From the NCBI RefSeq assembly GCF_001598455.1, contig NZ_BCYZ01000017.1, forward strand, positions 1 through 64,000: 64,000 bases of DNA, written 5' to 3'. Below, one piece after another: positions 1 to 64,000 of this stretch. How positions within the stretch are numbered: the first letter of the stretch is position 1; each line of letters opens with the position of its first letter. Source of the DNA: Sphingomonas pruni NBRC 15498 (GTDB lineage: Bacteria; Pseudomonadota; Alphaproteobacteria; Sphingomonadales; Sphingomonadaceae). The notes beneath the pieces are model-generated. The model worked only from the letters and a program-made list of their open reading frames with translations, was not told the origin of the DNA and made no database searches. The position numbers and the translations under genes are program-made.

Positions 1-307
1 GGCCGCCGCCCTGGCGCAGCGTGCGGATGCGGTCGCGCCGCCCGGTCAGGATCTTGTGCGGATAGCATTGATGCCCCACGTCCCAGATCAACCGGTCGTC
101 GGGCGTGTCGAACACATAATGGATCGCGGTCGTCAGCTCGACCACGCCCAGCCCCGAGCCGAGATGTCCGCCGGTCGTCCCGACCGCGGAAATCGTCTCC
201 GCACGCAACTCGTCCGCCAGCTGGCGCAATTGCTCCGGCGCAAGTCTGCGAAGATCGGCCGGCGTCGAAACGGTGTCGAGCAACGGGGTCTCGAAGGAAG
301 TGGTCAT
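1..307 (-). CDS. dxs: 1-deoxy-D-xylulose-5-phosphate synthase, N-terminal part (cut by window edge)
   Basis: First enzyme of the MEP isoprenoid pathway: condenses pyruvate and glyceraldehyde-3-phosphate to DXP using thiamine diphosphate, in the cytoplasm. Only the first 102 codons are present. They read [20 protein letters not shown], then the DXS-type segment [17 protein letters not shown] and [18 protein letters not shown], which carries the conserved His of the ThDP fold. The ATG at 307 has AGGAG about 8 nt upstream. The gene lies just beyond mlaA on the same strand, so it may be the distal member of the hpnM-mlaA group. Its place beside the hopanoid genes fits isoprenoid precursor supply. 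The C-terminal transketolase domains are outside the window. Confidence 0.93.
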
Positions 308-417
308 TTGGTATCGGCTCCTGCGCCCAACTTAACCCAACAGCGCCGCGACACAATCGTGCGGCCAACGGCCATCTTTTCGGAAGTTCGCGAGATGGCG
401 ACGAGCTCCGGGCGACG

Positions 418-1479
418 TCAATGCGGCGCCTCGGCGGGTGCCGGCGCGGCGGGATCGGTCATCGGATCCTGCAATTCCGGAGCGCCCGATTCGGACGGGG
501 CCCCAGCCGATGCGTCGGGATCGCTCAGGGGATCGTCGAATTCCGACGGGCTCTGCAATTCGACGCGGTGGTGTCGCAAAGCACTCACTTCGCCGGCGCG
601 ATGCTGAAGCCAGACCGACCGCAAGGTCGCGTAGGGGTCCACCGCTCCGCCGAACAAGGCGCGCAATTCCTGGTCCGATTCGGCGCGCCGGTCGAGGCCG
701 TTGATCACCCCGCTCGGAAACTGAAAGCGCCAATCGTTGAACGGGTTGCCGACCGCGACCGGCAAGACGGCCCCACCCAACGGCCCGCCCAGGATGTCCC
801 GCATAGTGGTGGGACCGACCAGCGGTAGAAAGATGTAGGGACCGGGACCAACGCCGTAATAGGCCAGCGTATCGCCAAAACTGTTATCGCGGTGCGGAAG
901 TTTGAATTCCTTCGTCTTGGCGATATCGAAAAGGCCGCCGACACCCAGGGTCGAATTGAGCGTGAACCGCGCCAGCGTCTCCGCCGCCTTGCCGAACTTG
1001 AACTGGAGCAAATAGTTCAGGAATACGACCGGCTCGGTCAGGTTACTCAAAAAATTGCGAAATCCCGATCGCACCGGTTTCGGCACGACGTGTTGGTAGC
1101 CCATTGCGAGCGGCCGATAGACGGCCTTGTCGAGCGCCTGGTGAATCCCGAACATCGCCCGGTTGAACCCTTCCAGCGGGTCACCGCGATGGGGGTCGAC
1201 CGCGGTCGCGCGAAACGGCGCGTCCCCAGCAGGTGCAGCACCGGCGGACTCGGGGTCGGATAGCGGATCGGCAAATTCGGGAAGCGCCGCCGAAGAGCTG
1301 GTCGGCGACGAGTCGACAATGGGCGGCGCCGGAGCAATGGGCGATACCGGCGCGACGATAGGCGCCGCCCCGGCCGCGGGTGCCGGCGCGACGACCGGTG
1401 GTGCCGGTGGCGGTGCCGTTTGCTCTTGAGCCGGGGTGGCGATCAGCGCCACCGCCGGAAGGAGAAGCGGGATCGTCAA
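418..1479 (-). CDS. mlaA: MlaA/VacJ-family outer-membrane lipid-asymmetry protein lacking a lipobox
   Basis: The MlaA family removes phospholipid from the outer leaflet of the outer membrane and passes it to periplasmic MlaC. The family core covers roughly residues 90-300 of 353: DPLEGFNRAMFGIHQ, then VPKPVRSGFRNFLSNLTEP, RFTLNSTLGVGGLFDIA, and GVGPGPYIFLPLVGPTTMRD. A Pro/Ala-rich linker precedes the core, and an acidic DPLSDP-type segment occurs both before it and after it. The start is TTG at 1479: an in-frame stop lies two codons upstream and AAGGGTG sits at ribosome-binding distance. It overlaps the hpnM stop by 4 nt (TTGA). The N-terminus looks like a signal peptide (PLLLPAVALIATPAQ) but has no Cys, so the usual lipid anchor seems absent. 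Confidence 0.9.
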   Translation of the reverse strand: MTIPLLLPAVALIATPAQEQTAPPPAPPVVAPAPAAGAAPIVAPVSPIAPAPPIVDSSPTSSSAALPEFADPLSDPESAGAAPAGDAPFRATAVDPHRGDPLEGFNRAMFGIHQALDKAVYRPLAMGYQHVVPKPVRSGFRNFLSNLTEPVVFLNYLLQFKFGKAAETLARFTLNSTLGVGGLFDIAKTKEFKLPHRDNSFGDTLAYYGVGPGPYIFLPLVGPTTMRDILGGPLGGAVLPVAVGNPFNDWRFQFPSGVINGLDRRAESDQELRALFGGAVDPYATLRSVWLQHRAGEVSALRHHRVELQSPSEFDDPLSDPDASAGAPSESGAPELQDPMTDPAAPAPAEAPH

Positions 1480-2069
1480 AAATCACCCTTCGCCGCCAGC
1501 GCATCGAGATGAGTTACCAGCGCTTTGGCGCCACCCTTGGCCAGAACGGTCGCAAAATCGGACCGCCGCGTCGCGATCTGGCTGATCGAATTGCGGTAAA
1601 AAACATCAATTATCTTCCAGCTGCCGCCGCTTGCGCGCAGACGATAACTGATCGGGATGTCAGCCTTGCCCGGCGTAACCAGCGTGGTGCGGACCAACTT
1701 ATCGCCGCCCCGCGCGTCGATCTGCGGCGCAATCACGAAGCGCTCGCCCGACCAGCTGTCGAAATTGGTCGCATATTGCGAGATGGTCATGCGCCGGAAG
1801 GCAGCGACCAGAGCCTGTTGATCGGCTGGCGGAGTCGTCGTCCAGGCCGGTCCGACCGCGAGTCGCGTCATCAGCGGCAGGTCGAACGCCCGGTCGATCA
1901 CCGGGCCGATCGCCGCCGCACGGCTCCTAACCGTTCCCTTTGCCTTCATGATCGTAATCAGACCATCGTCGAGCGCCTGCACGGTGGTGCGCGCGGGATC
2001 GGTCTGGGCGATGGCGGGAACGGGAATTGCAAGCGCGAGCAACAAAGCGGAGGAGACAGTGATACGCAT
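1476..2069 (-). CDS. hpnM: HpnM/MlaC-family periplasmic lipid-binding protein
   Basis: A 197-residue exported protein of the MlaC/Ttg2D superfamily, which includes the hopanoid-associated HpnM. Such proteins shuttle lipid between the outer membrane and an inner-membrane transporter. The signal peptide MRITVSSALLLALAIPVPAI ends near AQT. The body has family-like motifs (VIDRAFDLPLMTRLAVGPAW, FRRMTISQYATNFDSWSGERF, SWKIIDVFYRNSISQIATRR). I chose ATG 2069 over the earlier in-frame start at 2159 because AGGAG precedes it and the signal peptide begins there. It is coupled to mlaA by a 4-nt overlap. Calling it HpnM rather than MlaC rests on neighbourhood. The RND partner HpnN is not in the window. 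Confidence 0.85.
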   Translation of the reverse strand: MRITVSSALLLALAIPVPAIAQTDPARTTVQALDDGLITIMKAKGTVRSRAAAIGPVIDRAFDLPLMTRLAVGPAWTTTPPADQQALVAAFRRMTISQYATNFDSWSGERFVIAPQIDARGGDKLVRTTLVTPGKADIPISYRLRASGGSWKIIDVFYRNSISQIATRRSDFATVLAKGGAKALVTHLDALAAKGDF

Positions 2070-2152
2070 CGAAACACTCCTGATCGGCCGCCGGGCAATA
2101 CCCCGCCGAGTGTGAGGGCGTCCACCCTTGTCGCGCGCGAACATCTTGCCGC

Positions 2153-2177
2153 GTTGCAATAATGCGTCTTTTGCAAC
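2153..2177. promoter_or_regulatory. Small inverted repeat in the hpnM/ispH divergent promoter region
   Basis: In the 182-bp gap between the divergent hpnM and ispH starts, GTTGCAA (2153-2159) and TTGCAAC (2171-2177) form a perfect 7-bp inverted repeat with an 11-nt spacer rich in A/T for this genome. The position suits an operator or a promoter region shared by both directions. No clear -35/-10 pair could be assigned, and chance occurrence is possible. Confidence 0.25.
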
Positions 2178-2251
2178 TGGATGCGAACGACTATCTGTGC
2201 GCTCAGGGGCCTGGCGAAAGCGGGTCGCGGCATTTCGAAAGACGGAATTGC

Positions 2252-3232
2252 ATGCAGGATAAGATGACCGGTCCTTCCTCGCCTTCGATCAATGTCCTGC
2301 TGGCGAATCCGCGCGGTTTCTGCGCGGGCGTGGTCCGCGCGATCGAGATCGTCGAGCGCGCGCTCGACCTATATGGCGCGCCCGTCTATGTCCGGCATGA
2401 GATCGTTCACAACCGCCACGTCGTCGAGCGGCTGCGCAACAAGGGTGCGGTGTTCGTGGACGAGCTCGACGAGATCCCCGAAGACGCGCCGACCATCTTC
2501 AGCGCGCATGGCGTACCGCGGTCGGTCCAGGAAGCGGCCGTCGCCCGCGGACTGCCGGTGCTCGACGCGACCTGCCCGCTGGTCACCAAGGTCCATGTCC
2601 AGGGACGTCGCTATGCCAAAGCGGGGCGGACGCTCGTGCTGATCGGCCATGCCGGCCATGCCGAGGTGATCGGCACGATGGGTCAGATCGATGCCCCGAT
2701 CCATCTCGTCTCGACGATAGACGACGTTGCCGCCCTGCCGCTCGCGGACGATACGCCGATCGCCTATATCACTCAGACCACCCTCAGCGTCGACGATACG
2801 CGCGGCGTGATCGCGGCGCTTAACCAGCGCTTCGACGACGTCCAGGGCCCCGACGTCGCGGATATCTGCTACGCCACACAGAACCGTCAGACCGCGGTCC
2901 GCGACCTCGCCAGGCAAAGCGATCTGCTGATCGTCGTCGGCGCGCGAAACAGCTCGAATTCAAGCCGATTGCGCGAAATCGGCGATGAAATGGGCGTGCC
3001 GAGCTATCTGGTCGACGATGGCGGCGGCGTCGACGCCGCCTGGCTCGACGGTGTGGAGACGGTCGGAATCACCGCAGGCGCGTCGGCCCCTGACGAGTTG
3101 ATTGAGAGTGTCATCGCAGCCATTGCTTTGGTACGTCCGGTGTCGGTGAAACCGCTGGACGGCGTCACCGAAGACGTGGAATTCACCCTCCCTACCCCCT
3201 TGCGCAACATCACTCGTGCTGCGGCCGAATAG
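2252..3232 (+). CDS. ispH: 4-hydroxy-3-methylbut-2-enyl diphosphate reductase
   Basis: The last MEP-pathway enzyme. This [4Fe-4S] protein reductively dehydrates HMBPP to IPP and DMAPP, the building blocks of squalene. About 326 residues, normal for IspH/LytB. The three cluster-binding Cys lie in [13 protein letters not shown] (Cys24), [12 protein letters not shown] and [27 protein letters not shown] and the NSSNSSRL segment are also family-typical. In-frame starts exist at 2162, 2252 and 2264. I prefer 2252 or 2264, close to the conserved [14 protein letters not shown] region, and the residues before 2252 look non-conserved. It is 9 nt upstream of hpnH, so the two are very likely co-transcribed. 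Another ispH elsewhere in the genome is possible but cannot be seen here. Confidence 0.95.
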
Positions 3233-3241
3233 GATTACCCG

Positions 3242-4387
3242 ATGACCTTACCGCTTTCCCAGATCGCGCGGATCGGCGCCTATACGCTGACACAGCATAT
3301 CAAGGGCGGGAAATACCCGCTGGTGCTGATGCTCGAGCCGCTGTTCCGCTGCAACCTGGCCTGTCCCGGCTGCGGCAAGATCGATTATCCCGATCCGATC
3401 CTCAATCAGCGCATGTCCTATGAACAATGCATGGAAGCGATCGACGAATGCGGCGCGCCGGCCGTTTCGATCGCCGGCGGCGAACCGCTGCTGCACAAGG
3501 ATATGGCGCGGATCGTCAAGGGCTATATCGCCAAGAAGAAGCTGGTGATCCTGTGCACCAACGCCCTGCTGCTCAAGAAGAAGATCGACGAATACGAACC
3601 GTCGCCCTTCTTCACCTGGTCGATCCATCTAGACGGCGACAAGCAGATGCACGACCATGCCGTCGATCTCGACGGTACCTACGAAATCGCGATCGAGGCG
3701 ATCAAGCTCGCCAAGAGCAGGGGCTTCCGCGTTCAGGTCAATTGCACGGTGTTCGACGGCGCCAATGCCGAGCGGCTGGCGGCATTTTTCGATGAGATGG
3801 AATCGCTTGGCGTCGAGATCACGATCTCGCCAGGCTATGCCTATGAGCGCGCCGCCGATCAGGAGCATTTCCTCAATCGCGAGCGGACCAAGAAGTTCTT
3901 CCGCGACGTATTCGCCCGCGGCAATGGCGGCAAGGACTGGACCTTCACCAACTCGCCGCTGTTCCTCGATTTCCTCGCCGGCAACCAGACCTATGAATGC
4001 ACGCCATGGTCGATGCCGCTGCGAACCATCTTCGGCTGGCAGAAGCCCTGCTATCTGCTCGGCGAAGGCTATGTCGCCACCTTCAAGGAGCTGATGGAAG
4101 GCACCGACTGGGAGAAATACGGCGTCGGCAAATACGAGAAATGCTCGAACTGCATGACGCATTGCGGGTTCGAGGGGACGGCCGCGACCGACGCGATCCG
4201 CCACCCGCTCAAGATGTTCAAGGTCGGCCGCAACGGCGTGAAGACCGATGGCCCGATGGCGCCCGATGTCGACCTCTCGACCGCCCGGCCTGCCGAGGAT
4301 GTCTATTCCTCGCACGTCGAACTGGAGCTGGCGAAGATCAAGGCGGCCGATCCCGAAGGCTTCAAACGGGTTCAGCGCGCGGCCTGA
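3242..4387 (+). CDS. hpnH: Radical SAM adenosylhopane synthase HpnH
   Basis: HpnH joins the 5'-deoxyadenosyl radical of SAM to diploptene, giving adenosylhopane, the first C35 hopanoid. The 381-residue protein has the radical-SAM CxxxCxxC signature as RCNLACPGCGKIDYPD (Cys37, 41, 44), then SIAGGEPLLHKDM and a Cys-containing C-terminal region KCSNCMTHCGFEG near residue 305. The ATG at 3242 has AGGA about 9 nt upstream. It follows ispH in the same operon. Its partner hpnG, which removes adenine from the product, is convergent just downstream, with 20 nt between the stop codons. Confidence 0.97.
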   Translation: MTLPLSQIARIGAYTLTQHIKGGKYPLVLMLEPLFRCNLACPGCGKIDYPDPILNQRMSYEQCMEAIDECGAPAVSIAGGEPLLHKDMARIVKGYIAKKKLVILCTNALLLKKKIDEYEPSPFFTWSIHLDGDKQMHDHAVDLDGTYEIAIEAIKLAKSRGFRVQVNCTVFDGANAERLAAFFDEMESLGVEITISPGYAYERAADQEHFLNRERTKKFFRDVFARGNGGKDWTFTNSPLFLDFLAGNQTYECTPWSMPLRTIFGWQKPCYLLGEGYVATFKELMEGTDWEKYGVGKYEKCSNCMTHCGFEGTAATDAIRHPLKMFKVGRNGVKTDGPMAPDVDLSTARPAEDVYSSHVELELAKIKAADPEGFKRVQRAA

Positions 4388-4400
4388 TCCCGCCCCCTTT

Positions 4401-4420
4401 GCCGGCCCTAGCGGGCCGGC
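4401..4420. terminator. GC hairpin at the convergent hpnH/hpnG junction
   Basis: GCCGGCCC (4401-4408), loop TAGC, and GGGCCGGC (4413-4420) form a perfect 8-bp stem between the two convergent stop codons. The hpnG TAG stop lies within it. Neither side has a T-tract, so it is not a classical intrinsic terminator. It may still act as a bidirectional stop or a 3'-end stabiliser. Confidence 0.4.
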
Positions 4421-5058
4421 AGCCCGAACCGGTCTATCCCGGCGCCAATAATCGCATCGAATGCCTGCGTCAGGCTTCGAAACGCCTGATCGGCCTGGCG
4501 GCCGGTGCGGATCAGCGCCGGCAATTGCCGCGGATTTCGCGCGAGCGAGGCGAGAACCGGACCCAGCGCCATCCCGCCGTCCGGACGCATCCCGACCAGG
4601 GCTGCGGGCGGCAAGTCGTCGTCGGCACCATCCGATATCACCCGTAGCGCGGCGAACGGCAGCCCTTTGCGCACCGCGACGCGCGCAGCAACGTGGCTCT
4701 CCATATCGACCGCGATTGCGCCGGTCCGCTCGTGCAGGATGCGCTTTTCGGTCGCGGTCGCCGCGATCGCGTCGTTCCCAACAATCCCGCCGCGATGAGC
4801 GTGCGGCAGCGCCTTCTCCAGCCGTTCAACCACGATCACATTGCCGTCGATCACGACATCGCCGGGTTGCAGCGAGGGGGCGAGCGCACCGGCGATGCCG
4901 CATGACAGGACGAGGCCGGGAAACGTCTCCGCTCTGGCGTCGAGGCTACGGTCGAGCGCCTCCGCATTGCCGCCGCCGATGACGACGGAGAGGTCTCGGC
5001 CGGGTCGATCGAAAATCCGCGCCTCGCGCTTGAGCCCACACGCTATGATCAAAGTCAC
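4408..5058 (-). CDS. hpnG: Hopanoid-associated nucleoside phosphorylase HpnG
   Basis: In the known pathway HpnG removes adenine from adenosylhopane to give ribosylhopane or its phosphate. This 216-residue protein has the purine-nucleoside-phosphorylase/MTAN fold signatures: LSCGIAGALAPSLQPGDVVI, AIAVDMESHVAARVAVRKG (the Glu of the DMES motif contacts the ribose) and FAALRVISDGADDDLPP. The start is GTG 5058, which overlaps the shc stop in GTGA. The longer open frame up to 5121 would overlap shc more deeply and adds no conserved residues. It is the last gene of the leftward hpnA-G operon. Confidence 0.92.
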   Translation of the reverse strand: MTLIIACGLKREARIFDRPGRDLSVVIGGGNAEALDRSLDARAETFPGLVLSCGIAGALAPSLQPGDVVIDGNVIVVERLEKALPHAHRGGIVGNDAIAATATEKRILHERTGAIAVDMESHVAARVAVRKGLPFAALRVISDGADDDLPPAALVGMRPDGGMALGPVLASLARNPRQLPALIRTGRQADQAFRSLTQAFDAIIGAGIDRFGLPAR

Positions 5059-6992
5059 ATGCCGACCGTGACGCGCTTGGTGTTCGAGCGCTTGAGATTG
5101 CGGTAGCGCGCCATCGCCCAAAGCGGGAAATATTTAGGGTAACCGTGATAGCGGAGGTAGAAGACCCGCGGGAATCCACCGCCGGTATAATATTCCTGCC
5201 CCCACAAGCCGTCGGCATCCTGGTTGGCGGCCAGCCAATCGATGCCGCGCGCTACCGCTTCGCTGTCGACCTCACCGGCTGCCATCAATCCCAGCAACGC
5301 CCAGGCGGTCTGCGATGCGGTAGACGGCGCAGAAACATGGCCGGTGCGGTCGAGGTCGTAACTATTGCAGTCCTCGCCCCAGCCGCCATCCGGGTTCTGG
5401 ATCGTCCTGAGCCACGCGGCGGCGCGCGCGACCATCGGATCGCCCTGACCGAATCCCGCCGCATTCAGCGCGCAGAGCACGGACCAGGTACCGTAGATAT
5501 AATTGACTCCCCAGCGGCCGAACCAGCTGCCCTCGGGTTCCTGCTCGCGGCGGAGATAGTCGATCGCCGCCGCCATGCGCGGGCTGTCAGGCCGTTCGCC
5601 CAGTTGCGCCAGCATCGACACGCAACGCGCGGAAACATCGGCGGTTGGCGGGTCGAGCAATGCTCCATGGTCGGCGAACGGCAGATTGTTGAGATAGTCA
5701 TAGGCATTGTCGGCGTCGAACGCGCCCCAACCGCCATTCCTGGACTGCAACCCGACGGTCCATTCGACCCCACGGTCGATCGGCATGCGATCGGCCGTCC
5801 CGGCGCGGTCCATCGCCATCACGACCACAGCGGTATCGTCGAGATCGGGATAATGCGCGTTATTGTACTGGAAGGCCCAGCCGCCGGGCCGGACGCCGGG
5901 CCGTTCCTCCGCCCAATCCCCCGCCACATCGAGCACCTGACGCGGCTTGAGCCAATCGAGCGCGGCATCGGCGCTGGCAATATTGGCTTCACCCCCCGCC
6001 TCCAGCATCGCATGCGCCGCGAGCGCAGTGTCCCACACCGGCGACACGCAGGGCTGGCAATAAGCCTCGTCTTCCTTGATCACGAGAAGGTTCTCGACCG
6101 ACTGCCGGGCGATGGCGCGCACCGGATGGTCTTCCGCATAGCCCAACAGGTCGAACATCATCACGCTGTTCGCCATCGCGGGATAGATCGCGCCGAGTCC
6201 GTCCTCACCGTTTAGCCGCTCGACCACCCAGGCCTCGCAGGCCCGGATCGCGCGTTGCCTCAGCTTGGTCGGCCACAGACCGTCACCGGCCTTGAGCAAC
6301 CGGTCGAGCGTGTTGAAGCCCTTGGTCCACAGCCATTTCGGATCGGCGGCCTTGGTCCCGGCGCGCACTGCCTCGCCCGTATAGAGTTCGTCGACCTTGG
6401 TGCCCTTGGCGTTGCGCGCGACGGGTTTGAGGGCGCCCAGCACGAGCAGCGGCACCACCACGGTGCGCGCCCAATAGCTCATCTTCGACAGGTGGATCGG
6501 GAACCAGCGCGGCAGCAGGATCAGCTCTGGCGGCATGGTCGGAACGGTCGACCAGGGCCCGGCGTCGAACAAGGCGAGCTGAATGCGGGTAAACACATTC
6601 ACCGCCGCCGCGCCGCCCGCCGCCAGGATCGCCGTCCGCGCGCGCACCATATGCGGTGCTTGGAGGTCGTCGCCGATCATCTTGAGCGCATAATAGGCTT
6701 TCACGCTGGCGCTGACATCGAAGCCACCGGCATGGAACAGTCCCCAGCCGTCATGCGTCGGCGACTGGATGCGACGGAGATAGCGACCGATCTTCGCTTC
6801 CAACGCTATGTCGACCGGTTCGCCGAGATAATGGCGCAGCAGCACATATTCGGCCGGGATGGTGCAGTCCGCTTCCAGCTCGAACACCCAATGGCCGTCG
6901 GGGCGCTGCGCCGCGGTCAAGGCGGCCGCGGCGCGATCGACCGCCTGATCGATCGCGGCAAGCGGATCGGCTGACTGAAGCTTGGTGGCCAT
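5055..6992 (-). CDS. shc: Squalene-hopene cyclase
   Basis: Cyclises squalene to hopene and hopanol at the inner membrane, the committed step of hopanoid synthesis; also called hpnF. At 645 residues it is full length. The catalytic DXDD acid motif appears as DLDDTAVV at residues 383-386. QW-type repeats occur along the chain, for example QRPDGHWVFELEADCTIPAE near the start, LQSRNGGWGAFDADN, REQEPEGSWFGRWGVNYIYG, and IQNPDGGWGEDCNSYD. The C-terminus FPRVFYLRYHGYPKYFPLWA is typical of bacterial SHC. It follows hpnE by 9 nt and its stop overlaps the hpnG GTG start. Confidence 0.98.
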   Translation of the reverse strand: MATKLQSADPLAAIDQAVDRAAAALTAAQRPDGHWVFELEADCTIPAEYVLLRHYLGEPVDIALEAKIGRYLRRIQSPTHDGWGLFHAGGFDVSASVKAYYALKMIGDDLQAPHMVRARTAILAAGGAAAVNVFTRIQLALFDAGPWSTVPTMPPELILLPRWFPIHLSKMSYWARTVVVPLLVLGALKPVARNAKGTKVDELYTGEAVRAGTKAADPKWLWTKGFNTLDRLLKAGDGLWPTKLRQRAIRACEAWVVERLNGEDGLGAIYPAMANSVMMFDLLGYAEDHPVRAIARQSVENLLVIKEDEAYCQPCVSPVWDTALAAHAMLEAGGEANIASADAALDWLKPRQVLDVAGDWAEERPGVRPGGWAFQYNNAHYPDLDDTAVVVMAMDRAGTADRMPIDRGVEWTVGLQSRNGGWGAFDADNAYDYLNNLPFADHGALLDPPTADVSARCVSMLAQLGERPDSPRMAAAIDYLRREQEPEGSWFGRWGVNYIYGTWSVLCALNAAGFGQGDPMVARAAAWLRTIQNPDGGWGEDCNSYDLDRTGHVSAPSTASQTAWALLGLMAAGEVDSEAVARGIDWLAANQDADGLWGQEYYTGGGFPRVFYLRYHGYPKYFPLWAMARYRNLKRSNTKRVTVGM

Positions 6993-7001
6993 GCCGATCC
7001 G

Positions 7002-8258
7002 TTAGCGCGTCCGGGCACCAATCGCCAAGCGCGCGGCGGTCTCGCCCGAGCGGAGCGCGCCTTCGATCGTCGCGGGCAGGCCAGTACGCGTCCAATCACC
7101 TGCCAGGAACAGGTTACGCCAGCGCGTCGCGGCCGGAGGGCGCTTCGCGTCCTGCTCGGGCGTTGCTGCGAAAGTGGCGCGCTTTTCCTTGACGATCTGC
7201 CACGCCGGCATCGGCACGGTGAAGCGATAGGCACTTTGGATATCCGCCCAGAAGCGCCGCGCCAATTCCTCGCGGTCGAGATCGACGATGGCATCGGCGG
7301 CACTGACCGTCACGGAGATCCGGTCGGGAAAAGCAAACAGCCATTCGGCTGTGCCGCCAAGTACGCCAAGCATCTGCGCCGCGCCTTCGGGCGGCGCGAT
7401 CGCGAAGTGGCCGTTGACGATCGAATGGAATGCGTCGGGCGCCGAAATCTCCGGTAAGAGCGTGGTCGCGACCCAGGGCGGCACGGCAAGGATCACTGCT
7501 TCGTCATCGGCCACAGGTTCGGGGCCGGCGCCCCAGTCGAGCGCGGTCGCGCGATCGCCGAGCGTTTCGATCGCGCGGAGCCGCCTGCCGGGCGTGAATG
7601 GCGTGTCGCGCGCGGCAAGCCAAGCCAAAGCCGGGTCGATGAACGCCGCGCCAAGGCTGGGTTCGGCGATGCGCGGCAGTGTCGCCTTGCCACCGCGCAA
7701 CAGCGATTCGCGCAGCACCGCCGCGGTCAGCCGGGCCGACCCGGTTTCGGGCGGCGTGTTGAGCACGGCGAGCAGCACCGGCGCCATCAGCTTGCTCCAA
7801 ACCGGGCCTGTCGCGTCGATCCGGTCGCCCACTGCGTCAGCCGCGCCGCCGGTCAGCAATCCGGCGAGCCTGGCATAGTCCAACGTGCGCGTTCCCGGCA
7901 CGCGGCGGCGCTTCGACAATACCCACCAGGGCAGCACGCCGTCGTTCATCCGAATCATCCAGCGATCGCCGCCGGCGAGGTCGGCGAACGCGAAGTCGGC
8001 ATGGTCGGGACCGGCAAGAGGCATCGTTGCCCCGATCGTCGCGCGGAACGCCGCGACGGACCTGTTCCCCGCCAGCACCAGATGGTTGCCATTATCGATC
8101 GTGAGCCCGAGCTGCGGGTCATGATAGGAGCGGCATCGCCCGCCAGCCTGGGCCGCGGAATCCCCGATGCGCACGGTCAATCCCGCCTCGACCAGCCGCA
8201 CCGCCGTCGACAGCCCGGCGAGGCCAGCGCCCGCTATAGTCGCCCGCGCAAAGGTCAA
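7002..8258 (-). CDS. hpnE: Hydroxysqualene dehydroxylase HpnE
   Basis: FAD-dependent amine-oxidase-like enzyme that reduces hydroxysqualene to squalene, the last of the three HpnC/D/E steps replacing eukaryotic squalene synthase. The dinucleotide-binding motif IAGAGLAGLSTAVRLVEAG is at the N-terminus, and the C-terminal FAD-contact region is LFLAGDWTRTGLPATIEGAL. I place the start at TTG 8258, which overlaps the hpnD stop by 4 nt with GGTG upstream and puts the Rossmann motif near residue 8. A GTG at 8288 is the alternative. The resulting 418 residues suit the family. Confidence 0.92.
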   Translation of the reverse strand: MTFARATIAGAGLAGLSTAVRLVEAGLTVRIGDSAAQAGGRCRSYHDPQLGLTIDNGNHLVLAGNRSVAAFRATIGATMPLAGPDHADFAFADLAGGDRWMIRMNDGVLPWWVLSKRRRVPGTRTLDYARLAGLLTGGAADAVGDRIDATGPVWSKLMAPVLLAVLNTPPETGSARLTAAVLRESLLRGGKATLPRIAEPSLGAAFIDPALAWLAARDTPFTPGRRLRAIETLGDRATALDWGAGPEPVADDEAVILAVPPWVATTLLPEISAPDAFHSIVNGHFAIAPPEGAAQMLGVLGGTAEWLFAFPDRISVTVSAADAIVDLDREELARRFWADIQSAYRFTVPMPAWQIVKEKRATFAATPEQDAKRPPAATRWRNLFLAGDWTRTGLPATIEGALRSGETAARLAIGARTR

Positions 8259-9091
8259 CGCGTCACCAGCAGCCGTGCCACCGTCCACAGCAACGCCGGC
8301 TTGCTCACCCTGACGCGCCGGCGCGGCGGCGCCCAGCCAACGACCTCCATGCGCTTGAGCAGCTTCGAATAGACCGCTTCCATCAATCGTGGCGCGATCA
8401 GATGGCCGTTCGGCCCGGCAGCGAGAATTGTATCGGCGGCCCGATAATGGTCGTGCGCGCGCGTCACCAGCGGACGCACCGCCTGGTCGATGCGCGGATC
8501 GGCGACCACCTCGGCCGGCGTGGTCAACGCAATCCCGGCGGCCCTCAAGGCCTCGGCCGGGAGATAGACGCGACCGATCTCGGCATCCTCATCGATATCG
8601 CGCAGGATATTGGTGAGCTGAAGCGCGCGGCCAAGATGGTGCGCAAGCTCGATGCCGGGCTCGCGAGGCATGCCGAACACGCGCACCGACAGGCGGCCGA
8701 CTGCCGACGCCACCCGATCGCAATAGAGGTCAAGCTCCGCCATCGCCGGCCAACGAATGTCGCCGGCCACGTCCATCGCCATGCCGTCGATCACCGCATC
8801 GAAATCGGCGCGGTCGAGATCGAAACGGCGCACCGCCTCCGCCACCAATATGGCCTGCCCCGGGTCACCGCCGGCATAAAGCGAGTCGAGGTCCCGGCGC
8901 CAACCGTCGAGCGCGGCCGCGCGTCCTTCCCGCTCCCCGTGTTGATCGTCGGCGATATCGTCGACCGCCCGGCAGAAGCCGTAGATCGCATACATCGCCT
9001 CGCGTTCCGCCTTTGGCAGCACCCGCATGCCGGCATAGAACGAGCTGCCCGTGACCTGGGTCGCCGGCGCGCTGGCGGCGATGTCCGTCAT
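8255..9091 (-). CDS. hpnD: Presqualene diphosphate synthase HpnD
   Basis: Trans-isoprenyl diphosphate synthase of the squalene/phytoene synthase family that condenses two farnesyl diphosphates to presqualene diphosphate. About 278 residues. The first Asp-rich motif is FCRAVDDIADDQ and the second region is ALQLTNILRDIDEDAEIGR, both needed to bind Mg2+-diphosphate. ATG 9091 overlaps the hpnC stop in ATGA. The longer in-frame start at 9139 lies inside hpnC and is unlikely. Confidence 0.94.
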   Translation of the reverse strand: MTDIAASAPATQVTGSSFYAGMRVLPKAEREAMYAIYGFCRAVDDIADDQHGEREGRAAALDGWRRDLDSLYAGGDPGQAILVAEAVRRFDLDRADFDAVIDGMAMDVAGDIRWPAMAELDLYCDRVASAVGRLSVRVFGMPREPGIELAHHLGRALQLTNILRDIDEDAEIGRVYLPAEALRAAGIALTTPAEVVADPRIDQAVRPLVTRAHDHYRAADTILAAGPNGHLIAPRLMEAVYSKLLKRMEVVGWAPPRRRVRVSKPALLWTVARLLVTR

Positions 9092-9912
9092 GCCGCGCGC
9101 CTGAAGAGGATGGGAAGTGCTGCGCCAAGCGCCAGCCAACCGGCCTCAATCCTGCCGTGATGGACGCGCTCGCTCAGCGGGTCGCGCGTTTCCAACCGGT
9201 CGCACAGGCTCAGCGCCAGCCGGTGGATCGCCGCCACTTCCGCCGCCAGCCGCCGGTCGCGGATCTGCTCGGCGAAACCGGCCGACGAGTCGAGCAGCTG
9301 CCGCGTCCGCCCGACCAGATCGGTCAGGATCGCCCGCAATGCGGGCGTGGAGCGCTCTCCGCCAAGATCCTCGACACGCAGGCCGGTATCGAGCGGGATA
9401 TAAACGCGGTCGAGCTCTCGATAATCCTCGGCGCAGTCCTGGAGGTGATTGATGATCTGCAGGGCCGCGCACAAAGCATCGTTGGCCGGCCAAGTTTCGC
9501 GGCTTTCCCCGTGAACATCGAGGACATAGCGCCCGACCGGCATCGCCGAGAGCCGACAATAGCCGATCAGCTCTTTCCAGTCGCGATAGCGGGTGACCGT
9601 CACGTCGCGGACGAACGCGTCGAGCAAGTCATGTGCATGAACCGGATCGATCCGGCGTGCGGCCATCACTGCGGCCAGCGCCATCGCCTCCGGCGCCCCC
9701 TTTCCGTCGAGGCCGGCCCGCATCTGCGCGAGCAATTCGAGCTTGGTCTCGGGCGAAGCCTGCGCATTGTCGGAAATGTCGTCCGCGGCACGAGCGAAGC
9801 GATAATAGGCCATGACCGGCGCGCGATGCTCGGGGCGGAGCAGGAAGCTCGCCACCGGGAAATTCTCGTCGGTGTGACCCTTGCCCGAAGCAAGGTCGGT
9901 TACTTCTGTCAT
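9088..9912 (-). CDS. hpnC: Hydroxysqualene synthase HpnC
   Basis: Squalene/phytoene synthase-fold protein that converts presqualene diphosphate to hydroxysqualene. The first Asp motif reads RFARAADDISDNAQ; the second region is ALQIINHLQDCAEDYRELDR, where the motif is weaker than in HpnD, as expected for HpnC. The N-terminal GHTDENFPVASFLLRPEHRA is characteristic. ATG 9912 overlaps the hpnB stop by ATGA, giving 274 residues. The open frame extends to 9993, but that stretch shadows hpnB. Confidence 0.93.
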   Translation of the reverse strand: MTEVTDLASGKGHTDENFPVASFLLRPEHRAPVMAYYRFARAADDISDNAQASPETKLELLAQMRAGLDGKGAPEAMALAAVMAARRIDPVHAHDLLDAFVRDVTVTRYRDWKELIGYCRLSAMPVGRYVLDVHGESRETWPANDALCAALQIINHLQDCAEDYRELDRVYIPLDTGLRVEDLGGERSTPALRAILTDLVGRTRQLLDSSAGFAEQIRDRRLAAEVAAIHRLALSLCDRLETRDPLSERVHHGRIEAGWLALGAALPILFRRAA

Positions 9913-11039
9913 CGCCCCGCCGCTGCCTGCGCCCGACCTTTCCACATGCCGCCACGACCGCGCATGTGCTGCCAGGCCGATAGCAAGGTGCATGCGGCGT
10001 AGAAAGCCGCGATCAACGGCAATGCCACGCCCCAGAGCGGCGAGCGGCGATAGAAAGCCAGCATCGGCTGAAACGCGATCGCCATCAGCGCCCAGGCGGC
10101 AATCCCCGCGAACCGCGCCGCGCCGTGGCCGAAAAGCGCGAGCAACGGCGGCGCGGCATATACGAGTGCCAATCCCAGCAGCGTGCCGGCAAGCAGCAAT
10201 GGCGAATAGCGCAACTGAGCATAAGCCGAGCGCGAGATCATCGCCGCCACCACGCCGAATCCGTCATACGGCCGGATGCTCCGCGACCGGTCGGTCAGGC
10301 CGAGCCAGATGCGCCCCTGCCGCTTGAGCAAGGCTCCAAGCGCGCAATCGTCGATCAATGCACCACGAATCGCGGCGATGCCGCCCGCAGCCGCCAGCGC
10401 TTCGCGCCGCACCAGCATGCACCCGCCGGCCGCGCCACCGAGGCCTGTGGGTCGATTCACCAGGGCAAAGGGATAGAGCATCTGGAAGAAGAAGACGAAG
10501 GCGGGGATCAGCATCCGCTCGGCGAAACTGTCGGCCCGGAGCTTGGCCATCAGGCTGACCAACGCGAGTCCGCTCGCCTCCCCCCGCGCGACGAGCGTGC
10601 GCAACGTATCCGGCGCATGTTCGATATCGGCATCGGTGAGCCACAGCCAGGTTGGTGCGCTCCCGGCGCGCTCGATACCTTGCGAGACCGCCCATAATTT
10701 TCCGGTCCAGCCGGGCGCGAGCGGCAGGCCACGGACGACCTCAATCCGCTCGACCCCCAGCCCGCGCGCGATGTCGGCGGTACCGTCGCTCGACGAATCG
10801 TCCATCAGGATGATGCGGAAACGCCCGGGATAATCCTGTGCGGCAAGGCTGCCGATCGAACGCGCGATTACATCGGCCTCATCGCGGGCCGGCACCACTG
10901 CCACCACGTCGGGCCAGTGCTTGGGGTCGGCGGGCACATCGCGCGTATCGCGTTCGCGCGCCAACCAGAAGCCATGCCGGGCAAAGATCAGCACAAGCCA
11001 GATCGCCAGCGACAGTCCGGCGACGACCGTCCCGATCAC
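9909..11039 (-). CDS. hpnB: Hopanoid-associated glycosyltransferase HpnB
   Basis: Family-2 glycosyltransferase of 376 residues, predicted at the inner membrane. An N-terminal membrane helix (VVAGLSLAIWLVLIFARHGF) precedes the GT-A domain, which has VVPARDEADVIARSIGSLAA, LMDDSSSDGTADIARGLGVE and the DxD-like WLTDADIEHAPDTL. Several hydrophobic segments follow residue 280 (SPLLLAGTLLGLALVYAAPP and onward). HpnB is a marker of hopanoid clusters; its acceptor is not firmly known to me. It overlaps hpnA and hpnC by 4 nt each. Confidence 0.9.
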   Translation of the reverse strand: MIGTVVAGLSLAIWLVLIFARHGFWLARERDTRDVPADPKHWPDVVAVVPARDEADVIARSIGSLAAQDYPGRFRIILMDDSSSDGTADIARGLGVERIEVVRGLPLAPGWTGKLWAVSQGIERAGSAPTWLWLTDADIEHAPDTLRTLVARGEASGLALVSLMAKLRADSFAERMLIPAFVFFFQMLYPFALVNRPTGLGGAAGGCMLVRREALAAAGGIAAIRGALIDDCALGALLKRQGRIWLGLTDRSRSIRPYDGFGVVAAMISRSAYAQLRYSPLLLAGTLLGLALVYAAPPLLALFGHGAARFAGIAAWALMAIAFQPMLAFYRRSPLWGVALPLIAAFYAACTLLSAWQHMRGRGGMWKGRAQAAAGR

Positions 11040-12046
11040 CGCACCATTCCCGCATCGCGAAACCAGGCGATTGCATCGGCCAGCGCTTCGCGATGAGGCC
11101 GCGCGCGATAGCCGAGTTCGGCCTCCGCTTTGGCCGAGGTGAAGAACATGCGGTGCTTCGCCATCCGAAGCGAGTCGACGTTGAGGAACGGATCACCCCC
11201 GGTAACCCGCGCAACCTGCTCGTTCACCCAGGCAAACGGGAAGAGCGGCGCTCGTGGGATACGGATCATTGGCGGCTTGCGACCGACGATCGCGGCGATT
11301 TCGGCGAGCATGTCGCCCAGCATCACGTCCTGTCCGCCCAGGATGTAGCGCGTGCCGATCCTCCCCTTGTCGTACGCGAGCAAATGGCCGGCGGCGACGT
11401 CGTCGACATGGACGAGATTGAGTCCCGAATCGACAAAAGCCGGCATCCTGCCGTTCGCCGCTTCGACGATGATACGCCCCGTCGGCGTGGGCCTGACGTC
11501 GCGCGGGCCGATCGGCGTGGACGGCTGGACGATCACTGCGGGCAGGCCGCGTTCGGCGACCATCGCCTCGACCAGCCGCTCGGCCACAACCTTGCTCCGC
11601 TTATAGGCCCCTACCACCTGGTCCGGTGCCGCCGCGCGGCCTTCGTCGGCGGGCTCGCCGTCGCGCGGCTTCAACGTGGCGACGCTCGACGTATAGACGA
11701 TACGCTCGACCCGGGCGGCGAGCGCAGCTTCCATCACGATCCGCGTTGTCGTCGCGTTGTTGCGGACGATCTCCTCGGGATCGGGTGCCCAGAGGCGATA
11801 ATCGGCGGCAACGTGGAAGAGGTAACGCATCCCGCTCATCGCCCGCGTGACTGCCTCGGGATCGCGCAGATCGCCCTCGACGAGGTCGCCCGGAAAATCG
11901 GTGAGATTAGCGCGCGGGCTCGATTGGCGGACGAGGCCGCGCACCCGCGCGCCGCGCTCCGCCAGCGCGCGCGCCACGGCCGAGCCGACAAAACCGGAAA
12001 CGCCGGTCACGAGGACAAGTGAAGATGATGCGTCGGAAGGACCCAC
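11036..12046 (-). CDS. hpnA: Hopanoid-associated NAD-dependent sugar epimerase HpnA
   Basis: Extended short-chain dehydrogenase/epimerase family, 336 residues. The NAD-binding motif VLVTGVSGFVGSAVARALAE is at residue 11 on, followed by VAADYRLWAPDPEEIVRNN and the catalytic region YTSSVATL with YKRSKVVAERLV (YxxxK). It is thought to make or modify a sugar intermediate for hopanoid heads, though the exact substrate is not established here. It is the promoter-proximal gene of the leftward operon. The start is GTG 12046, without a strong Shine-Dalgarno sequence. An ATG-type internal start is not obvious, because the Rossmann motif begins only about 10 residues in. Confidence 0.91.
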   Translation of the reverse strand: MGPSDASSSLVLVTGVSGFVGSAVARALAERGARVRGLVRQSSPRANLTDFPGDLVEGDLRDPEAVTRAMSGMRYLFHVAADYRLWAPDPEEIVRNNATTTRIVMEAALAARVERIVYTSSVATLKPRDGEPADEGRAAAPDQVVGAYKRSKVVAERLVEAMVAERGLPAVIVQPSTPIGPRDVRPTPTGRIIVEAANGRMPAFVDSGLNLVHVDDVAAGHLLAYDKGRIGTRYILGGQDVMLGDMLAEIAAIVGRKPPMIRIPRAPLFPFAWVNEQVARVTGGDPFLNVDSLRMAKHRMFFTSAKAEAELGYRARPHREALADAIAWFRDAGMVR

Positions 12047-12092
12047 GCGCGCGCTCTACACAGGACCCGCGTCGCAGGATAGAGAGCAGTAA
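12047..12092. promoter_or_regulatory. Compact divergent promoter region, hpnA operon / hpnI operon
   Basis: Only 46 bp separate the GTG of hpnA from the ATG of hpnI, so both hopanoid operons must be driven from this gap or from promoters inside the opposing first gene. AGGATAGAGAG about 8-16 nt before hpnI may serve as its ribosome-binding region. I could not assign -35/-10 boxes. Coordinate expression of the two halves of the pathway is likely. Confidence 0.45.
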
Positions 12093-13259
12093 ATGGGAGG
12101 CATTCAGATCGCGATCCTTGCTGGCCTGGCATGGGGAATGCTGGTGCTGAGCCTGATCGGCTCGGCCTATATGGTCGCGGCTGCGATTACGCTGCATTCC
12201 TTCCTGTCGCCGCGTGCCGCGGCAGGGCGCCGCAACGATGCCGTCACGATCCTGAAGCCCCTATATGGTGCCGAACCGCGCCTGGCCGACAATCTGGCAA
12301 CATTCCTGGCGCAGGATCATGGCGGACCGGTCCAATTGCTATGCGGGGTTCAACGCCCTGACGATCCCGCGATTGCCGTGATTGAAATGCTGCGCGCGCG
12401 TTTTCCCAAGGCGCGGATCGACCTGATAGTCGATCCGACGCCGCATGGTGCCAATGGCAAGATCGCCAATCTGATCAACCTCGAGCCGCATATCGCACAC
12501 GAGATCGTGGTGCTGAGCGACAGCGACATGGTGGTCAGGTCCGACTATCTATCGCGCCTGCTTGCCACGCTCGACACGCCCAAGACGGGCGCAGTGACGA
12601 TCGCCTATAACGGCCGCGGTGATGCCGGTTTCTGGTCGGAGATGGTCGCCGCCGGGCTCAGCTGGCAGTTCCTGCCAGGCGTGGTGTTCGGAGCGATGTA
12701 CGGTCTGGCGCGGCCATGTATGGGATCGACCATCGCGATGCGGCTCGAGACCATGGCCGCGATCGGCGGCTTCGCCGCCTTTGCCGACGTGCTGGCGGAT
12801 GACTACGCGATCGGCGAGGCAGTTGCGGCATTGGGACTCGAGGTCAGAATGCCGCCAATGCTGGTCACTCATGCCTCGACGGAAGCTAGTTTCGGGGAGT
12901 TTTGGCGGCACGAACTACGCTGGGGCGCGACGGTCCGAAATGTTGCGCCAGCCGCTTATCTGACTAGCGTGATCGCCATGCCGCTGCCGCTTGCGCTCCT
13001 CGCGATCCCGCTTCAACCGCTGCCGGGCCTCGCGATCGCCGGGCTCGCTTTGCTTGCCCGCCTTTCGGCCGCCATCGTAGCGGACCAGCGTGGCGGCGCA
13101 CGGACCGCGCCGTTATGGATTCTGCCGTTGTGCGATTGCCTCGCTTTTTCGGTGTTTATTGCCAGCTTGTCGGTGCGATCGGTTGATTGGCGCGGTGCAA
13201 CACTTAGAATGGCACAACGTGGCCGGATCTCGGCCGAACCGGAGTTACCTTTCCGATGA
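12093..13259 (+). CDS. hpnI: Hopanoid-associated glycosyltransferase HpnI (ceramide-glucosyltransferase-like)
   Basis: Membrane GT2-family transferase of 388 residues. In the established model HpnI adds an N-acetylglucosamine unit to bacteriohopanetetrol, which HpnK and HpnJ then convert to the cyclitol ether. An N-terminal helix (ILAGLAWGMLVLSLIGSAYM) precedes the GT domain, with VTILKPLYGAEPRLADNLAT, the metal-binding LSDSDMVVRSDYLS, ADVLADDYAIGEAVAALG and a QxxRW-like RHELRWGATVRN. C-terminal hydrophobic helices follow (MPLPLALLAIPLQPLPGLAI). First gene of the rightward operon; its stop overlaps the hpnJ start (ATGA). Confidence 0.92.
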   Translation: MGGIQIAILAGLAWGMLVLSLIGSAYMVAAAITLHSFLSPRAAAGRRNDAVTILKPLYGAEPRLADNLATFLAQDHGGPVQLLCGVQRPDDPAIAVIEMLRARFPKARIDLIVDPTPHGANGKIANLINLEPHIAHEIVVLSDSDMVVRSDYLSRLLATLDTPKTGAVTIAYNGRGDAGFWSEMVAAGLSWQFLPGVVFGAMYGLARPCMGSTIAMRLETMAAIGGFAAFADVLADDYAIGEAVAALGLEVRMPPMLVTHASTEASFGEFWRHELRWGATVRNVAPAAYLTSVIAMPLPLALLAIPLQPLPGLAIAGLALLARLSAAIVADQRGGARTAPLWILPLCDCLAFSVFIASLSVRSVDWRGATLRMAQRGRISAEPELPFR

Positions 13260-14701
13260 TGCGCTCGCTGTTTCTTCAGGCCCCTTCGTTCGACGGTTAT
13301 GACGGAGGCGCGGGAGCTCGGTACCAGATGAAGCGTGAGGTGCGCTCCTTCTGGTATCCCACCTGGCTCGCCCAGCCCGCGGCGCTGATCGAAGGGTCGA
13401 AGCTGATCGACGCGCCGGCGCATGATCTCAGCTGGGACGACATCAAGCACGAGGTCGACGACAAGGACCTTATCATCCTGCACACCTCGACGCCGTCCTT
13501 TCGCCAGGACGTCCACACCGCCGAGCTGATCCGCGCACGCAATCCCAAGGCCCTGATCGGCCTGATCGGCGCCAAAGTCGCGGTCGAGACGCAGAAATCG
13601 TTGGAAGCATCGACTGCGGTAGACTTCGTTTGCCGCAACGAATTCGACTTCACCATCCTCGATATCGCCAAGGGCATGCCGCTCAGCGAGGTCCATGGCA
13701 TCTCGTATCGCGATGCCGACGGCTCGATCGTGCACAACAAGGATCGCGCGGTGATCGAGGACATGGATTCGCTGCCGTTCGTCTCGCCGATCTACAAGCG
13801 CGACCTCCAGATCGAGAAGTATTTCGGCGGCTATCTGAAGCACCCGTACGTGTCGTTCTACACCGGCCGCGGCTGCAAGAGCCGCTGCACCTTCTGCCTA
13901 TGGCCGCAGACGGTCGGCGGGCACAATTACCGCACGCGGTCGATCGGCCATGTCATCGAGGAAGTGAAATACGTCCTGGAGGCAATGCCCGAGGTGAAGG
14001 AGATCTTCTTCGACGACGACACGCTGACCGACAACGCGCCGCGGATCGAGGAGCTGTCGCGGGCGCTCGGCGAACTCGGCTTCGGCAAGCCTGGTTTCCG
14101 TGTCTCGTGGAGCTGCAACGCCAAGGCCAATGTGCCGAGGAAGACGCTCGAAGCGATGAAGGCCGGCGGCTGCCGGCTGCTGCTGGTCGGCTATGAGAGC
14201 GGCAACCAGCAGATCCTGCACAATATCAAGAAGGGCCTGCGCACCGACGTCGCGCGGCAATTCACCAAGGACTGCCACGAACTGGGCATCGTGATCCACG
14301 GCACCTTCATCCTCGGCCTCCCGGGCGAAACCGAGGAGACGATCGAAGAGACGATCAACTACGCCAAGGAAATCAACCCGCACACCATCCAGGTATCGCT
14401 CGCCGCGCCCTATCCGGGCACTTTCCTGTTCAAGCAGGCGACCGAGAATGGCTGGTTCGACGGCACCGATCATCTGCTGACCGATGGCGGCAACCAGATC
14501 GCGCAGCTGAGTTATCCGCACCTGCCGTCGACCGTGATTTTCGACAAGGTCGAGGAATTCTACAAGCGCTTCTACTTCCGGCCGTCCAAGATCGGCTCGA
14601 TCGTGTGGGAAATGGTGCGCGACTTCGACATGATGAAGCGCCGCCTGCGCGAAGGCGTCGAATTCTTCGACTTCCTGCGCCGCCGCAAGGAAGCCGCATA
14701 A
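13256..14701 (+). CDS. hpnJ: B12-binding radical SAM protein HpnJ
   Basis: Radical SAM enzyme, 481 residues, credited with the ring contraction that forms the cyclitol-ether head group of bacteriohopanetetrol. The N-terminal third (to about residue 170) resembles a B12-binding domain (LIILHTSTPSFRQDVHTAEL). The radical-SAM cluster motif is GRGCKSRCTFCLWPQTVGG near residue 205. KEIFFDDDTLTDNAPRIEEL and LLLVGYESGNQQILHNIKKG are family-typical. It sits between hpnI and hpnK in the same operon. Confidence 0.94.
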   Translation: MMRSLFLQAPSFDGYDGGAGARYQMKREVRSFWYPTWLAQPAALIEGSKLIDAPAHDLSWDDIKHEVDDKDLIILHTSTPSFRQDVHTAELIRARNPKALIGLIGAKVAVETQKSLEASTAVDFVCRNEFDFTILDIAKGMPLSEVHGISYRDADGSIVHNKDRAVIEDMDSLPFVSPIYKRDLQIEKYFGGYLKHPYVSFYTGRGCKSRCTFCLWPQTVGGHNYRTRSIGHVIEEVKYVLEAMPEVKEIFFDDDTLTDNAPRIEELSRALGELGFGKPGFRVSWSCNAKANVPRKTLEAMKAGGCRLLLVGYESGNQQILHNIKKGLRTDVARQFTKDCHELGIVIHGTFILGLPGETEETIEETINYAKEINPHTIQVSLAAPYPGTFLFKQATENGWFDGTDHLLTDGGNQIAQLSYPHLPSTVIFDKVEEFYKRFYFRPSKIGSIVWEMVRDFDMMKRRLREGVEFFDFLRRRKEAA

Positions 14702-14706
14702 CCGAC

Positions 14707-15537
14707 GTGAAGCGGCTGATCATCACAGCCGACGACTTCGGCGCCTCGGTCGAGGTCAACGAGGCGGTCGAACAGGCGCACCGCAACGGCATCCTGACCG
14801 CGGCATCGCTGATGGTGGCCGGAGACGCCGTGGAGGACGCATTGGCACGCGCCCGCGCCATGCCGGCGCTCGGCGTCGGACTGCACGTCGTGCTGGTGGA
14901 GGGGCGCCCCGTCCTGCCGCCCGAACGGATTCCGGCGCTGGTCGATACCGACGGGATGTTCCGCACCGACATGGCGCGCGCCGGCGTCATGATTTTTACT
15001 TCCCCCGCGGCTCGCCGACAGCTCGCGGCGGAGGTCGACGCGCAATTCGCCGCCTTCGCCGCGACCGGCCTGCCGCTCGACCATGTCAACGCGCACAAGC
15101 ATTTCCATCTTCACCCGACCATTGCTGGCGCGATCCTGAAAGCCGGGCGGCGTCACGGCATGCGGTCGGCTCGTGCTCCCGTCGAACCGCGCGGTCCGTT
15201 GCGAGCGATCGACGGCACCAATACCGGACCGCGTATCGAGACGGCATGGGCTCGCCTCGTTCGCGCACGGATGCGCCGCGCCGGGATGGTCGTCCCCGAC
15301 CAGGTGTTCGGGCTCGCTTGGTCGGGCGCGATGACCGCTGAGCGCATGAACGGTCTGCTGGAGCGGCTTCCCGATGGACTGACTGAGATCTACACCCATC
15401 CCGCGACCGGCTCCTATCGCGGCGCTGCGTCCGGCTACGACTATCGCGGCGAACTGGCCGCGCTGATCGATCCGCTTGCGAAGGCCGTTATTACGCGCGA
15501 CAGCATCGCGCTCGGCCGCTTCACCGATTTCGTCTGA
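14707..15537 (+). CDS. hpnK: HpnK, YdjC/ChbG-like carbohydrate deacetylase
   Basis: In the known scheme HpnK deacetylates the N-acetylated sugar attached by HpnI. The 276-residue protein starts with RLIITADDFGASVEVNEAVE, whose DD pair binds metal, continues with LPLDHVNAHKHFHLHPTIAG (metal-binding His) and ends with EIYTHPATGS. I take GTG 14707, five bases after the hpnJ stop, with AAGGA about 15 nt upstream. The frame is open from 14605, but those 34 codons lie inside hpnJ and are not YdjC-like. Confidence 0.92.
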   Translation: MKRLIITADDFGASVEVNEAVEQAHRNGILTAASLMVAGDAVEDALARARAMPALGVGLHVVLVEGRPVLPPERIPALVDTDGMFRTDMARAGVMIFTSPAARRQLAAEVDAQFAAFAATGLPLDHVNAHKHFHLHPTIAGAILKAGRRHGMRSARAPVEPRGPLRAIDGTNTGPRIETAWARLVRARMRRAGMVVPDQVFGLAWSGAMTAERMNGLLERLPDGLTEIYTHPATGSYRGAASGYDYRGELAALIDPLAKAVITRDSIALGRFTDFV

Positions 15538-15547
15538 GGAAACGTCC

Positions 15548-16456
15548 ATGAACCTCGTGCCCGATTGGGGGGAGTTCGACACACAAGCGCCGCTGCCCAC
15601 CGGTCCGGTGCGGCTCGGCTCTCCCGAGCATCTGATGCTGTTCAGCCGGATGATCCTGGACACGCACGATCCCTATCGCCCCGCGCTGATCGACTGGCCC
15701 GAGCTCGAACCGGAGACACGCGCGAAGATCGTCTCGCTGTCGATCTGGGACATGGCGGTGCAGACGGAGGGACGCACGGGACTGTTCGTCAAGACGTTCA
15801 GCGAGACGGTCAAGGATCCGCTGCTCAAATCCGCGGTCGAGATGGACGCGTTCGAGGAGCGCCGGCACAAGGTCGTGCTCGCCGATATGGTCCAGTCGTA
15901 CGGCATCGAGCTGCAGCCCGAGCCGGATTACCGCAAGCCCAAGGATGCGGAATGGGCATTCATGCGATCGGGCTATTCGGAATGTATCGACAGCTTCTTC
16001 GGCTTCGGGCTGTTCAAGCTCGCCAAGGATACCGGCTTCTTCCCGCCCGAGCTGATCGACACGTTCGAGCCGGTGATGCGCGAGGAAGGCAGGCACATCC
16101 TGTTCTTCGTCAACTGGGTCGCCTGGTGGCGCCGCAACATGCCGTGGTGGCGCCGCCCCTATTTCGAGGCCAAGGTCATCGTCGTTTGGCTCTTCCTGAT
16201 CTGGGAACGGATCGATATGGCCAAGGGCATGGGGGACAATAGCAAGGCGCAGGAGAACAACTTCACACTCAACGGCTCGAAGGAGCTGGGCGTCGAGGTG
16301 ACCTTTCCCGAGCTCGCGCGGATCTGCCTGTCGGAGAATGACCGGCGGCTCGCGAATTACGACTCGCGGTTGATCCGTCCGCGCTTCGTGCCGGCGATGA
16401 TCCGCCTCGCGCTGAAGTTCATCCGCGCGCCCAAGCCGGCGGGAGACACCGCCTGA
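15548..16456 (+). CDS. Ferritin-like di-iron protein embedded in the hopanoid operon
   Basis: A 302-residue protein with a complete ferritin-like ligand pattern: Glu74 (MAVQTEGRTG), Glu104 and His107 (FEERRH), Glu145 (GYSECIDSF), Glu180 and His183 (REEGRH). These are the six residues expected from a four-helix E / ExxH / E / ExxH di-iron site. A Trp-rich hydrophobic C-terminal half (NWVAWWRRNMPWWRRPYF, then VIVVWLFLIWERI) suggests membrane association. It lies between hpnK (10 nt after its stop) and hpnL, co-directional, with an ATG at 15548. I know of no assigned reaction. An oxidative step on a hopanoid, or an iron/oxygen role at hopanoid-rich membrane, is inference from context. Confidence 0.85.
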   Translation: MNLVPDWGEFDTQAPLPTGPVRLGSPEHLMLFSRMILDTHDPYRPALIDWPELEPETRAKIVSLSIWDMAVQTEGRTGLFVKTFSETVKDPLLKSAVEMDAFEERRHKVVLADMVQSYGIELQPEPDYRKPKDAEWAFMRSGYSECIDSFFGFGLFKLAKDTGFFPPELIDTFEPVMREEGRHILFFVNWVAWWRRNMPWWRRPYFEAKVIVVWLFLIWERIDMAKGMGDNSKAQENNFTLNGSKELGVEVTFPELARICLSENDRRLANYDSRLIRPRFVPAMIRLALKFIRAPKPAGDTA

Positions 16457-17442
16457 AGATTTCCGCCAGCGCCGGCTTGCTGCTGGCCACCGTCGCGGGA
16501 CTGGCTGTCGCGATCTGGACCTTCGGCGCCACCGGCTTTGCCGATGTCGCGGCCGTGGCGCGCCGGATCGGCCTGGGCGGATTCCTGTTGCTGTGCGCCT
16601 GGTCGCTCGGGACGTTCGTTTTGCTCGGCGCCGCGTGGCTTGCCGCCGCACCCGGCGAGGGGAATGCGCGGATCGGCCGTTTCACCTGGGCGAGAATGGT
16701 GCGCGAAGCGGTGTCGGACCTGCTGCCATTCTCGCAGCTCGGCGGAATGGTGGTCGCCGCCCGGTCGCTTTCGGTCACCGGCATCCCCACCCCGCGCATC
16801 TATGGTTCACTGGTAGTCGACCTGACGACCGAGATGGCGGCGCAATTGGTCTATACCCTGTTCGGGCTGGCGCTGATGGCGTCGCTGCTGATCGGCGATG
16901 GCGCGGCGGTTTCGCTCCGCCCCGCTATTCTCGGCGGCACCGCGATCATGATCGGGATCATCCTGTTCTTTTTCGTCGCGCAACGATCTGCACTCGACCT
17001 CACCGGGCGCATCGGAGAGCGCTTCATACCCGGATCGCAAGGCGCCTTCAGCGACGTTCGCGCCGAGCTTGCGCGTATCTATACGCGACGCGACCGGGTG
17101 GCGGCCGCGTTCGGCTTCAACCTTGCCGCCTGGGTAGCGAGCGGTCTGGGCGGCTGGCTGGCGCTTCGCCTGATGGGCGTGCCGATCTCGCTATGGGCCG
17201 TGCTGTCGCTCGAAAGCCTGATTTTCACGCTGCGCAGCGTCGCCTTCTTCATACCTGGCGCGCTCGGCGTGCAGGAGGTCGCCTATGCGCTGGCCGCGCC
17301 CCTGTTCGGCCTGCCGCCGGAAAGCGCGCTCGCGCTATCGCTCGCCAAGCGCGCGCGGGACGTGGCGATCGGCCTGCCGACATTATTGTGCTGGCAATTG
17401 GCCGAGGCGCGGCACATCGCGGCGCGCGCCGAGCGGCGCTGA
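16453..17442 (+). CDS. hpnL: HpnL-family integral membrane protein
   Basis: Polytopic membrane protein of the lysylphosphatidylglycerol-synthetase transmembrane superfamily, matching the hopanoid-associated HpnL group; its precise role is unknown. Hydrophobic segments include LLLATVAGLAVAIWTFGATG, GGFLLLCAWSLGTFVLLGAA, ILGGTAIMIGIILFFFVAQR and VAFFIPGALGVQEVAYALAA; the GxQE segment is typical. The start is unusual: CTG 16453 overlaps the preceding TGA (CTGA) with GGGAG at good distance and gives about 329 residues. TTG 16477 is the next option but lacks a Shine-Dalgarno. It is the last gene of the rightward hopanoid operon and convergent with the porin gene. Confidence 0.85.
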   Translation: MKISASAGLLLATVAGLAVAIWTFGATGFADVAAVARRIGLGGFLLLCAWSLGTFVLLGAAWLAAAPGEGNARIGRFTWARMVREAVSDLLPFSQLGGMVVAARSLSVTGIPTPRIYGSLVVDLTTEMAAQLVYTLFGLALMASLLIGDGAAVSLRPAILGGTAIMIGIILFFFVAQRSALDLTGRIGERFIPGSQGAFSDVRAELARIYTRRDRVAAAFGFNLAAWVASGLGGWLALRLMGVPISLWAVLSLESLIFTLRSVAFFIPGALGVQEVAYALAAPLFGLPPESALALSLAKRARDVAIGLPTLLCWQLAEARHIAARAERR

Positions 17443-17488
17443 CCGACACCGCCCGCGTGTTGGGCGACACCCGGAGCTTCCGAACGGT

Positions 17489-18616
17489 TCACTTGACCGC
17501 GAAACGCAGGCGCAACCCCAAAACCAGCGCATCCGCGGCCGCGCCCCAACTCGGATGGCGGACATATTGCACGTCGGGTTGTACCTGCAGCCATTTGGTC
17601 AGCCGACGCGTCGCGGTCACTTCAATCGCGGTCTCCGCGCGCCGTCTCGGCGTGAACGCGGCGGCGAACGTCCGTAGCGCCGGGTTCCCCAACCGCGCGT
17701 GCGCGACCGCAATCCCGTACGAGCGATCGTCGGTCCCCCACGAAAATCCTCCGCCGACATACACTCCGATGTCATTGACCTCGGCCGCCGCGCGTCCTGC
17801 TCGGAGCCAGCCCCGAAGTGCTCCCGTCTTTTCGTCGCCGGCGAGGGTTTGCTCATATTGCACATAGGCGCCGGCGCTTCGCCCCCGCCCAGTGCCATCG
17901 AGCCGCGCGAAGCGGTCGGTGTAACACCATCCGCCCAGCTGCAGTTCGCCACCGCCGCCGATCTTCACCATCGCTTCAGTCGCAAACAGAGCCCCGCCGC
18001 GACCGAGCGGACCGGGAAGCGTGCGATGCGGGTGGTTCGGATCGCCCGGCACCGCGTCGAAAACGGCAGTGCGCAGCGTCCAGCGCGGCCGTTCAATCGC
18101 GACGACCAGACCCGGCGACGTCACCGGAAAGATCGACGGGCCATTCGACCCGGATTGCGAATAATCCGGCGCGATACCGAACGAGCTGTTGAGGAACGGC
18201 GAGCCGACCGACTGCACGTCGAATTCGCTGTTGAGGTCGATCAGCCCGGCTTTGGCCCGGACGCCCCCGCCCAGCGGCGCCGCGACCCAGGCTTCGAACG
18301 GACGGATCGCGTACGGCGCATCGATGTTGCTGACGACCTGGGCATCGCCGGCATCGCGCGCAGAAAAGCCGCCGCCATGGAGCAGGAATATATCGGCATG
18401 GGCACGCGCACCGGCCACGCCGAACAGATCGGTGCCGCTATCGAGATCGAGGTCGAGCCGTCCCATCCAGCGCACGCCGCGGCGTTCGCCGCCCGCAGCC
18501 ACTCCCATGATATCGGTCGTATAGCGTAAGTCGGCCGCTGGCTTGTCGTCGGCTCTCCCCACGGCGGGAGAGACAAGCGCGATCGCGGCGCAGGTGAGAC
18601 GTAAGAACCATTGCAC
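17489..18616 (-). CDS. OprB-like carbohydrate-selective porin
   Basis: Outer-membrane beta-barrel of 375 residues. A signal peptide (QWFLRLTCAAIALVSPAVG, cleaved near RADD) is followed by alternating beta-strand patterns ending in the aromatic/charged C-terminus LGLRLRFAVK. OprB-family features include GVRAKAGLIDLNSEFDVQ, SPFLNSSFGIAPDYSQSG and YVQYEQTL near the C-terminal half. It probably lets sugars through the outer membrane. The start is GTG 18616. It is convergent with hpnL, with 46 nt between stops and no clear terminator hairpin. Confidence 0.85.
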   Translation of the reverse strand: MQWFLRLTCAAIALVSPAVGRADDKPAADLRYTTDIMGVAAGGERRGVRWMGRLDLDLDSGTDLFGVAGARAHADIFLLHGGGFSARDAGDAQVVSNIDAPYAIRPFEAWVAAPLGGGVRAKAGLIDLNSEFDVQSVGSPFLNSSFGIAPDYSQSGSNGPSIFPVTSPGLVVAIERPRWTLRTAVFDAVPGDPNHPHRTLPGPLGRGGALFATEAMVKIGGGGELQLGGWCYTDRFARLDGTGRGRSAGAYVQYEQTLAGDEKTGALRGWLRAGRAAAEVNDIGVYVGGGFSWGTDDRSYGIAVAHARLGNPALRTFAAAFTPRRRAETAIEVTATRRLTKWLQVQPDVQYVRHPSWGAAADALVLGLRLRFAVK

Positions 18617-18903
18617 GACTTGGCACCGATCGCTTCTGCCGGGCCGGCCGGCTGGCCGCGCCTAAACAGGCGCGATGAGGAGATCAATGCATTGCCCGAT
18701 GGCGGACTGGCGCAGGATCAAGGCTCCGTTGCGGTGACGTGGCTTTGCCCGCTTTTTCGGCCGTTCGACTCTATTGGCCGATCGAGATGCGACCAGTCGA
18801 TCGTTACACCTCTGGCGTATGGAGCAAAATCCGTTCATTCTGCGTTCCAAGAGGGCGGTATAGGATGGAGCGTTGCTTCCTCCCGGTGAACGGAGATTTT
18901 AAA

Positions 18904-19476
18904 ATGACGTCTTCCTTACGTCGCGTTGCCTTGATGGGTGCGGTCGCCGCGACCTCGTTGATGCTCGCGGGCTGCATGACCGAAACCACCTACCGACCGG
19001 CGACCGGCTCCGGCTTCTCGCGCGAAGGCTATAGCGATCGCCAGATCGAGGCGAACCGCTTCCAGGTCACCTTCTCGGGCAATACCATGACGGCGCGAGA
19101 TACGGTCGAGCGCTATTTGCTGTTCCGCGCCGCAGAACTGACTGAGCAGCAAGGCTATGACTATTTCGTCATGGCCGATCGCGATACGGACAAGAAGACG
19201 CGGACCTATGTCAACGACTTTGGCGGCCCCTATGGCGGCGGCCTATGGGGTCCGCGCTGGCGCTATTATGGCCGCGGCTTCGGCTGGCGGAGCTGGGACC
19301 CGTTCTGGGGCGATCCCTTCTTCGACCGCAACATCGACGTGAATACGGTCGAGAAGTATGAGGCCACTGCCGAGATCGTGATGGGCAAGGGCCCCAAGCC
19401 GGCGGGCAACGTCCGCGCGTTCGACGCCAAGTCGGTGATCGCCAATATCGGGCCGACGATCGTCATGCCGAAATAG
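18904..19476 (+). CDS. Small lipoprotein, CC0125/CC1285-like
   Basis: A 190-residue predicted lipoprotein with the signal MTSSLRRVALMGAVAATSLM and lipobox LAGC (Cys24). The body begins TYRPATGSGFSREGYSDRQI, carries RYLLFRAAELTEQQGYDYFV, which is typical of a Caulobacter/sphingomonad lipoprotein family of unknown function, and then a Gly/Trp/Tyr-rich stretch (GGGLWGPRWRYYGRGFGWRS). ATG 18904 has GGAG 9-12 nt upstream; longer in-frame starts lack the signal peptide context. The 287-bp gap from the divergent porin start contains no other gene I can support. A strong terminator follows it. Confidence 0.85.
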   Translation: MTSSLRRVALMGAVAATSLMLAGCMTETTYRPATGSGFSREGYSDRQIEANRFQVTFSGNTMTARDTVERYLLFRAAELTEQQGYDYFVMADRDTDKKTRTYVNDFGGPYGGGLWGPRWRYYGRGFGWRSWDPFWGDPFFDRNIDVNTVEKYEATAEIVMGKGPKPAGNVRAFDAKSVIANIGPTIVMPK

Positions 19477-19498
19477 GCCAGCCGATTGGACTGAAACG

Positions 19499-19529
19499 AA
19501 AAGGCCGGGGAGCGATCCCCGGCCTTTTT
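19499..19529. terminator. Intrinsic terminator after the lipoprotein gene
   Basis: A 13-bp stem (AAAAGGCCGGGGA, loop GCGA, TCCCCGGCCTTTT) followed by a T-run lies 23 nt after the lipoprotein stop. The complementary A-run on the left arm also makes it usable from the opposite strand, where secA transcription arrives. This is the clearest intrinsic terminator in the window. Confidence 0.9.
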
Positions 19530-19540
19530 ATTTACTCTTA

Positions 19541-19680
19541 CCCTCTCCCGCCTGCGGGAGAGGGAGGGCCCCGGCGCGAAGCGGCGGGAGGGTGAGGGTC
19601 TTCTTTCTTCTTCTCTCGGTACACGCTTAGAAGAAGAAAGAAGACCCTCACCCAACCCTCTCCCGCAAGCGGGAGAGGGC
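19541..19680. repeat. REP-like palindrome pair around a 25-bp perfect inverted repeat
   Basis: Two near-identical short palindromes, each with CCCTCTCCCGC / GCGGGAGAGGG arms, lie at 19541-19564 and 19656-19679. Between them a perfect 25-bp inverted repeat (19590-19614 against 19629-19653, loop 14 nt) could form one long hairpin. Degenerate relatives of the short palindrome occur at 25595-25618 and 46189-46212. The block lies between the convergent lipoprotein and secA genes. A REPIN-like non-autonomous element is the best label; a role in 3'-end protection is possible. Confidence 0.8.
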
Positions 19681-19692
19681 TTTAGCTCGCCA

Positions 19693-22434
<2,742 letters not shown>

Positions 22435-22514
22435 GATGATTTCCTGTTATATGGGTACGCGCGAGCCCAACGGGCCGCGCCGAACGATTACGAATGGATG
22501 TGGCTGGGCGGGCG

Positions 22515-22772
22515 CTATTCGCGCCGGCGGCTCGCAAAGGCAGGGACTGAGTCCGACAACGCGAATACGGGTAACGCCAGGACCACGGCATGGGCCGGCC
22601 CGGCAATCGCCTGGATCGGTCGCGCCGCGACCTGGCGCCGCACTTCGGCAGTCGCCTTGACGGCCGTCGCCACCACCGCGCTGCTAAGCGTGGTCGGCAC
22701 CTGCGCCGCACGTGCGCCACCAGTGCCGCTCAAGGCGGACAACAAGGCAGACAGGAGCAGGAGCAGGTTCAA
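22515..22772 (-). CDS. Possible small exported protein upstream of secA
   Basis: An 85-residue frame with TTG start, 80 nt upstream of secA on the same strand. It begins LLLLLSALLSALSGTGGARA, a plausible signal peptide, followed by an Ala/Val-rich low-complexity body (SSAVVATAVKATAEVRRQVA). It has no convincing Shine-Dalgarno and overlaps an opposite-strand frame of similar length. I do not recognise a family. The signal-like start and orientation make it the better candidate of the two, but it may not be a gene. Confidence 0.4.
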   Translation of the reverse strand: MNLLLLLSALLSALSGTGGARAAQVPTTLSSAVVATAVKATAEVRRQVAARPIQAIAGPAHAVVLALPVFALSDSVPAFASRRRE

Positions 22773-22935
22773 GCGAGCGCTACTTCATCGATTATGACGG
22801 ACGGTGACATAGGGTCGCGTCAGCCAAAGGTCTATCAAATACTCTCAATACCTCTGTCTTGCTTCCAGCTTGCAGGACCGTGGTTTGTTAAGGCGCGCGC
22901 GTTCACAATCGCCAACCGCGCCGGTAGTTTGCCTG

Positions 22936-23649
22936 TCAAAAAGTGTAATGAATTCCGGGTACCGTGTAAGTCGAAGCAATCGCCTTGCCGGATGCATCCC
23001 GGGCGGGCTTGAACCGGCCGTTGCGGGTGAACATCGCACACGTAGCCGCATTAAGGGCGGGCGACGCGTCGCTCTTGATGATTGTACAACCGGAAACCAT
23101 CCCGCTGGGTGCCACGTCGAGGCGCACAGAGACGGTCCCACTCCCCTTCCTAGCCGATGCCGGAACCTCGGCGTCGCGGACCCAACTGCCCGGATTCTGG
23201 AGCGGAGTTACCGGGCTGCCCGGCTGCGGCGTGACAGCGGCCGTCGAGGGCGCGCCACTGGACTCCGGCGGAGGCGGCGGGCTCTCCAGCTTCCACATCA
23301 TCGATGAGCTCCACTTGCTCGTCGTCGGCTTGTTCTTCTTGTTGCGCGGCACTTCGAACCGGCCATTGGCGGTCATGAAATTGCACGTCGTCTCGTCGAG
23401 CAAGGGCGATTCGGAACTCTTGGTGACCTTGCAATCAGTCACCCGCCCGGTGTCGTCGATCGAAAGAGTGAAGCTGACGCGACCCTGCTCACCCGACGCG
23501 CGCGCTGCCGGCGGATAGCCGTCCTGGGGAATCCAGCTGCCGGGATTGCCGATCGGCTTGGTCGTTGGAATTGGCTCGTCATCATCCTGCGCCATAACAG
23601 CGCCTGGAAACGCGAAGGCGGCCAATGCCAAAACGACGGCAATACGCAT
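22936..23649 (-). CDS. Periplasmic protein with two TonB-C-like domains
   Basis: A 237-residue exported protein: signal peptide RIAVVLALAAFAFPGAVMAQ, then two tandem TonB-C-like repeats. Repeat 1 spans about residues 34-120 (GYPPAARASGEQGRVSFTLS, CKVTKSSESPLLDETTCNFM). After a Pro/Ser linker, repeat 2 spans about 155-237 (VPASARKGSGTVSVRLDVAP, CTIIKSDASPALNAATCAMF). Each repeat has a Cys pair in equivalent places. The TonB membrane anchor and Pro-rich spacer are missing, so it is unlikely to energise receptors in the usual way. ATG 23649 has GGGGAG upstream; it is divergent from argJ. Confidence 0.8.
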   Translation of the reverse strand: MRIAVVLALAAFAFPGAVMAQDDDEPIPTTKPIGNPGSWIPQDGYPPAARASGEQGRVSFTLSIDDTGRVTDCKVTKSSESPLLDETTCNFMTANGRFEVPRNKKNKPTTSKWSSSMMWKLESPPPPPESSGAPSTAAVTPQPGSPVTPLQNPGSWVRDAEVPASARKGSGTVSVRLDVAPSGMVSGCTIIKSDASPALNAATCAMFTRNGRFKPARDASGKAIASTYTVPGIHYTF

Positions 23650-23744
23650 ATTATTCTCCCCAGTCGGCGCCAAGATAGAGCAACCCGACCCGACTTGTCA
23701 CCGCCGCCTTTGCCTGTGCGGCGCACCTCTCTATGAGAGCCGCC

Positions 23745-24971
23745 ATGACCGACCGCTCTCCCCTCGCCCCCGCCGCCTTTCCCGATCTGCCCGACATTGC
23801 CGGGATCACGCGCCGTGTCGCGAAAGCGCAGTACAAGACCTGGGACCGTTGCGACCTGACCTATGTCGAGCTGGCGCCCGGCACGGCCGTCGCGGGCGTG
23901 CTGACGAAGAGTCGCTGCGCGTCGCCCGAAGTCGATTGGTGCCGCGCCGCATTGGTCCTGGGCCGCGCTCGCGCGCTCGTCGTCAATGCCGGCAATTCGA
24001 ACGCCTTTACCGGCGATCGCGGACGCCACGCGGTCGAAGGACTTGTCGCCAGTGTCGCCCGCCATCTGGACTGTCAGCCGTCGGACGTGTTTGTCGCCTC
24101 GACCGGGGTGATTGGGGTGCCCTTGCCACTCGACAAGGCCGAAGCGGGGCTCGCCGCCGCCTTCACCGCCGAGCCGTGCGACTGGGAAGACGCGGCCGCG
24201 ACGATCATGACCACCGATACGTTCGCCAAGGCGGCGGTGACGCGCGCGGTGGTCGACGGCAAGCCGGTCAGCCTGGTCGGGATCATCAAGGGATCGGGCA
24301 TGATCGCGCCCGACATGGCGACGATGCTGGGCTTCATCTTCACCGACGCCGCGGTCGATCCCGCCTGGCTGCAGGCAGCGCTCGCGCGCGCCAATACGCG
24401 CAGTTTCTCGTGCATCACGGTCGATAGCGACACATCGACCAGCGATACCGTCCTCGCCTTCGCGACCGGCGCTGCCGGCAATGTCGCGATCGCGCATGAC
24501 GACGATCCCGGCGCCGATGCCTTCGCTGCGGCGCTCAACGACCTCTGTCTCCAGCTCGCGCATCTTGTCGTGCGTGACGGCGAAGGCGCCACCAAGTTCA
24601 TCGCGATCGAAGTGACCGGCGCCGAAAGCGACGCCAGCGCGCACCGCATCGCCCTGAGCATCGCCAACTCGCCCTTGGTCAAGACCGCGATCGCCGGGGA
24701 GGACGCCAATTGGGGGCGGGTCGTGATGGCGGTGGGCAAGGCCGGCGAGCCCGCCGAGCGCGACCGCGTGGCGATCCGCTTCGGCGAGACCCAGGTCGCG
24801 CTGAACGGTCTCGCGGTCGAAGGATATGACGAGGCGCCGGTCGCCGCGCATCTCAAGGGCAAGGAGATCGACATCGGTGTCGATCTCGGCCTGGGTGACG
24901 GGCGAGCCACGGTGTGGACCTGCGATCTCACGCATGGCTACATCTCGATCAACGCCGATTACAGGAGCTGA
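23745..24971 (+). CDS. argJ: Bifunctional ornithine acetyltransferase / N-acetylglutamate synthase
   Basis: Arginine biosynthesis enzyme that moves the acetyl group from N-acetylornithine to glutamate. The precursor self-cleaves before the Thr nucleophile, seen here as IAPDMATMLGFIFTDAAVDP. The N-terminal half contains VLTKSRCASPEVDWCRAAL and VVNAGNSNAFTGDRGR; later GEGATKFIAIEVTGA and NSPLVKTAIAGEDANWGRV are family-typical. About 408 residues from ATG 23745, with AGAG upstream; ATG 23733 is an alternative. A GST gene follows by 5 nt. Confidence 0.96.
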   Translation: MTDRSPLAPAAFPDLPDIAGITRRVAKAQYKTWDRCDLTYVELAPGTAVAGVLTKSRCASPEVDWCRAALVLGRARALVVNAGNSNAFTGDRGRHAVEGLVASVARHLDCQPSDVFVASTGVIGVPLPLDKAEAGLAAAFTAEPCDWEDAAATIMTTDTFAKAAVTRAVVDGKPVSLVGIIKGSGMIAPDMATMLGFIFTDAAVDPAWLQAALARANTRSFSCITVDSDTSTSDTVLAFATGAAGNVAIAHDDDPGADAFAAALNDLCLQLAHLVVRDGEGATKFIAIEVTGAESDASAHRIALSIANSPLVKTAIAGEDANWGRVVMAVGKAGEPAERDRVAIRFGETQVALNGLAVEGYDEAPVAAHLKGKEIDIGVDLGLGDGRATVWTCDLTHGYISINADYRS

Positions 24972-24976
24972 CGACC

Positions 24977-25588
24977 GTGCTGACGATCTGGGGCCGGCTC
25001 AACTCGCACAACGTCAAGAAGGTCGCCTGGTTCGCCGAGGAACTGGGGATTTCCTACGTCCGCCACGACGTAGGCGGGCAATTCGGGATGAGTGACGCCT
25101 ATCTGGCAATGAATCCCAATGCCCTGATCCCGACGATCGACGATGACGGCTTCATCCTGTGGGAATCGAACGCGATCCTCCGCTATCTCGCCGCGCGCCA
25201 TGGCGGCGTGCGCTGGTGGCCCGACGAACCGCAACTGCGCGCCCTCGGCGATCGCTGGATGGAGTGGCAGAACGGCTATGCACCGGTGCAGCTCGACGCC
25301 TTCGTCAACCTCGTGCGCGTCGCGCCCGACAAGCGCGACATGGCTGCGGTCGCGCGATCGGCGCAGCGTTGCGGTGAGCGAATGGCGATCCTCGACCGCT
25401 ATCTCGCCCAGACGCCCTGGCTATCGGGCGAGGATTTCGGTGTCGGCGACGTGCCGATGGGCGTCTATGCGCATACCTGGTTCACGCTCGGCATCGAACG
25501 GCCTGATCTGCCAAACGTCACCGATTGGTACCGTCGCCTGCAATCGCGGCCCGGTTACGCCAGTCAGGTGATGATCCCGCTGACGTGA
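24977..25588 (+). CDS. Glutathione S-transferase family protein
   Basis: A 203-residue cytosolic GST-like protein. An N-terminal thioredoxin-fold domain (LTIWGRLNSHNVKKVAWFAE; NPNALIPTIDDDGFILWESN, where the cis-Pro loop and the glutamate-serine of the glutathione site are expected) is followed by an all-helical C-terminal domain (EDFGVGDVPMGVYAHTWFTL). The Ser of NSHN is the probable catalytic residue. The start is GTG 24977, with AGGAG about 11-15 nt upstream, just after argJ, so probably co-transcribed. The substrate cannot be told from sequence. Confidence 0.88.
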   Translation: MLTIWGRLNSHNVKKVAWFAEELGISYVRHDVGGQFGMSDAYLAMNPNALIPTIDDDGFILWESNAILRYLAARHGGVRWWPDEPQLRALGDRWMEWQNGYAPVQLDAFVNLVRVAPDKRDMAAVARSAQRCGERMAILDRYLAQTPWLSGEDFGVGDVPMGVYAHTWFTLGIERPDLPNVTDWYRRLQSRPGYASQVMIPLT

Positions 25589-25594
25589 CATCAC

Positions 25595-25618
25595 CCCTCG
25601 CCCGCAAGCGGGAGAGCG
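25595..25618. repeat. Degenerate REP-like palindrome
   Basis: A copy of the CCCTCTCCCGC / GCGGGAGAGGG palindrome with changes in the outer arms (left arm CCCTCGCCCGC, right GCGGGAGAGCG, compensated so that pairing is kept). It lies just after the GST stop. The paired changes suggest the hairpin, not the exact sequence, is maintained. Confidence 0.55.
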
Positions 25619-25625
25619 AACGGCA

Positions 25626-25665
25626 AAAGAAAAGGGCCGCACCCAAGAGAGTACGGCCCCTTATT
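25626..25665 (-). terminator. Intrinsic terminator downstream of trxA
   Basis: Read on the minus strand, GGGGCCGTAC pairs with GTGCGGCCC around a loop of about 11 nt and is followed by TTTTCTTTT. It lies shortly after the trxA stop and would also weakly stop the convergent argJ-GST transcript. Confidence 0.8.
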
Positions 25666-25681
25666 GTTACGCTGCCTCAGC

Positions 25682-26005
25682 TCAAGCGAGTTCGCCCTCG
25701 AGCCATGCCTTGATCCGGCCCTTCGGCTCGGCGCCGATCTTGGTCGCTGCCGGGCTGCCGCCCTTGAACAGGATCATGGTCGGGATGCCGCGCACGCCAT
25801 AGCGTGCCGGGGCGTCAGGATGGTCATCGATGTTGAGCTTGGCGATCGTCACCTGCTCGCCCAGCTCTTCGGAAATCTCTTCGAGGCTCGGGCCGATCAT
25901 CTTGCACGGACCGCACCACTCCGCCCAGAAATCGACCAGCACGGGTTTGTCGGAATTAAGCACGTCCGCCTGGAAGCTGTCGTCGGTGATCTTTTTGGTC
26001 GCCAT
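25682..26005 (-). CDS. trxA: Thioredoxin
   Basis: General cytoplasmic disulfide reductase, 107 residues. The active site is FWAEWCGPCKMIGPSLEEIS, and the cis-Pro loop is GIPTMILFKGG. ATG 26005 has AAAGGAGA upstream; the open frame further up is not thioredoxin. It lies downstream of addA on the same strand with a 62-nt gap and its own terminator. Confidence 0.97.
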   Translation of the reverse strand: MATKKITDDSFQADVLNSDKPVLVDFWAEWCGPCKMIGPSLEEISEELGEQVTIAKLNIDDHPDAPARYGVRGIPTMILFKGGSPAATKIGAEPKGRIKAWLEGELA

Positions 26006-26066
26006 GGGGAATCTCCTTTGCAGCCGAATGTAGGCGCAGCGATGCGCTTGCTCAACGGGTCTGACC

Positions 26067-29000
26067 CTAGCTTTGCTCCATCGCGGCAAAGCCCGGCTTG
26101 TGAGGGGCGAGCACCGCCTCCGGCAAATCGAAAAGACGGGCCGCCGCCGTGTAGAGCAATGCGGCCTCTATCCGCCGTCCGGGAAAAATCACGCGCAGGG
26201 CCTCAGCATAAGCCGCCATCTGGCGCAGATGGAAGACCGGCACTTCGTCGAGCCCGAGCGGCACGCGGCGGCCTGTCTTGAAATCGATCACGCGGACGCG
26301 GTCCGGCTCGACCAGCAGCCGGTCGACGGTTCCCGCGATAACATATCCGCCGGGCACGACTGCGGAGATCGGCGCCTCGCCAAGCGAATTCGTGCCGAAC
26401 AGATCGCCATGCGCAGGGTCGTCGAGCACCGCCATCACGGTCGCGATCAATTCGCTCCGCATGGACTCGTCGGCGACCTGCCCGACCGCCGCCAGCCAGC
26501 GATCGGCGGCCGTTGCGCGGCGATCACGCGGCAAGGCAGGCAATCGCTCGAACAAGGCATGGATCAGCCTGCCGCGTTCGGCTGCCGTCCGCATCGCCGC
26601 CGAGGGCGGCGGGTCGGACACATCGTCCTCGCCGACCGAGGAGGGCGCGAGCGGCCGTGGCGGCCGCGCCTCGATAGGAGCAGGCTGGAACGCCCAATCG
26701 GGCAAAGCGACGATATGCGTCTCAGCGGCGCGCGACGGCCGCGTCCTGACCGGCGGCTGAGGATCGTGGCCGGCGAACGAGCGCCGTGGCCCCTCCTCGC
26801 GTTCCGCCGCACCAAGCGCCGAGAGTGCCGCTTCCGCTGCCGCATACCAGCTATTTTCGGACGGCACGCCTTTTGATCGCGGTCCCAACGAACCCGCTAT
26901 CTCCAGTCTCTCTTCGGCGCGCGTCGCGGCGACATAGAATAATCGCCAATGCTCGGCGAGTTCGCGGGCGTCGGCGGTCGTGATCGCCTCGGCCAAAACG
27001 CCCGACCGTTGCTCCTTGCGCGGGCGGAACACCGGCAGCTTGGTGTCCTGATCGGCCTGCCAGTCGAGTGTCGAGCGTGGCCGTGCCTCGGGATCGGCGG
27101 TGGCGTCGGCAAGGATCACCAGCGGCGCCTGCAACCCCTTGGCGCCATGCGCAGTCATCACCCGGACGGCGTCGAGCGGCTGCGACGGATCGCGGACGAT
27201 CTCGACATCGCCGCGATCGAACCAGTCGAGGAAGCGCTGCAGCGACGGGATCGCGACGCGCTCGAACTCCAGTGCAGCATTGAGCAGTTCGTCGATCGGA
27301 TCGCGTGCTTCTTGCCCCAGCCGCCGGATCAGCTTGCGGCGCCCATCTAACGGCCCCGTAAGCATCTCCTCGAGGAAGACGTAGGGCGTGGTGAAATCCG
27401 CGCGCCGCAGCATTGCGGCGAGCGGCGCGATCCGCTCGGCAGATTGTGTGGCCTGGAGGTGAGTCCATAATCCGCCGCGGCGCTTCATGGCCGCGCGCAT
27501 CAGCTCGTCCTGGCTCCAGCCAATCAGCGGCGAGACCAGCAAGCTGGCCAGCGCGAGGTCGTCTTGCGGCTGCAATACGAAGCGGATCGCGGCGAGCAAA
27601 TCCTGTACCGCGAGCGGCGCGGTCAGCCGCAGACGGTCGACTCCCGCGACCGGCACGCCCTCGGCATAAAGCCGTGCGACGATCAGCGAGGCTAGCTCGC
27701 CGCGGCGCTTGACCAGGATCATGATGTCTTCGGGGCGAAGTGGGCGGCCCTTGCTCTCCAGGATCAGCGGATCGTTCGGATCGAGCCACGCCTTGACCTG
27801 GGCGGCGATCCGCGTCGCGTGGGCGCGCACCGCATCGGTGACCCAGCCTTCCTCGCCCTCATCCTCTTCGCCCGCGAGAGTCGGTGCCCACAAATTGACC
27901 TGGCCCGGGCCCTCGACCTTGCTCGCATGCCGCTGGTTGTCGTCCACCCCCAAGCCACCGCCGGGCAGCACACCGATCGCGGCGTCGACGAAATCGAGGA
28001 TCGGCTGGGTCGAGCGGAACGAGGAGGTCAATGCGAGCTGCTCGAATGGCGTCGGCTCGATCTCTCCGATGTCGCTCGTCACCTCGGCGAGGTCACGGAA
28101 ATGCCGTTCCGCCCAGCGGAAATTGAGCGGATCGGTACCCTGGAAGCCAAAGATCGCCTGCTTATAGTCGCCGACCGTGAACAGCGTCCGCCGCCGTTCG
28201 CCCCGAGCTCCCAGGCCGGAAAAGAAGTCGCTCGCGATCGCGTCGACGATTTCCCATTGGCGCAGATTGGTATCCTGCGCCTCGTCGATCAGGACATGAT
28301 CGGTCGCTCGGTCGAGCTTGAAACGAACCCAGTCTCCCATCCCGTCTTGGCGCAGCAGCGCGACCGCCGCGTCGATCAGATCGTCGAAATCGACCGCGCC
28401 GATCCGGCGCTTGGCAGCGCGATAGGCGAAGGCATAATCGCGCCCGATAGTGAGCCCAGCCGCCAGCAGGTCGGCATAGTCCGCCAGATGGCGCATCTGG
28501 ATCAGGCGGGAAACCTGCGCGTGGCAATCGGCCGCGGTCGGCGCATAATCCTCGTCCTGCGGTGCCTGCCCTTTGGCGAACGAGCGCAATTCGCCGTCCT
28601 GCCGCGCCCAGACGCCGTGCAATTCGTCGAGCGTCGCGGTCCGCTGCTCGGGGCTTCTCGTCAACCACTCCTCGACGATGTCGGCCCGAGCCAGCCCACT
28701 CTTGGTGCCCCACGCCCGATTGCAGTCGCGCAACCTTCCGAGCAGGTCGTCGTCCAGTTGAGCGCAGCCGTCAGCGATTGCCGCCTCGACATCGTCGACT
28801 CCGATCAGGGCACGGCGGACATATGGACCGACCCCTTCACCCATCGGCAGCGCCGCCATCGCCGCCGGGGCACGCGCACAGGCACGTAGGAAAGCCTCCG
28901 CGCCCTCTTCGCCGAGTCGCAGGCTCAGCGCGCCGACCGCCCGTACGGCACCGTCGCGCCCCTCGCGCTCGGCCTCGACCAGCAATTGCGCCAGCGTCTC

Positions 29001-29489
29001 GCGCGCCAGCGCCGATTCCTCGCGCGCCTCGAGCGGCCGGAACCCTGGCGTCAGTCCCGCTTCGACGGGAAAGGCAGCAAGCAGCGACTGGCAGAAGCCA
29101 TGGATCGTCTGGATGCGCAGCCCCCCACCCGGCGCGTCGAGCACCTTGGCGAACAAGGTTCGCGCCCGCGCGATCAGCGCCGGGGTGGCGCGCTCGCCTA
29201 GCGAGGCGAGATCGGCGCGAATGTCGGTCTCGGACGCCCGCACCCAACGCGCCAGGCGCTGGTTGATCCGCCCTGCCATTTCCGCGGCACCTGCCTTGGT
29301 GAAGGTCAGACAGAGGATCGCGCCGGGATCGGTCCCGCCGAGCAACAGACGATAGACGCGCGCCGCCAGCACCTGCGTCTTGCCCGTTCCCGCCGACGCC
29401 GCGAGCCAGACATGCGCCGACGGGTCGCTGGCGCGCGCCTGCTCGTCGACGAGCCGCGGGAGGATCGAGTCAGCGCTGCTCACGGCCAT
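26067..29489 (-). CDS. addA: Double-strand break repair helicase-nuclease subunit AddA
   Basis: UvrD-like ATP-dependent helicase with a C-terminal nuclease domain; with AddB it resects DNA ends for RecA. The 1140-residue protein has Walker A LAASAGTGKTQVLAARVYRL near residue 30, Walker B DHVLIDEAQDTNLRQWEIVD, helicase motif VMTAHGAKGLQAPLVILADA and the RecB-type nuclease core VRVIDFKTGRRVPL near the C-terminus. ATG 29489 overlaps the end of addB by 20 nt, so translation is probably coupled. Confidence 0.96.
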   Translation of the reverse strand: MAVSSADSILPRLVDEQARASDPSAHVWLAASAGTGKTQVLAARVYRLLLGGTDPGAILCLTFTKAGAAEMAGRINQRLARWVRASETDIRADLASLGERATPALIARARTLFAKVLDAPGGGLRIQTIHGFCQSLLAAFPVEAGLTPGFRPLEAREESALARETLAQLLVEAEREGRDGAVRAVGALSLRLGEEGAEAFLRACARAPAAMAALPMGEGVGPYVRRALIGVDDVEAAIADGCAQLDDDLLGRLRDCNRAWGTKSGLARADIVEEWLTRSPEQRTATLDELHGVWARQDGELRSFAKGQAPQDEDYAPTAADCHAQVSRLIQMRHLADYADLLAAGLTIGRDYAFAYRAAKRRIGAVDFDDLIDAAVALLRQDGMGDWVRFKLDRATDHVLIDEAQDTNLRQWEIVDAIASDFFSGLGARGERRRTLFTVGDYKQAIFGFQGTDPLNFRWAERHFRDLAEVTSDIGEIEPTPFEQLALTSSFRSTQPILDFVDAAIGVLPGGGLGVDDNQRHASKVEGPGQVNLWAPTLAGEEDEGEEGWVTDAVRAHATRIAAQVKAWLDPNDPLILESKGRPLRPEDIMILVKRRGELASLIVARLYAEGVPVAGVDRLRLTAPLAVQDLLAAIRFVLQPQDDLALASLLVSPLIGWSQDELMRAAMKRRGGLWTHLQATQSAERIAPLAAMLRRADFTTPYVFLEEMLTGPLDGRRKLIRRLGQEARDPIDELLNAALEFERVAIPSLQRFLDWFDRGDVEIVRDPSQPLDAVRVMTAHGAKGLQAPLVILADATADPEARPRSTLDWQADQDTKLPVFRPRKEQRSGVLAEAITTADARELAEHWRLFYVAATRAEERLEIAGSLGPRSKGVPSENSWYAAAEAALSALGAAEREEGPRRSFAGHDPQPPVRTRPSRAAETHIVALPDWAFQPAPIEARPPRPLAPSSVGEDDVSDPPPSAAMRTAAERGRLIHALFERLPALPRDRRATAADRWLAAVGQVADESMRSELIATVMAVLDDPAHGDLFGTNSLGEAPISAVVPGGYVIAGTVDRLLVEPDRVRVIDFKTGRRVPLGLDEVPVFHLRQMAAYAEALRVIFPGRRIEAALLYTAAARLFDLPEAVLAPHKPGFAAMEQS

Positions 29490-32445
29490 ACCATTCGTGG
29501 CGGCGCATCAATTGGTCGTAATCGCCAAACGGCGCATATTCAGGCTTCAGCTTAGCGGTGAACGGCGCCCCGCCGGTCAACCACACGTCCGCCGCCTCGG
29601 TGAAATTGCGCCGCGCCTCGGCAACGAATTCGTCGGCCGGGATCGGGTCCTTCTTCTTCGGGTCGCAGGGTGAATCGACATAACCGAAACCGCCGGCGCG
29701 ATTGCGCGCAAGCGACCAATATTCGAAGCCCTCGGCCTTGCCCGCGACGCCGGCGAACTTGCCCGCCTCGGCGATCATGCCGAGCAAGCCGAGTTGCAGG
29801 CTGAAGCCCGCGCGCACCGCCGCAGTCGAGGGCGGCTGTCCGGTCTTGTAGTCGACCACCACCAGCCCGCCATCGTTGAGCCGGTCGATCCGGTCGAACC
29901 GACCCGACAGTTCGACTCCGGCCAACTGCAAAATGCCCTTGCCCTCGACCGCAAGAATGCTCCGTTCGCCGGCGCGATCGGACACTTCGCGCGCGATCCA
30001 GTCGACCGCTTCGATCAGGCGCGGCCCCCATAATGCCCGGATCATCGGATGCGTGCGCACATCGCCCAGCAAGGCCTCTGCTCGTGGGCGCAAGGTTTCG
30101 GGATTGGCGCCATCCTCGCGGAACCAGCTTTCCAGGATCGCGTGAACCTGATTGCCGCGCCAGGCAGGGCTTGGTTCGGCGTCGACCGGATCGATCGCCC
30201 CCAGCCGCAGCATCCGCCGTGCGTAAAAGGCATAGGGGTCGGCCTTGAGCCGATCGACCTCGGTCACCGAGATCTGGCGCGGCCGATCCTCGACCGCGGG
30301 TGACGGCTCGGGCCGCGACGCCGGCTCGTGCATGCCCGGATTGTCGATCGTCGCTGCCCATGAAGCGAGATCGGGATCGCGAACGAAGCGATCCCCCGCC
30401 AGCGCTTCGAGCCGCAGCCAGAAGCGCGACGCCAGGGTTGGTGATCGCCCGTCGCGGCGCGCGCGTGTGATCAGCACTTCGGGCGCGCCCAGGGCATTGG
30501 CGAAATCATGCGCCGCGACGCCGATGCCGCGATCGAGCCCCGGCAACCCCAGTTCGGTGCGGATGCGCGGCGCCAGCCAAGGATCGGGGGCGGCGATCGC
30601 CGGCCAGGTACCCTCGTTCAAACTGCCGAGGATCGTCAGGTCGGCGGTCTGAAGGCGCGCCTCGATCAGGCCATAGATCGCCAGCCGCGGATGCCCGCCC
30701 TGCGGAGGACGAATCGCGACTTCCTCCATCAAGGTGCCCAGCAGCGGCGCGACGCTGGCCGGATCGACCAGGGGCGGCCCATCCGCTGCGCGCAGTTCGA
30801 GATCGGCGAGCAATTCGGCCGCGGCGCGCCCCGCCGGCCCCGCCCAGACCGCGAAACCGCAAAGGGCCTCCGCGGTCTCTAGCAGCGTAGCGATCATTGC
30901 AGCCAGCGGTTGCGCGCCATTGCCGAAGGAGCGCGCCAGGGGTTCGAGTAAGCCGCGCATTTCCGGCCAGACCTGCCGCGCCGCCGCGCGAATCGGCGCC
31001 TCGCGCTCGTCACCGTCGAGCAGATGCGCGTCGATGCCGGCCAGCCCGGGTGCCGGGCGCGGCCCACGCAGGGCGCGGTCGAGCGCGCGCACGCCATCGA
31101 GCCACAAGGTCCGCGGTTCCCCGCTCTGGACGAGCGGGTGCTTGAGCAGCGCCAGCAGCGCCAGCGGCGCAAAGTCCTGCGCCGCCGCCTCCGCCATCAT
31201 CGTCAACAACGTGCCGGGCGCACGCGTCGCGAGCGGGCGGCCGGCGGTATCGTCGACATCGATCCCCCAGCGCGCACAATGCGCCGCGACGCGCTCCGCC
31301 AACGCGCGGTCGGGCGTGACCAGGGCAGCGGTACGCCCCTCGACTTCCAACGCGCCGCGCAATGCCAGCGCGATCGCCTGTGCTTCGTCGGCGGGGGTCG
31401 CCAGTTCGACCGCACGAATCCCGGTCAATCGCCGGTCGGGCGCCTCCAGATCGGTCCACTTGCCGGTGAATTCGGCGGGAGCAAAAGCATTGGCGATCGC
31501 CTTGCCACGCGCGACGGATGCGTCGTGATCGCTGCCCTCGCGCCAGGTCCGCACTTCACCGCGCCCTGCGCTCATCCGTTCGAGCAGCAGCTTCAACTGG
31601 AATTGCGGATGGGTTTCGATCGATCGCGCCTTGAACCCGCTGGCATCCGGCTCGTGCGGCCCAAGCGCGTCCCATTCCTCGGCCGGCATCGCGATGGCGA
31701 GATCCTGGAAGACGACCAATCCCTGGTCGAGCTCGGCGACACGCCGCAACAAGGCGGCCACTGCCGGCGCCGGGTCGGTGATTCCCGCCGCGCAGACGAA
31801 ACCCGCCGGCGGCGTCTCCTTCCAGCGCACCGCCAACCGGCGCAGCATGATCGCACGCCGCGCCGCCGCGTCCATCGCCTCCATCCGAGCCAATTCCGCC
31901 GGCCAGCGGTCGATGACGATGCGGAACAGGTCGAGTGCGCGCTCCCAATGGCTGGTCAATTCGCGCCCGACGTCGAGCTCGGCAAGTTTCGCCGCCGCGA
32001 CTTCCTCGACCAGCAATTGGTCGAGCGTTCGTGCCAGAGCGCCGGCCAGACGCACCGCTTCGTCGGCGGCAACCGGCTCACCCTGTCGCGCGCGCTCCTC
32101 GCTGACCAATCTGGCCAGGACCATCCGCCGCGCCAGCGGATCGACCGGTGGCGGTAACAGCTCGAGATCGTCAGCCGGATCAAGCATCGCCCCGGCCGCC
32201 TCGTCGAGCGCGGGGTCGCCGATCGTCACCAGCCGTGGCAGCAACAGGCCGCCGCCGCTAGCGCGGACGAATGCGTCCTGTACGGCACGCCGCCCGCGAT
32301 TGTTCGGCAGCAACACGACTCCGCGCGCGAGCCGCATCGGATCGTCGCCGAACCGCTTCATCAGCCCGGCAACTAGCGCATCGGCAAAAGCACGCTGCGC
32401 TGGAATCGTATAAAGCGCGAGGCCGCGCTGTGGGGCCAAACTCAT
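29470..32445 (-). CDS. addB: Double-strand break repair protein AddB
   Basis: Partner of AddA: an inactivated helicase-like N-terminal region that in related complexes recognises Chi, plus a C-terminal RecB-family nuclease domain (GLVVVDYKTGQPPSTAAVRA; Asp and Lys of the D..K motif). About 991 residues. Characteristic stretches are VVLLPNNRGRRAVQDAF near residue 45 and SLNEGTWPAIAAPDPWLAPR in the middle. I choose ATG 32445; a TTG at 32454 is in frame. The start codon lies inside the left arm of a large palindrome (32432-32700), so the leader RNA of addB may be strongly folded. Confidence 0.94.
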   Translation of the reverse strand: MSLAPQRGLALYTIPAQRAFADALVAGLMKRFGDDPMRLARGVVLLPNNRGRRAVQDAFVRASGGGLLLPRLVTIGDPALDEAAGAMLDPADDLELLPPPVDPLARRMVLARLVSEERARQGEPVAADEAVRLAGALARTLDQLLVEEVAAAKLAELDVGRELTSHWERALDLFRIVIDRWPAELARMEAMDAAARRAIMLRRLAVRWKETPPAGFVCAAGITDPAPAVAALLRRVAELDQGLVVFQDLAIAMPAEEWDALGPHEPDASGFKARSIETHPQFQLKLLLERMSAGRGEVRTWREGSDHDASVARGKAIANAFAPAEFTGKWTDLEAPDRRLTGIRAVELATPADEAQAIALALRGALEVEGRTAALVTPDRALAERVAAHCARWGIDVDDTAGRPLATRAPGTLLTMMAEAAAQDFAPLALLALLKHPLVQSGEPRTLWLDGVRALDRALRGPRPAPGLAGIDAHLLDGDEREAPIRAAARQVWPEMRGLLEPLARSFGNGAQPLAAMIATLLETAEALCGFAVWAGPAGRAAAELLADLELRAADGPPLVDPASVAPLLGTLMEEVAIRPPQGGHPRLAIYGLIEARLQTADLTILGSLNEGTWPAIAAPDPWLAPRIRTELGLPGLDRGIGVAAHDFANALGAPEVLITRARRDGRSPTLASRFWLRLEALAGDRFVRDPDLASWAATIDNPGMHEPASRPEPSPAVEDRPRQISVTEVDRLKADPYAFYARRMLRLGAIDPVDAEPSPAWRGNQVHAILESWFREDGANPETLRPRAEALLGDVRTHPMIRALWGPRLIEAVDWIAREVSDRAGERSILAVEGKGILQLAGVELSGRFDRIDRLNDGGLVVVDYKTGQPPSTAAVRAGFSLQLGLLGMIAEAGKFAGVAGKAEGFEYWSLARNRAGGFGYVDSPCDPKKKDPIPADEFVAEARRNFTEAADVWLTGGAPFTAKLKPEYAPFGDYDQLMRRHEWYGREQR

Positions 32446-32700
32446 GGCCGCCAAGGGCCGTGACGGAGCGAAATCCGCTGCAGAGCTAGAAGCGAGGAAG
32501 GAGCGATGCCGAAGCGCATCGTGACCGACGAGCGACGACGCGCTGCAGCGGATTTCGCCCGCCCCACAGGGGTCGGGCGCAGCTTTTCGCTGGACGGCGT
32601 CGCTTGCTTGCGTGGGCCAGCTGGCCCGCGCTGCGCCGCGCTCCTAGCCAGCAAAAAGCTGCGCCCGATCACGGCCTTTGGCGGCCATGAGTTTGGCCCC
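32432..32700. repeat. 269-bp three-armed (cloverleaf-like) palindromic element
   Basis: Outer arms 32432-32463 and 32669-32700 are inverted copies, identical at 31 of 32 positions. Inside are two further hairpins. Arm B has CGAAATCCGCTGCAG at 32469-32483 pairing perfectly with 32543-32557. Arm C has 32571-32593 pairing with 32648-32670 at 21 of 23 positions, around a central GGGCCAGCTGGCCC palindrome. Together they form a three-way junction. The left outer arm contains the addB start codon and first codons; the right arm ends at the murU stop. No supported protein is encoded inside. Origin unknown; a mobile palindromic repeat is one option. Confidence 0.85.
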
Positions 32701-33473
32701 TAAGCATCGATCAGGAGCGCTTCCGTCTTGGCAATCGCCGGCGGCGTGCCGACGTCGAACCACAACCCCTGGTGGACGAAACCATAAGCGCGGCCCGCTT
32801 CGATCGCGCGGTTCCAGAATATATTGGTTGAGAAGGGCCCTTCCGGCCAATCGTGGATCACCCTCGGCGACAGGATCTGGACGCCGGTATAAACGAACGG
32901 CGCCACCCTGCCTGGCTTGCGGCGCCCCGTGATGCGGCCATTGGCGTCGAGGTGGAAGTCGCCGAGTCCGCCATGATTGTGCGCGCGCGCCAGCGGAACC
33001 ACCAGCAACAGCGCGTCCATCGCATCGTCATCCCAGCGCGACGCAAGCAGCTTAATCGTATCGGCCGGTCCATCGACCCACAGATTGTCGGCATTGGCGA
33101 CAACGAACGGCTTGTCGCCGATCAACTCGCGCGCCTTCACGATCCCGCCGCCGGTTTCCATCAACTGATCGCGCTCGTCGGAAATGACGACGTCGATACC
33201 CTTCACACGATTCTTGAGATGCGCTTCGAGCGCGTCGGCGAGATAATGGACGTTGACCACCGCGCGCTTGATCCCCGCCGCACGCAGGCGGTCGAATACG
33301 TGATCGAGCAAGGGCTGTCCCGCGACCTGAATCAACGGCTTGGGCCGCGTCGCGGTCAGCGGCCGCATGCGCTTGCCGATACCCGCAGCCATAACCATTG
33401 CGGTCTCGGGAACCGTCCCGCCCGGGTCCGGTCGCAGCGACAGCGTACGGTTCGGGGTGCGTTTCGCGGTCAT
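32700..33473 (-). CDS. murU: N-acetylmuramate-1-phosphate uridylyltransferase (MurU-like)
   Basis: Nucleotidyltransferase-fold enzyme of about 257 residues. Next to an AmgK kinase it most likely makes UDP-MurNAc in peptidoglycan recycling. Motifs are MVMAAGIGKRMRPLTATRPK (the GxGxRxxPLT...PK nucleotide-binding signature), VVNVHYLADALEAHL, SDERDQLMETGGGIVKA and VVANADNLWVDG, where Asp binds metal. ATG 33473 overlaps the amgK stop (ATGA). Without the neighbour, mannose-1-phosphate guanylyltransferase would be an alternative label. Confidence 0.88.
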   Translation of the reverse strand: MTAKRTPNRTLSLRPDPGGTVPETAMVMAAGIGKRMRPLTATRPKPLIQVAGQPLLDHVFDRLRAAGIKRAVVNVHYLADALEAHLKNRVKGIDVVISDERDQLMETGGGIVKARELIGDKPFVVANADNLWVDGPADTIKLLASRWDDDAMDALLLVVPLARAHNHGGLGDFHLDANGRITGRRKPGRVAPFVYTGVQILSPRVIHDWPEGPFSTNIFWNRAIEAGRAYGFVHQGLWFDVGTPPAIAKTEALLIDA

Positions 33474-34441
33474 GCGCGAGCGATCTCCATCGGGTCGCCG
33501 CGCAGGTCGGCGGGGATGTTGGCGTCGAACCACGCTTTGACCGGCGCCAGCGCGGGATGGTCAAGATCGCGGTTCAGATAACGCCACACGCGAGGGCACA
33601 TTGCCGGATAGCGCGGCTTGCCATCGCGCCGCCACAGCCGGGTGAAAATACCGACGATCTTCGCGTTCCGCTGCGCGCCGAGCACATGGTAAGCGGCATC
33701 GAAATCGTCGCCCGCGCCGGTCACGCGGCGATAACGGTCGAGCATCGCCGCTTCGATCTCGGGTTCGACATCGCGCCGCGCGTCCTGCAGTAACGACACC
33801 AGATCATAGGCCGGATGACCCGCCAAAGCGTCCTGGAAATCGAGCAGGCCGAGCGCTTCGGTACCGCCGATCAGCATCAGATTCTCGGCATGATAATCGC
33901 GCAGCACCGTCACCGGCTCGGGCGCCAGCGCATGCTCGAACACCTCTCCCCAGGCTTCGGCGTATCCTTCGGTATCGACCGTCACGCCGACCGCCGAACA
34001 ATACCATTCGGTCAGCAGATCGGCTTCGCGCTGCAATTCCTTGCGATCGTATGGCCGCCACGGCCCCGCGGGTTCGCCGCGCAAGCGGATCAGGATGTCG
34101 ACCGCCGCCTCGTACATCCGCAACAGGCTTTCGGGTGCGGCATCGACCGTTTCGCGCATCCGGGCGTCACCGAAATCCTCGATCAGCACCAGACCTTGTT
34201 CCAGATCGGTGCCGAAGATCGCCGGCGCAGGGAATCCTCGCGCGACCAGCCATTGCGCGACTTCGATGAACGGGCGCGGATCCTCATGCGGCGGCGGCGC
34301 ATCCATCAGGATCGCGCTGCGGCCGTGATCGGCAACGCGGAAATAGCGGCGGAACGAGGCGTCGCCGGCGAGCGGCAGCACATCGCCCTCTCCCCAGCCC
34401 AGTTTGGCGAGGAAATCGGCGGTCCCCGCCGGTGGATTCAT
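33470..34441 (-). CDS. amgK: N-acetylmuramate/N-acetylglucosamine kinase (AmgK-like aminoglycoside-phosphotransferase fold)
   Basis: Anomeric sugar kinase of the APH/choline-kinase fold, about 323 residues, feeding MurU in a recycling route that bypasses de novo MurNAc synthesis. Visible motifs: GDASFRRYFRVAD near the N-terminus, QGLVLIEDFGDARMRETVDA, catalytic VLRDYHAENLMLI (Asp/His/Asn loop) and LLDFQDALAGHPAYDLVSLL (metal-binding Asp). ATG 34441 overlaps the tsaE stop by ATGA; the longer frame to 34567 shadows tsaE. Confidence 0.9.
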   Translation of the reverse strand: MNPPAGTADFLAKLGWGEGDVLPLAGDASFRRYFRVADHGRSAILMDAPPPHEDPRPFIEVAQWLVARGFPAPAIFGTDLEQGLVLIEDFGDARMRETVDAAPESLLRMYEAAVDILIRLRGEPAGPWRPYDRKELQREADLLTEWYCSAVGVTVDTEGYAEAWGEVFEHALAPEPVTVLRDYHAENLMLIGGTEALGLLDFQDALAGHPAYDLVSLLQDARRDVEPEIEAAMLDRYRRVTGAGDDFDAAYHVLGAQRNAKIVGIFTRLWRRDGKPRYPAMCPRVWRYLNRDLDHPALAPVKAWFDANIPADLRGDPMEIARA

Positions 34442-34878
34442 GTCAAGGGCCATCGCCCCTCCCATGCCGTGGGCACGGTTGCTGTCAAGCGGCGTCCGCC
34501 ATCGGGTGCGAAGTCCAAGGTCAACGCCAAGGCATCGGACCATCGGCCGGGCGCGCGCTCGGGCCATTCGATCAGCAGGACCGAGTCCTCGCGCGCTTCG
34601 TCGAGCCCGAGTTCGTCGAGTTCCTCGACATGCTCGATGCGGTAGAGGTCGACATGCATCACCGGCAGCCGCGTCTCGGGCGGCGCGTACGGCTGGACGA
34701 TCGCGAAGGTCGGCGACGGGGCTTCCTCTTCGAGTCCCAAGGCGCCGAGCAGGCCGCGAGCGATACTCGTCTTGCCGGCACCAAGAGGGCCGGATAGCGT
34801 AATAACATCACCGGGTCGGACGACTGCCGCCAAGCGCGCACCGAATGATTCGGTCGCTGCTGCGTCCGGCAGGATCAT
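34438..34878 (-). CDS. tsaE: tRNA threonylcarbamoyladenosine biosynthesis ATPase TsaE
   Basis: Small P-loop ATPase (146 residues) that works with TsaB and TsaD to make the t6A37 modification of ANN-decoding tRNAs; essential in many bacteria. Walker A is TLSGPLGAGKTSIARGLLGA, then SPTFAIVQPY and the HVDLYRIEHVEELDELGLDE segment typical of TsaE. The start is ATG 34878, directly overlapping the ccdB stop as TGATG, so it is probably translated by re-initiation from the toxin gene. Followed by amgK-murU-addB-addA. Confidence 0.95.
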   Translation of the reverse strand: MILPDAAATESFGARLAAVVRPGDVITLSGPLGAGKTSIARGLLGALGLEEEAPSPTFAIVQPYAPPETRLPVMHVDLYRIEHVEELDELGLDEAREDSVLLIEWPERAPGRWSDALALTLDFAPDGGRRLTATVPTAWEGRWPLT

Positions 34879-35174
34879 CAAAAGCCGCTCAGCAGCATGT
34901 CGATCGCGTTCATGATCGCGTCCTGCTGCTCGCTCAGATTTGCCACGCGGCGTCCAAGTTCGCTGACGGATATGGCTGTCATGAGCGGTGTCATCATGAT
35001 CATTTCTTCATCGGCGATCTGGAATATGGGGTTCAGTCTGTCGATCCGTCGCCTGATCGCGTCGGGCGGCACCAGCGGCACGACCAATCGCGTTTCGACA
35101 TAGTCCAACCAATCCGTCTGGCAGTCTAGCAACAGCGGCTCACCCGCTCGTTTGTAGACGTCGAACCTTGCCAT
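34878..35174 (-). CDS. ccdB: CcdB-family toxin
   Basis: A 98-residue toxin of the CcdB/MazF-like fold whose known members poison DNA gyrase. The start MARFDVYKRAGEPLLLDCQT is typical (CcdB begins with a similar beta-strand pair), followed by VETRLVVPLVP and FQIADEEMIMMTPLMTAISV. The C-terminus NAIDMLLSGF corresponds to the helix that in CcdB contacts gyrase and antitoxin. Its ATG shares one base with the ccdA stop, and its own TGA overlaps the tsaE ATG. Whether it still inhibits gyrase is not visible. Confidence 0.92.
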   Translation of the reverse strand: MARFDVYKRAGEPLLLDCQTDWLDYVETRLVVPLVPPDAIRRRIDRLNPIFQIADEEMIMMTPLMTAISVSELGRRVANLSEQQDAIMNAIDMLLSGF

Positions 35175-35422
35175 CAGAACATGCGGTATTTGGCCAGCGG
35201 AAGCCCATGTTCGCGTACAAATTCGTTATAAGCTTCCATGGCGTCACGATTCTCTTCGATCCAACGCCTGCGACGTTCTTCGCGCACCACACGGTCGAGC
35301 CCTTCCTCGCAGGCGCGCGAAATGTTGATGTCGAGCGCGCGTGCTTCCTCCACCAGTTCGGCGTCGAGTGACACGTTAGTGGGACGCCGGAATGCGGAAC
35401 GATCTTCGCGGACTCGGGCCAT
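35174..35422 (-). CDS. ccdA: CcdA-family antitoxin
   Basis: An 82-residue antitoxin with a ribbon-helix-helix N-terminus (RPTNVSLDAELVEEARALDI, then NISRACEEGLDRVVREE) and a charged, probably disordered C-terminal tail (NRDAMEAYNEFVREHGLPLA) that would wrap CcdB. The start is ATG 35422, 5 nt after a strong AGGAGG; a GTG one codon earlier is too close to the Shine-Dalgarno. It is the first gene of the ccdA-ccdB-tsaE run and preceded by a candidate operator. Confidence 0.92.
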   Translation of the reverse strand: MARVREDRSAFRRPTNVSLDAELVEEARALDINISRACEEGLDRVVREERRRRWIEENRDAMEAYNEFVREHGLPLAKYRMF

Positions 35423-35432
35423 CACAACCTCC

Positions 35433-35454
35433 TATGCGCATAGATTATGCGCAT
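35433..35454. promoter_or_regulatory. Candidate CcdA operator and promoter
   Basis: Two copies of the 8-bp palindrome ATGCGCAT (35434-35441 and 35447-35454), 13 bp apart centre to centre, lie just upstream of the ccdA Shine-Dalgarno. Between and over them on the minus strand is CATAAT, a reasonable -10 box. Repeated palindromes over the promoter are what an autoregulating ribbon-helix-helix antitoxin would bind, and would put the toxin, antitoxin and perhaps tsaE under the same control. Confidence 0.6.
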
Positions 35455-35471
35455 CGAATTCGAGGCGCAAG

Positions 35472-37814
35472 CTATCGCGGCAGTTCCACGATCAGCAATG
35501 TTCCCTCGCCGGGCTCGGACAGTAACTGGATCGTCCCGCCATGCGCCTCGGCGAATTGCCGCGCGATCGGGAGGCCCAGCCCCAATGCGCGGTCATCGTC
35601 GCGCGCCGCGTGTCCGCCGAACCGATCGAACGCATGCTCGATCGCATCGGGGATCATCCCCGGTCCATCGTCCGACACGACGATCCGTGCCGTCCGGACA
35701 TCGCCATCGGTATGGAGCAGCACGCGTCCGCCCTCCCCGATCCCGCCGACGGCGTGACGCAGGAGGTGTTCGATCATCTGGCGCAGTTTCTTGGCGTCCC
35801 CTTTCACCATTCCGGTCGACGGCGCGACCTCGATCGCGAAATCGACTTTCTTGCGCTTGGCGATCGGCGCGATCGTCTCCGCGGCGTTGTACGCCGTGGT
35901 TTCCAGGTCGACGGTCAGCCGCTCGATCTTGTTCTGATCGGCCTCGGTCAGATCGAGCACGTCGTCGACCAAAGCCGCCAATCGCGCGACCGATTCGAGG
36001 ATCGCATCGACATAGGAATCGGCCTGCTTACTTAGCTTGCCGGCATACCCCTCGCCCAGCATCTCGGCGAAGCCCTGGATCGAGGTCAGCGGGGTGCGCA
36101 ATTCGTAGCTCATGTTGGCGACGAACGCGGTCTTGACCTGATCGGCAGCTTCCAGTGCTTCGTTGCGGTCGCGCAGTGCCTGTTCGATATGCCGGCTGTC
36201 GGAGATGTCGAGCATCGTGAACAGCGCATTGCCGTCGGGCAGCGGCACGCCGGCGAATTCGAAATGGCGTCCGTCGGCGAAGGCGACCCGGCCGCCTCGC
36301 TGTTGCCGCCCGACCGCCGCCGACCGCACGATCTCGGCGATGACGCTCGCCCTGCCCGGTTGTGCGAGCCGGGCGGAGCCTTTCTCGACCAGCGCGTCGA
36401 TCCGGGGATGGCTGGTCAGGAACTCCTCGTCGAATTCCCACAGCTGGCGGAATTTGTTGTTCCAGATCTGCAGGCGGCCATCGCCCGCGAACACGCCCAG
36501 CGCCTCGAACAGATTGTCGAACGTGGCGGTGCGGACGCGGAGCAAGGTATCGCGCGCGCTGGCCAGCTGGACCTGTTCGGTACGATCCTCGAAGATCAGC
36601 AGCAGACCGCCGTCGGGCAGCGGATTGCCGACCAACCGCAGGTGCACGCCGCCCGGCAGGGTCCAGGTTTCCTCGATCGCGCCGGTCGCCGCCAGGAACC
36701 AGTCGCGTCGCTCCGCCTTCCAGCCAGGGAAATCGCGCACCTCAGGGAGACGATTCGCCTCGCGCATCCGCTCGAGCACGCGGTCGAATTCTGGGCGATC
36801 CGCCAGCCATTCGCTGCGCATCGCGAACATGCGCTGGAACGACTGATTGCAGAAAGCGAGGCTGCGATCGGCGGCGAATTGCGCGACGCCCGCCGACAGC
36901 CGATCGAGCATCGCACGCTGGGCGTCGGAGAATCGCTTCATCCCGCCGCGCGCTTGCTCGAGATCCTCGATATCGATCGCGAACCCGGCAACACCGCCTG
37001 GCGGCGACGGTAGCGGCACGTCGTGGATCCGCAACATACGCCGCGCGCCGCCGATCGTCGCGGGCATCGATTGGACGTTTGGGCGATCGGTATCACGCGC
37101 GACGAGCGCGCTGGCCAGCGGGCCGCCGATCCCCGACCCTTCGATCAATTCGACCTGGCGCGTCACGACATCCTTGGCGTCGCTCGCCTCGACCGCACGG
37201 ACATAGGCCGAATTGACCATCGCCAGTCGCATGTCGGGTCCGCGATACCACATCGGCAAAGGTGCCGCCTCGATCAGCCCGCGCAGCGCCGCGAACGCCT
37301 GGCCCAGGTCAGTGGCTTCGTCGCGTAACTGCCCGATCTGTGCCTGGCTTTCGGTCGAATCGAAGAACCAGACGACCACGCCGCCGGGCGACCCCACTTC
37401 ACGCGGCGCGCGCTGGCCGCGCACCGATAGCATGCGCGTCGATCCTTGCGGCCGGATGGTCAGCACGAACGGCTCGCCGGCCTTCTGTGCCGCAGTGACC
37501 GCGTCGCTCAGCAGTACCGCGTCCTCGCTGGTCAGGCCGGTGCCTGGCGATACCAGCTCCGCCAGATATTTGGGGGGCGGCACCAGCCCCAGCCAGTCGG
37601 CCAGCCGATCCGGCAATTCGAGCCGGCCATCGGCGCGCACCACCATCGCCAGTGCCGGGGCGGACGCCAACAGCGCGTTCAGCTTGTCATTGCCCGCCAG
37701 CGTCGCCGCGGCTGCCGCGCGGGCACGCAATCCGGCGTACAGGATCCAGCAGGTCGCGACGATTGCCAAAGCGAGCGCCGCCCCGACAAGCCCGAGGGTC
37801 GTGGTCGACACCAT
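35472..37814 (-). CDS. divL: DivL-type PAS-domain pseudo-histidine kinase (Tyr in place of the phospho-His)
   Basis: A 780-residue membrane-anchored sensor protein. An N-terminal helix (LGLVGAALALAIVATCWILY) is followed by several PAS-like domains over about residues 60-540, then a dimerisation/acceptor helix and an HATPase domain with VVSDDGPGMIP and ALGLGLPIARQFAEAHGGTI. The H-box reads FVANMSYELRTPLTSIQGFA: the position normally held by His is Tyr570. A Tyr at this site and a size near 770 residues are hallmarks of Caulobacter DivL, which controls CckA and CtrA in the cell cycle. Downstream tsaE-amgK supports orthology, though a ccdAB pair intervenes. Confidence 0.9.
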   Translation of the reverse strand: MVSTTTLGLVGAALALAIVATCWILYAGLRARAAAAATLAGNDKLNALLASAPALAMVVRADGRLELPDRLADWLGLVPPPKYLAELVSPGTGLTSEDAVLLSDAVTAAQKAGEPFVLTIRPQGSTRMLSVRGQRAPREVGSPGGVVVWFFDSTESQAQIGQLRDEATDLGQAFAALRGLIEAAPLPMWYRGPDMRLAMVNSAYVRAVEASDAKDVVTRQVELIEGSGIGGPLASALVARDTDRPNVQSMPATIGGARRMLRIHDVPLPSPPGGVAGFAIDIEDLEQARGGMKRFSDAQRAMLDRLSAGVAQFAADRSLAFCNQSFQRMFAMRSEWLADRPEFDRVLERMREANRLPEVRDFPGWKAERRDWFLAATGAIEETWTLPGGVHLRLVGNPLPDGGLLLIFEDRTEQVQLASARDTLLRVRTATFDNLFEALGVFAGDGRLQIWNNKFRQLWEFDEEFLTSHPRIDALVEKGSARLAQPGRASVIAEIVRSAAVGRQQRGGRVAFADGRHFEFAGVPLPDGNALFTMLDISDSRHIEQALRDRNEALEAADQVKTAFVANMSYELRTPLTSIQGFAEMLGEGYAGKLSKQADSYVDAILESVARLAALVDDVLDLTEADQNKIERLTVDLETTAYNAAETIAPIAKRKKVDFAIEVAPSTGMVKGDAKKLRQMIEHLLRHAVGGIGEGGRVLLHTDGDVRTARIVVSDDGPGMIPDAIEHAFDRFGGHAARDDDRALGLGLPIARQFAEAHGGTIQLLSEPGEGTLLIVELPR

Positions 37815-37849
37815 CAGAAGCGGCCCCCGATCATCACCAGTCCGAACTA

Positions 37850-37933
37850 ATCCCGTTCGCGCCTCACCCGTCGAGCGCCTGCATCTTCGTAGAGAGAAGA
37901 GCAGGCATTCGACAAGCGGGACCCGAACGGGAT
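37850..37933. repeat. Nested inverted repeats between pdhB and divL
   Basis: ATCCCGTTCG (37850-37859) and CGAACGGGAT (37924-37933) are perfect inverted copies. Inside them GCCTGC (37877-37882) pairs with GCAGGC (37901-37906). The stretch lies downstream of the pdhB stop and upstream of divL, both leftward, so it could end the pdh transcript or fold in the divL leader. It has no T-tract. Confidence 0.4.
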
Positions 37934-37952
37934 CGGGCCGATCACGGCAATA

Positions 37953-39371
37953 TCAGCGATAACAGACCTTCTTGACCGTCTCGACGACCTTGGCGGACGA
38001 GATCAGCGCGAGCTTTTCCAGGTTCGCGGCATAAGGCAACGGCACGTCCTCGTCGGTCACGCGCAGCACGGGCGCGTCGAGGTCGTCAAAGCCTTCCTCC
38101 ATGACGAAAGCCGCGACTTCGGAGGCGATCGAGCAAGTCGGCCAGCCTTCCTCGACCACGACGATACGGTTGGTCTTGGCCAAGCTCTTGAGCACGGTCT
38201 TGCGGTCGAGCGGGCGCAACGTGCGCAGATCGACCACTTCGGCCTCGATGCCATCCTTGGCCAGCTCGTCGGCGGCTTCCAGGCTGATCCCGACGCCGAT
38301 CGAATAGCTGACGATCGTGACGTCCTTGCCCTCGCGCATAATCCGCGCCTTGCCGATCGGCAGCACCCAGTCGTCGACCTGCGGCACGTCAAAGGTGCGC
38401 CCGTAGAGCAATTCGTTCTCGAGGAAGACGACCGGATCCTCGCTGCGGATCGCTGCCTTGAGCAGGCCTTTGGCGTCCTGCGCGTCATACGGCGCGATCA
38501 CGATCAGGCCAGGAACGCTGGCATACCAGGGACCGTAATTCTGGCTGTGCTGCGCGCCGACACGGCTGGCCGCACCATTGGGACCGCGGAACACGATCGG
38601 GCAGCGCATCTGGCCACCTGACATGTAATTGGTCTTGGCCGCCGAATTGATGATGTGGTCGATCGCCTGCATCGCGAAGTTGAACGTCATGAACTCGACG
38701 ATCGGGCGCAGGCCGCCCATCGCCGCGCCCGTGCCGACGCCGGCAAAGCCATATTCGGTGATCGGCGTGTCGATCACCCGCGTGTCGCCGAATTCGTCGA
38801 GCAGGCCCTGGGTGACCTTGTACGCCCCTTGGTACTGCGCGACTTCCTCGCCCATCACGAAGACGCGGTCGTCCTTGCGCATTTCCTCGGCCATCGCGTC
38901 GCGCAGCGCCTCGCGCAACGTCAGCTTGACCATTTCGGTCCCGGCGGGGACCTCCGGGTCGGCGACTTCGGCGTCGTGCTTGGCCGCTTCGAACATCTGG
39001 CGCGCACCGGTCTCGACCAAGTGAGGCTCCGGCGCACCGCTCTCGGCCGCTTCCTGCGCGACCTCGGGCTCTTCAGCCCGCGCGGTGGACGCAGGGGCCG
39101 GAGCGGGCGCCGTCTTCGATACTTCCTCGCCCTCGACAGCCAGGGTCGCGATGACCGTGCCGACCTTCACGTTATCGGTGCCCTCGGCGATCAGGATCTG
39201 CGCGATCGTACCTTCGTCAACCGCTTCGAACTCCATCGTCGCCTTGTCGGTCTCGATCTCGGCCATGATGTCGCCCGACTTGACCGTGTCGCCTTCCTTG
39301 ACGAGCCACTTGGCGAGCGTACCTTCTTCCATCGTCGGCGACAGCGCCGGCATCTTGATCTCGATCGCCAT
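37953..39371 (-). CDS. pdhB: Pyruvate dehydrogenase E1 beta subunit with N-terminal lipoyl domain
   Basis: Part of the pyruvate dehydrogenase complex that makes acetyl-CoA. Residues 1-80 are a lipoyl domain ([20 protein letters not shown], lipoylated Lys43 in [12 protein letters not shown]), joined by an Ala/Pro/Glu linker to the E1-beta domain ([60 protein letters not shown]). A lipoyl domain on E1-beta is a known alphaproteobacterial arrangement. At 472 residues the length fits. It starts 1 nt after the pdhA stop region. Confidence 0.97.
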
Positions 39372-39372
39372 C

Positions 39373-40419
39373 TCAGTACGACTCCACCAGCACGTCGGTA
39401 TAAAGCTCGCCCGGTTCGGGCTCCGGCGTCTGCTCGGCGAAGTCCGCCGCCTCGTTCACCTGCTTCCTGATCGCGGCTTCCACCGTCTTCAGCTCGTCTT
39501 CCTTCACGCCCAGTTTCTCGAGCAAGGCCTTGGCGTGCTCGATCGGGTCGGACTTGTCGCGCACCGCCTGGACTTCCTCGCGGCTGCGATATTTGGCCGG
39601 GTCGGACATCGAGTGGCCGCGATAGCGATAGGTCTTCATCTCGAGGATGAGCGGTCCCTTGCCCGCGCGGACCCAGGCCAGCGCCTCTTCCGCAGCACCA
39701 CGGCACGCCAGCACGTCCATGCCGTCGACCTGGATGCCGGGAATGCGGAAGCTCTCGCCGCGGCGATAAAGCTGGTCTTCGGCCGAGGCGCGGTTGACGC
39801 TGGTGCCCATGGCGTACTGGTTGTTCTCGATCACATAGATGATCGGAAGCTTCCACAGCTCGGCCATGTTGAACGATTCGTAGACCTGGCCCTGATTGGC
39901 CGCGCCGTCGCCGAAATAAGCGAGGCAGACGCCGCCATCGTTGGAATATTTGTGCTTGAAGGCAAGACCGGTGCCCAGCGACACCTGCGCCCCGACGATG
40001 CCGTGCCCGCCGTAGAACTTCTTCTCGGTCGAGAACATGTGCATCGACCCGCCCTTGCCCTTCGAGATGCCGGCGGCACGACCGGTCAACTCGGCCATGA
40101 TCAGCTTGGGGTCGATGCCGTAAGCGAGCATGTGACCGTGATCGCGATACCCGGTGATCACGCTGTCCTTCTCACCGTCGAGCGCCGACTGCAGCCCGAC
40201 CGCGACCGCTTCCTGACCGATATAGAGGTGGCAGAAGCCGCCGATGAAGCCGAGGCCGTAGAGCTGGCCCGCTTTCTCTTCGAAGCGGCGGATCAGCAGC
40301 ATCTGCTTGTACAGTTCGAGCAGTTCCTCCTTCGACGCCGGATAGGGCTGCGGCTCGTCGGGCCGCGGACGGTTGCTAACTGGGGGCTCGCTCTTGGCGC
40401 GCGCTGGGGCTTTTGCCAC
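39373..40419 (-). CDS. pdhA: Pyruvate dehydrogenase E1 alpha subunit
   Basis: Thiamine-diphosphate-binding subunit, about 348 residues. The ThDP motif is [20 protein letters not shown] with [14 protein letters not shown], and the E1-alpha signature region is [40 protein letters not shown] carries the His and phosphorylation-loop-like Ser seen in the family. The start is GTG 40419; upstream codons to 40488 look like leader. Divergent from the MFS gene. It forms a two-gene unit with pdhB; the E2 and E3 genes are outside the window. Confidence 0.96.
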
Positions 40420-40586
40420 GATGGGGAAACCTCGTTTCCGTAGGGGGAGAAAGGGCGGCCTATAGGCCGGACCTGTTGCGCTTTTCAATCGTGCGCTGCG
40501 CTATTGGCAATCCGCACGATAACTTCATGACCAACAAGCAATGCCACGGTTGCGGAATGCGGGACGCTCCGCCTAAGGCAAGCCGG

Positions 40587-41891
40587 ATGTTCCCCGCCGA
40601 CCATCCTTTCCGCATCGCCAATTTTCGCGCCTATTGGTTGTCGCGCTTCGCGGGAACGGTCGCGCTATCGGCCATGTCGATCATCATCGGCTGGCAGGTC
40701 TACAGCATCGCGCGAGACGCTCACCATCTCAGCATCAAGGAAGCGACCTTCCTGCTCGGCATGATCGGGGTGGCGCAGTTCGTACCCTTGTTCGTGCTGA
40801 CGCCGATCGTCGGGCTGGTCGCCGATACGTTCGACCGCCGCTGGATCGTCCGGGGCACGACCGCGCTGCTGGTGGCGACGACGGTGATGCTCGGCACGCT
40901 GACCTGGATTCACGCATTGAGCCTGCCAGTGCTGTTCCTCGCCGCCGTGATGATCGGCTTGGCACGCGCTTTTTCGGGCCCGGCCTATTCCGCGCTCGCC
41001 CCAAACCTGGTTCCACGCGAGGTGCTGCCCACCGCGATCGCGGTCAGCTCGATCGCCTGGCAGGTGGGCGTAATTGTCGGCCCCAGCCTGGGCGGCTTCC
41101 TCTACGCGATTCACCCGGACGTCGCCTATGGCACGTCGACCGCGCTCTTCCTTATCGCGCTCGGAATGATCTTCCTGATCGGCAAGGTGCCCCAGCCGCA
41201 GGCGCAAGCCGATCATCGCCCGCTCCATCGCATCGTCGAGGGCTTCCGCTACGTCCGGCACAACCGTCTGGTATTGGCAGCGATTACGCTCGATCTGTTC
41301 GCGGTGCTGCTTGCAGGCGCGACCGCCTTGCTGCCGGTGTTCGCGCGCGACATCCTGCATGTCGGGAGCCAGGGTCTCGGCCTGCTCGCCGCAGGAATGG
41401 GAATCGGCGCGACGTCCACGGCCCTATTCTTCTCATTCCGTCCGATGAAGACCAATGTCGGGCTCAAGATGCTGATCGCCGTTGTCGTGTTCGGGCTGGG
41501 GATCCTGACGTTCGGCACCGCGCATCTGATCCTTCCGAGCCATGCTTTCTATCTCGCGCTGGCTGGCCTGATCGTCGCAGGCTGTGCCGACATGGTGTCG
41601 GTCTATGTCCGATCGTCGCTGATCCAGCTCCACACGCCCGATGAGATGCGTGGGCGTGTAAGCGCCGTGTCGCAGCTTACCATCTCGGCCTCGAACGAAT
41701 TGGGGGAAGCCGAAAGCGGGCTGCTCGGCTCACTTTTGGGGCCAGTCGGCGCGGTTGTGTTCGGCGGGATCGGTTGTATCGTCATCACCCTGCTCTGGTC
41801 GCGACTGTTCCCCGAACTCAGACTTGCAAAGTCGTTCGACCCGCCCGAAATCCTCGAAAGTGCCCCCGAACACGGAGTGATACAGCCATGA
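40587..41891 (+). CDS. MFS transporter (MFS_3/EntS-like)
   Basis: Inner-membrane transporter of about 434 residues with around a dozen hydrophobic segments. It begins [20 protein letters not shown], has the motif-A-like loop [20 protein letters not shown], and [20 protein letters not shown] late in the chain, as in EntS-type exporters. ATG 40587 has AAGG upstream; an ATG at 40527 would add a short Cys-containing leader (TNKQCHGCGMRDA). The stop overlaps cysK by ATGA, so the two are translated together; export of a cysteine-related or sulfur compound is only a guess. Confidence 0.88.
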
Positions 41892-42808
41892 AGGCCAACA
41901 CCATCCTGGAAACGATCGGCAACACACCGCACATCCGCGTCCAGCGACTGTTCCCGGACAGCGAAGTGTGGATCAAGTCGGAGCGCTCCAACCCCGGCGG
42001 CTCGATCAAGGACCGTATCGCTCTCAGCATGGTCGAGGCGGCCGAACGCGACGGCAAGCTCAAGCCTGGCGGCACGATCATCGAGCCGACCAGCGGCAAC
42101 ACCGGCGTCGGCCTGGCGATGGTCGCCGCGGTCAAGGGCTACAAGATCATCCTCGTGATGCCAGAATCGATGTCGATCGAACGTCGCCGCCTGATGCTCG
42201 CTTATGGCGCGAGCTTCGACCTCACGCCGCGCGAAAAGGGCATGAAGGGCGCGATCGAGCGTGCGCTCGAACTGATCGAGCAGACGCCCAATTCTTGGAT
42301 GCCGCAACAATTCGAAAACCCTGCGAACATCGATGTCCATGTCCATACCACGGCTCAAGAAATCCTCAGCGATTTTGCCGATTCCCCGATCGACGTGCTG
42401 ATCACCGGTGTCGGCACCGGCGGGCACATTACCGGTGTCGCGGAGACGCTGAAAAAGACCTGGCCGAACCTCAAGGTCTATGCGGTCGAACCCGATGCGT
42501 CCCCTGTCATTTCGGGCGGCCAGCCCGGCCCGCACCCGATCCAGGGGATCGGCGCCGGCTTCATTCCTGCCAATCTCCATACCCAGGCGCTCGACGGTGT
42601 CATCAAGGTCGACGCCGGTGTCGCCAAGGACATGGCCCGCCGTGCGGCTCGGGAGGAAGGGATGCTGGTCGGGATCAGCTCGGGCGCGACGCTCGCCGCG
42701 ATCCTGCAGAAACTCCCTGACCTTCCCGTTGGCACGCGCGTGCTCGGATTCAATTACGATACTGGGGAACGCTATCTGTCGGTACCCGACTTCCTCCCTG
42801 AAAGCTGA
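41888..42808 (+). CDS. cysK: Cysteine synthase A
   Basis: PLP-dependent O-acetylserine sulfhydrylase, 306 residues. The PLP Lys is in [20 protein letters not shown], the substrate loop in [20 protein letters not shown], and the phosphate-binding Gly-rich loop in [35 protein letters not shown] near the C-terminus is typical. ATG 41888 overlaps the MFS stop. A serine-sulfhydrylase variant cannot be excluded, but CysK is the natural reading. Confidence 0.96.
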
Positions 42809-42824
42809 GCTCCGGGTTACGAAA

Positions 42825-42856
42825 AAGGCCCGTTTTGGGGGAACAAAACTGGCCTT
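42825..42856. terminator. Stem-loop after cysK
   Basis: AAGGCCCGTTTTG (42825-42837) and CAAAACTGGCCTT (42844-42856) pair with one mismatch around a 6-nt loop, 17 nt after the cysK stop. A run of five A precedes the left arm, so the T-tract would be on the minus strand; on the plus strand it is only a stable hairpin. It probably ends or protects the MFS-cysK transcript. Confidence 0.5.
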
Positions 42857-42946
42857 CGGGATTTCGGCAGCGGACGCTTTGCGCTAAAGGCCTGCGCCCG
42901 CGCGACTTCGCGCTGGTGAAAGCGCGCCACCTCCACAGGTATACCT

Positions 42947-44350
42947 TTGATCGAACCGCCGACCCGTACTCCCTCGTTTGTGCTGCGCCTGATCCTGGGC
43001 GCGGTGGCGATTCTGCTGGTCGCGATTCCAGTCGCGATCGTCACGATGATGCCGCCAGTGCGCCCCGTTCCCAAGGGCGTAGCGGTTCTGCCGCAGCGAG
43101 TCGTTCCCCCGACCGAATTGCCGCCGGTCGAGCCGGTCCAGTTCCAGTCGGTCGACCCCGATGACGCCAAGGCGTTCAACGCCGACGTTCCCTTTTCGAC
43201 ATTGCCCAATCCACCTGCTCGGCCGTTCATATTTTCCGGCTCGACCGACGCGCGTCTGCGCGCGATCGACTGCCTGGCCGTCGCCCAACTCTACGAAGCG
43301 GGCGACGACACCGAGGGCGAGCGCGCGGTCGCCCAAGTCGTGCTCAACCGCGTCCGTCATCCCGCTTTCCCCAAGTCCGTCTGCGGCGTGGTATTCCAGG
43401 GATCGGACCGGAGCACCGGTTGCCAGTTCAGTTTCTCTTGCGACGGCGCGCTGTCCCGCTGGCGCCCCAGTCCCGCGGCCTGGAAGCGCGCGCGGGAAGT
43501 AGCGATCGCGGCACTCAACGGTTCGGTCTACGCCAAGGTCGGCTATGCGACGCATTACCACACCGATTGGGTCGTGCCTTATTGGAGCGCGAGCCTCGAC
43601 AAGATCGCGACGGTGAAAACGCATTTGTTCTTCCGCTGGACCGGCTGGTGGGGAACGCCCGCCGCTTTCCTCAGGACGGTTTCGGGATCCGAACCGAACA
43701 TCGCCGCCTTGGGCGGTCTGTCGAGCGCGCATGTCGGCGAAGTCGACCTCGCCAACGTCAATCCGGCCGAGATCAACGGCGCGCCCACCGCCGGGGAAGC
43801 AGCTGGCTCGCCCTTGTCGATCGATCCCAACAGCTTCCTCGTCACGCTCGATGCTCGCGCCGGTGCGGATTCCTTCCCAGCGGTGGCGACCAAGGCGTGC
43901 GGCGCACGCGATTATTGCAAGCTGATGGCGTGGACCGACAAGGCGCACACCCCGGCCAACCTGCCGCTTGGTCAAGCGCAGATCGCAACGATGTCGTTCA
44001 GCTATCTGCGCGACAAGGCGCACGGCTACGAAAAGGCGCTGTGGAACTGCGCCCAATTCAAGCGGCCGTCCAAGGGCGAGTGCATGAAGTTGCAGGTGCT
44101 GGGCCTGCCGCAGACGACCACGCCTCCGCCGGGCACGCGCCCCCTCACCCCGCCTCCGGCGACCGGCACGGCGCCGGGCAAGCCGGGCGTGGCGCCACCG
44201 ACCATGACTTTCTCGGTAAAGCCGACTCCCGCGGTCGCACCCGACGGCCTGAACGGCGTCCGTCGCAAGGTGGGTGATAGTGCGCCCCTGCCCAAAGCGG
44301 CCGCGACGCCGGCACCGCGCCCCACTGCGTCGCTTCCCGAACGGCCATAA
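42947..44350 (+). CDS. SleB-like cell wall hydrolase, membrane anchored
   Basis: A 467-residue protein: N-terminal membrane helix (VLRLILGAVAILLVAIPVAI), a linker, then a Hydrolase_2/SleB domain at about residues 100-240 (DCLAVAQLYEAGDDTEGERA with the catalytic Glu, VAQVVLNRVRHPAFPKSVCG, GCQFSFSCDGAL, ATHYHTDWVVPYWSASLDKI). The C-terminal 120 residues are Pro/Ala/Thr-rich. It likely cleaves peptidoglycan at the periplasmic face. The start is TTG 42947 with AGG about 10 nt upstream, and no better start is near. Confidence 0.85.
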   Translation: MIEPPTRTPSFVLRLILGAVAILLVAIPVAIVTMMPPVRPVPKGVAVLPQRVVPPTELPPVEPVQFQSVDPDDAKAFNADVPFSTLPNPPARPFIFSGSTDARLRAIDCLAVAQLYEAGDDTEGERAVAQVVLNRVRHPAFPKSVCGVVFQGSDRSTGCQFSFSCDGALSRWRPSPAAWKRAREVAIAALNGSVYAKVGYATHYHTDWVVPYWSASLDKIATVKTHLFFRWTGWWGTPAAFLRTVSGSEPNIAALGGLSSAHVGEVDLANVNPAEINGAPTAGEAAGSPLSIDPNSFLVTLDARAGADSFPAVATKACGARDYCKLMAWTDKAHTPANLPLGQAQIATMSFSYLRDKAHGYEKALWNCAQFKRPSKGECMKLQVLGLPQTTTPPPGTRPLTPPPATGTAPGKPGVAPPTMTFSVKPTPAVAPDGLNGVRRKVGDSAPLPKAAATPAPRPTASLPERP

Positions 44351-44522
44351 CCCTTTCCGATCGCGAGCGGCGAGTGCCGATCACGGCGACCGCGAAACGT
44401 TTTCCCGGCCATAAACGCGCCTGAAGACACTTCGACCGTCACGATCTTGGGTCAGCTCATCGACGCGGGTGCACTTGGGAGGCTCCCCGCCCGGAACATC
44501 CAGCCCTTTCCGACTATTTCAT

Positions 44523-44566
44523 CCGAAGAATGATGTTGGGCGCGCTCCGCAACGTCATTCCTTCGG
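44523..44566. repeat. Hairpin in the 294-bp gap before the glycosyltransferase gene
   Basis: CCGAAGAATGATGTTG (44523-44538) and CAACGTCATTCCTTCGG (44550-44566) are inverted with one mismatch and one bulge. The rest of 44351-44644 shows no gene I can support. The hairpin is about 80 nt upstream of the glycosyltransferase start and could lie in its leader RNA or be a decayed repeat. Confidence 0.45.
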
Positions 44567-44644
44567 GGCGTCACAATGCGCGCGGCGATGGTTCAGGGAC
44601 ACCGCCGCGTTGGGACGAGTTGCTTATGTCAGGGCGCTATTCGG

Positions 44645-46183
44645 ATGCATGATTTAACCTCGGGCATGAGGGCGGCACGTCGCGTGTCGGCTGCACCACG
44701 CTATCGGACCAATGCGGCGCAGCTCATCGCGTTCTCGATAGTTCTTGCGGAAATGTCGCTATTCTTTCACCCGGCGGGCTTCGCCGGGGGGCCGAGCGAC
44801 GATCAGCAATATCTCGATATCGCGCTCGGCTGGTACGCGCACGGTCCGCAGATCGGCACTTCGCATTGGGCGCTGCGGCACCCGTTGATCCTGTCGATCA
44901 CGGCAATGTTCCACCTGTTCGGCCCGTCGATCGACTCGCTGCTACTGGTGCCGCGATTGTTCTACGCCTTGTTCGTCGGCGTGACGGTGGCGACAGTGCT
45001 GCGGTTCGCCGGAACGCGCGCCGCGATCCTTTGGCTGGTGCTGGTGATCCTGTCGCCGGTGATCCACGCCATGGGCACCAGTTGCTATCCCGAAATGCTC
45101 GAACTCGCGTTCGGCGCGATGTCGATTTGGGCATTCCTCAATGCCCGCCGCTCGGCGGGCGGCGCCGCGCTCGCATGGTCGCTCTTCTCCGGACTCATGC
45201 TCAGCTGCGCGGTGCAAACGCGCGAGACGGCGGCATTCGTGCTGCTTTTCTACGGCTGGGCATTCCTGCGTGATCAGGCAATGCCGCGCCGCGCCTATCT
45301 TTTGCTCGGCCTCGGCTTCGTCTTGCCGCTAGTGATCGACAATGCCTGGCTATGGGCGATGACGGGCGACCCGCTCTATCGCCTGCACGTCGACAAGCAC
45401 CACGTTCTGATCGCCAGCGATCATATGGTCGGCAAGACTTATTCGGGCAGTCCCTTTCTCAATCCCGATCTCGCCAGCCGATGGATCCCGGCGGGGCCGA
45501 CACGCCTGCATTGGGCGATCAATCCGCTGGGCGATTTCCTGATCGATCCCGCATTCGGCTTCGTCATCCTGGGATGGGCACTGAGCGCGCTGCCATTCTT
45601 CCGCGATCGAACGATCCCACGGCCCAACATATCGACCCTGTTGCTGCTGCTGTTCGCCGTCGCCAGCTATGTGACCGTCACCTGGGTGTTCACACTACGA
45701 CCGCAGCCGCGTTATTACCTTTTCGTGCTCGCCGCCGCGACGATCGGCTTCGCACTCTATCTCGATGCGGCGTTGGCGATACCCCGGTTGAGGCGGCGCG
45801 TGTCGATCCTGCTCGGCCTGGTTCTGCTGGGCGGCGGCATCACCATCGCCGTCGCGCCCGACCAAGGCTGGCAAGCAAAGGTGATCGTGCCCTATATGGC
45901 GGCGCATCCCGGACAATATAGTGCCGAGGAGCATATCGTCGGCCGCGCCTCCTATCCGCTGGCCCGGCTCGGCATGGCGGGCAAACTGACCGCGGCCGAG
46001 CCGGCGGTCGGCGCCTACCGCCTCCGCCTGATCGACAGCGCGATGTTGGACGGTTCTGAACCGTTTCCGCGCGACCCCGCCTATCGCGAGGTCGCTTATC
46101 TGGAGCGACCAACGCCGTGGCTGTTACGGCTTATACGTCCACACTACCGCAACCCGATCCTGGTCGAGCAGCGGCTACGCTAA
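44645..46183 (+). CDS. Membrane glycosyltransferase, GT39/ArnT-like fold
   Basis: Polytopic inner-membrane protein of about 512 residues with around ten hydrophobic segments and the GT-C pattern: a first periplasmic loop with acidic residues (GGPSDDQQYLDIALGWYAHG, followed by HWALRHPLILSITAMFHLFG). Later helices include LLVPRLFYALFVGVTVATVL and LLLLFAVASYVTVTWVFTLR, and the tail is a periplasmic domain with little similarity I recognise. Such enzymes use polyprenyl-phosphate sugars to modify lipids or proteins; the substrate is unknown. ATG 44645 was chosen over earlier in-frame ATGs because the upstream residues look non-coding. Confidence 0.75.
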   Translation: MHDLTSGMRAARRVSAAPRYRTNAAQLIAFSIVLAEMSLFFHPAGFAGGPSDDQQYLDIALGWYAHGPQIGTSHWALRHPLILSITAMFHLFGPSIDSLLLVPRLFYALFVGVTVATVLRFAGTRAAILWLVLVILSPVIHAMGTSCYPEMLELAFGAMSIWAFLNARRSAGGAALAWSLFSGLMLSCAVQTRETAAFVLLFYGWAFLRDQAMPRRAYLLLGLGFVLPLVIDNAWLWAMTGDPLYRLHVDKHHVLIASDHMVGKTYSGSPFLNPDLASRWIPAGPTRLHWAINPLGDFLIDPAFGFVILGWALSALPFFRDRTIPRPNISTLLLLLFAVASYVTVTWVFTLRPQPRYYLFVLAAATIGFALYLDAALAIPRLRRRVSILLGLVLLGGGITIAVAPDQGWQAKVIVPYMAAHPGQYSAEEHIVGRASYPLARLGMAGKLTAAEPAVGAYRLRLIDSAMLDGSEPFPRDPAYREVAYLERPTPWLLRLIRPHYRNPILVEQRLR

Positions 46184-46188
46184 GAATT

Positions 46189-46212
46189 CCCCTCTCCCGC
46201 CAGGGGAGAGGG
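46189..46212. repeat. REP-like palindrome between convergent genes
   Basis: CCCTCTCCC and GGGAGAGGG around a short loop, 6 nt after the glycosyltransferase stop. It belongs to the same family as the palindromes at 19541, 19656 and 25595, with a shortened centre. It lies between convergent transcripts and may double as a terminator, though it has no T-tract. Confidence 0.6.
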
Positions 46213-46237
46213 TTGGAAAGAACGCTATCGATCGACG

Positions 46238-48040
46238 TCAGGCGGCCGCGAACATCTCCGGCGGCAGGGCCATCAGCGCTTCCGCCCCGCTTTCGATCTT
46301 GCGGCGCAATGCTCCTGCGTCGGGCATGATGCGTTCTGCATAGTAACGCGCGGTGGTCAGCTTCGCGTCGAGGAACGCGACATCGCCTTCACCCGCCGCC
46401 TTCAGCTTCGCCGCCGCGGCGGCCATCCGCAACCACATCAGACCGACCGCGACGATGCCCATTAAGTGCATGTAGCTGTGCGCGCCTGCGCCGACATTGT
46501 TGGGATTGGTCATGCCGTTTTGCAGGAACCACATGGTCGCGGCCTGCAATTCGCCATTGGCCTTTTCCAGCCGCGCGGCAAAATCGGCCGTTGCCGGATC
46601 GCCCTTCGCGGCGGCCACTTCCTCGCCGACCACCTTGAACAGCGTCTGCACCGCGCGCCCGCCATTGGCGGCGAGCTTGCGGCCGACCAGGTCCATCGCC
46701 TGGACGCCGTTGGTGCCTTCATAGATCATCGAGATACGGGCATCGCGGACATACTGCTCCATGCCCCATTCGCGGATATAGCCGTGTCCGCCATAGACCT
46801 GCTGCGCATTGGTCGCGATGTCGTAGCCCTTGTCGGTGCCATAGCCCTTGATCACCGGAGTCAGCAGCCCGACCAGATCGGCGGCGAGCTGCCTTTCCTC
46901 CTCGCTCGCGGCGGCATGCTCGAGGTCGACCTGGAGCGCACCCCACAGGCAGAGCGCGCGCAATCCCTCGGTCATTGCCTTGGCGTCCATCAGCATGCGG
47001 CGCACGTCGGGATGAACGAACAGCGTATCCGCCTTCTCGTTCGGTTCGGCCGGCCCGGTCAGTGCCCGGCCCTGACGGCGATCATGGGCGTATTGAACGG
47101 CGTTCTGATAGGCGGTTTCGGCGACGGCCAGGCCCTGCAGTCCCACGCCGAGCCGCGCGGCGTTCATCATGATGAACATCGCGGCCAGGCCCTTCATCTC
47201 CTCGCCGACCAGCCAGCCCTTGGCACCATCGTAATTCATCACGCAGGTCGAATTGCCGTGGATGCCCATCTTGTGTTCGATCGACCCGCAGCTGACCGCA
47301 TTGCGCTCGCCGAGCGATCCGTCCGCGTTGACGAGGATCTTGGGCACGACGAACAGCGAAATGCCTTTCGAGCTGTCGGGCGCGCCGGGAGTCTTGGCCA
47401 GCACCAGATGGATGATGTTGCTGGTCAAATCGTGCTCGCCGGCCGAGATGAAAATCTTGGTGCCGGTGATCGCATAAGAGCCGTCGGCCTGTGGCTCGGC
47501 CTTGGTACGGATGAGGCCCAGGTCGGTACCGCATTGCGGCTCGGTCAGGTTCATCGTGCCGCCCCACTCGCCCGACACCATCTTGGGCACGTAGAGCTGC
47601 TGCTGCTCGGGGCTGCCCTTGACCAGTAAAGCGGCGATCGCGCCGTGGGTAAGGCCAGGATACATGGCGAACGCCATGTTGGCAGAGATCATGAATTCCT
47701 GAAACGCGGTCGAGACGACGTGCGGCATTTCCTGTCCGCCGAACGCCGCCGGCGCGCTGAGCGTGCCCCAGCCCGATTCGACGAACTGCAGATAAGCTTC
47801 CTTGAACCCCTTGGGCGTCGTCACGCTGCCGTCGTCGTGGCGCGTACAGCCCTCCAGGTCGCCGGATTGGTTGAGCGGGAACAAGACTTCGGCGACGAAC
47901 TTTCCGCCTTCTTCGAGCACGGCATCGACCGTCTCGGGTGTCGCATTCTCGAAGCCCGGCAAATTGGCGTAGCGCTCGATCCCGAGCACATGATCGAGCA
48001 CAAAGCGCGTGTCGCGCACCGGGGGCGTGTATTGCGGCAT
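46238..48040 (-). CDS. Acyl-CoA dehydrogenase (DmdC/large-ACAD type)
   Basis: FAD enzyme of about 600 residues for alpha-beta oxidation of an acyl-CoA. Conserved pieces: [80 protein letters not shown] and [20 protein letters not shown] with the catalytic-base region. The extended C-terminal domain is typical of ACADs near 600 residues, including 3-methylmercaptopropionyl-CoA dehydrogenases, but the chain cannot be assigned a substrate. It starts 2 nt after the MerR gene with AAGGA upstream, so they form an operon. Confidence 0.92.
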
Positions 48041-48042
48041 GG

Positions 48043-48471
48043 TCAGTCCTTCTGGTGATCGGCGCGCGAGCCTTGCTCGAGCAACGCGATGAAATCGTTG
48101 AGTTCTGCGATGGCGGCGTCGATGTCGCGCTTTTGCTGGTGAAGAAGGCCGACGCGCTCCTTGCAACGATCGATCGTCCGCTCGCGCTGGGTGCGGCGGT
48201 CGTCGCCGACATCGTACAGGTCGATCAGCTCGCGAATCTCGGTCAGCGAAAAGCCGACGCGCTTGCCGCGCAGGATCCAGGCGAGCCGTGCGCGGTCGCG
48301 ATGCGAATAGATCCGTTGCGTGCCGCGCCGTTCCGGCGAGATCAGCCCCTCATCCTCATAGAAACGCAGCGCCCGCGCCGTGACGCCAAATTCGGTGGAC
48401 AGGTCGGAAATGGAAAAGCTGTGCCGGTCATGGAGCGGCGCGATCGGGGCGTAGGACGGAACCCAGGACAT
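48043..48471 (-). CDS. MerR-family transcriptional regulator of acyl-CoA metabolism
   Basis: A 142-residue regulator with the MerR winged-helix N-terminus ([40 protein letters not shown]) and a coiled-coil C-terminus ([20 protein letters not shown]). There is no Cys metal-binding set, as in the MerR members that control fatty-acid and branched-chain catabolism. It is immediately upstream of an acyl-CoA dehydrogenase and downstream of a perfect 16-bp palindrome, so it probably controls this operon and itself. ATG 48471. Confidence 0.9.
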
Positions 48472-48490
48472 GGCACCTTTTTACGCGTAC

Positions 48491-48506
48491 TTGACGTTAA
48501 CGTCAA
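48491..48506. promoter_or_regulatory. Perfect 16-bp palindrome upstream of the MerR gene, probable operator
   Basis: TTGACGTTAACGTCAA is an unbroken palindrome 20 nt upstream of the merR ATG. Its TTGACG half also reads as a -35 box toward merR. MerR-family regulators bind palindromes of this length over their own promoters. The nearby lipoprotein gene starts some 500 bp away on the same strand and ends just upstream of this site. Confidence 0.7.
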
Positions 48507-48519
48507 AGGGGTCGTGCGC

Positions 48520-49014
48520 TCATTTGGCCGACGCGCAGAGCATCCTACCTCTGCCGTCACGCAACGCGCTCGCCTCCGACGGCGAATCGCTCATCCGTTC
48601 CGCGCTGAGCCCGGCTAGCGAACCACGCGAGGAACAGGCTTTCTGGCAGGCGTCGGGCAAACGGCCGGGGAAAACGATCCGGTCGCCCTCGAACCTCGCG
48701 TCGAAATTGCAGCCTGGGGTGTCGGTGAGCTCGACATGCAGATCCTCGCCGGCGCGGGTCGCCTCGCCTTGCGCGCTGCAATGATAGGTGTCGCCATAAT
48801 CTACAGAGATGCCGATCCGAAACGCGGTCGCGCTCGGCACCACGCAGATGCGGTCGCGGTCGCGTGTATAGAGGCCGGTCGGGTCGGTATTGGCGGGATC
48901 GGAGATCACACCGGCTTCGATCGCTGCGGCTTCGAGGCTGGTCGGAGTTGAGGTCGCTTGCGGGGCGGGCTGGCCGCCATGGCAGCCGGCCAAGTTCGAC
49001 AACACTGTCAACAT
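48520..49014 (-). CDS. Small lipoprotein, unknown function
   Basis: A 164-residue frame whose product begins MLTVLSNLAGCHGGQPAPQA; LAGC is a lipobox with Cys11, making the signal segment unusually short. The body contains FRIGISVDYGDTYHCSAQGE and LTDTPGCNFDARFEGDRIVF and four further Cys residues in a secreted-type pattern (VSIVFPG region and DACQKACSSRG). The frame remains open upstream to 49191, but that stretch is the REPIN-like repeat at 49039-49139, so those residues are probably not translated. I recognise no family. Confidence 0.65.
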   Translation of the reverse strand: MLTVLSNLAGCHGGQPAPQATSTPTSLEAAAIEAGVISDPANTDPTGLYTRDRDRICVVPSATAFRIGISVDYGDTYHCSAQGEATRAGEDLHVELTDTPGCNFDARFEGDRIVFPGRLPDACQKACSSRGSLAGLSAERMSDSPSEASALRDGRGRMLCASAK

Positions 49015-49038
49015 CCCAACCCGGGCCCATAATATGCT

Positions 49039-49140
49039 TCCCCGGCAAAGGCCGGGGCCCAGCATCGGCCCACTAAGTTGGGAAGGACAACTCGCAGGCT
49101 CAGACGCCACGAAACTGGGCCCCGGCCTTCGCCGGGGGAG
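49039..49140. repeat. REPIN-like inverted repeat pair
   Basis: A left palindrome at 49039-49062 and a right one at 49115-49140 are inverted copies (one base inserted, one changed) around about 52 nt of unique sequence. Each contains the CCCCGGC / GCCGGGG hairpin core, shared with the repeats at 51881 and 52245. Two REP palindromes in opposite orientation on a short spacer is the arrangement called a REPIN. It lies between hisI and the upstream end of the small lipoprotein gene. Confidence 0.8.
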
Positions 49141-49183
49141 CGTGAAGAACGATAAGACGGACTTCCACACCACCCAGACCATC

Positions 49184-49546
49184 TCACCCAATTCGAGCCA
49201 GTCCGTTCTTCATCACTCGCCGATAGAAGCACGACCGCTCACCGGTATGGCACGCCGGGCCCGCAGGATCGACGATCAGCCACACCGCATCCTGATCGCA
49301 ATCGATCCTGATGTCGCGCACGCGCATGACATTCCCCGACGTCGCGCCCTTACGCCACAATTCCGCGCGGCTGCGCGACCAGAACACCGCGTCTCCGCTT
49401 TCGACCGTTGCCGCCAGCGCTTCCGCGTTCATGTGCGCGAGCATCAGCACTTCACCCGAATCGCCGTCTGTGACCACTGCCGTGATCAGCCCGTCGGCAC
49501 CCCATTTCGGATCGAGCGTCAGCCCGGTTTCACGCGAGTCGGTCAT
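49184..49546 (-). CDS. hisI: Phosphoribosyl-AMP cyclohydrolase
   Basis: Third step of histidine biosynthesis, opening the adenine ring of PR-AMP. 120 residues, monofunctional (no HisE domain). Motifs: [40 protein letters not shown], and the zinc/magnesium sites [20 protein letters not shown] and [13 protein letters not shown]. It stands apart from other his genes and is convergent with nothing; the stop is 44 nt from the REPIN-like repeat. Confidence 0.96.
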
Positions 49547-49688
49547 GCCCCTCCCCTAGCGCGGCACCGCGATCCGACAAAATCGGCACAAGGCGTATGA
49601 CAAATACGCGACAAACCCGGCAGGCGTCACTATATGGCCGAGCGCCACAGCAGCACGGATCGCAGGGTCCGCACTGAGTACGGACACC

Positions 49689-51146
49689 ATGCTGACCACG
49701 AATCCTTTTGACGACGACAAACTCCGCGAGGAGTGCGGCATTTTCGGTGTGTCCGGTGCGGACGGCGCCGCGGCGCTGGTGGCGCTGGGGCTGCACGCCC
49801 TCCAGCATCGCGGACAGGAAGCCGCCGGCATCACCAGTTGGGACGGCAAGCATTTCCACAGCCACCGCGCGATGGGCCATGTCGCCGGCAATTTCGACAA
49901 AGACGAGATCATGGGCGGGCTGCGCGGGCAGACCGCTTGCGGCCATGTCCGCTACTCGACCACCGGTGAGACCGCGCTCCGGAATGTCCAGCCGCTCTAT
50001 GCCGAACTTGCCACCGGCGGGTTCGCGGTCGCGCATAACGGCAATATCTCCAACGCTTTCCGTCTGCGCAACGATCTCGTCCAGCGCGGCGCGATCTTCC
50101 AGTCGACCAGCGATACCGAAGTCATCATCCATCTGGTCGCGACCAGCTCCTATCGCGATCCGCTCGACAAGTTCGTCGATGCGCTGCGCCGGGTGGAAGG
50201 CGCCTATTCGCTGATCGTGCTGACCCCGACCGGCATGATGGCGTGCCGCGATCCGCTCGGCATCCGGCCCCTGGTGATGGGCAAATTGGGCGACTCGGTC
50301 ATCTTCGCGTCAGAAACCGTCGCGCTCGACGTGGTCGGGGCAGAATTCGTCCGCTCGGTCGAGCCGGGCGAGCTGATCATCGTCGAGGACGGCAAGCTGC
50401 GCTCGCTGCGCCCGTTCGGCCAGACCGCGCCGCGACCGTGCATCTTCGAATGGGTCTATTTCTCGCGGCCCGATTCGATCGCCGGCGACCAGTCGGTCTA
50501 TTCGGTCCGAAAGGCGATCGGCGCGCAGCTCGCGATCGAATCGCCGGTCGAGGCCGATCTGGTCATTCCGGTGCCCGATTCGGGCGTGCCTGCCGCAATC
50601 GGCTATGCCCAGCAATCGGGTATCCCGTTCGAGCTGGGCATCATCCGCTCGCATTATGTCGGCCGCACCTTCATCCAGCCGGGCGCCGAGGTCCGTCGCC
50701 TGGGCGTGAAGCTCAAGCACAATGCCAATCGCGCGCTGATCAAGGACAAGTCGATCATCCTGGTCGACGATTCGATCGTCCGCGGCACGACCAGTCTCAA
50801 GATCGTCGAGATGATGCGCGAAGCTGGGGCGCGCGAAGTGCATATGCGCATCGCTTCCCCGCCGACCACGCATTCCTGCTTCTACGGCGTCGATACGCCC
50901 GAGCGCGAGAAGCTGCTCGCGTCGCGCTATTCGGTCCCGGGCATGACCGACTTCATCCATGCCGACAGCCTAGCGTTCGTGTCGATCGACGGCCTGTACA
51001 AGGCGCTGGGCGAAGCGGGGCGCAACGGGCCCGCCCCCAAATATTGTGACGCTTGCTTCACCGGCGATTATCCGACGGTGCTGACCGATTACAGCGACGC
51101 GCATATGGACGAGCAACTCGCCCTCCACCCCGAAGCCGCGGAATAA
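49689..51146 (+). CDS. purF: Amidophosphoribosyltransferase
   Basis: First committed enzyme of purine synthesis: makes phosphoribosylamine from PRPP and glutamine. 485 residues. The glutamine-amidotransferase nucleophile is Cys16 in DDKLREECGIFGVSG, so a 15-residue propeptide is expected. HRGQEAAGITSWDG and YSTTGETALRN are in the N-terminal domain; the PRPP loop is SIILVDDSIVRGTTSLKIVE. Cys ligands suited to an Fe-S cluster are present late in the chain (SPPTTHSCFYGVDTPER, PKYCDACFTGDYPT). An SDR gene follows after 1 nt. Confidence 0.97.
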   Translation: MLTTNPFDDDKLREECGIFGVSGADGAAALVALGLHALQHRGQEAAGITSWDGKHFHSHRAMGHVAGNFDKDEIMGGLRGQTACGHVRYSTTGETALRNVQPLYAELATGGFAVAHNGNISNAFRLRNDLVQRGAIFQSTSDTEVIIHLVATSSYRDPLDKFVDALRRVEGAYSLIVLTPTGMMACRDPLGIRPLVMGKLGDSVIFASETVALDVVGAEFVRSVEPGELIIVEDGKLRSLRPFGQTAPRPCIFEWVYFSRPDSIAGDQSVYSVRKAIGAQLAIESPVEADLVIPVPDSGVPAAIGYAQQSGIPFELGIIRSHYVGRTFIQPGAEVRRLGVKLKHNANRALIKDKSIILVDDSIVRGTTSLKIVEMMREAGAREVHMRIASPPTTHSCFYGVDTPEREKLLASRYSVPGMTDFIHADSLAFVSIDGLYKALGEAGRNGPAPKYCDACFTGDYPTVLTDYSDAHMDEQLALHPEAAE

Positions 51147-51147
51147 C

Positions 51148-51855
51148 ATGACGAAAAGATTTGAGGGCCAGCTTGCGCTGGTGACCGGCGCGAGCCGTGG
51201 GATCGGCGCCGCCACGGCAAAGGCGCTCGCGGCAGAAGGCGCGCATGTCATCCTGACCGCGCGCACCGCCGGCGCACTCGAGCAGGTCGAGGAAGCGATC
51301 CACGCCACGGGCGGCACCGCGACCATCGCGCCGCTCGATCTGATCGAAACCGACAGCATCGCGCGATTGGCCAGTGCGGTCGCGGAACGCTGGGGAACGC
51401 TCGACATTCTGGTGCTCAACGCGGCGACGCTCGGTTCGCTGTCCGCAGTACAGGCGATCGATCCCAAGGAATTCGCCAAGGTCATGACGCTCAACGTCAG
51501 CGCGCAACAAGCGCTGATCGCCGCGTTCGATTCGGCGTTACGCAAATCGGCGCGCGCGCGGGTAGTCGGTGTCACATCCAAGGTCGGTCGCCAGCCGCGT
51601 GCCTTCTGGGGCGCGTACGGCGCGTCAAAGGCAGCGTTCGAGACATTGATCCAGGCCTATGGCGAGGAAGTCGAGGGCATCAGCAACATCCGCGTCGCCC
51701 TGCTCGACCCCGGCGCCACGCGCACCGCGATGCGCGAGCGGGCATATCCGGGTGAAGATCCCGCCAGCGTCAAGCCGCCGGAACTAGTGGCGGACAAGAT
51801 CGTCGAGTTGGTCGCTAGCGATGTCGCGTCGGGGCATGTCGAGCGGATGGGCTGA
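51148..51855 (+). CDS. Short-chain dehydrogenase/reductase
   Basis: NAD(P)-dependent SDR, 235 residues. Cofactor motif ALVTGASRGIGAATAKALAA near residue 10, LVLNAATLGSL (NAG-like), active-site Ser and YxxxK in VTSKVGRQP with YGASKAAFETLI. One base separates it from purF, so they are co-transcribed. Its substrate is not evident; a YciK/DhaA-type oxidoreductase role is possible. It ends 25 nt before the left repeat of the GIY-YIG cassette. Confidence 0.9.
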   Translation: MTKRFEGQLALVTGASRGIGAATAKALAAEGAHVILTARTAGALEQVEEAIHATGGTATIAPLDLIETDSIARLASAVAERWGTLDILVLNAATLGSLSAVQAIDPKEFAKVMTLNVSAQQALIAAFDSALRKSARARVVGVTSKVGRQPRAFWGAYGASKAAFETLIQAYGEEVEGISNIRVALLDPGATRTAMRERAYPGEDPASVKPPELVADKIVELVASDVASGHVERMG

Positions 51856-51880
51856 GGCTCGAACCCTAGCCTCCCTACTC

Positions 51881-51918
51881 CGTCACTCCGGCCTTGTGCC
51901 GGGGTCTGCCGGGCGGCA
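51881..51918. repeat. Left 38-bp inverted repeat of the GIY-YIG cassette
   Basis: Matches the inverse of 52245-52282 at 36 of 38 positions. It contains the hairpin core CCGGCCTTGTGCCGG followed by a second small palindrome (TGCCGGGCGGCA). A shorter relative is at 62133-62161, and the core is shared with the REPIN-like repeat at 49039-49140. Confidence 0.9.
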
Positions 51919-51927
51919 GACTATGGC

Positions 51928-52242
51928 GTGGAGATCGAACGAACACCTTGCGTCTATCTTCTGGCCAAGGCGTATCACAGCACGCTCTTCACTGGGGTTA
52001 CGTCCAATCTAGTAGGTCGAATCATCCAGCACCGTGAGGGTACATTCGGCGGCTTTACCAAAAGGTACGGCGTCTATCGACTTGTCTGGTATATGACCGG
52101 AGATACGATGGAGGCCGTCATCACGCGCGAAAAGCAGATCAAACGCTGGCCTCGCGAATACAAATACAATCTAATTGAAGAGCTCAATCCGACTTGGAAT
52201 GACCTTGCGGTGGGTCTCGGCCTTCCGCCTCTGGCACCGTGA
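51928..52242 (+). CDS. GIY-YIG nuclease-domain protein inside a palindrome-flanked cassette
   Basis: A 104-residue single-domain GIY-YIG (URI) protein. The family elements are visible: TPCVYLLAKAYHSTLFTGVT holds the two strand motifs (VYLLA for GIY, LFTGV for YIG), VGRIIQHREG has the helix Arg, AVITREKQIKRWPREYK the catalytic Glu, and LIEELNPTWNDLA the C-terminal Asn. The start is GTG 51928. The gene fills the space between two 38-bp inverted repeats: 9 nt after the left repeat and 2 nt before the right one. Its codon context has more A/T than its neighbours. These proteins are often annotated as excinuclease-like; the arrangement instead suggests a nuclease that acts on the repeats. Confidence 0.88.
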   Translation: MEIERTPCVYLLAKAYHSTLFTGVTSNLVGRIIQHREGTFGGFTKRYGVYRLVWYMTGDTMEAVITREKQIKRWPREYKYNLIEELNPTWNDLAVGLGLPPLAP

Positions 52243-52244
52243 CG

Positions 52245-52282
52245 TGCTGCCCGGCAGACCCCGGCACAAGGCCGGGGTGACG
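52245..52282. repeat. Right 38-bp inverted repeat of the GIY-YIG cassette
   Basis: Inverse of the left repeat with 36 of 38 identities (differences at positions 7 and 35). It begins 2 nt after the nuclease stop codon and ends 26 nt before the convergent serine-hydrolase stop. The inner small palindrome is TGCTGCCCGGCA here, slightly different from the left side. Confidence 0.9.
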
Positions 52283-52308
52283 ATGTAGTCGTGCGGAGTT
52301 GACAGTCC

Positions 52309-53466
52309 CTATTCCGCCGCCGCCTCGATCTTCTTCCAGAATTCGGCTCGCTCCGCCGACAGCTTCTCGGCCGTCGCGGTCGGCCACGATCCCGACATGA
52401 CGACAACCAGCTTCTTCGCCGGATCGACCATGATGCTCTGGCCGAAAATACCGAGCGCGGCGAAGCGGCCGCCGGGCATCGTCCACCACTGATAGCCATA
52501 GCCGAAGCCGCCTTCGTCCTTGGGGATCGGCACCTGGTTGGTGGTCGCGCTGGCGAACCAGCCGTCGGGCACCACGCCCTTGCCACCCGACAGCGCGAAC
52601 ATCCCCATCCGGGCATAATCGCGCAAGCTCACCGACAGGCAGCATCCGCTGACCTCGCTTCCCGCCGGGTTGGTCATCCAGAACGCGTCGCGCTCCATTC
52701 CCCAGGGCTTCCACACCTTCTCGGTCAGATAGTCGGCCAGGCTCTTCTTGGTCGCGCGCTCGACCAGCACACCGATCAGGTTGGTCTCGCCGGTCTTGTA
52801 GACCCATTTCGTACCGGGCGTGCTCTCGCGGGGAAGCTTCTTCATGTACCAGACGGTCGGGTCCTGCCCCGCCGGTACTGGGTCGGAGAACATCCGGGCC
52901 ACGTCGGACTTGGGATCAGTATAATCCTCGTTCCACTTCACGCCCGACGTCATCGTCAGCAGCTGGCGCACCGTCACGCCGTCATACCCGCCGCCGGCGA
53001 GATCCGGGATGTATCGCGTCACCGGATCGTCGATCGACTTGATATACCCGTCACGGATCGCCGCGCCGACCAGGGTCGAGGTGAACGACTTGGCGACCGA
53101 GAAGCTGGTCCAGCGTCCATCAGCGCCGTAGCCGAGCCCATAGCGTTCGAGCCGGACCTTCCCATCCTGCACCACGATCAGCCCGGCGATGTTCAGGTCG
53201 GCCAGGCCCGCTTTGACGTCGGTCTCCGCTATCGGGAGCGGTTTGCCGTTGGGGAGCGGGCGGACCTTGGCCCCAGCCTTGACGACATGGCCAGGGAAGA
53301 TCTTTTCCATCTCGCGGAAATTCTGGTCGCGCTGCGGCTGGCTCCAGAACAACACCTCGGCGCCGACCTGGCGAAGCTTCGCGCTATTGTCGGGCGTGGC
53401 GATGACCGATTGCGCCGACGCCACCCCCGCCAGTGCGAATGCGGCAAGCAGACCAAAACCTTTCAT
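52309..53466 (-). CDS. Serine hydrolase, beta-lactamase/class C-PBP family
   Basis: A 385-residue exported hydrolase (signal peptide KGFGLLAAFALAGVASAQSV). The catalytic SxxK motif is FSVAKSFTSTLVGAAIRDGY near residue 120, and later GFGYGYQWWTMPGGRFAALG with LVVVMSGSWPT matches the usual C-terminal barrel. Beta-lactamase-like esterases and D-amino-acid peptidases share this fold, so the substrate is open. ATG 53466 overlaps the cfa stop (TGATG); the GTG one codon earlier is less likely. Confidence 0.87.
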   Translation of the reverse strand: MKGFGLLAAFALAGVASAQSVIATPDNSAKLRQVGAEVLFWSQPQRDQNFREMEKIFPGHVVKAGAKVRPLPNGKPLPIAETDVKAGLADLNIAGLIVVQDGKVRLERYGLGYGADGRWTSFSVAKSFTSTLVGAAIRDGYIKSIDDPVTRYIPDLAGGGYDGVTVRQLLTMTSGVKWNEDYTDPKSDVARMFSDPVPAGQDPTVWYMKKLPRESTPGTKWVYKTGETNLIGVLVERATKKSLADYLTEKVWKPWGMERDAFWMTNPAGSEVSGCCLSVSLRDYARMGMFALSGGKGVVPDGWFASATTNQVPIPKDEGGFGYGYQWWTMPGGRFAALGIFGQSIMVDPAKKLVVVMSGSWPTATAEKLSAERAEFWKKIEAAAE

Positions 53467-54692
53467 CACCCCTCCTTGATCAAGGTCACCTGCGCGACAT
53501 CGATCCCGCCGCCGCGGAATCCGCCCTCACAGTACATCAAATAAAAGCGCCACAAGCCGATGAAATGTTTATCGAACCTGTCCGGTAATTTGCCCGCTGC
53601 GACGACCGCATCGAACGCTTCGCGCCAGCGCTTAAGCGTCTCGGCATAGTCCAGCCGGAAAGCGTGCCGATCGCGCCACGCCAACCCGACTTTCTCCGCC
53701 AGCGCCTGGAAGCGGCTCTCCGACAGCAGCATGCCGCCTGGGAACACGTAGCGCTGGATGAAGTCCACGTTGCGCGCATAGCCCTCGAACATCGCGTCAT
53801 CGATCGCGATATACTGGATCGCGGCGCGCCCGCCGGCCTTGAGCACGCGGGCGATCGCGGCAAGATAATCCGGCCAGTATTCCTCGCCGACGGCCTCGAC
53901 CATCTCGATGCTGGCTACGCCATCGAACGTCCCGGTGACGTCACGATAATCGATCAGCTCGATCTCGACCCCGTCGAGCCCCTGCCGCGCCATTCGTGCC
54001 TCGGCATAGGCCTTCTGCTCGGTCGACAGCGTGATGCCATGGACGGCGATCCCCGCCTTCGCCGCGGTCTCCGCGAACGAGCCCCAGCCGCAGCCGATTT
54101 CGAGGATATGATCGCCGGGCTTGGTCGCAGTGCGATCGAGAATGGCCTTGAGCTTGACGTGTTGGGCGCCTTCCAGGCTTTGGCCCGGCACGTCGAACAT
54201 CGCGCTCGAATAGGTCATCGTCGGATCGAGCCACAATTCGTAGAATTCGTTGCCCAGATCATAATGGTCGTGGATGTTGCGCCGCGCACCGGCGCGATCG
54301 TTGCGGCGCGCCTTGTGCCACAAGCGGCGCAACAGCCGAGACACGCCCTGCGCTCGGCCCGTGCCTGCGAGACTGTGCCGGTTGAGCGAGAAGAGCTCGA
54401 ACAGCGCCACCGGATCCGGGCTTTCCCATTCGCCCGCCGCCCAAGCCTCGTACCAGCCAGCCGAGCCTGCGGTCGCCAGCCGCCACAAGGCCCGCCAGGT
54501 GTTGAGGATGACGATTGCCTCGGGCCCGGGCGCGCGGCCGCCAAGCCGCATCGGCGCGCCGCTCTCCGGTAACGAGACGGTAATTGCCCCCTGATCGAGG
54601 CACTTGTCGATGCGCGCCAACAGCCGTCGCCCGATCGGCGCGAACGGTCCTCCGCGGCTGCGCTGCCCCCTATCGCTCGTAGGCGCATCCAT
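53466..54692 (-). CDS. cfa: Cyclopropane-fatty-acyl-phospholipid synthase
   Basis: SAM-dependent enzyme that adds a methylene bridge to unsaturated acyl chains of membrane phospholipids. About 408 residues. SAM motif HILEIGCGWGSFAETAAKAG, HDHYDLGNEF-like segment IHDHYDLGNEFYELWLDPTM, TYSSAMFD, and the C-terminal YVFPGGMLLSESRFQALAEK and WRFYLMYCEGGFRGGGIDVA. ATG 54692 has GAGGAAAGG upstream; the open frame continues to 54995 but is not Cfa-like. It is followed by the overlapping serine-hydrolase gene and preceded by phr on the same strand. Confidence 0.95.
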   Translation of the reverse strand: MDAPTSDRGQRSRGGPFAPIGRRLLARIDKCLDQGAITVSLPESGAPMRLGGRAPGPEAIVILNTWRALWRLATAGSAGWYEAWAAGEWESPDPVALFELFSLNRHSLAGTGRAQGVSRLLRRLWHKARRNDRAGARRNIHDHYDLGNEFYELWLDPTMTYSSAMFDVPGQSLEGAQHVKLKAILDRTATKPGDHILEIGCGWGSFAETAAKAGIAVHGITLSTEQKAYAEARMARQGLDGVEIELIDYRDVTGTFDGVASIEMVEAVGEEYWPDYLAAIARVLKAGGRAAIQYIAIDDAMFEGYARNVDFIQRYVFPGGMLLSESRFQALAEKVGLAWRDRHAFRLDYAETLKRWREAFDAVVAAGKLPDRFDKHFIGLWRFYLMYCEGGFRGGGIDVAQVTLIKEG

Positions 54693-54742
54693 GCCTTTCC
54701 TCAAAGCATGTCGCAGACGTTTCGCCAAGTGATTTGGGTAAG

Positions 54743-56122
54743 TTATCGCACCATTTTGGCCGCGGTCAGGGCCCGCTCGCGCGCTTCGCGATGACCGATC
54801 AGCTTGGCGGGATAACCCGACGGCCGGCATCCCGCCTGCTCGGGATCGTGGATCGCGGGATCGGGGATGTGGGCGAGTTCGGGTACCCATTGCCGAATAT
54901 AGTCGCCTGCGTCGAACTTCTCCGACTGAGTCAGCGGTGCCATGATCCGGCCCCACATATTGGCATCGATCCCGGTGCCGGCGACCCATTGCCAATTGAC
55001 GCTGTTATTACCGTAATCGACATCGACCAGCGTGTCCCAGAACCATTGCTCCCCTTCGCGCCAATCGATCAGCAGGTGCTTGATCAGGAACGACGCAGCG
55101 ATCATCCGCACGCGATTGTGCATCCACCCGGTCGCCCAGAGCTGGCGCATGCCGGCATCGACGATCGGATAACCCGTCTCACCGCGCTGCCACGCCCGCA
55201 GGTCGTCTTGCGAAGCCTTGCCCGAGCGCCAAGGAAGGTCGTCGAACCGCTCACGGCCGTTTTTGGCACCATAATCAGGCAATTGCAGGATGACGTTCTG
55301 TGCGTAATCGCGCCAGGCGAGTTCGCTCAGGAAGACCGACGACGACCCGCCCTTTCCCGCCATTCGGTGCCAGACATAGCCAGGCGAGACCTCGCCGAAA
55401 TGAAGATGTGGCGACAGGCGCGAACTGCCCTCGATCGACGGCAGGTTGCGGGTGTCGTCGTAGCGATCGACCTCATCGACGAAATCGTCGACTCTTCGGT
55501 GCGCGCCCGCTTCGCCGGGCACCCATTCCCTGCCGAAGCCGGCCGCCCAGTCGGGATTGGTCGGCAGTAACCCCCAATCGGCCAGCGCGTCGCTCTTCGG
55601 CCAGGACGACGGGGCGGCGATCTCACTTGGCCGGTTCAGCGGACGCGGCGGCGGCATGACGTCGCGCAGCGCCCGCCAGAACGGGGTATAGGTTTTGTAC
55701 GGCGCGCCCCCACCGGTCGTGATCGACCCGGGTGGCGCAAGATAATTGCCGTCATGGCACACAAGCTCGATCCGCTTCGCCACCGCGCGCTCGGCATTGC
55801 GCCACCATGGCTCGTAATGACGGATGGCATGGACGGTACCGGCGCCGACCTCTTCCGCGACCTTGACCAATTCTTCATCGCACTTGCCGCGCCGCAGGAT
55901 CACCCGCGACCCTTTGGCGCGCAGGTCCTTGTCGAGCGCAACCAGACTGTGATGCAGCCACCAGCGCGAGGCGGCCCCCATCCGGCGATGCTTGGGTGTT
56001 TCGTCATCGAGGACATAGACCGGGATAACCGGCCCCTCATGCAACGCAGCCGCCAGGGCTGGCTGATCCGCCAGGCGAAGGTCCTGGCGAAGCCAGAGGA
56101 GAGTTGGGCTACCCATTCCCAT
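54743..56122 (-). CDS. phr: Deoxyribodipyrimidine photolyase
   Basis: Light-driven repair of UV cyclobutane dimers. 459 residues. N-terminal antenna domain (LLWLRQDLRLADQPALAAAL), C-terminal FAD domain with LPSIEGSSRLSPHLHFGEVS, SELAWRDYAQNVILQ, GYPIVDAGMRQLWATGWMHN and VNWQWVAGTGIDANMWGRIM. The features suit class I CPD photolyase. The photolyase is directly upstream of cfa on the same strand, a neighbourhood that recurs in sphingomonads to my recollection. Confidence 0.96.
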   Translation of the reverse strand: MGMGSPTLLWLRQDLRLADQPALAAALHEGPVIPVYVLDDETPKHRRMGAASRWWLHHSLVALDKDLRAKGSRVILRRGKCDEELVKVAEEVGAGTVHAIRHYEPWWRNAERAVAKRIELVCHDGNYLAPPGSITTGGGAPYKTYTPFWRALRDVMPPPRPLNRPSEIAAPSSWPKSDALADWGLLPTNPDWAAGFGREWVPGEAGAHRRVDDFVDEVDRYDDTRNLPSIEGSSRLSPHLHFGEVSPGYVWHRMAGKGGSSSVFLSELAWRDYAQNVILQLPDYGAKNGRERFDDLPWRSGKASQDDLRAWQRGETGYPIVDAGMRQLWATGWMHNRVRMIAASFLIKHLLIDWREGEQWFWDTLVDVDYGNNSVNWQWVAGTGIDANMWGRIMAPLTQSEKFDAGDYIRQWVPELAHIPDPAIHDPEQAGCRPSGYPAKLIGHREARERALTAAKMVR

Positions 56123-56165
56123 CTACACCGCTTCTATCCGGCGGGTTCCAAGCGACATCACGGCA

Positions 56166-56603
56166 TCACTCGGTAGGAAAGCAAATATCCTTGGGCGGGA
56201 ATGTGATAATCGCTCCGGGCCCTGTCGACAGACCATTCTCTGCAAACCAATCAATCGGCGCACAAGCGACACGCCCTTTTTTCGCAACAATGACCTGCTT
56301 CGCGGTCAGCGAGCCGGAAGGCGAGGCAACGATCAACATGATCACCGGTCCGTCACCACCTTTAGGAGGCGAAGGAAGAGTCACGTCGATATTACCCGAC
56401 AGTGGCGCACCTGCCACCGATCGGGCGTTGACGAACGCATAGGCGCCACGAGCGTCTGCAACCGGCGTTTTCGACGCCGGCCGAGCTATAACGACCGAAA
56501 CGCCCGCGGTCGATTGCACGGGAGTAATGTCGACTTTCTCCGTCTGCGCAAAAGCGACCGAGGGAAGGGCGCCCAATAGCGCGATCGCAAGCGTCCGTGT
56601 CAC
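56166..56603 (-). CDS. Small exported protein translationally coupled to korB
   Basis: A 145-residue protein with a signal peptide (TRTLAIALLGALPSVAFAQT). The mature part is beta-rich looking (GVSVVIARPASKTPVADARG, GDGPVIMLIVASPSGSLTAK) with Cys in VACAPIDWF and the extreme C-terminal DICFPTE, which could pair. ATG 56603 overlaps the korB stop by ATGA, so it is in the kor operon. I recognise no family. Its link with a cytoplasmic oxidoreductase is unexplained. Confidence 0.75.
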   Translation of the reverse strand: MTRTLAIALLGALPSVAFAQTEKVDITPVQSTAGVSVVIARPASKTPVADARGAYAFVNARSVAGAPLSGNIDVTLPSPPKGGDGPVIMLIVASPSGSLTAKQVIVAKKGRVACAPIDWFAENGLSTGPGAIITFPPKDICFPTE

Positions 56604-57637
56604 TCTGCCCGTGGCTCTTTCTCGACCTGCCAGGTCTGCCCCTGGCTCAGCAGTTTCTGCAGGTCGGGTTTCTTGCCTTCGCTCACCTGCTTGTTCTGCG
56701 CGATGACCGCGCTGTCGAATGTCGGGGCGGGATCGTCGTAGATCACGCCCAGCGCCATCGGAAACGCCCCGAACGGCATTTCGACCAGCATATGCGCAAG
56801 CCCGCGGTTGGTCTGGTCATGAATCGCGACACCGGCGCTCTGCCAGTCGCCATCGACCACGTCGACGACCTTCAGCACCAGCCGGTCGGTGTCCATCGTC
56901 AGCCCCTTGGTGCCGTTCGCGAACAGCAATGGCTGGCCGTGCTCGACCCAAAGCTGATGCCCGGGAGCATTGGCCTTCTCGGTGAAGGCCGCGAACACGT
57001 CGTCATTATAGACGATGCAGTTCTGGAAGATCTCGACGAACCCCGCGCCTTGATGGGCATATGCCGCCTTGAGCACGGCGGGCAGGTTCTTGTGGACGTC
57101 GATGCCGCGCGCAACGAACCGCGCGCCCGATCCGAGCGCGAAGGCACACGGCTTGGCCGGATGATCGACGGAGCCAAACGGAGTCGACGGCGACCGCGTG
57201 CCCTCGCGGCTGGTCGGCGAATATTGCCCCTTGGTCAGCCCGTATATCTCGTTGTTGAACAACAGGATCTGGCAATTCAAGTTACGCCGCAACAAGTGCA
57301 TCGTGTGGTTGCCGCCGATCGACAGCGCGTCGCCGTCGCCGGTGATGATCCACACGTCGAGATCGGGATTGGCGAGCTTGACCCCCGTCGCCACCGCCGG
57401 CGCGCGGCCATGAATCGTATGGAAGCCATAGGTCTCCATGTAATAGGGAAAGCGCGACGAGCAGCCGATGCCGCTGACAAACACGGTGTTTTCGGGCCGC
57501 GCGCCGATCTCGGGCATGGTCCGCTGCACCGCCTTCAGGATCGCATAGTCGCCGCAGCCCGGGCACCAACGCACTTCCTGGTCGGTTTCCCAGTCCTTGG
57601 GCAAGCTTTTCGCTACCGGTGGCGTCATGTCGTTCAT
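56600..57637 (-). CDS. korB: 2-oxoacid:ferredoxin oxidoreductase beta subunit
   Basis: 345 residues. ThDP-binding subunit of a 2-oxoglutarate (or pyruvate)-ferredoxin oxidoreductase that makes acyl-CoA and reduced ferredoxin. Cluster Cys in VRWCPGCGDYAIL (25, 28) and SGIGCSSRFPYYMETYGFHT; a further Cys near residue 197 in EIFQNCIVYN. ThDP motif WIITGDGDALSIGGNHTMHL with NNEIYGLTKGQYSPTS. The 2-oxoglutarate reading follows the usual annotation of this alpha-beta type. Overlaps korA by 4 nt. Confidence 0.93.
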   Translation of the reverse strand: MNDMTPPVAKSLPKDWETDQEVRWCPGCGDYAILKAVQRTMPEIGARPENTVFVSGIGCSSRFPYYMETYGFHTIHGRAPAVATGVKLANPDLDVWIITGDGDALSIGGNHTMHLLRRNLNCQILLFNNEIYGLTKGQYSPTSREGTRSPSTPFGSVDHPAKPCAFALGSGARFVARGIDVHKNLPAVLKAAYAHQGAGFVEIFQNCIVYNDDVFAAFTEKANAPGHQLWVEHGQPLLFANGTKGLTMDTDRLVLKVVDVVDGDWQSAGVAIHDQTNRGLAHMLVEMPFGAFPMALGVIYDDPAPTFDSAVIAQNKQVSEGKKPDLQKLLSQGQTWQVEKEPRAE

Positions 57638-59502
57638 GCGAGGATTCCTTCGATCGCCGCCTCGATCTCCGCGATGCGGAAGGGCTGGCCCGACACTTTA
57701 TTGAGCGGCTTGGCGTCGACCAGATATTGATCGCGCAGCACCGTCTTGAGTTGCCCAGTGTTCATTTCCGGTACGAGGATCTTCTCGTAACCCTTCAGCA
57801 AGTCACCCAGATTCGCCGGCATCGGCCAGATGTGGCGGAGGTGGATGTGGCTGACATCGAGCCCCTTGCGCCTCGCCCGCTTCACCGCCTGATGGATCGG
57901 GCCGAAGGTCGAACCCCAGCCGACTACCGCCAGCTTGCCGCCGGGATTGCCGATCTCGATGGCCTGGTCGGGCACCTTGATCCCGTCGACCTTCGCCTTG
58001 CGGGTGTCGGTCATTTCCTGGTGGTTGGCGGGCGAGTAATCGATATTCCCCGCGCCCTGCTTCTTCTCGATCCCGCCGATGCGGTGGAGCAGGCCCGGCG
58101 TGCCCGGCTTGACCCAGGGGCGCGCGAGCTTGTCGTCTCGGGCATAGGGCAGGAAACCGCTTTCGGGTGCCTTGTCCAGGAAGGTCACCGGAAACGGAGC
58201 GTAATCGCTGACCTCGGGCACCTTCCACGGCTCGGCCGCGTTGGCGATATAGCCGTCGGTCAGCAGCATCACCGGAGTCATGTACTGGGTGGCGATGCGG
58301 CAAGCCTCGATCGCGACCTCGAACGCGTCGGCGGGCGAACGCGCGGCGACGACCGGCATCGGCGCGTCGCCGTTGCGGCCATAAACGGCCTGATAAAGAT
58401 CGGACTGCTCGGTCTTGGTCGGGAGGCCAGTCGACGGCCCGCCACGCTGCGAGTTGACGATCACCAAGGGCAGCTCGGTCATGATCGCGAGGCCGATCGC
58501 CTCGCCCTTCAGCGCGATGCCGGGGCCCGACGACGAAGTGACGCCGAGCTGACCGGCATAGGAAGCGCCGATCGCGCTCGCGACCGCGGCGATCTCGTCC
58601 TCCGCCTGGAAGGTCGTGACGCCATATTCCTTGAGCCGCGACAGATGATGCAGGATCGCGGAGGCCGGCGTGATCGGATAGCCGCCGAAGAACATCGGCA
58701 GATCGGCGAGTTGCGCACCCGCGACCAGTCCCATCGAGACGGCTTCGGCGCCGGTAACGGTACGGTACAGACCCGGCTCGGCCGCCGCCGCCGGGACATG
58801 GTGCTGCTTGAGCGGACCCGAGAGTTCGGCGGTCTCGCCATAAGCATGGCCGGCGTTGAGCGCGGCGATATTGGCCTCCGCCAGTGCCGGCGCCTTGGCG
58901 AACTTGGCCTTGAGCCAGTCGATCAGCGGCTGGCGGTCACGGTCGAACATCCAGAGCGCCAAGCCCAGCGTCCACATGTTCTTGCAGCGCAGAGCTTCCT
59001 TGTTGCCCAGCCCGAAGGGCTTGACCGCCGCAACGGTCAGCGCGGAGATGTCGAACGCCAGCACCTGCCACTTGGCCAGGCTGCCATCCTCGATCGGGTT
59101 CGACTCGTACTTCGCCTTGGCGAGGTTGCGCTCGGTGAATTCGCCGGTGTCGGCGATGATCAGCCCGCCGGGCTTGAGCTCGTTGACATTGGTCTTGAGC
59201 GCCGCCGGGTTCATCGCGACCAGCACGTCGAGCGCATCGCCAGCGGTCTCGATCGAGGTCGACCCGAAATTGATCTGGAACGCCGACACGCCGAACAGCG
59301 TGCCCAGCGGGGCGCGGATTTCGGCGGGAAAGTCGGGAAAGGTCGACAAATCGTTGCCGGCGAGCGCGGTGGACAAAGTGAACTGTCCCCCGGTCAGCTG
59401 CATGCCGTCGCCGGAATCTCCGGCGAAACGGACGACGATCGATTCTGCTTGTGGGTTTGCCGACGCCTCGGTGGGCGTCACTTCGTGGACGGCGGTCGCC
59501 AT
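57634..59502 (-). CDS. korA: 2-oxoacid:ferredoxin oxidoreductase alpha subunit (gamma-alpha fusion)
   Basis: 622 residues: an N-terminal gamma-like domain (VVRFAGDSGDGMQLTGGQFT, then FPDFPAEIRAPLGTLFGVSA, to about residue 190) fused to the alpha pyrimidine-binding domain (FFGGYPITPASAILHHLSRL, TFQAEDEIAAVASAIGASYA, TSSSGPGIALKGEAIGLAIM, QRGGPSTGLPTKTEQSDLYQ). ATG 59502 starts just before these conserved residues; the frame extends to 60225 but without homology. It forms the kor operon with korB and the small exported gene. Such two-subunit enzymes are found in aerobes and can tolerate oxygen. Confidence 0.94.
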   Translation of the reverse strand: MATAVHEVTPTEASANPQAESIVVRFAGDSGDGMQLTGGQFTLSTALAGNDLSTFPDFPAEIRAPLGTLFGVSAFQINFGSTSIETAGDALDVLVAMNPAALKTNVNELKPGGLIIADTGEFTERNLAKAKYESNPIEDGSLAKWQVLAFDISALTVAAVKPFGLGNKEALRCKNMWTLGLALWMFDRDRQPLIDWLKAKFAKAPALAEANIAALNAGHAYGETAELSGPLKQHHVPAAAAEPGLYRTVTGAEAVSMGLVAGAQLADLPMFFGGYPITPASAILHHLSRLKEYGVTTFQAEDEIAAVASAIGASYAGQLGVTSSSGPGIALKGEAIGLAIMTELPLVIVNSQRGGPSTGLPTKTEQSDLYQAVYGRNGDAPMPVVAARSPADAFEVAIEACRIATQYMTPVMLLTDGYIANAAEPWKVPEVSDYAPFPVTFLDKAPESGFLPYARDDKLARPWVKPGTPGLLHRIGGIEKKQGAGNIDYSPANHQEMTDTRKAKVDGIKVPDQAIEIGNPGGKLAVVGWGSTFGPIHQAVKRARRKGLDVSHIHLRHIWPMPANLGDLLKGYEKILVPEMNTGQLKTVLRDQYLVDAKPLNKVSGQPFRIAEIEAAIEGILA

Positions 59503-59651
59503 GTCAGCACTAAATCCTGCGGTCGTGTTCGGGGTCTCTCTAAGCGCGGAACCCCCTGGAGCCAACGTAGATACATTACATCCCCGTGAAAACCGTTCTT
59601 TGCCATACCGGCGAAACGAAAGTGCGCGATTACGCGGCCGGGCTCGAAACG

Positions 59652-60605
59652 TCAGACCCGCGGCCCGTTCGACCCGGCGGCCGCGGACGCCGCCTGACGC
59701 TGTTCGAAAGCCTGATCCTCGAAGACCGCACCCAGTGTCAGGATCGCCGCGACATGACGTCGCGCGATCGCCAGAACATCGTCGCCATAGCCGCCGCCGA
59801 CCGTGCTTGCGAGCGGAAGGCCTCGCTCGATCGCCAGTCGAGCGACCAGTTGCTCGCGGCGTGCCAGACCGTCGTCGCTCAGATCGAGCCGGCCCAGCCG
59901 ATCGCCGCCGAACGGATCGACTCCCGCCTGATAGAGGATCAGGTCGGGCCGCTCCGCGTCGAGCAGCGGCGCGAGCGTCTCTTCCAACGCGGCGAGATAG
60001 GCGTCGTCGCCCAGCCCATCCGGCAGTGCCACGTCGAGCGTCGAGCGCGCCTTGCGCGCCGGGAAGTTCTTCTCGGCATGGATCGAATAGGTTGCGATTG
60101 CCGGGTGACCGGCGGTCAACGCCGCAGTGCCGTCGCCCTGATGTACGTCGCAATCGACGATCAAGACGCGGCGCCCCTCCTCCGCGAGACGGATCGCCGC
60201 GATGGCGAGGTCGTTGAACACGCAATAGCCCGCACCGGTATGGGCGAGCGCATGATGGCTGCCGCCCGCGCTATTGGCGGCAAATCCGCGATCGAGCGCG
60301 AGCCGCGCCGCCAAATAGGTGCCCCCGGGAACGATCTGCGCCCGGTTGGCGACCGTAGCGTTGATTGGAAAACCGATCCGTCGCTCCTTCTCGCGCGGCA
60401 CTCGTGCCTCGATCACTTCGGCGACGTAATCCGGGTCGTGCGCGGCTTCCAACCATCGGCGCGGCATCATTTCCGGCTCGAACCACGCGATCGAATCGCC
60501 GGCCTCGCGGAGCAAGTCGCGGATCGCGCCGTTCTTGTTCCATTGATAGCCGGATTTGGGTTGCCCTGGTGCGACATAGTCAGGGTGATGGACGACCGCG
60601 ATCAT
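59652..60605 (-). CDS. Histone-deacetylase-family amidohydrolase
   Basis: Zinc amidohydrolase of the HDAC/acetoin-utilisation family, 317 residues. Bacterial relatives act on acetylpolyamines or acetylated proteins. Motifs: PGGTYLAARLALDRGFAANS, GGSHHALAHTGAGYCVFNDL with the catalytic His pair, VLIVDCDVHQGDGTAALTAG with zinc-binding Asp/His, and QAGVDPFGGDRLGRLDLS with the second Asp. Start ATG 60605, before an AT-rich gap. It is divergent from the esterase gene with 52 nt between starts. Confidence 0.92.
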   Translation of the reverse strand: MIAVVHHPDYVAPGQPKSGYQWNKNGAIRDLLREAGDSIAWFEPEMMPRRWLEAAHDPDYVAEVIEARVPREKERRIGFPINATVANRAQIVPGGTYLAARLALDRGFAANSAGGSHHALAHTGAGYCVFNDLAIAAIRLAEEGRRVLIVDCDVHQGDGTAALTAGHPAIATYSIHAEKNFPARKARSTLDVALPDGLGDDAYLAALEETLAPLLDAERPDLILYQAGVDPFGGDRLGRLDLSDDGLARREQLVARLAIERGLPLASTVGGGYGDDVLAIARRHVAAILTLGAVFEDQAFEQRQAASAAAGSNGPRV

Positions 60606-60657
60606 AAGTTTTAACTTAAGACCTAAATTGCCAGACACCAGCGAGAGGATTATCCGA
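60606..60657. promoter_or_regulatory. AT-rich divergent promoter between the HDAC-like and esterase genes
   Basis: The 52 nt between the two divergent starts are AT-rich for this window; AAGTTTTAACTT, overlapping the HDAC-like start, is a near-palindrome (60606-60617). GAGAGGA, about 10 nt before the esterase ATG, is its ribosome-binding site. The HDAC-like gene has no clear Shine-Dalgarno. Confidence 0.4.
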
Positions 60658-61632
60658 ATGACCGAGCCCTTCGTCCGCCCCGACGTCCGCGGATTTCTCG
60701 ATTTCCTCAACAATTTGCCCGGTCCCAAGATGCACGAACTCGACGCGCCGACCGCGCGCCAGATGTATGTCGCGATGAAGGATGTCGGCGATCCGCCGGT
60801 GGGCGAGCTCGGCACGCTGCTCGACCTTTCCATCCCCGGCCCGGGCGGCAATATTCCCGCACGCCTCTACGATCCGCGCGCCAGCCGCGAACCCGGCCCC
60901 GCAATCGTTTTCTTTCACGGCGGCGGATTCGTGATCGGCGACCTCGAGAGCCATGGCAGCTTCACCGCCGAAATGGCGCGCGTGCTGGACTTGCCGGTGA
61001 TCGCGGTCGATTATCGCCTCGCTCCCGAATTCCCCTGGCCCGCCGCGCCGGACGATTGCGAAGCCGCCGCGCGCTGGGTCGCCAACAGTCCCGTCGAACT
61101 GGGCCGCTCGGTGACTTCGTTGGTGCTGTGCGGCGACAGCGCCGGCGGCAACCTGGTCATTGTCACCGCCGCCGCGCTGCGCGACCAGCCCGCCAAGGTA
61201 CCGGTGATCGCGCAATTGCCTTTCTATCCGGCGACCGACGCCAGCAAGGAATATCCGTCCTATGCCGAATTCGCCGAGGGCTATCTGCTGACCCGCGACA
61301 GCATGGAATGGTTCATGGCGGCGTATAAGAGCGAAGCCGACCATATCCGCAGCTCGCCGCTGCTCGGCGATCTTGCCGGCATGCCGCCGGCGGTGGTGGT
61401 GACCGGCGGTCTCGACCCGATCCGCGACCAGGGTCGCGCCTATGCAGCCGCACTGGCGCTAGCCGGCGTGCCGGTGGTGTTTCGCGAGGCCAAGGGCAAT
61501 ATCCACGGCTTCATCACGCTGCGGAAAGCGATCCCGTCGAGCGTAGGCGACGTGATGGGCGCGTTCGCGGCGCTCAAAGATATCATCGTAGAGGCCGAAG
61601 GCGATCGCGCGATGGCACAGGCGGCGGCATGA
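60658..61632 (+). CDS. Alpha/beta-hydrolase of the HSL esterase family
   Basis: 324 residues. The oxyanion motif is [15 protein letters not shown] near residue 85 and the nucleophile elbow is [15 protein letters not shown], the two hallmarks of hormone-sensitive-lipase (family IV) esterases. The Asp/His of the triad are probably in [20 protein letters not shown] and [12 protein letters not shown]. It is upstream of rppH with a 4-nt overlap. The substrate is probably a short acyl ester. ATG 60658 has GAGAGGA upstream; an in-frame start at 60628 is also possible. Confidence 0.92.
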
Positions 61633-62120
61633 GCGACGCCCCGGCCAAGACCGATCTGCCCTATCGGCCCTGCGCCGGGGTCATGCTCCTCAATCGCGAC
61701 GGTTTCGCGTTCGCGGGCCAGCGTATCGATACGACGATGGAAGCCTGGCAAATGCCGCAGGGCGGGATCGACCCCGGCGAAAGCGCAGGCCAGGCCGCCG
61801 TCCGCGAACTCGGCGAGGAAATTGGGGTGGGCCATGACAAGGTCGAGTTGATCGCTCAGGCGCCTGGCGAATTCTATTACGATTTGCCCGACGATCTGAT
61901 CGGCAAGGTTTGGAGGGGCAAATGGCGCGGCCAGCGCCAGACTTGGTTCCTCTATCGTTTCCTGGGCGAGGATCTGGACATCAACCTGGCGACTGCACAT
62001 CCCGAGTTCAGCACCTGGCGCTGGGTCGACCCCTATGAACTTCCCGCGCTGATCGTGCCGTTCAAGCGGAAACTCTACGAAGACGTGATCGCGGCGTTTT
62101 CGGCCCATCTTCTGCGCTAA
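61629..62120 (+). CDS. rppH: RNA pyrophosphohydrolase (Nudix)
   Basis: Removes pyrophosphate from 5'-triphosphorylated mRNA to start decay. 163 residues. The Nudix box [20 protein letters not shown] (followed by IGVGHDK) fits GX5EX7REUXEEXGU, and the RppH signatures [20 protein letters not shown] and [17 protein letters not shown] are present. ATG 61629 overlaps the esterase stop, so the two are coupled. Confidence 0.95.
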
Positions 62121-62132
62121 CCGTCTCTGCGC

Positions 62133-62161
62133 CGTAACCCCGGCATTGTGCCGCGGTTACG
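62133..62161. repeat. Single REP-like hairpin after rppH
   Basis: CGTAACCCCGGCA and TGCCGCGGTTACG pair at 12 of 13 positions around a TTG loop, 12 nt after the rppH stop. The sequence aligns with the first 25 nt of the GIY-YIG cassette repeats with about three changes, so it is a stand-alone relative. With no T-tract it is unlikely to be a standard terminator. Confidence 0.65.
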
Positions 62162-62293
62162 ATGCAGCGATTCGATCGGCGCCATGGCAGCGCTTCCGGC
62201 ATTCCGCCCATATCGCGCGCCAGGAAACGTTGCGCATACGATTGCATGAACCGCTCGTCGCGACTCCGATTTCAATGGCAGGACAGCTGTACT

Positions 62294-63202
62294 ATGTGGC
62301 GGGTCATGCGCCTCCCCCTGCTTCTCGTTGCGGCAGCGCCGATGTTGCTCGCCAATGCCGATCCCGCGTCGATCCCACCGCAGATCAAGACGATGCTCGA
62401 CGCGGCACTCGCATCGGGCAACGAAGGCGACGTGGCGACGATCATGAAATATGCCGGCACGGCCGCTCCCGACAGCAAGGAAGCGATCGCCAAGCTGGTC
62501 GACGACTGGAAGAAGAGGCGCAGCGACGAAAAGATACACAAGCTGCAAGATGCCAGCTTCTTCGATTTATGGTCGGGACGCGCGGAACTGAGCGGATATA
62601 TTTCGACCGGTAACAGCGACACTGAGGGCCTATCAGGCGCATTGTCTCTCACCCGCGAGGGGCTCGACTGGCGTCAGAAACTCAAATTCCAGGCCGATTA
62701 CCAACGCAGCCTGGGAGTGACCTCACGCGAACATTATCTCGCTTCCTATGAGCCCAACTGGAAGATCGACGACCGATCGTACATTTACGGCTCCGGCTTG
62801 TTCGAAAGCGATCGCTTTCTCGGCTATACACAACGATATTCGGCGTCGGTCGGCGCCGGCTATAGCGCGCTGAAGAGCGACAAGGTGAAGCTCGATCTCG
62901 AACTGGGGCCCGCCTATCGGGCCACCAGTTTCACCGATGGCGGGGACGAACGCAGTATCGCCGCGCGCGGCAGCGTGGATTTCGCCTGGAAGCTCTCGCG
63001 CGGCCTGCAATTGACCCAGAACGCTTCGGCCTATGTCGAGCGCTACAATTCCACGGTCACCGGCACGACCGCGCTCAACGCCAAGGTACTCGGCCCGCTT
63101 TCCGCCCAGCTGTCCTACAACGTCCAGTATGAAAGCATGCCGCCCGAAGGCCGCGTGACGACCGACCAGATCAGCCGAGCCGGATTAGTCTACGCTTTCT
63201 GA
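62294..63202 (+). CDS. DUF481 outer-membrane protein (YdiY-like)
   Basis: 302-residue exported protein, signal RLPLLLVAAAPMLLANADPA, then a beta-barrel-type DUF481 domain from about residue 90: WSGRAELSGYISTGNSDTEG, followed by alternating strands (KFQADYQRSLGVTSREHYLA, YIYGSGLFESDRFLGYTQRY) and an aromatic C-terminus SRAGLVYAF. Function not known; relatives are called salt-induced outer-membrane proteins. ATG 62294 has AGGA upstream and ATG 62306 is also possible. Confidence 0.83.
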   Translation: MWRVMRLPLLLVAAAPMLLANADPASIPPQIKTMLDAALASGNEGDVATIMKYAGTAAPDSKEAIAKLVDDWKKRRSDEKIHKLQDASFFDLWSGRAELSGYISTGNSDTEGLSGALSLTREGLDWRQKLKFQADYQRSLGVTSREHYLASYEPNWKIDDRSYIYGSGLFESDRFLGYTQRYSASVGAGYSALKSDKVKLDLELGPAYRATSFTDGGDERSIAARGSVDFAWKLSRGLQLTQNASAYVERYNSTVTGTTALNAKVLGPLSAQLSYNVQYESMPPEGRVTTDQISRAGLVYAF

Positions 63203-63263
63203 TCCCTTGCCGGCTTTCGGGTCACGGCTTCACCAATCGATCGCGACCGCCTAGAGCGGTGGC

Positions 63264-64000
63264 ATGACGGAGACGATAGAGGCGGCGATCCTCGAGCGCG
63301 TGCGCGACGAGCCGATGCTCGAGCACACCCGCGCTTGGGCCGCGATCAACAGCGGGACGCGTAACCTCGCGGGCCTGAAGGCGATGGCGGCGACGCTGGC
63401 TGATGCCTTTTCCGCGCTGCCCGGAAAGGTCGAGTTGGTCGACCCTGCGCCTGCCACCAGCGTCGCACCGGATGGCCATGTCAGCGCACTCGATCATGGC
63501 CAGCATCTCGTCGTCCGCGTACGACCCGATGCGCCGGTCAGGATGCTGTTCACCGGCCATATGGACACGGTCTATCCGGCCGATCATCCGTTCCAGGAAC
63601 AAAGTTTCCTCGATCACAACACGCTCAACGGTCCCGGCGTCGCCGACATGAAGGGCGGGCTGGCATTGCTGCTTGCGGCGTTGAAGTCGGTCGAGGCGTC
63701 GCCGCTGGCGAGTCGGATCGGCTATGACGTGATGATAAATTCGGACGAGGAGACCGGGTCTTTCTCATCGTCGGCACTGATCGCCGACCTGGCGCGCGGT
63801 AAGGTCGCGGCGCTGACCTACGAACCCGCTTTGGCCGACGGCACATTGGCCGGCGCACGCGGCGGCACGGGTAATTTCTCGCTCGTCGTCCATGGCAAGA
63901 GCGCGCATGCCGGACGCAATCCCGATGACGGCCGCAATGCGATCGTCGCGGCGAGCGATCTCGCGGTGCGCCTGTTCGCGGCGAAGGAGGAAGGGCTCGC
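63264..64000 (+). CDS. M20-family metallopeptidase, N-terminal part (cut by window edge)
   Basis: Dinuclear-zinc peptidase/deacylase of the carboxypeptidase G2 / ArgE-DapE group; 245 codons are present. The frame runs open to the window end from ATG 63264. Metal ligands: LFTGHMDTVYPADHPF (His), GPGVADMKGGLALLLAALKS (bridging Asp), and VMINSDEETGSFSS with the catalytic Glu. HGKSAHAGRNPDDGRNAIVA is the start of the dimerisation domain. The substrate cannot be told. Confidence 0.93.
   Translation, partial: MTETIEAAILERVRDEPMLEHTRAWAAINSGTRNLAGLKAMAATLADAFSALPGKVELVDPAPATSVAPDGHVSALDHGQHLVVRVRPDAPVRMLFTGHMDTVYPADHPFQEQSFLDHNTLNGPGVADMKGGLALLLAALKSVEASPLASRIGYDVMINSDEETGSFSSSALIADLARGKVAALTYEPALADGTLAGARGGTGNFSLVVHGKSAHAGRNPDDGRNAIVAASDLAVRLFAAKEEGL

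Follow-up and report, generated by a model that had tools for sequence, protein, structure and literature searches.

The closest described systems are the REP/RAYT system, the CGTC-type REPs and the GIY-YIG nucleases. In the REP/RAYT system, the enzyme gene lies between two inverted REPs and is said always to be flanked by them, enzyme and REP co-vary, and the presence of the enzyme is linked to REP abundance (PMC2817692). A faster evolution than that of adjacent genes is a further criterion for its enzyme genes. The gene-less head-to-head dimers of this system are called REPINs, for which Bertels and Rainey mention, as unpublished, solo palindromes arising by deletion (PMC3116915). The CGTC REPs, one of two large REP superfamilies, have a CGTC or TGTC tag, a stem of 8-9 bp, a loop of 4-5 nt and mostly a CCA tail; they are predominantly head-to-head dimers and are found mostly in alphaproteobacteria and also in Neisseria, where these repeats are called dRS3 (PMC3733652). 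Di Nocera et al. (2013, PMC3733652) found no transposase associated with them, wrote that these REPs "apparently lack a dedicated transposase" and stated this as an open question; 'GIY' is absent from the main text of that paper. Among the GIY-YIG proteins, the prokaryotic Slx1-like group was predicted to consist of repair enzymes, and the selfish members were placed in the UvrC+ lineage (PMC1564403); REP bracketing of Slx1-like proteins does not appear in the parts of that paper examined. We found no literature linking GIY-YIG proteins to REPs, and no paper containing both 'GIY-YIG' and 'repetitive extragenic palindromic', in the open-access literature searched; this did not cover preprints or the majority of subscription journals, and many matches lay beyond those listed.

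The window (the whole stretch of 64,000 nucleotides of Sphingomonas pruni NBRC 15498 DNA that was analysed) had been given a sequence-only reading, which pointed to a 104-codon nuclease gene within inverted 38-nt repeats. This arrangement was confirmed (Table 1): the repeats are identical at 36 of 38 positions, with gaps of 9 nt from the left repeat to the start of the ORF and 2 nt from its end to the right repeat, and their ungapped extension reaches 44 nt at 91% identity. In a seed-based scan of the window, they were the best 38-nt inverted pair at a spacing of 100-700 bp (runner-up, 34/38). The tag of the left REP is directed away from the gene. The cassette is also A/T-richer than its surroundings, as had been noted (the GC content is 53.0% in the gene and 57.7% in the whole cassette, compared with 64.9% across the window), the AT-richness of the gene being matched by 0.05% of 315-bp windows, and it does lie between convergent ORFs, at 51148-51855 (+) and 52309-53469 (-), which we named SDR and beta-lactamase-like by eye, without a search.

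Table 1. Features of the cassette and of related repeats in the window
Feature	Position	Strand	Description
Left CGTC-type REP	51881..51918	+	CGTC tag, 8-bp stem and 5-nt loop (CTTGT), then subterminal TCTGCCGGGCGGCA
GIY-YIG (Slx1/UPF0213-like) nuclease gene	51928..52242	+	GTG start, 104 aa
Right REP	52245..52282	-	Inverted copy of the left REP, 36/38
Gene-less head-to-head REP dimer (REPIN, ~106 bp)	49036..49141	.	Second REP class, the same as the L001 class
Solo palindrome	62133..62161	.	Outer sequence at both ends (CGTAACC...GGTTACG)

The hairpin of the cassette REPs, CGTC followed by ACTCCGGC/CTTGT/GCCGGGGT, satisfies the tag, stem and loop dimensions of the CGTC REPs; as to the CCA tail, the cassette arms read TCTGCC, and most left REPs of the dimers from the same genome read CCA. 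The repeats belong to the CGTC-REP superfamily. DNA folding gave -13.2 kcal/mol for the right arm (z -3.2) and -9.3 kcal/mol for the left 44-nt arm (z only -1.3). The hairpin core had five matches in the window at up to 3 mismatches, against 0.11 expected, two of them being the two strands of the right arm. The sequence-only reading had placed the same core at two other sites of the window. At 62133 the palindrome is present but an intact REP is not; we read this solo form, which is also found at sites where relatives hold a REPIN or a cassette, as what is left of a REPIN or cassette after its collapse. The assignment of the pair at 49036-49141 to the hairpin class of the cassette was incorrect, as this dimer belongs to a different class, the one bracketing another GIY-YIG gene of the same genome (L001), with 87 places at up to 1 mismatch in the genome. 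Two further structures were seen in the window. At 32427-32705 there is a structure of about 279 bp with 44-nt terminal inverted repeats (86%), MITE-like and unlike the REPs, with nested inner inverted repeats read by eye; at 19541-19679 there are REP-like nested inverted repeats (CCCTCTCCCGCCTGCGGGAGAGGG, 96%; a 25-nt pair, 100%).

The cassette protein of 104 aa matches PF01541 at 44.2 bits (cut-off 22.6) as its one Pfam domain, without an extra domain, and matches no NCBIfam model; in the records examined, the only database name is 'GIY-YIG nuclease family protein'. Its AlphaFold model has a pLDDT of 93.6, and the closest solved structure found by Foldseek is the UPF0213 protein 1zg2 (E 7e-4, the sole match under 0.001), followed by 1ywl (0.013) and then by Slx1 entries (E 0.06 and up), which are too weak alone. 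Slx1 is a nuclease of branched DNA. The Pfam match, the model and the Foldseek result together satisfy the criterion of a GIY-YIG fold in a minimal domain. The catalytic residues of SLX1, Y17, Y29, R39, H43 and E82 (PMC8287910), correspond by order and spacing to Y10, position 21, R31, H35 and E68 of the cassette protein, and their counterparts are invariant or nearly so in 39 homologues. The window copy keeps Y10, R31, H35 and E68, and has Phe at position 21, which is nearly always Tyr in the family and is Tyr in the relative from genome G385. Since F21 stands at a catalytic Tyr, the window copy may be impaired; the impairment may be recent, the REPs of this copy having been retained. The comparison of the window gene with this relative (dN 0.047, dS 1.02) showed purifying selection on the nuclease, for one gene pair only and without a comparison of neighbour genes.

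In the 4.48-Mb genome of S. pruni, the 25-nt core ACCCCGGCACAAGGCCGGGGTGACG was found at 57 places with up to 3 mismatches, 14 of them exact, and the reversed pattern at none. Many stem variants are compensatory around the ACAAG loop (GGC/GCC, GGA/TCC, GGG/CCC). Thirty of the 57 places were read: two are the cassette, three are at contig ends, and all 25 others have a second, inverted REP upstream. Eleven of these dimers are 107-108 bp long and most others 88-96 bp (the script measured 23 of 24; L014 and L027 are one site entered twice, and L030, at 123 bp, was mis-delimited by the script). Some dimers share the ends of the cassette beyond the hairpin (GCCGCCCGGCAGACCCCGG in L013 and GCTGCCCGGCAGACCCCGG in the cassette), and therefore the dimers without a gene appear to be non-autonomous versions of it. 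The dispersed gene-less copies that the sequence-only reading had likened to those of REP/RAYT are accordingly present in the genome. A PF01541 search of the genome found four genes. One lies in a UvrC-sized open frame of 642 aa; the other three are stand-alone genes, every one of which has inverted REPs on both sides (29-44 nt, 91-100%), with a different REP class at each gene. A RAYT as the mover of these REPs was rejected, since the RAYT/Y1 transposase profile PF01797 gave 0 matches in this genome, the one searched.

To what extent this arrangement recurs was surveyed with a profile (A4) made from 39 homologues, which matched in 83 of 289 evenly drawn alphaproteobacterial genomes at E<=1e-15. 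We fetched 140 of the listed matches, leaving out the seven weakest listed (1.4e-19 to 8e-16), and 138 remained after the removal of two without a flank. Local alignment of the 250 nt upstream with the reverse complement of the 250 nt downstream scored at least 14 for 88 of the 138 loci and at least 18 for 66. In the controls, these two thresholds were reached 2 and 0 times among 690 shuffled pairs, 15 and 10 times among 515 displaced windows, and 36 and 13 times among 681 cross-locus pairs. Homologues found mostly without repeats at their ends would have refuted the association, and in this evenly drawn, class-wide sample this was not the case. A hairpin is present in both arms at 78 of the 88 bracketed loci, and the downstream arm lies a median of 7 nt past the stop codon; the tag points away from the gene in 42 and towards it in 10 of 81 upstream arms, the rest not being called. 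A second test, for a tagged hairpin within 200 nt, was positive on both sides at 42/136 loci and on one side at 38/136 (displaced windows, 5/254 and 36/254). Fifty of the 138 homologues score under 14, and by the tagged-hairpin test 49 of these had a hairpin on both sides in 2 cases, on one side in 26 and on neither in 21. On the tree, bracketed and unbracketed loci show only weak clustering (34 changes, compared with a mean of 40.4 and a minimum of 34 in shuffles). In the flanks of L193, L121, L207, L117 and L099, three of which (L117, L099 and L193) score too low to count as bracketed, we observed sequences like TGTCATCCCGAGCG / CGTCATTGCGAG, which we take to be widespread repeats. A wider repeat family around these GIY-YIG genes is suggested.

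Bracketing is not confined to this sample. A score of 14 was reached by 22 of 31 loci from the same genus and order, by 23 of 36 loci from proteobacteria outside the class (the test covered 36 of the non-alphaproteobacterial matches listed) and by 46 of 77 named loci; the last set, 80 of 583 confirmed stretches, is biased because its query (A5) was built mostly from REP-bracketed genes. For the last two sets combined, 69/113 were bracketed, against 6/398 displaced windows. The bracketed named loci include Neisseria gonorrhoeae (L378) and Pseudoxanthomonas (L362), and metagenome-assembled genomes labelled in the records as Deltaproteobacteria (L395), Nitrospinae (L412), Chloroflexota (L400) and Rifleibacterium (L402). 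Among plasmid records, of which 13 of 33 were fetched, 11 of 13 score at least 14 in a slightly different test, two of them exactly 14. No homologue was found in viral_contigs and phages by single-protein searches, which reach close relatives only. In two loci of Neisseria gonorrhoeae (L066, L378), the GIY-YIG gene was seen between inverted CGTC-type repeats 76-112 nt away, with the tag towards the gene.

The enzymes and their REPs co-vary. For 65 bracketed cassettes, protein identity correlated with REP similarity (Mantel r 0.24; 0/2000 permutations), and the correlation remained among the 2026 cross-family pairs only (r 0.23; 0/2000 permutations). The 25 cross-family pairs with proteins at least 65% identical had a mean REP similarity of 0.60, against 0.28-0.30 for pairs under 55%, and the loop type, called by script for 49 cassettes, changed 11 times on the protein tree against 15.3 expected, which 1 of 300 shuffles reached. 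The effect is moderate, and the Mantel tests leave some effects of shared ancestry. Several divergent cassette copies per genome occur, mostly one per class, in agreement with the single-copy enzyme that the sequence-only reading had expected from its comparison with REP/RAYT. With a median identity of 54% between the cassette proteins of a genome, and 1 of 112 such pairs at least 90% identical, the gene itself seems rarely to multiply. RAYT genes likewise rarely multiply.

We also counted a generic CGTC pattern in the 289 genomes, the counts being copied by hand into the statistics. The gene is carried by 31 of the 36 genomes with at least 10 pattern hits and by 52 of the 253 others (Fisher p 1.7e-14, not a strict value because the genomes are related); at a threshold of at least 5 hits, the numbers were 39/54 and 44/235. 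Equal abundance of the repeats in genomes without the gene, the other outcome that would have spoken against the association, was thus not found. Co-occurrence only with the gene had also been suggested as a check; no cassette gene was found in five of the 36 REP-rich genomes, each with a single UvrC-sized PF01541 match. A hidden divergent GIY-YIG gene in gene-less genomes with at least 5 hits was considered and rejected, a recheck with one protein (L079) giving weak hits in 2 of 15; six of the 15, including the five with at least 10 hits, were searched with PF01541 and had one match each, in an open frame of 630-696 aa. Absence of the gene remains uncertain because at most 18 candidates per genome in the class survey, and 13 in the non-alphaproteobacterial one, were scored. 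In mixed families with a difference of at least 5, the side with the gene was REP-richer in 10 and poorer in 3 (f53, f58, f67; hand tally). Class B REPs numbered 103 (G009), 87 (G000) and 24 (G005) in genomes with the cognate gene clade, and 41 (G004), 34 (G003), 22 (G012), 14 (G007) and 8 (G001) where the clade was not seen, although not every cassette was typed in the last three. Class B REPs are thus also common in relatives where the clade was not seen, so that REPs can persist after the gene is lost or can be maintained by something else. In G009, the class B pairs with a longer spacing (L421-L424) were judged by eye to resemble tandem or longer REP dimers. In genome G296, 105 CGTC-REP hits and no GIY-YIG cassette were found; of the 13 hits listed for it, 4 are no more than 256 bases away from the start of a contig, and a cassette may therefore be hidden by assembly gaps.

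Orthologous sites, where empty sites had been suggested as a check, were informative as to the forms of the element. At the window locus, a solo palindrome replaces the cassette in the closest relative, G427 (SDR gene 90% identical), as read from the raw sequence since the alignment was poor; G323 has a dimer without a gene; and G335 has neither form in the stretch read, where the neighbour is also different. Hence one orthologous site holds a cassette, REPIN or solo form, depending on the species. A solo form is likewise present in one Sphingobium plasmid at fnrL, where seven other records hold the cassette and two further records have no REP. One dimer site has a dimer in the window genome, G335 and G385 and a solo form in G427, and the direction there is therefore likely from dimer to solo. 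All three solo cases fit a deletion between short direct repeats of the two hairpins. In Azospirillum lipoferum 4B, a cassette (L068) with a full REP dimer on each side splits the sufB-sufC gene pair; three relatives lack this cassette. A clean insertion junction or target duplication, the remaining part of that check, could not be read at any of the sites compared (G427, G385, G335, the Azospirillum sufB-sufC site and the Sphingobium fnrL plasmids), and no target duplication is claimed because divergence hid the exact ends. Searches of Shinella and Neisseria plasmids gave no empty site that was taken further.

We consider it probable that the REP-nuclease-REP cassette is the autonomous form of CGTC REPs and REPINs, and that the stand-alone GIY-YIG (Slx1-like) protein is their dedicated REP-associated nuclease. 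The association of the nuclease with REPs is firm, resting on the observed anatomy, recurrence, co-variation and link to REP abundance; its function in mobility is likely but unproven, and both the cleavage of the hairpin and the spread driven by that cleavage are inferred, without a cutting assay. In the mechanism that we propose, the REP pair would be extruded as hairpins, from single-stranded DNA at a fork or as a cruciform, and the nuclease, guided by stem, loop and tag, would recognise its cognate hairpin and nick it at the base or flank. From this nick the REP-REP unit would start to be copied or transferred to new places, mostly between genes. The small REPINs without a gene would spread most, with the gene cassette remaining single-copy per class, and deletion between short direct repeats that the two hairpins contain would reduce REP pairs to solo palindromes. 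Counting against this explanation are the REP-rich genomes without a detected gene (5/36), the homologues scoring under 14 (50/138), the three mixed families in which the gene side is REP-poorer, the class B REPs in relatives where the cognate clade was not seen, the lack of a clean junction and F21 in the window copy; in addition, slippage alone can account for the solo forms.

Chance flanking of a small gene by abundant REPs can hardly be upheld: REPs are indeed common in the S. pruni genome, but displaced windows were bracketed in 15/515 and 6/398 cases compared with 88/138 and 69/113 for the gene, which refutes coincidence. We regard a host function as unlikely. Here a structure-specific, Slx1-like repair nuclease would remove or restrain REP cruciforms, or be regulated by the flanking hairpins, and the REPs would be moved by something else. 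The predicted action of prokaryotic Slx1 homologues in DNA repair (PMC1564403), the purifying selection in one pair and the REP-rich genomes without a detected gene are in its favour, whereas such a function does not sit well with the patchy presence of the gene (83/289 genomes), with several divergent copies per genome, each in the S. pruni genome with its own REP class, with a downstream arm so close to the stop codon, or with the absence of a RAYT from the S. pruni genome. Homing-type drive, in which the nuclease would cut empty or allelic sites and repair by gene conversion would copy the cassette in, the REPs only marking or protecting the site and spreading by ectopic conversion, appears quite unlikely. 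It could account for the presence or absence of the cassette at one locus among relatives, and GIY-YIG nucleases do include homing endonucleases (PMC1564403). However, the 104-aa protein has one Pfam domain and no extra domain, no Rfam match such as an intron was obtained at E<=0.1 in 48800-53600, the only region searched, and homing predicts neither dozens of gene-less REPINs with the same ends nor the co-variation of enzyme and REP.

The reading as a dedicated REP-associated nuclease makes this protein a good candidate for the spreader of a hairpin-repeat family without a known enzyme. With a candidate enzyme inside the repeats, the question of the missing transposase becomes directly testable, and a common GIY-YIG protein family is linked to a likely substrate. 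The finding also suggests two separate origins of the REP/REPIN way of life, based on nucleases that are unrelated to each other. We lean, with only slight confidence, towards the wider proposal that the whole CGTC/TGTC REP superfamily, including the Neisseria dRS3-type repeats, has its dedicated mobility enzymes in the stand-alone Slx1-like GIY-YIG nucleases, the two forming a second, independently evolved REP/REPIN system with DNA-only mobility by a hairpin-acting GIY-YIG enzyme. If true, this would account for how REPs arose in Alphaproteobacteria and beyond.

Compared with the CGTC REPs, the repeats described here have the same tag, stem, loop and head-to-head dimers, and differ from those of PMC3733652 by the enzyme gene found inside them. 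The minimal GIY-YIG domain is shared with the prokaryotic Slx1-like and UPF0213 stand-alone proteins. The nuclease superfamily and the selfish-element context are shared with the GIY-YIG homing endonucleases, unlike which the cassette has REP brackets and gene-less relatives, and neither an extra domain nor, in 48800-53600, an intron that we could find. The resemblance to REP/RAYT covers the enzyme inside inverted REPs, the co-variation, the abundance link, the gene-less dimers and the solo palindromes, the abundance link being met with the generic CGTC pattern and only partly with the cognate class B. In contrast, bracketing was found at 88/138 loci here whereas RAYTs are said always to be flanked (PMC2817692); the enzyme is a GIY-YIG protein (PF01541) and not an IS200/IS605-like HUH/Y1 tyrosine transposase; and the tag is CGTC instead of GTAG. 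Since the enzyme and tag differ and the architecture, co-variation, abundance and dimers match, the system works like REP/RAYT but is not a member of it.
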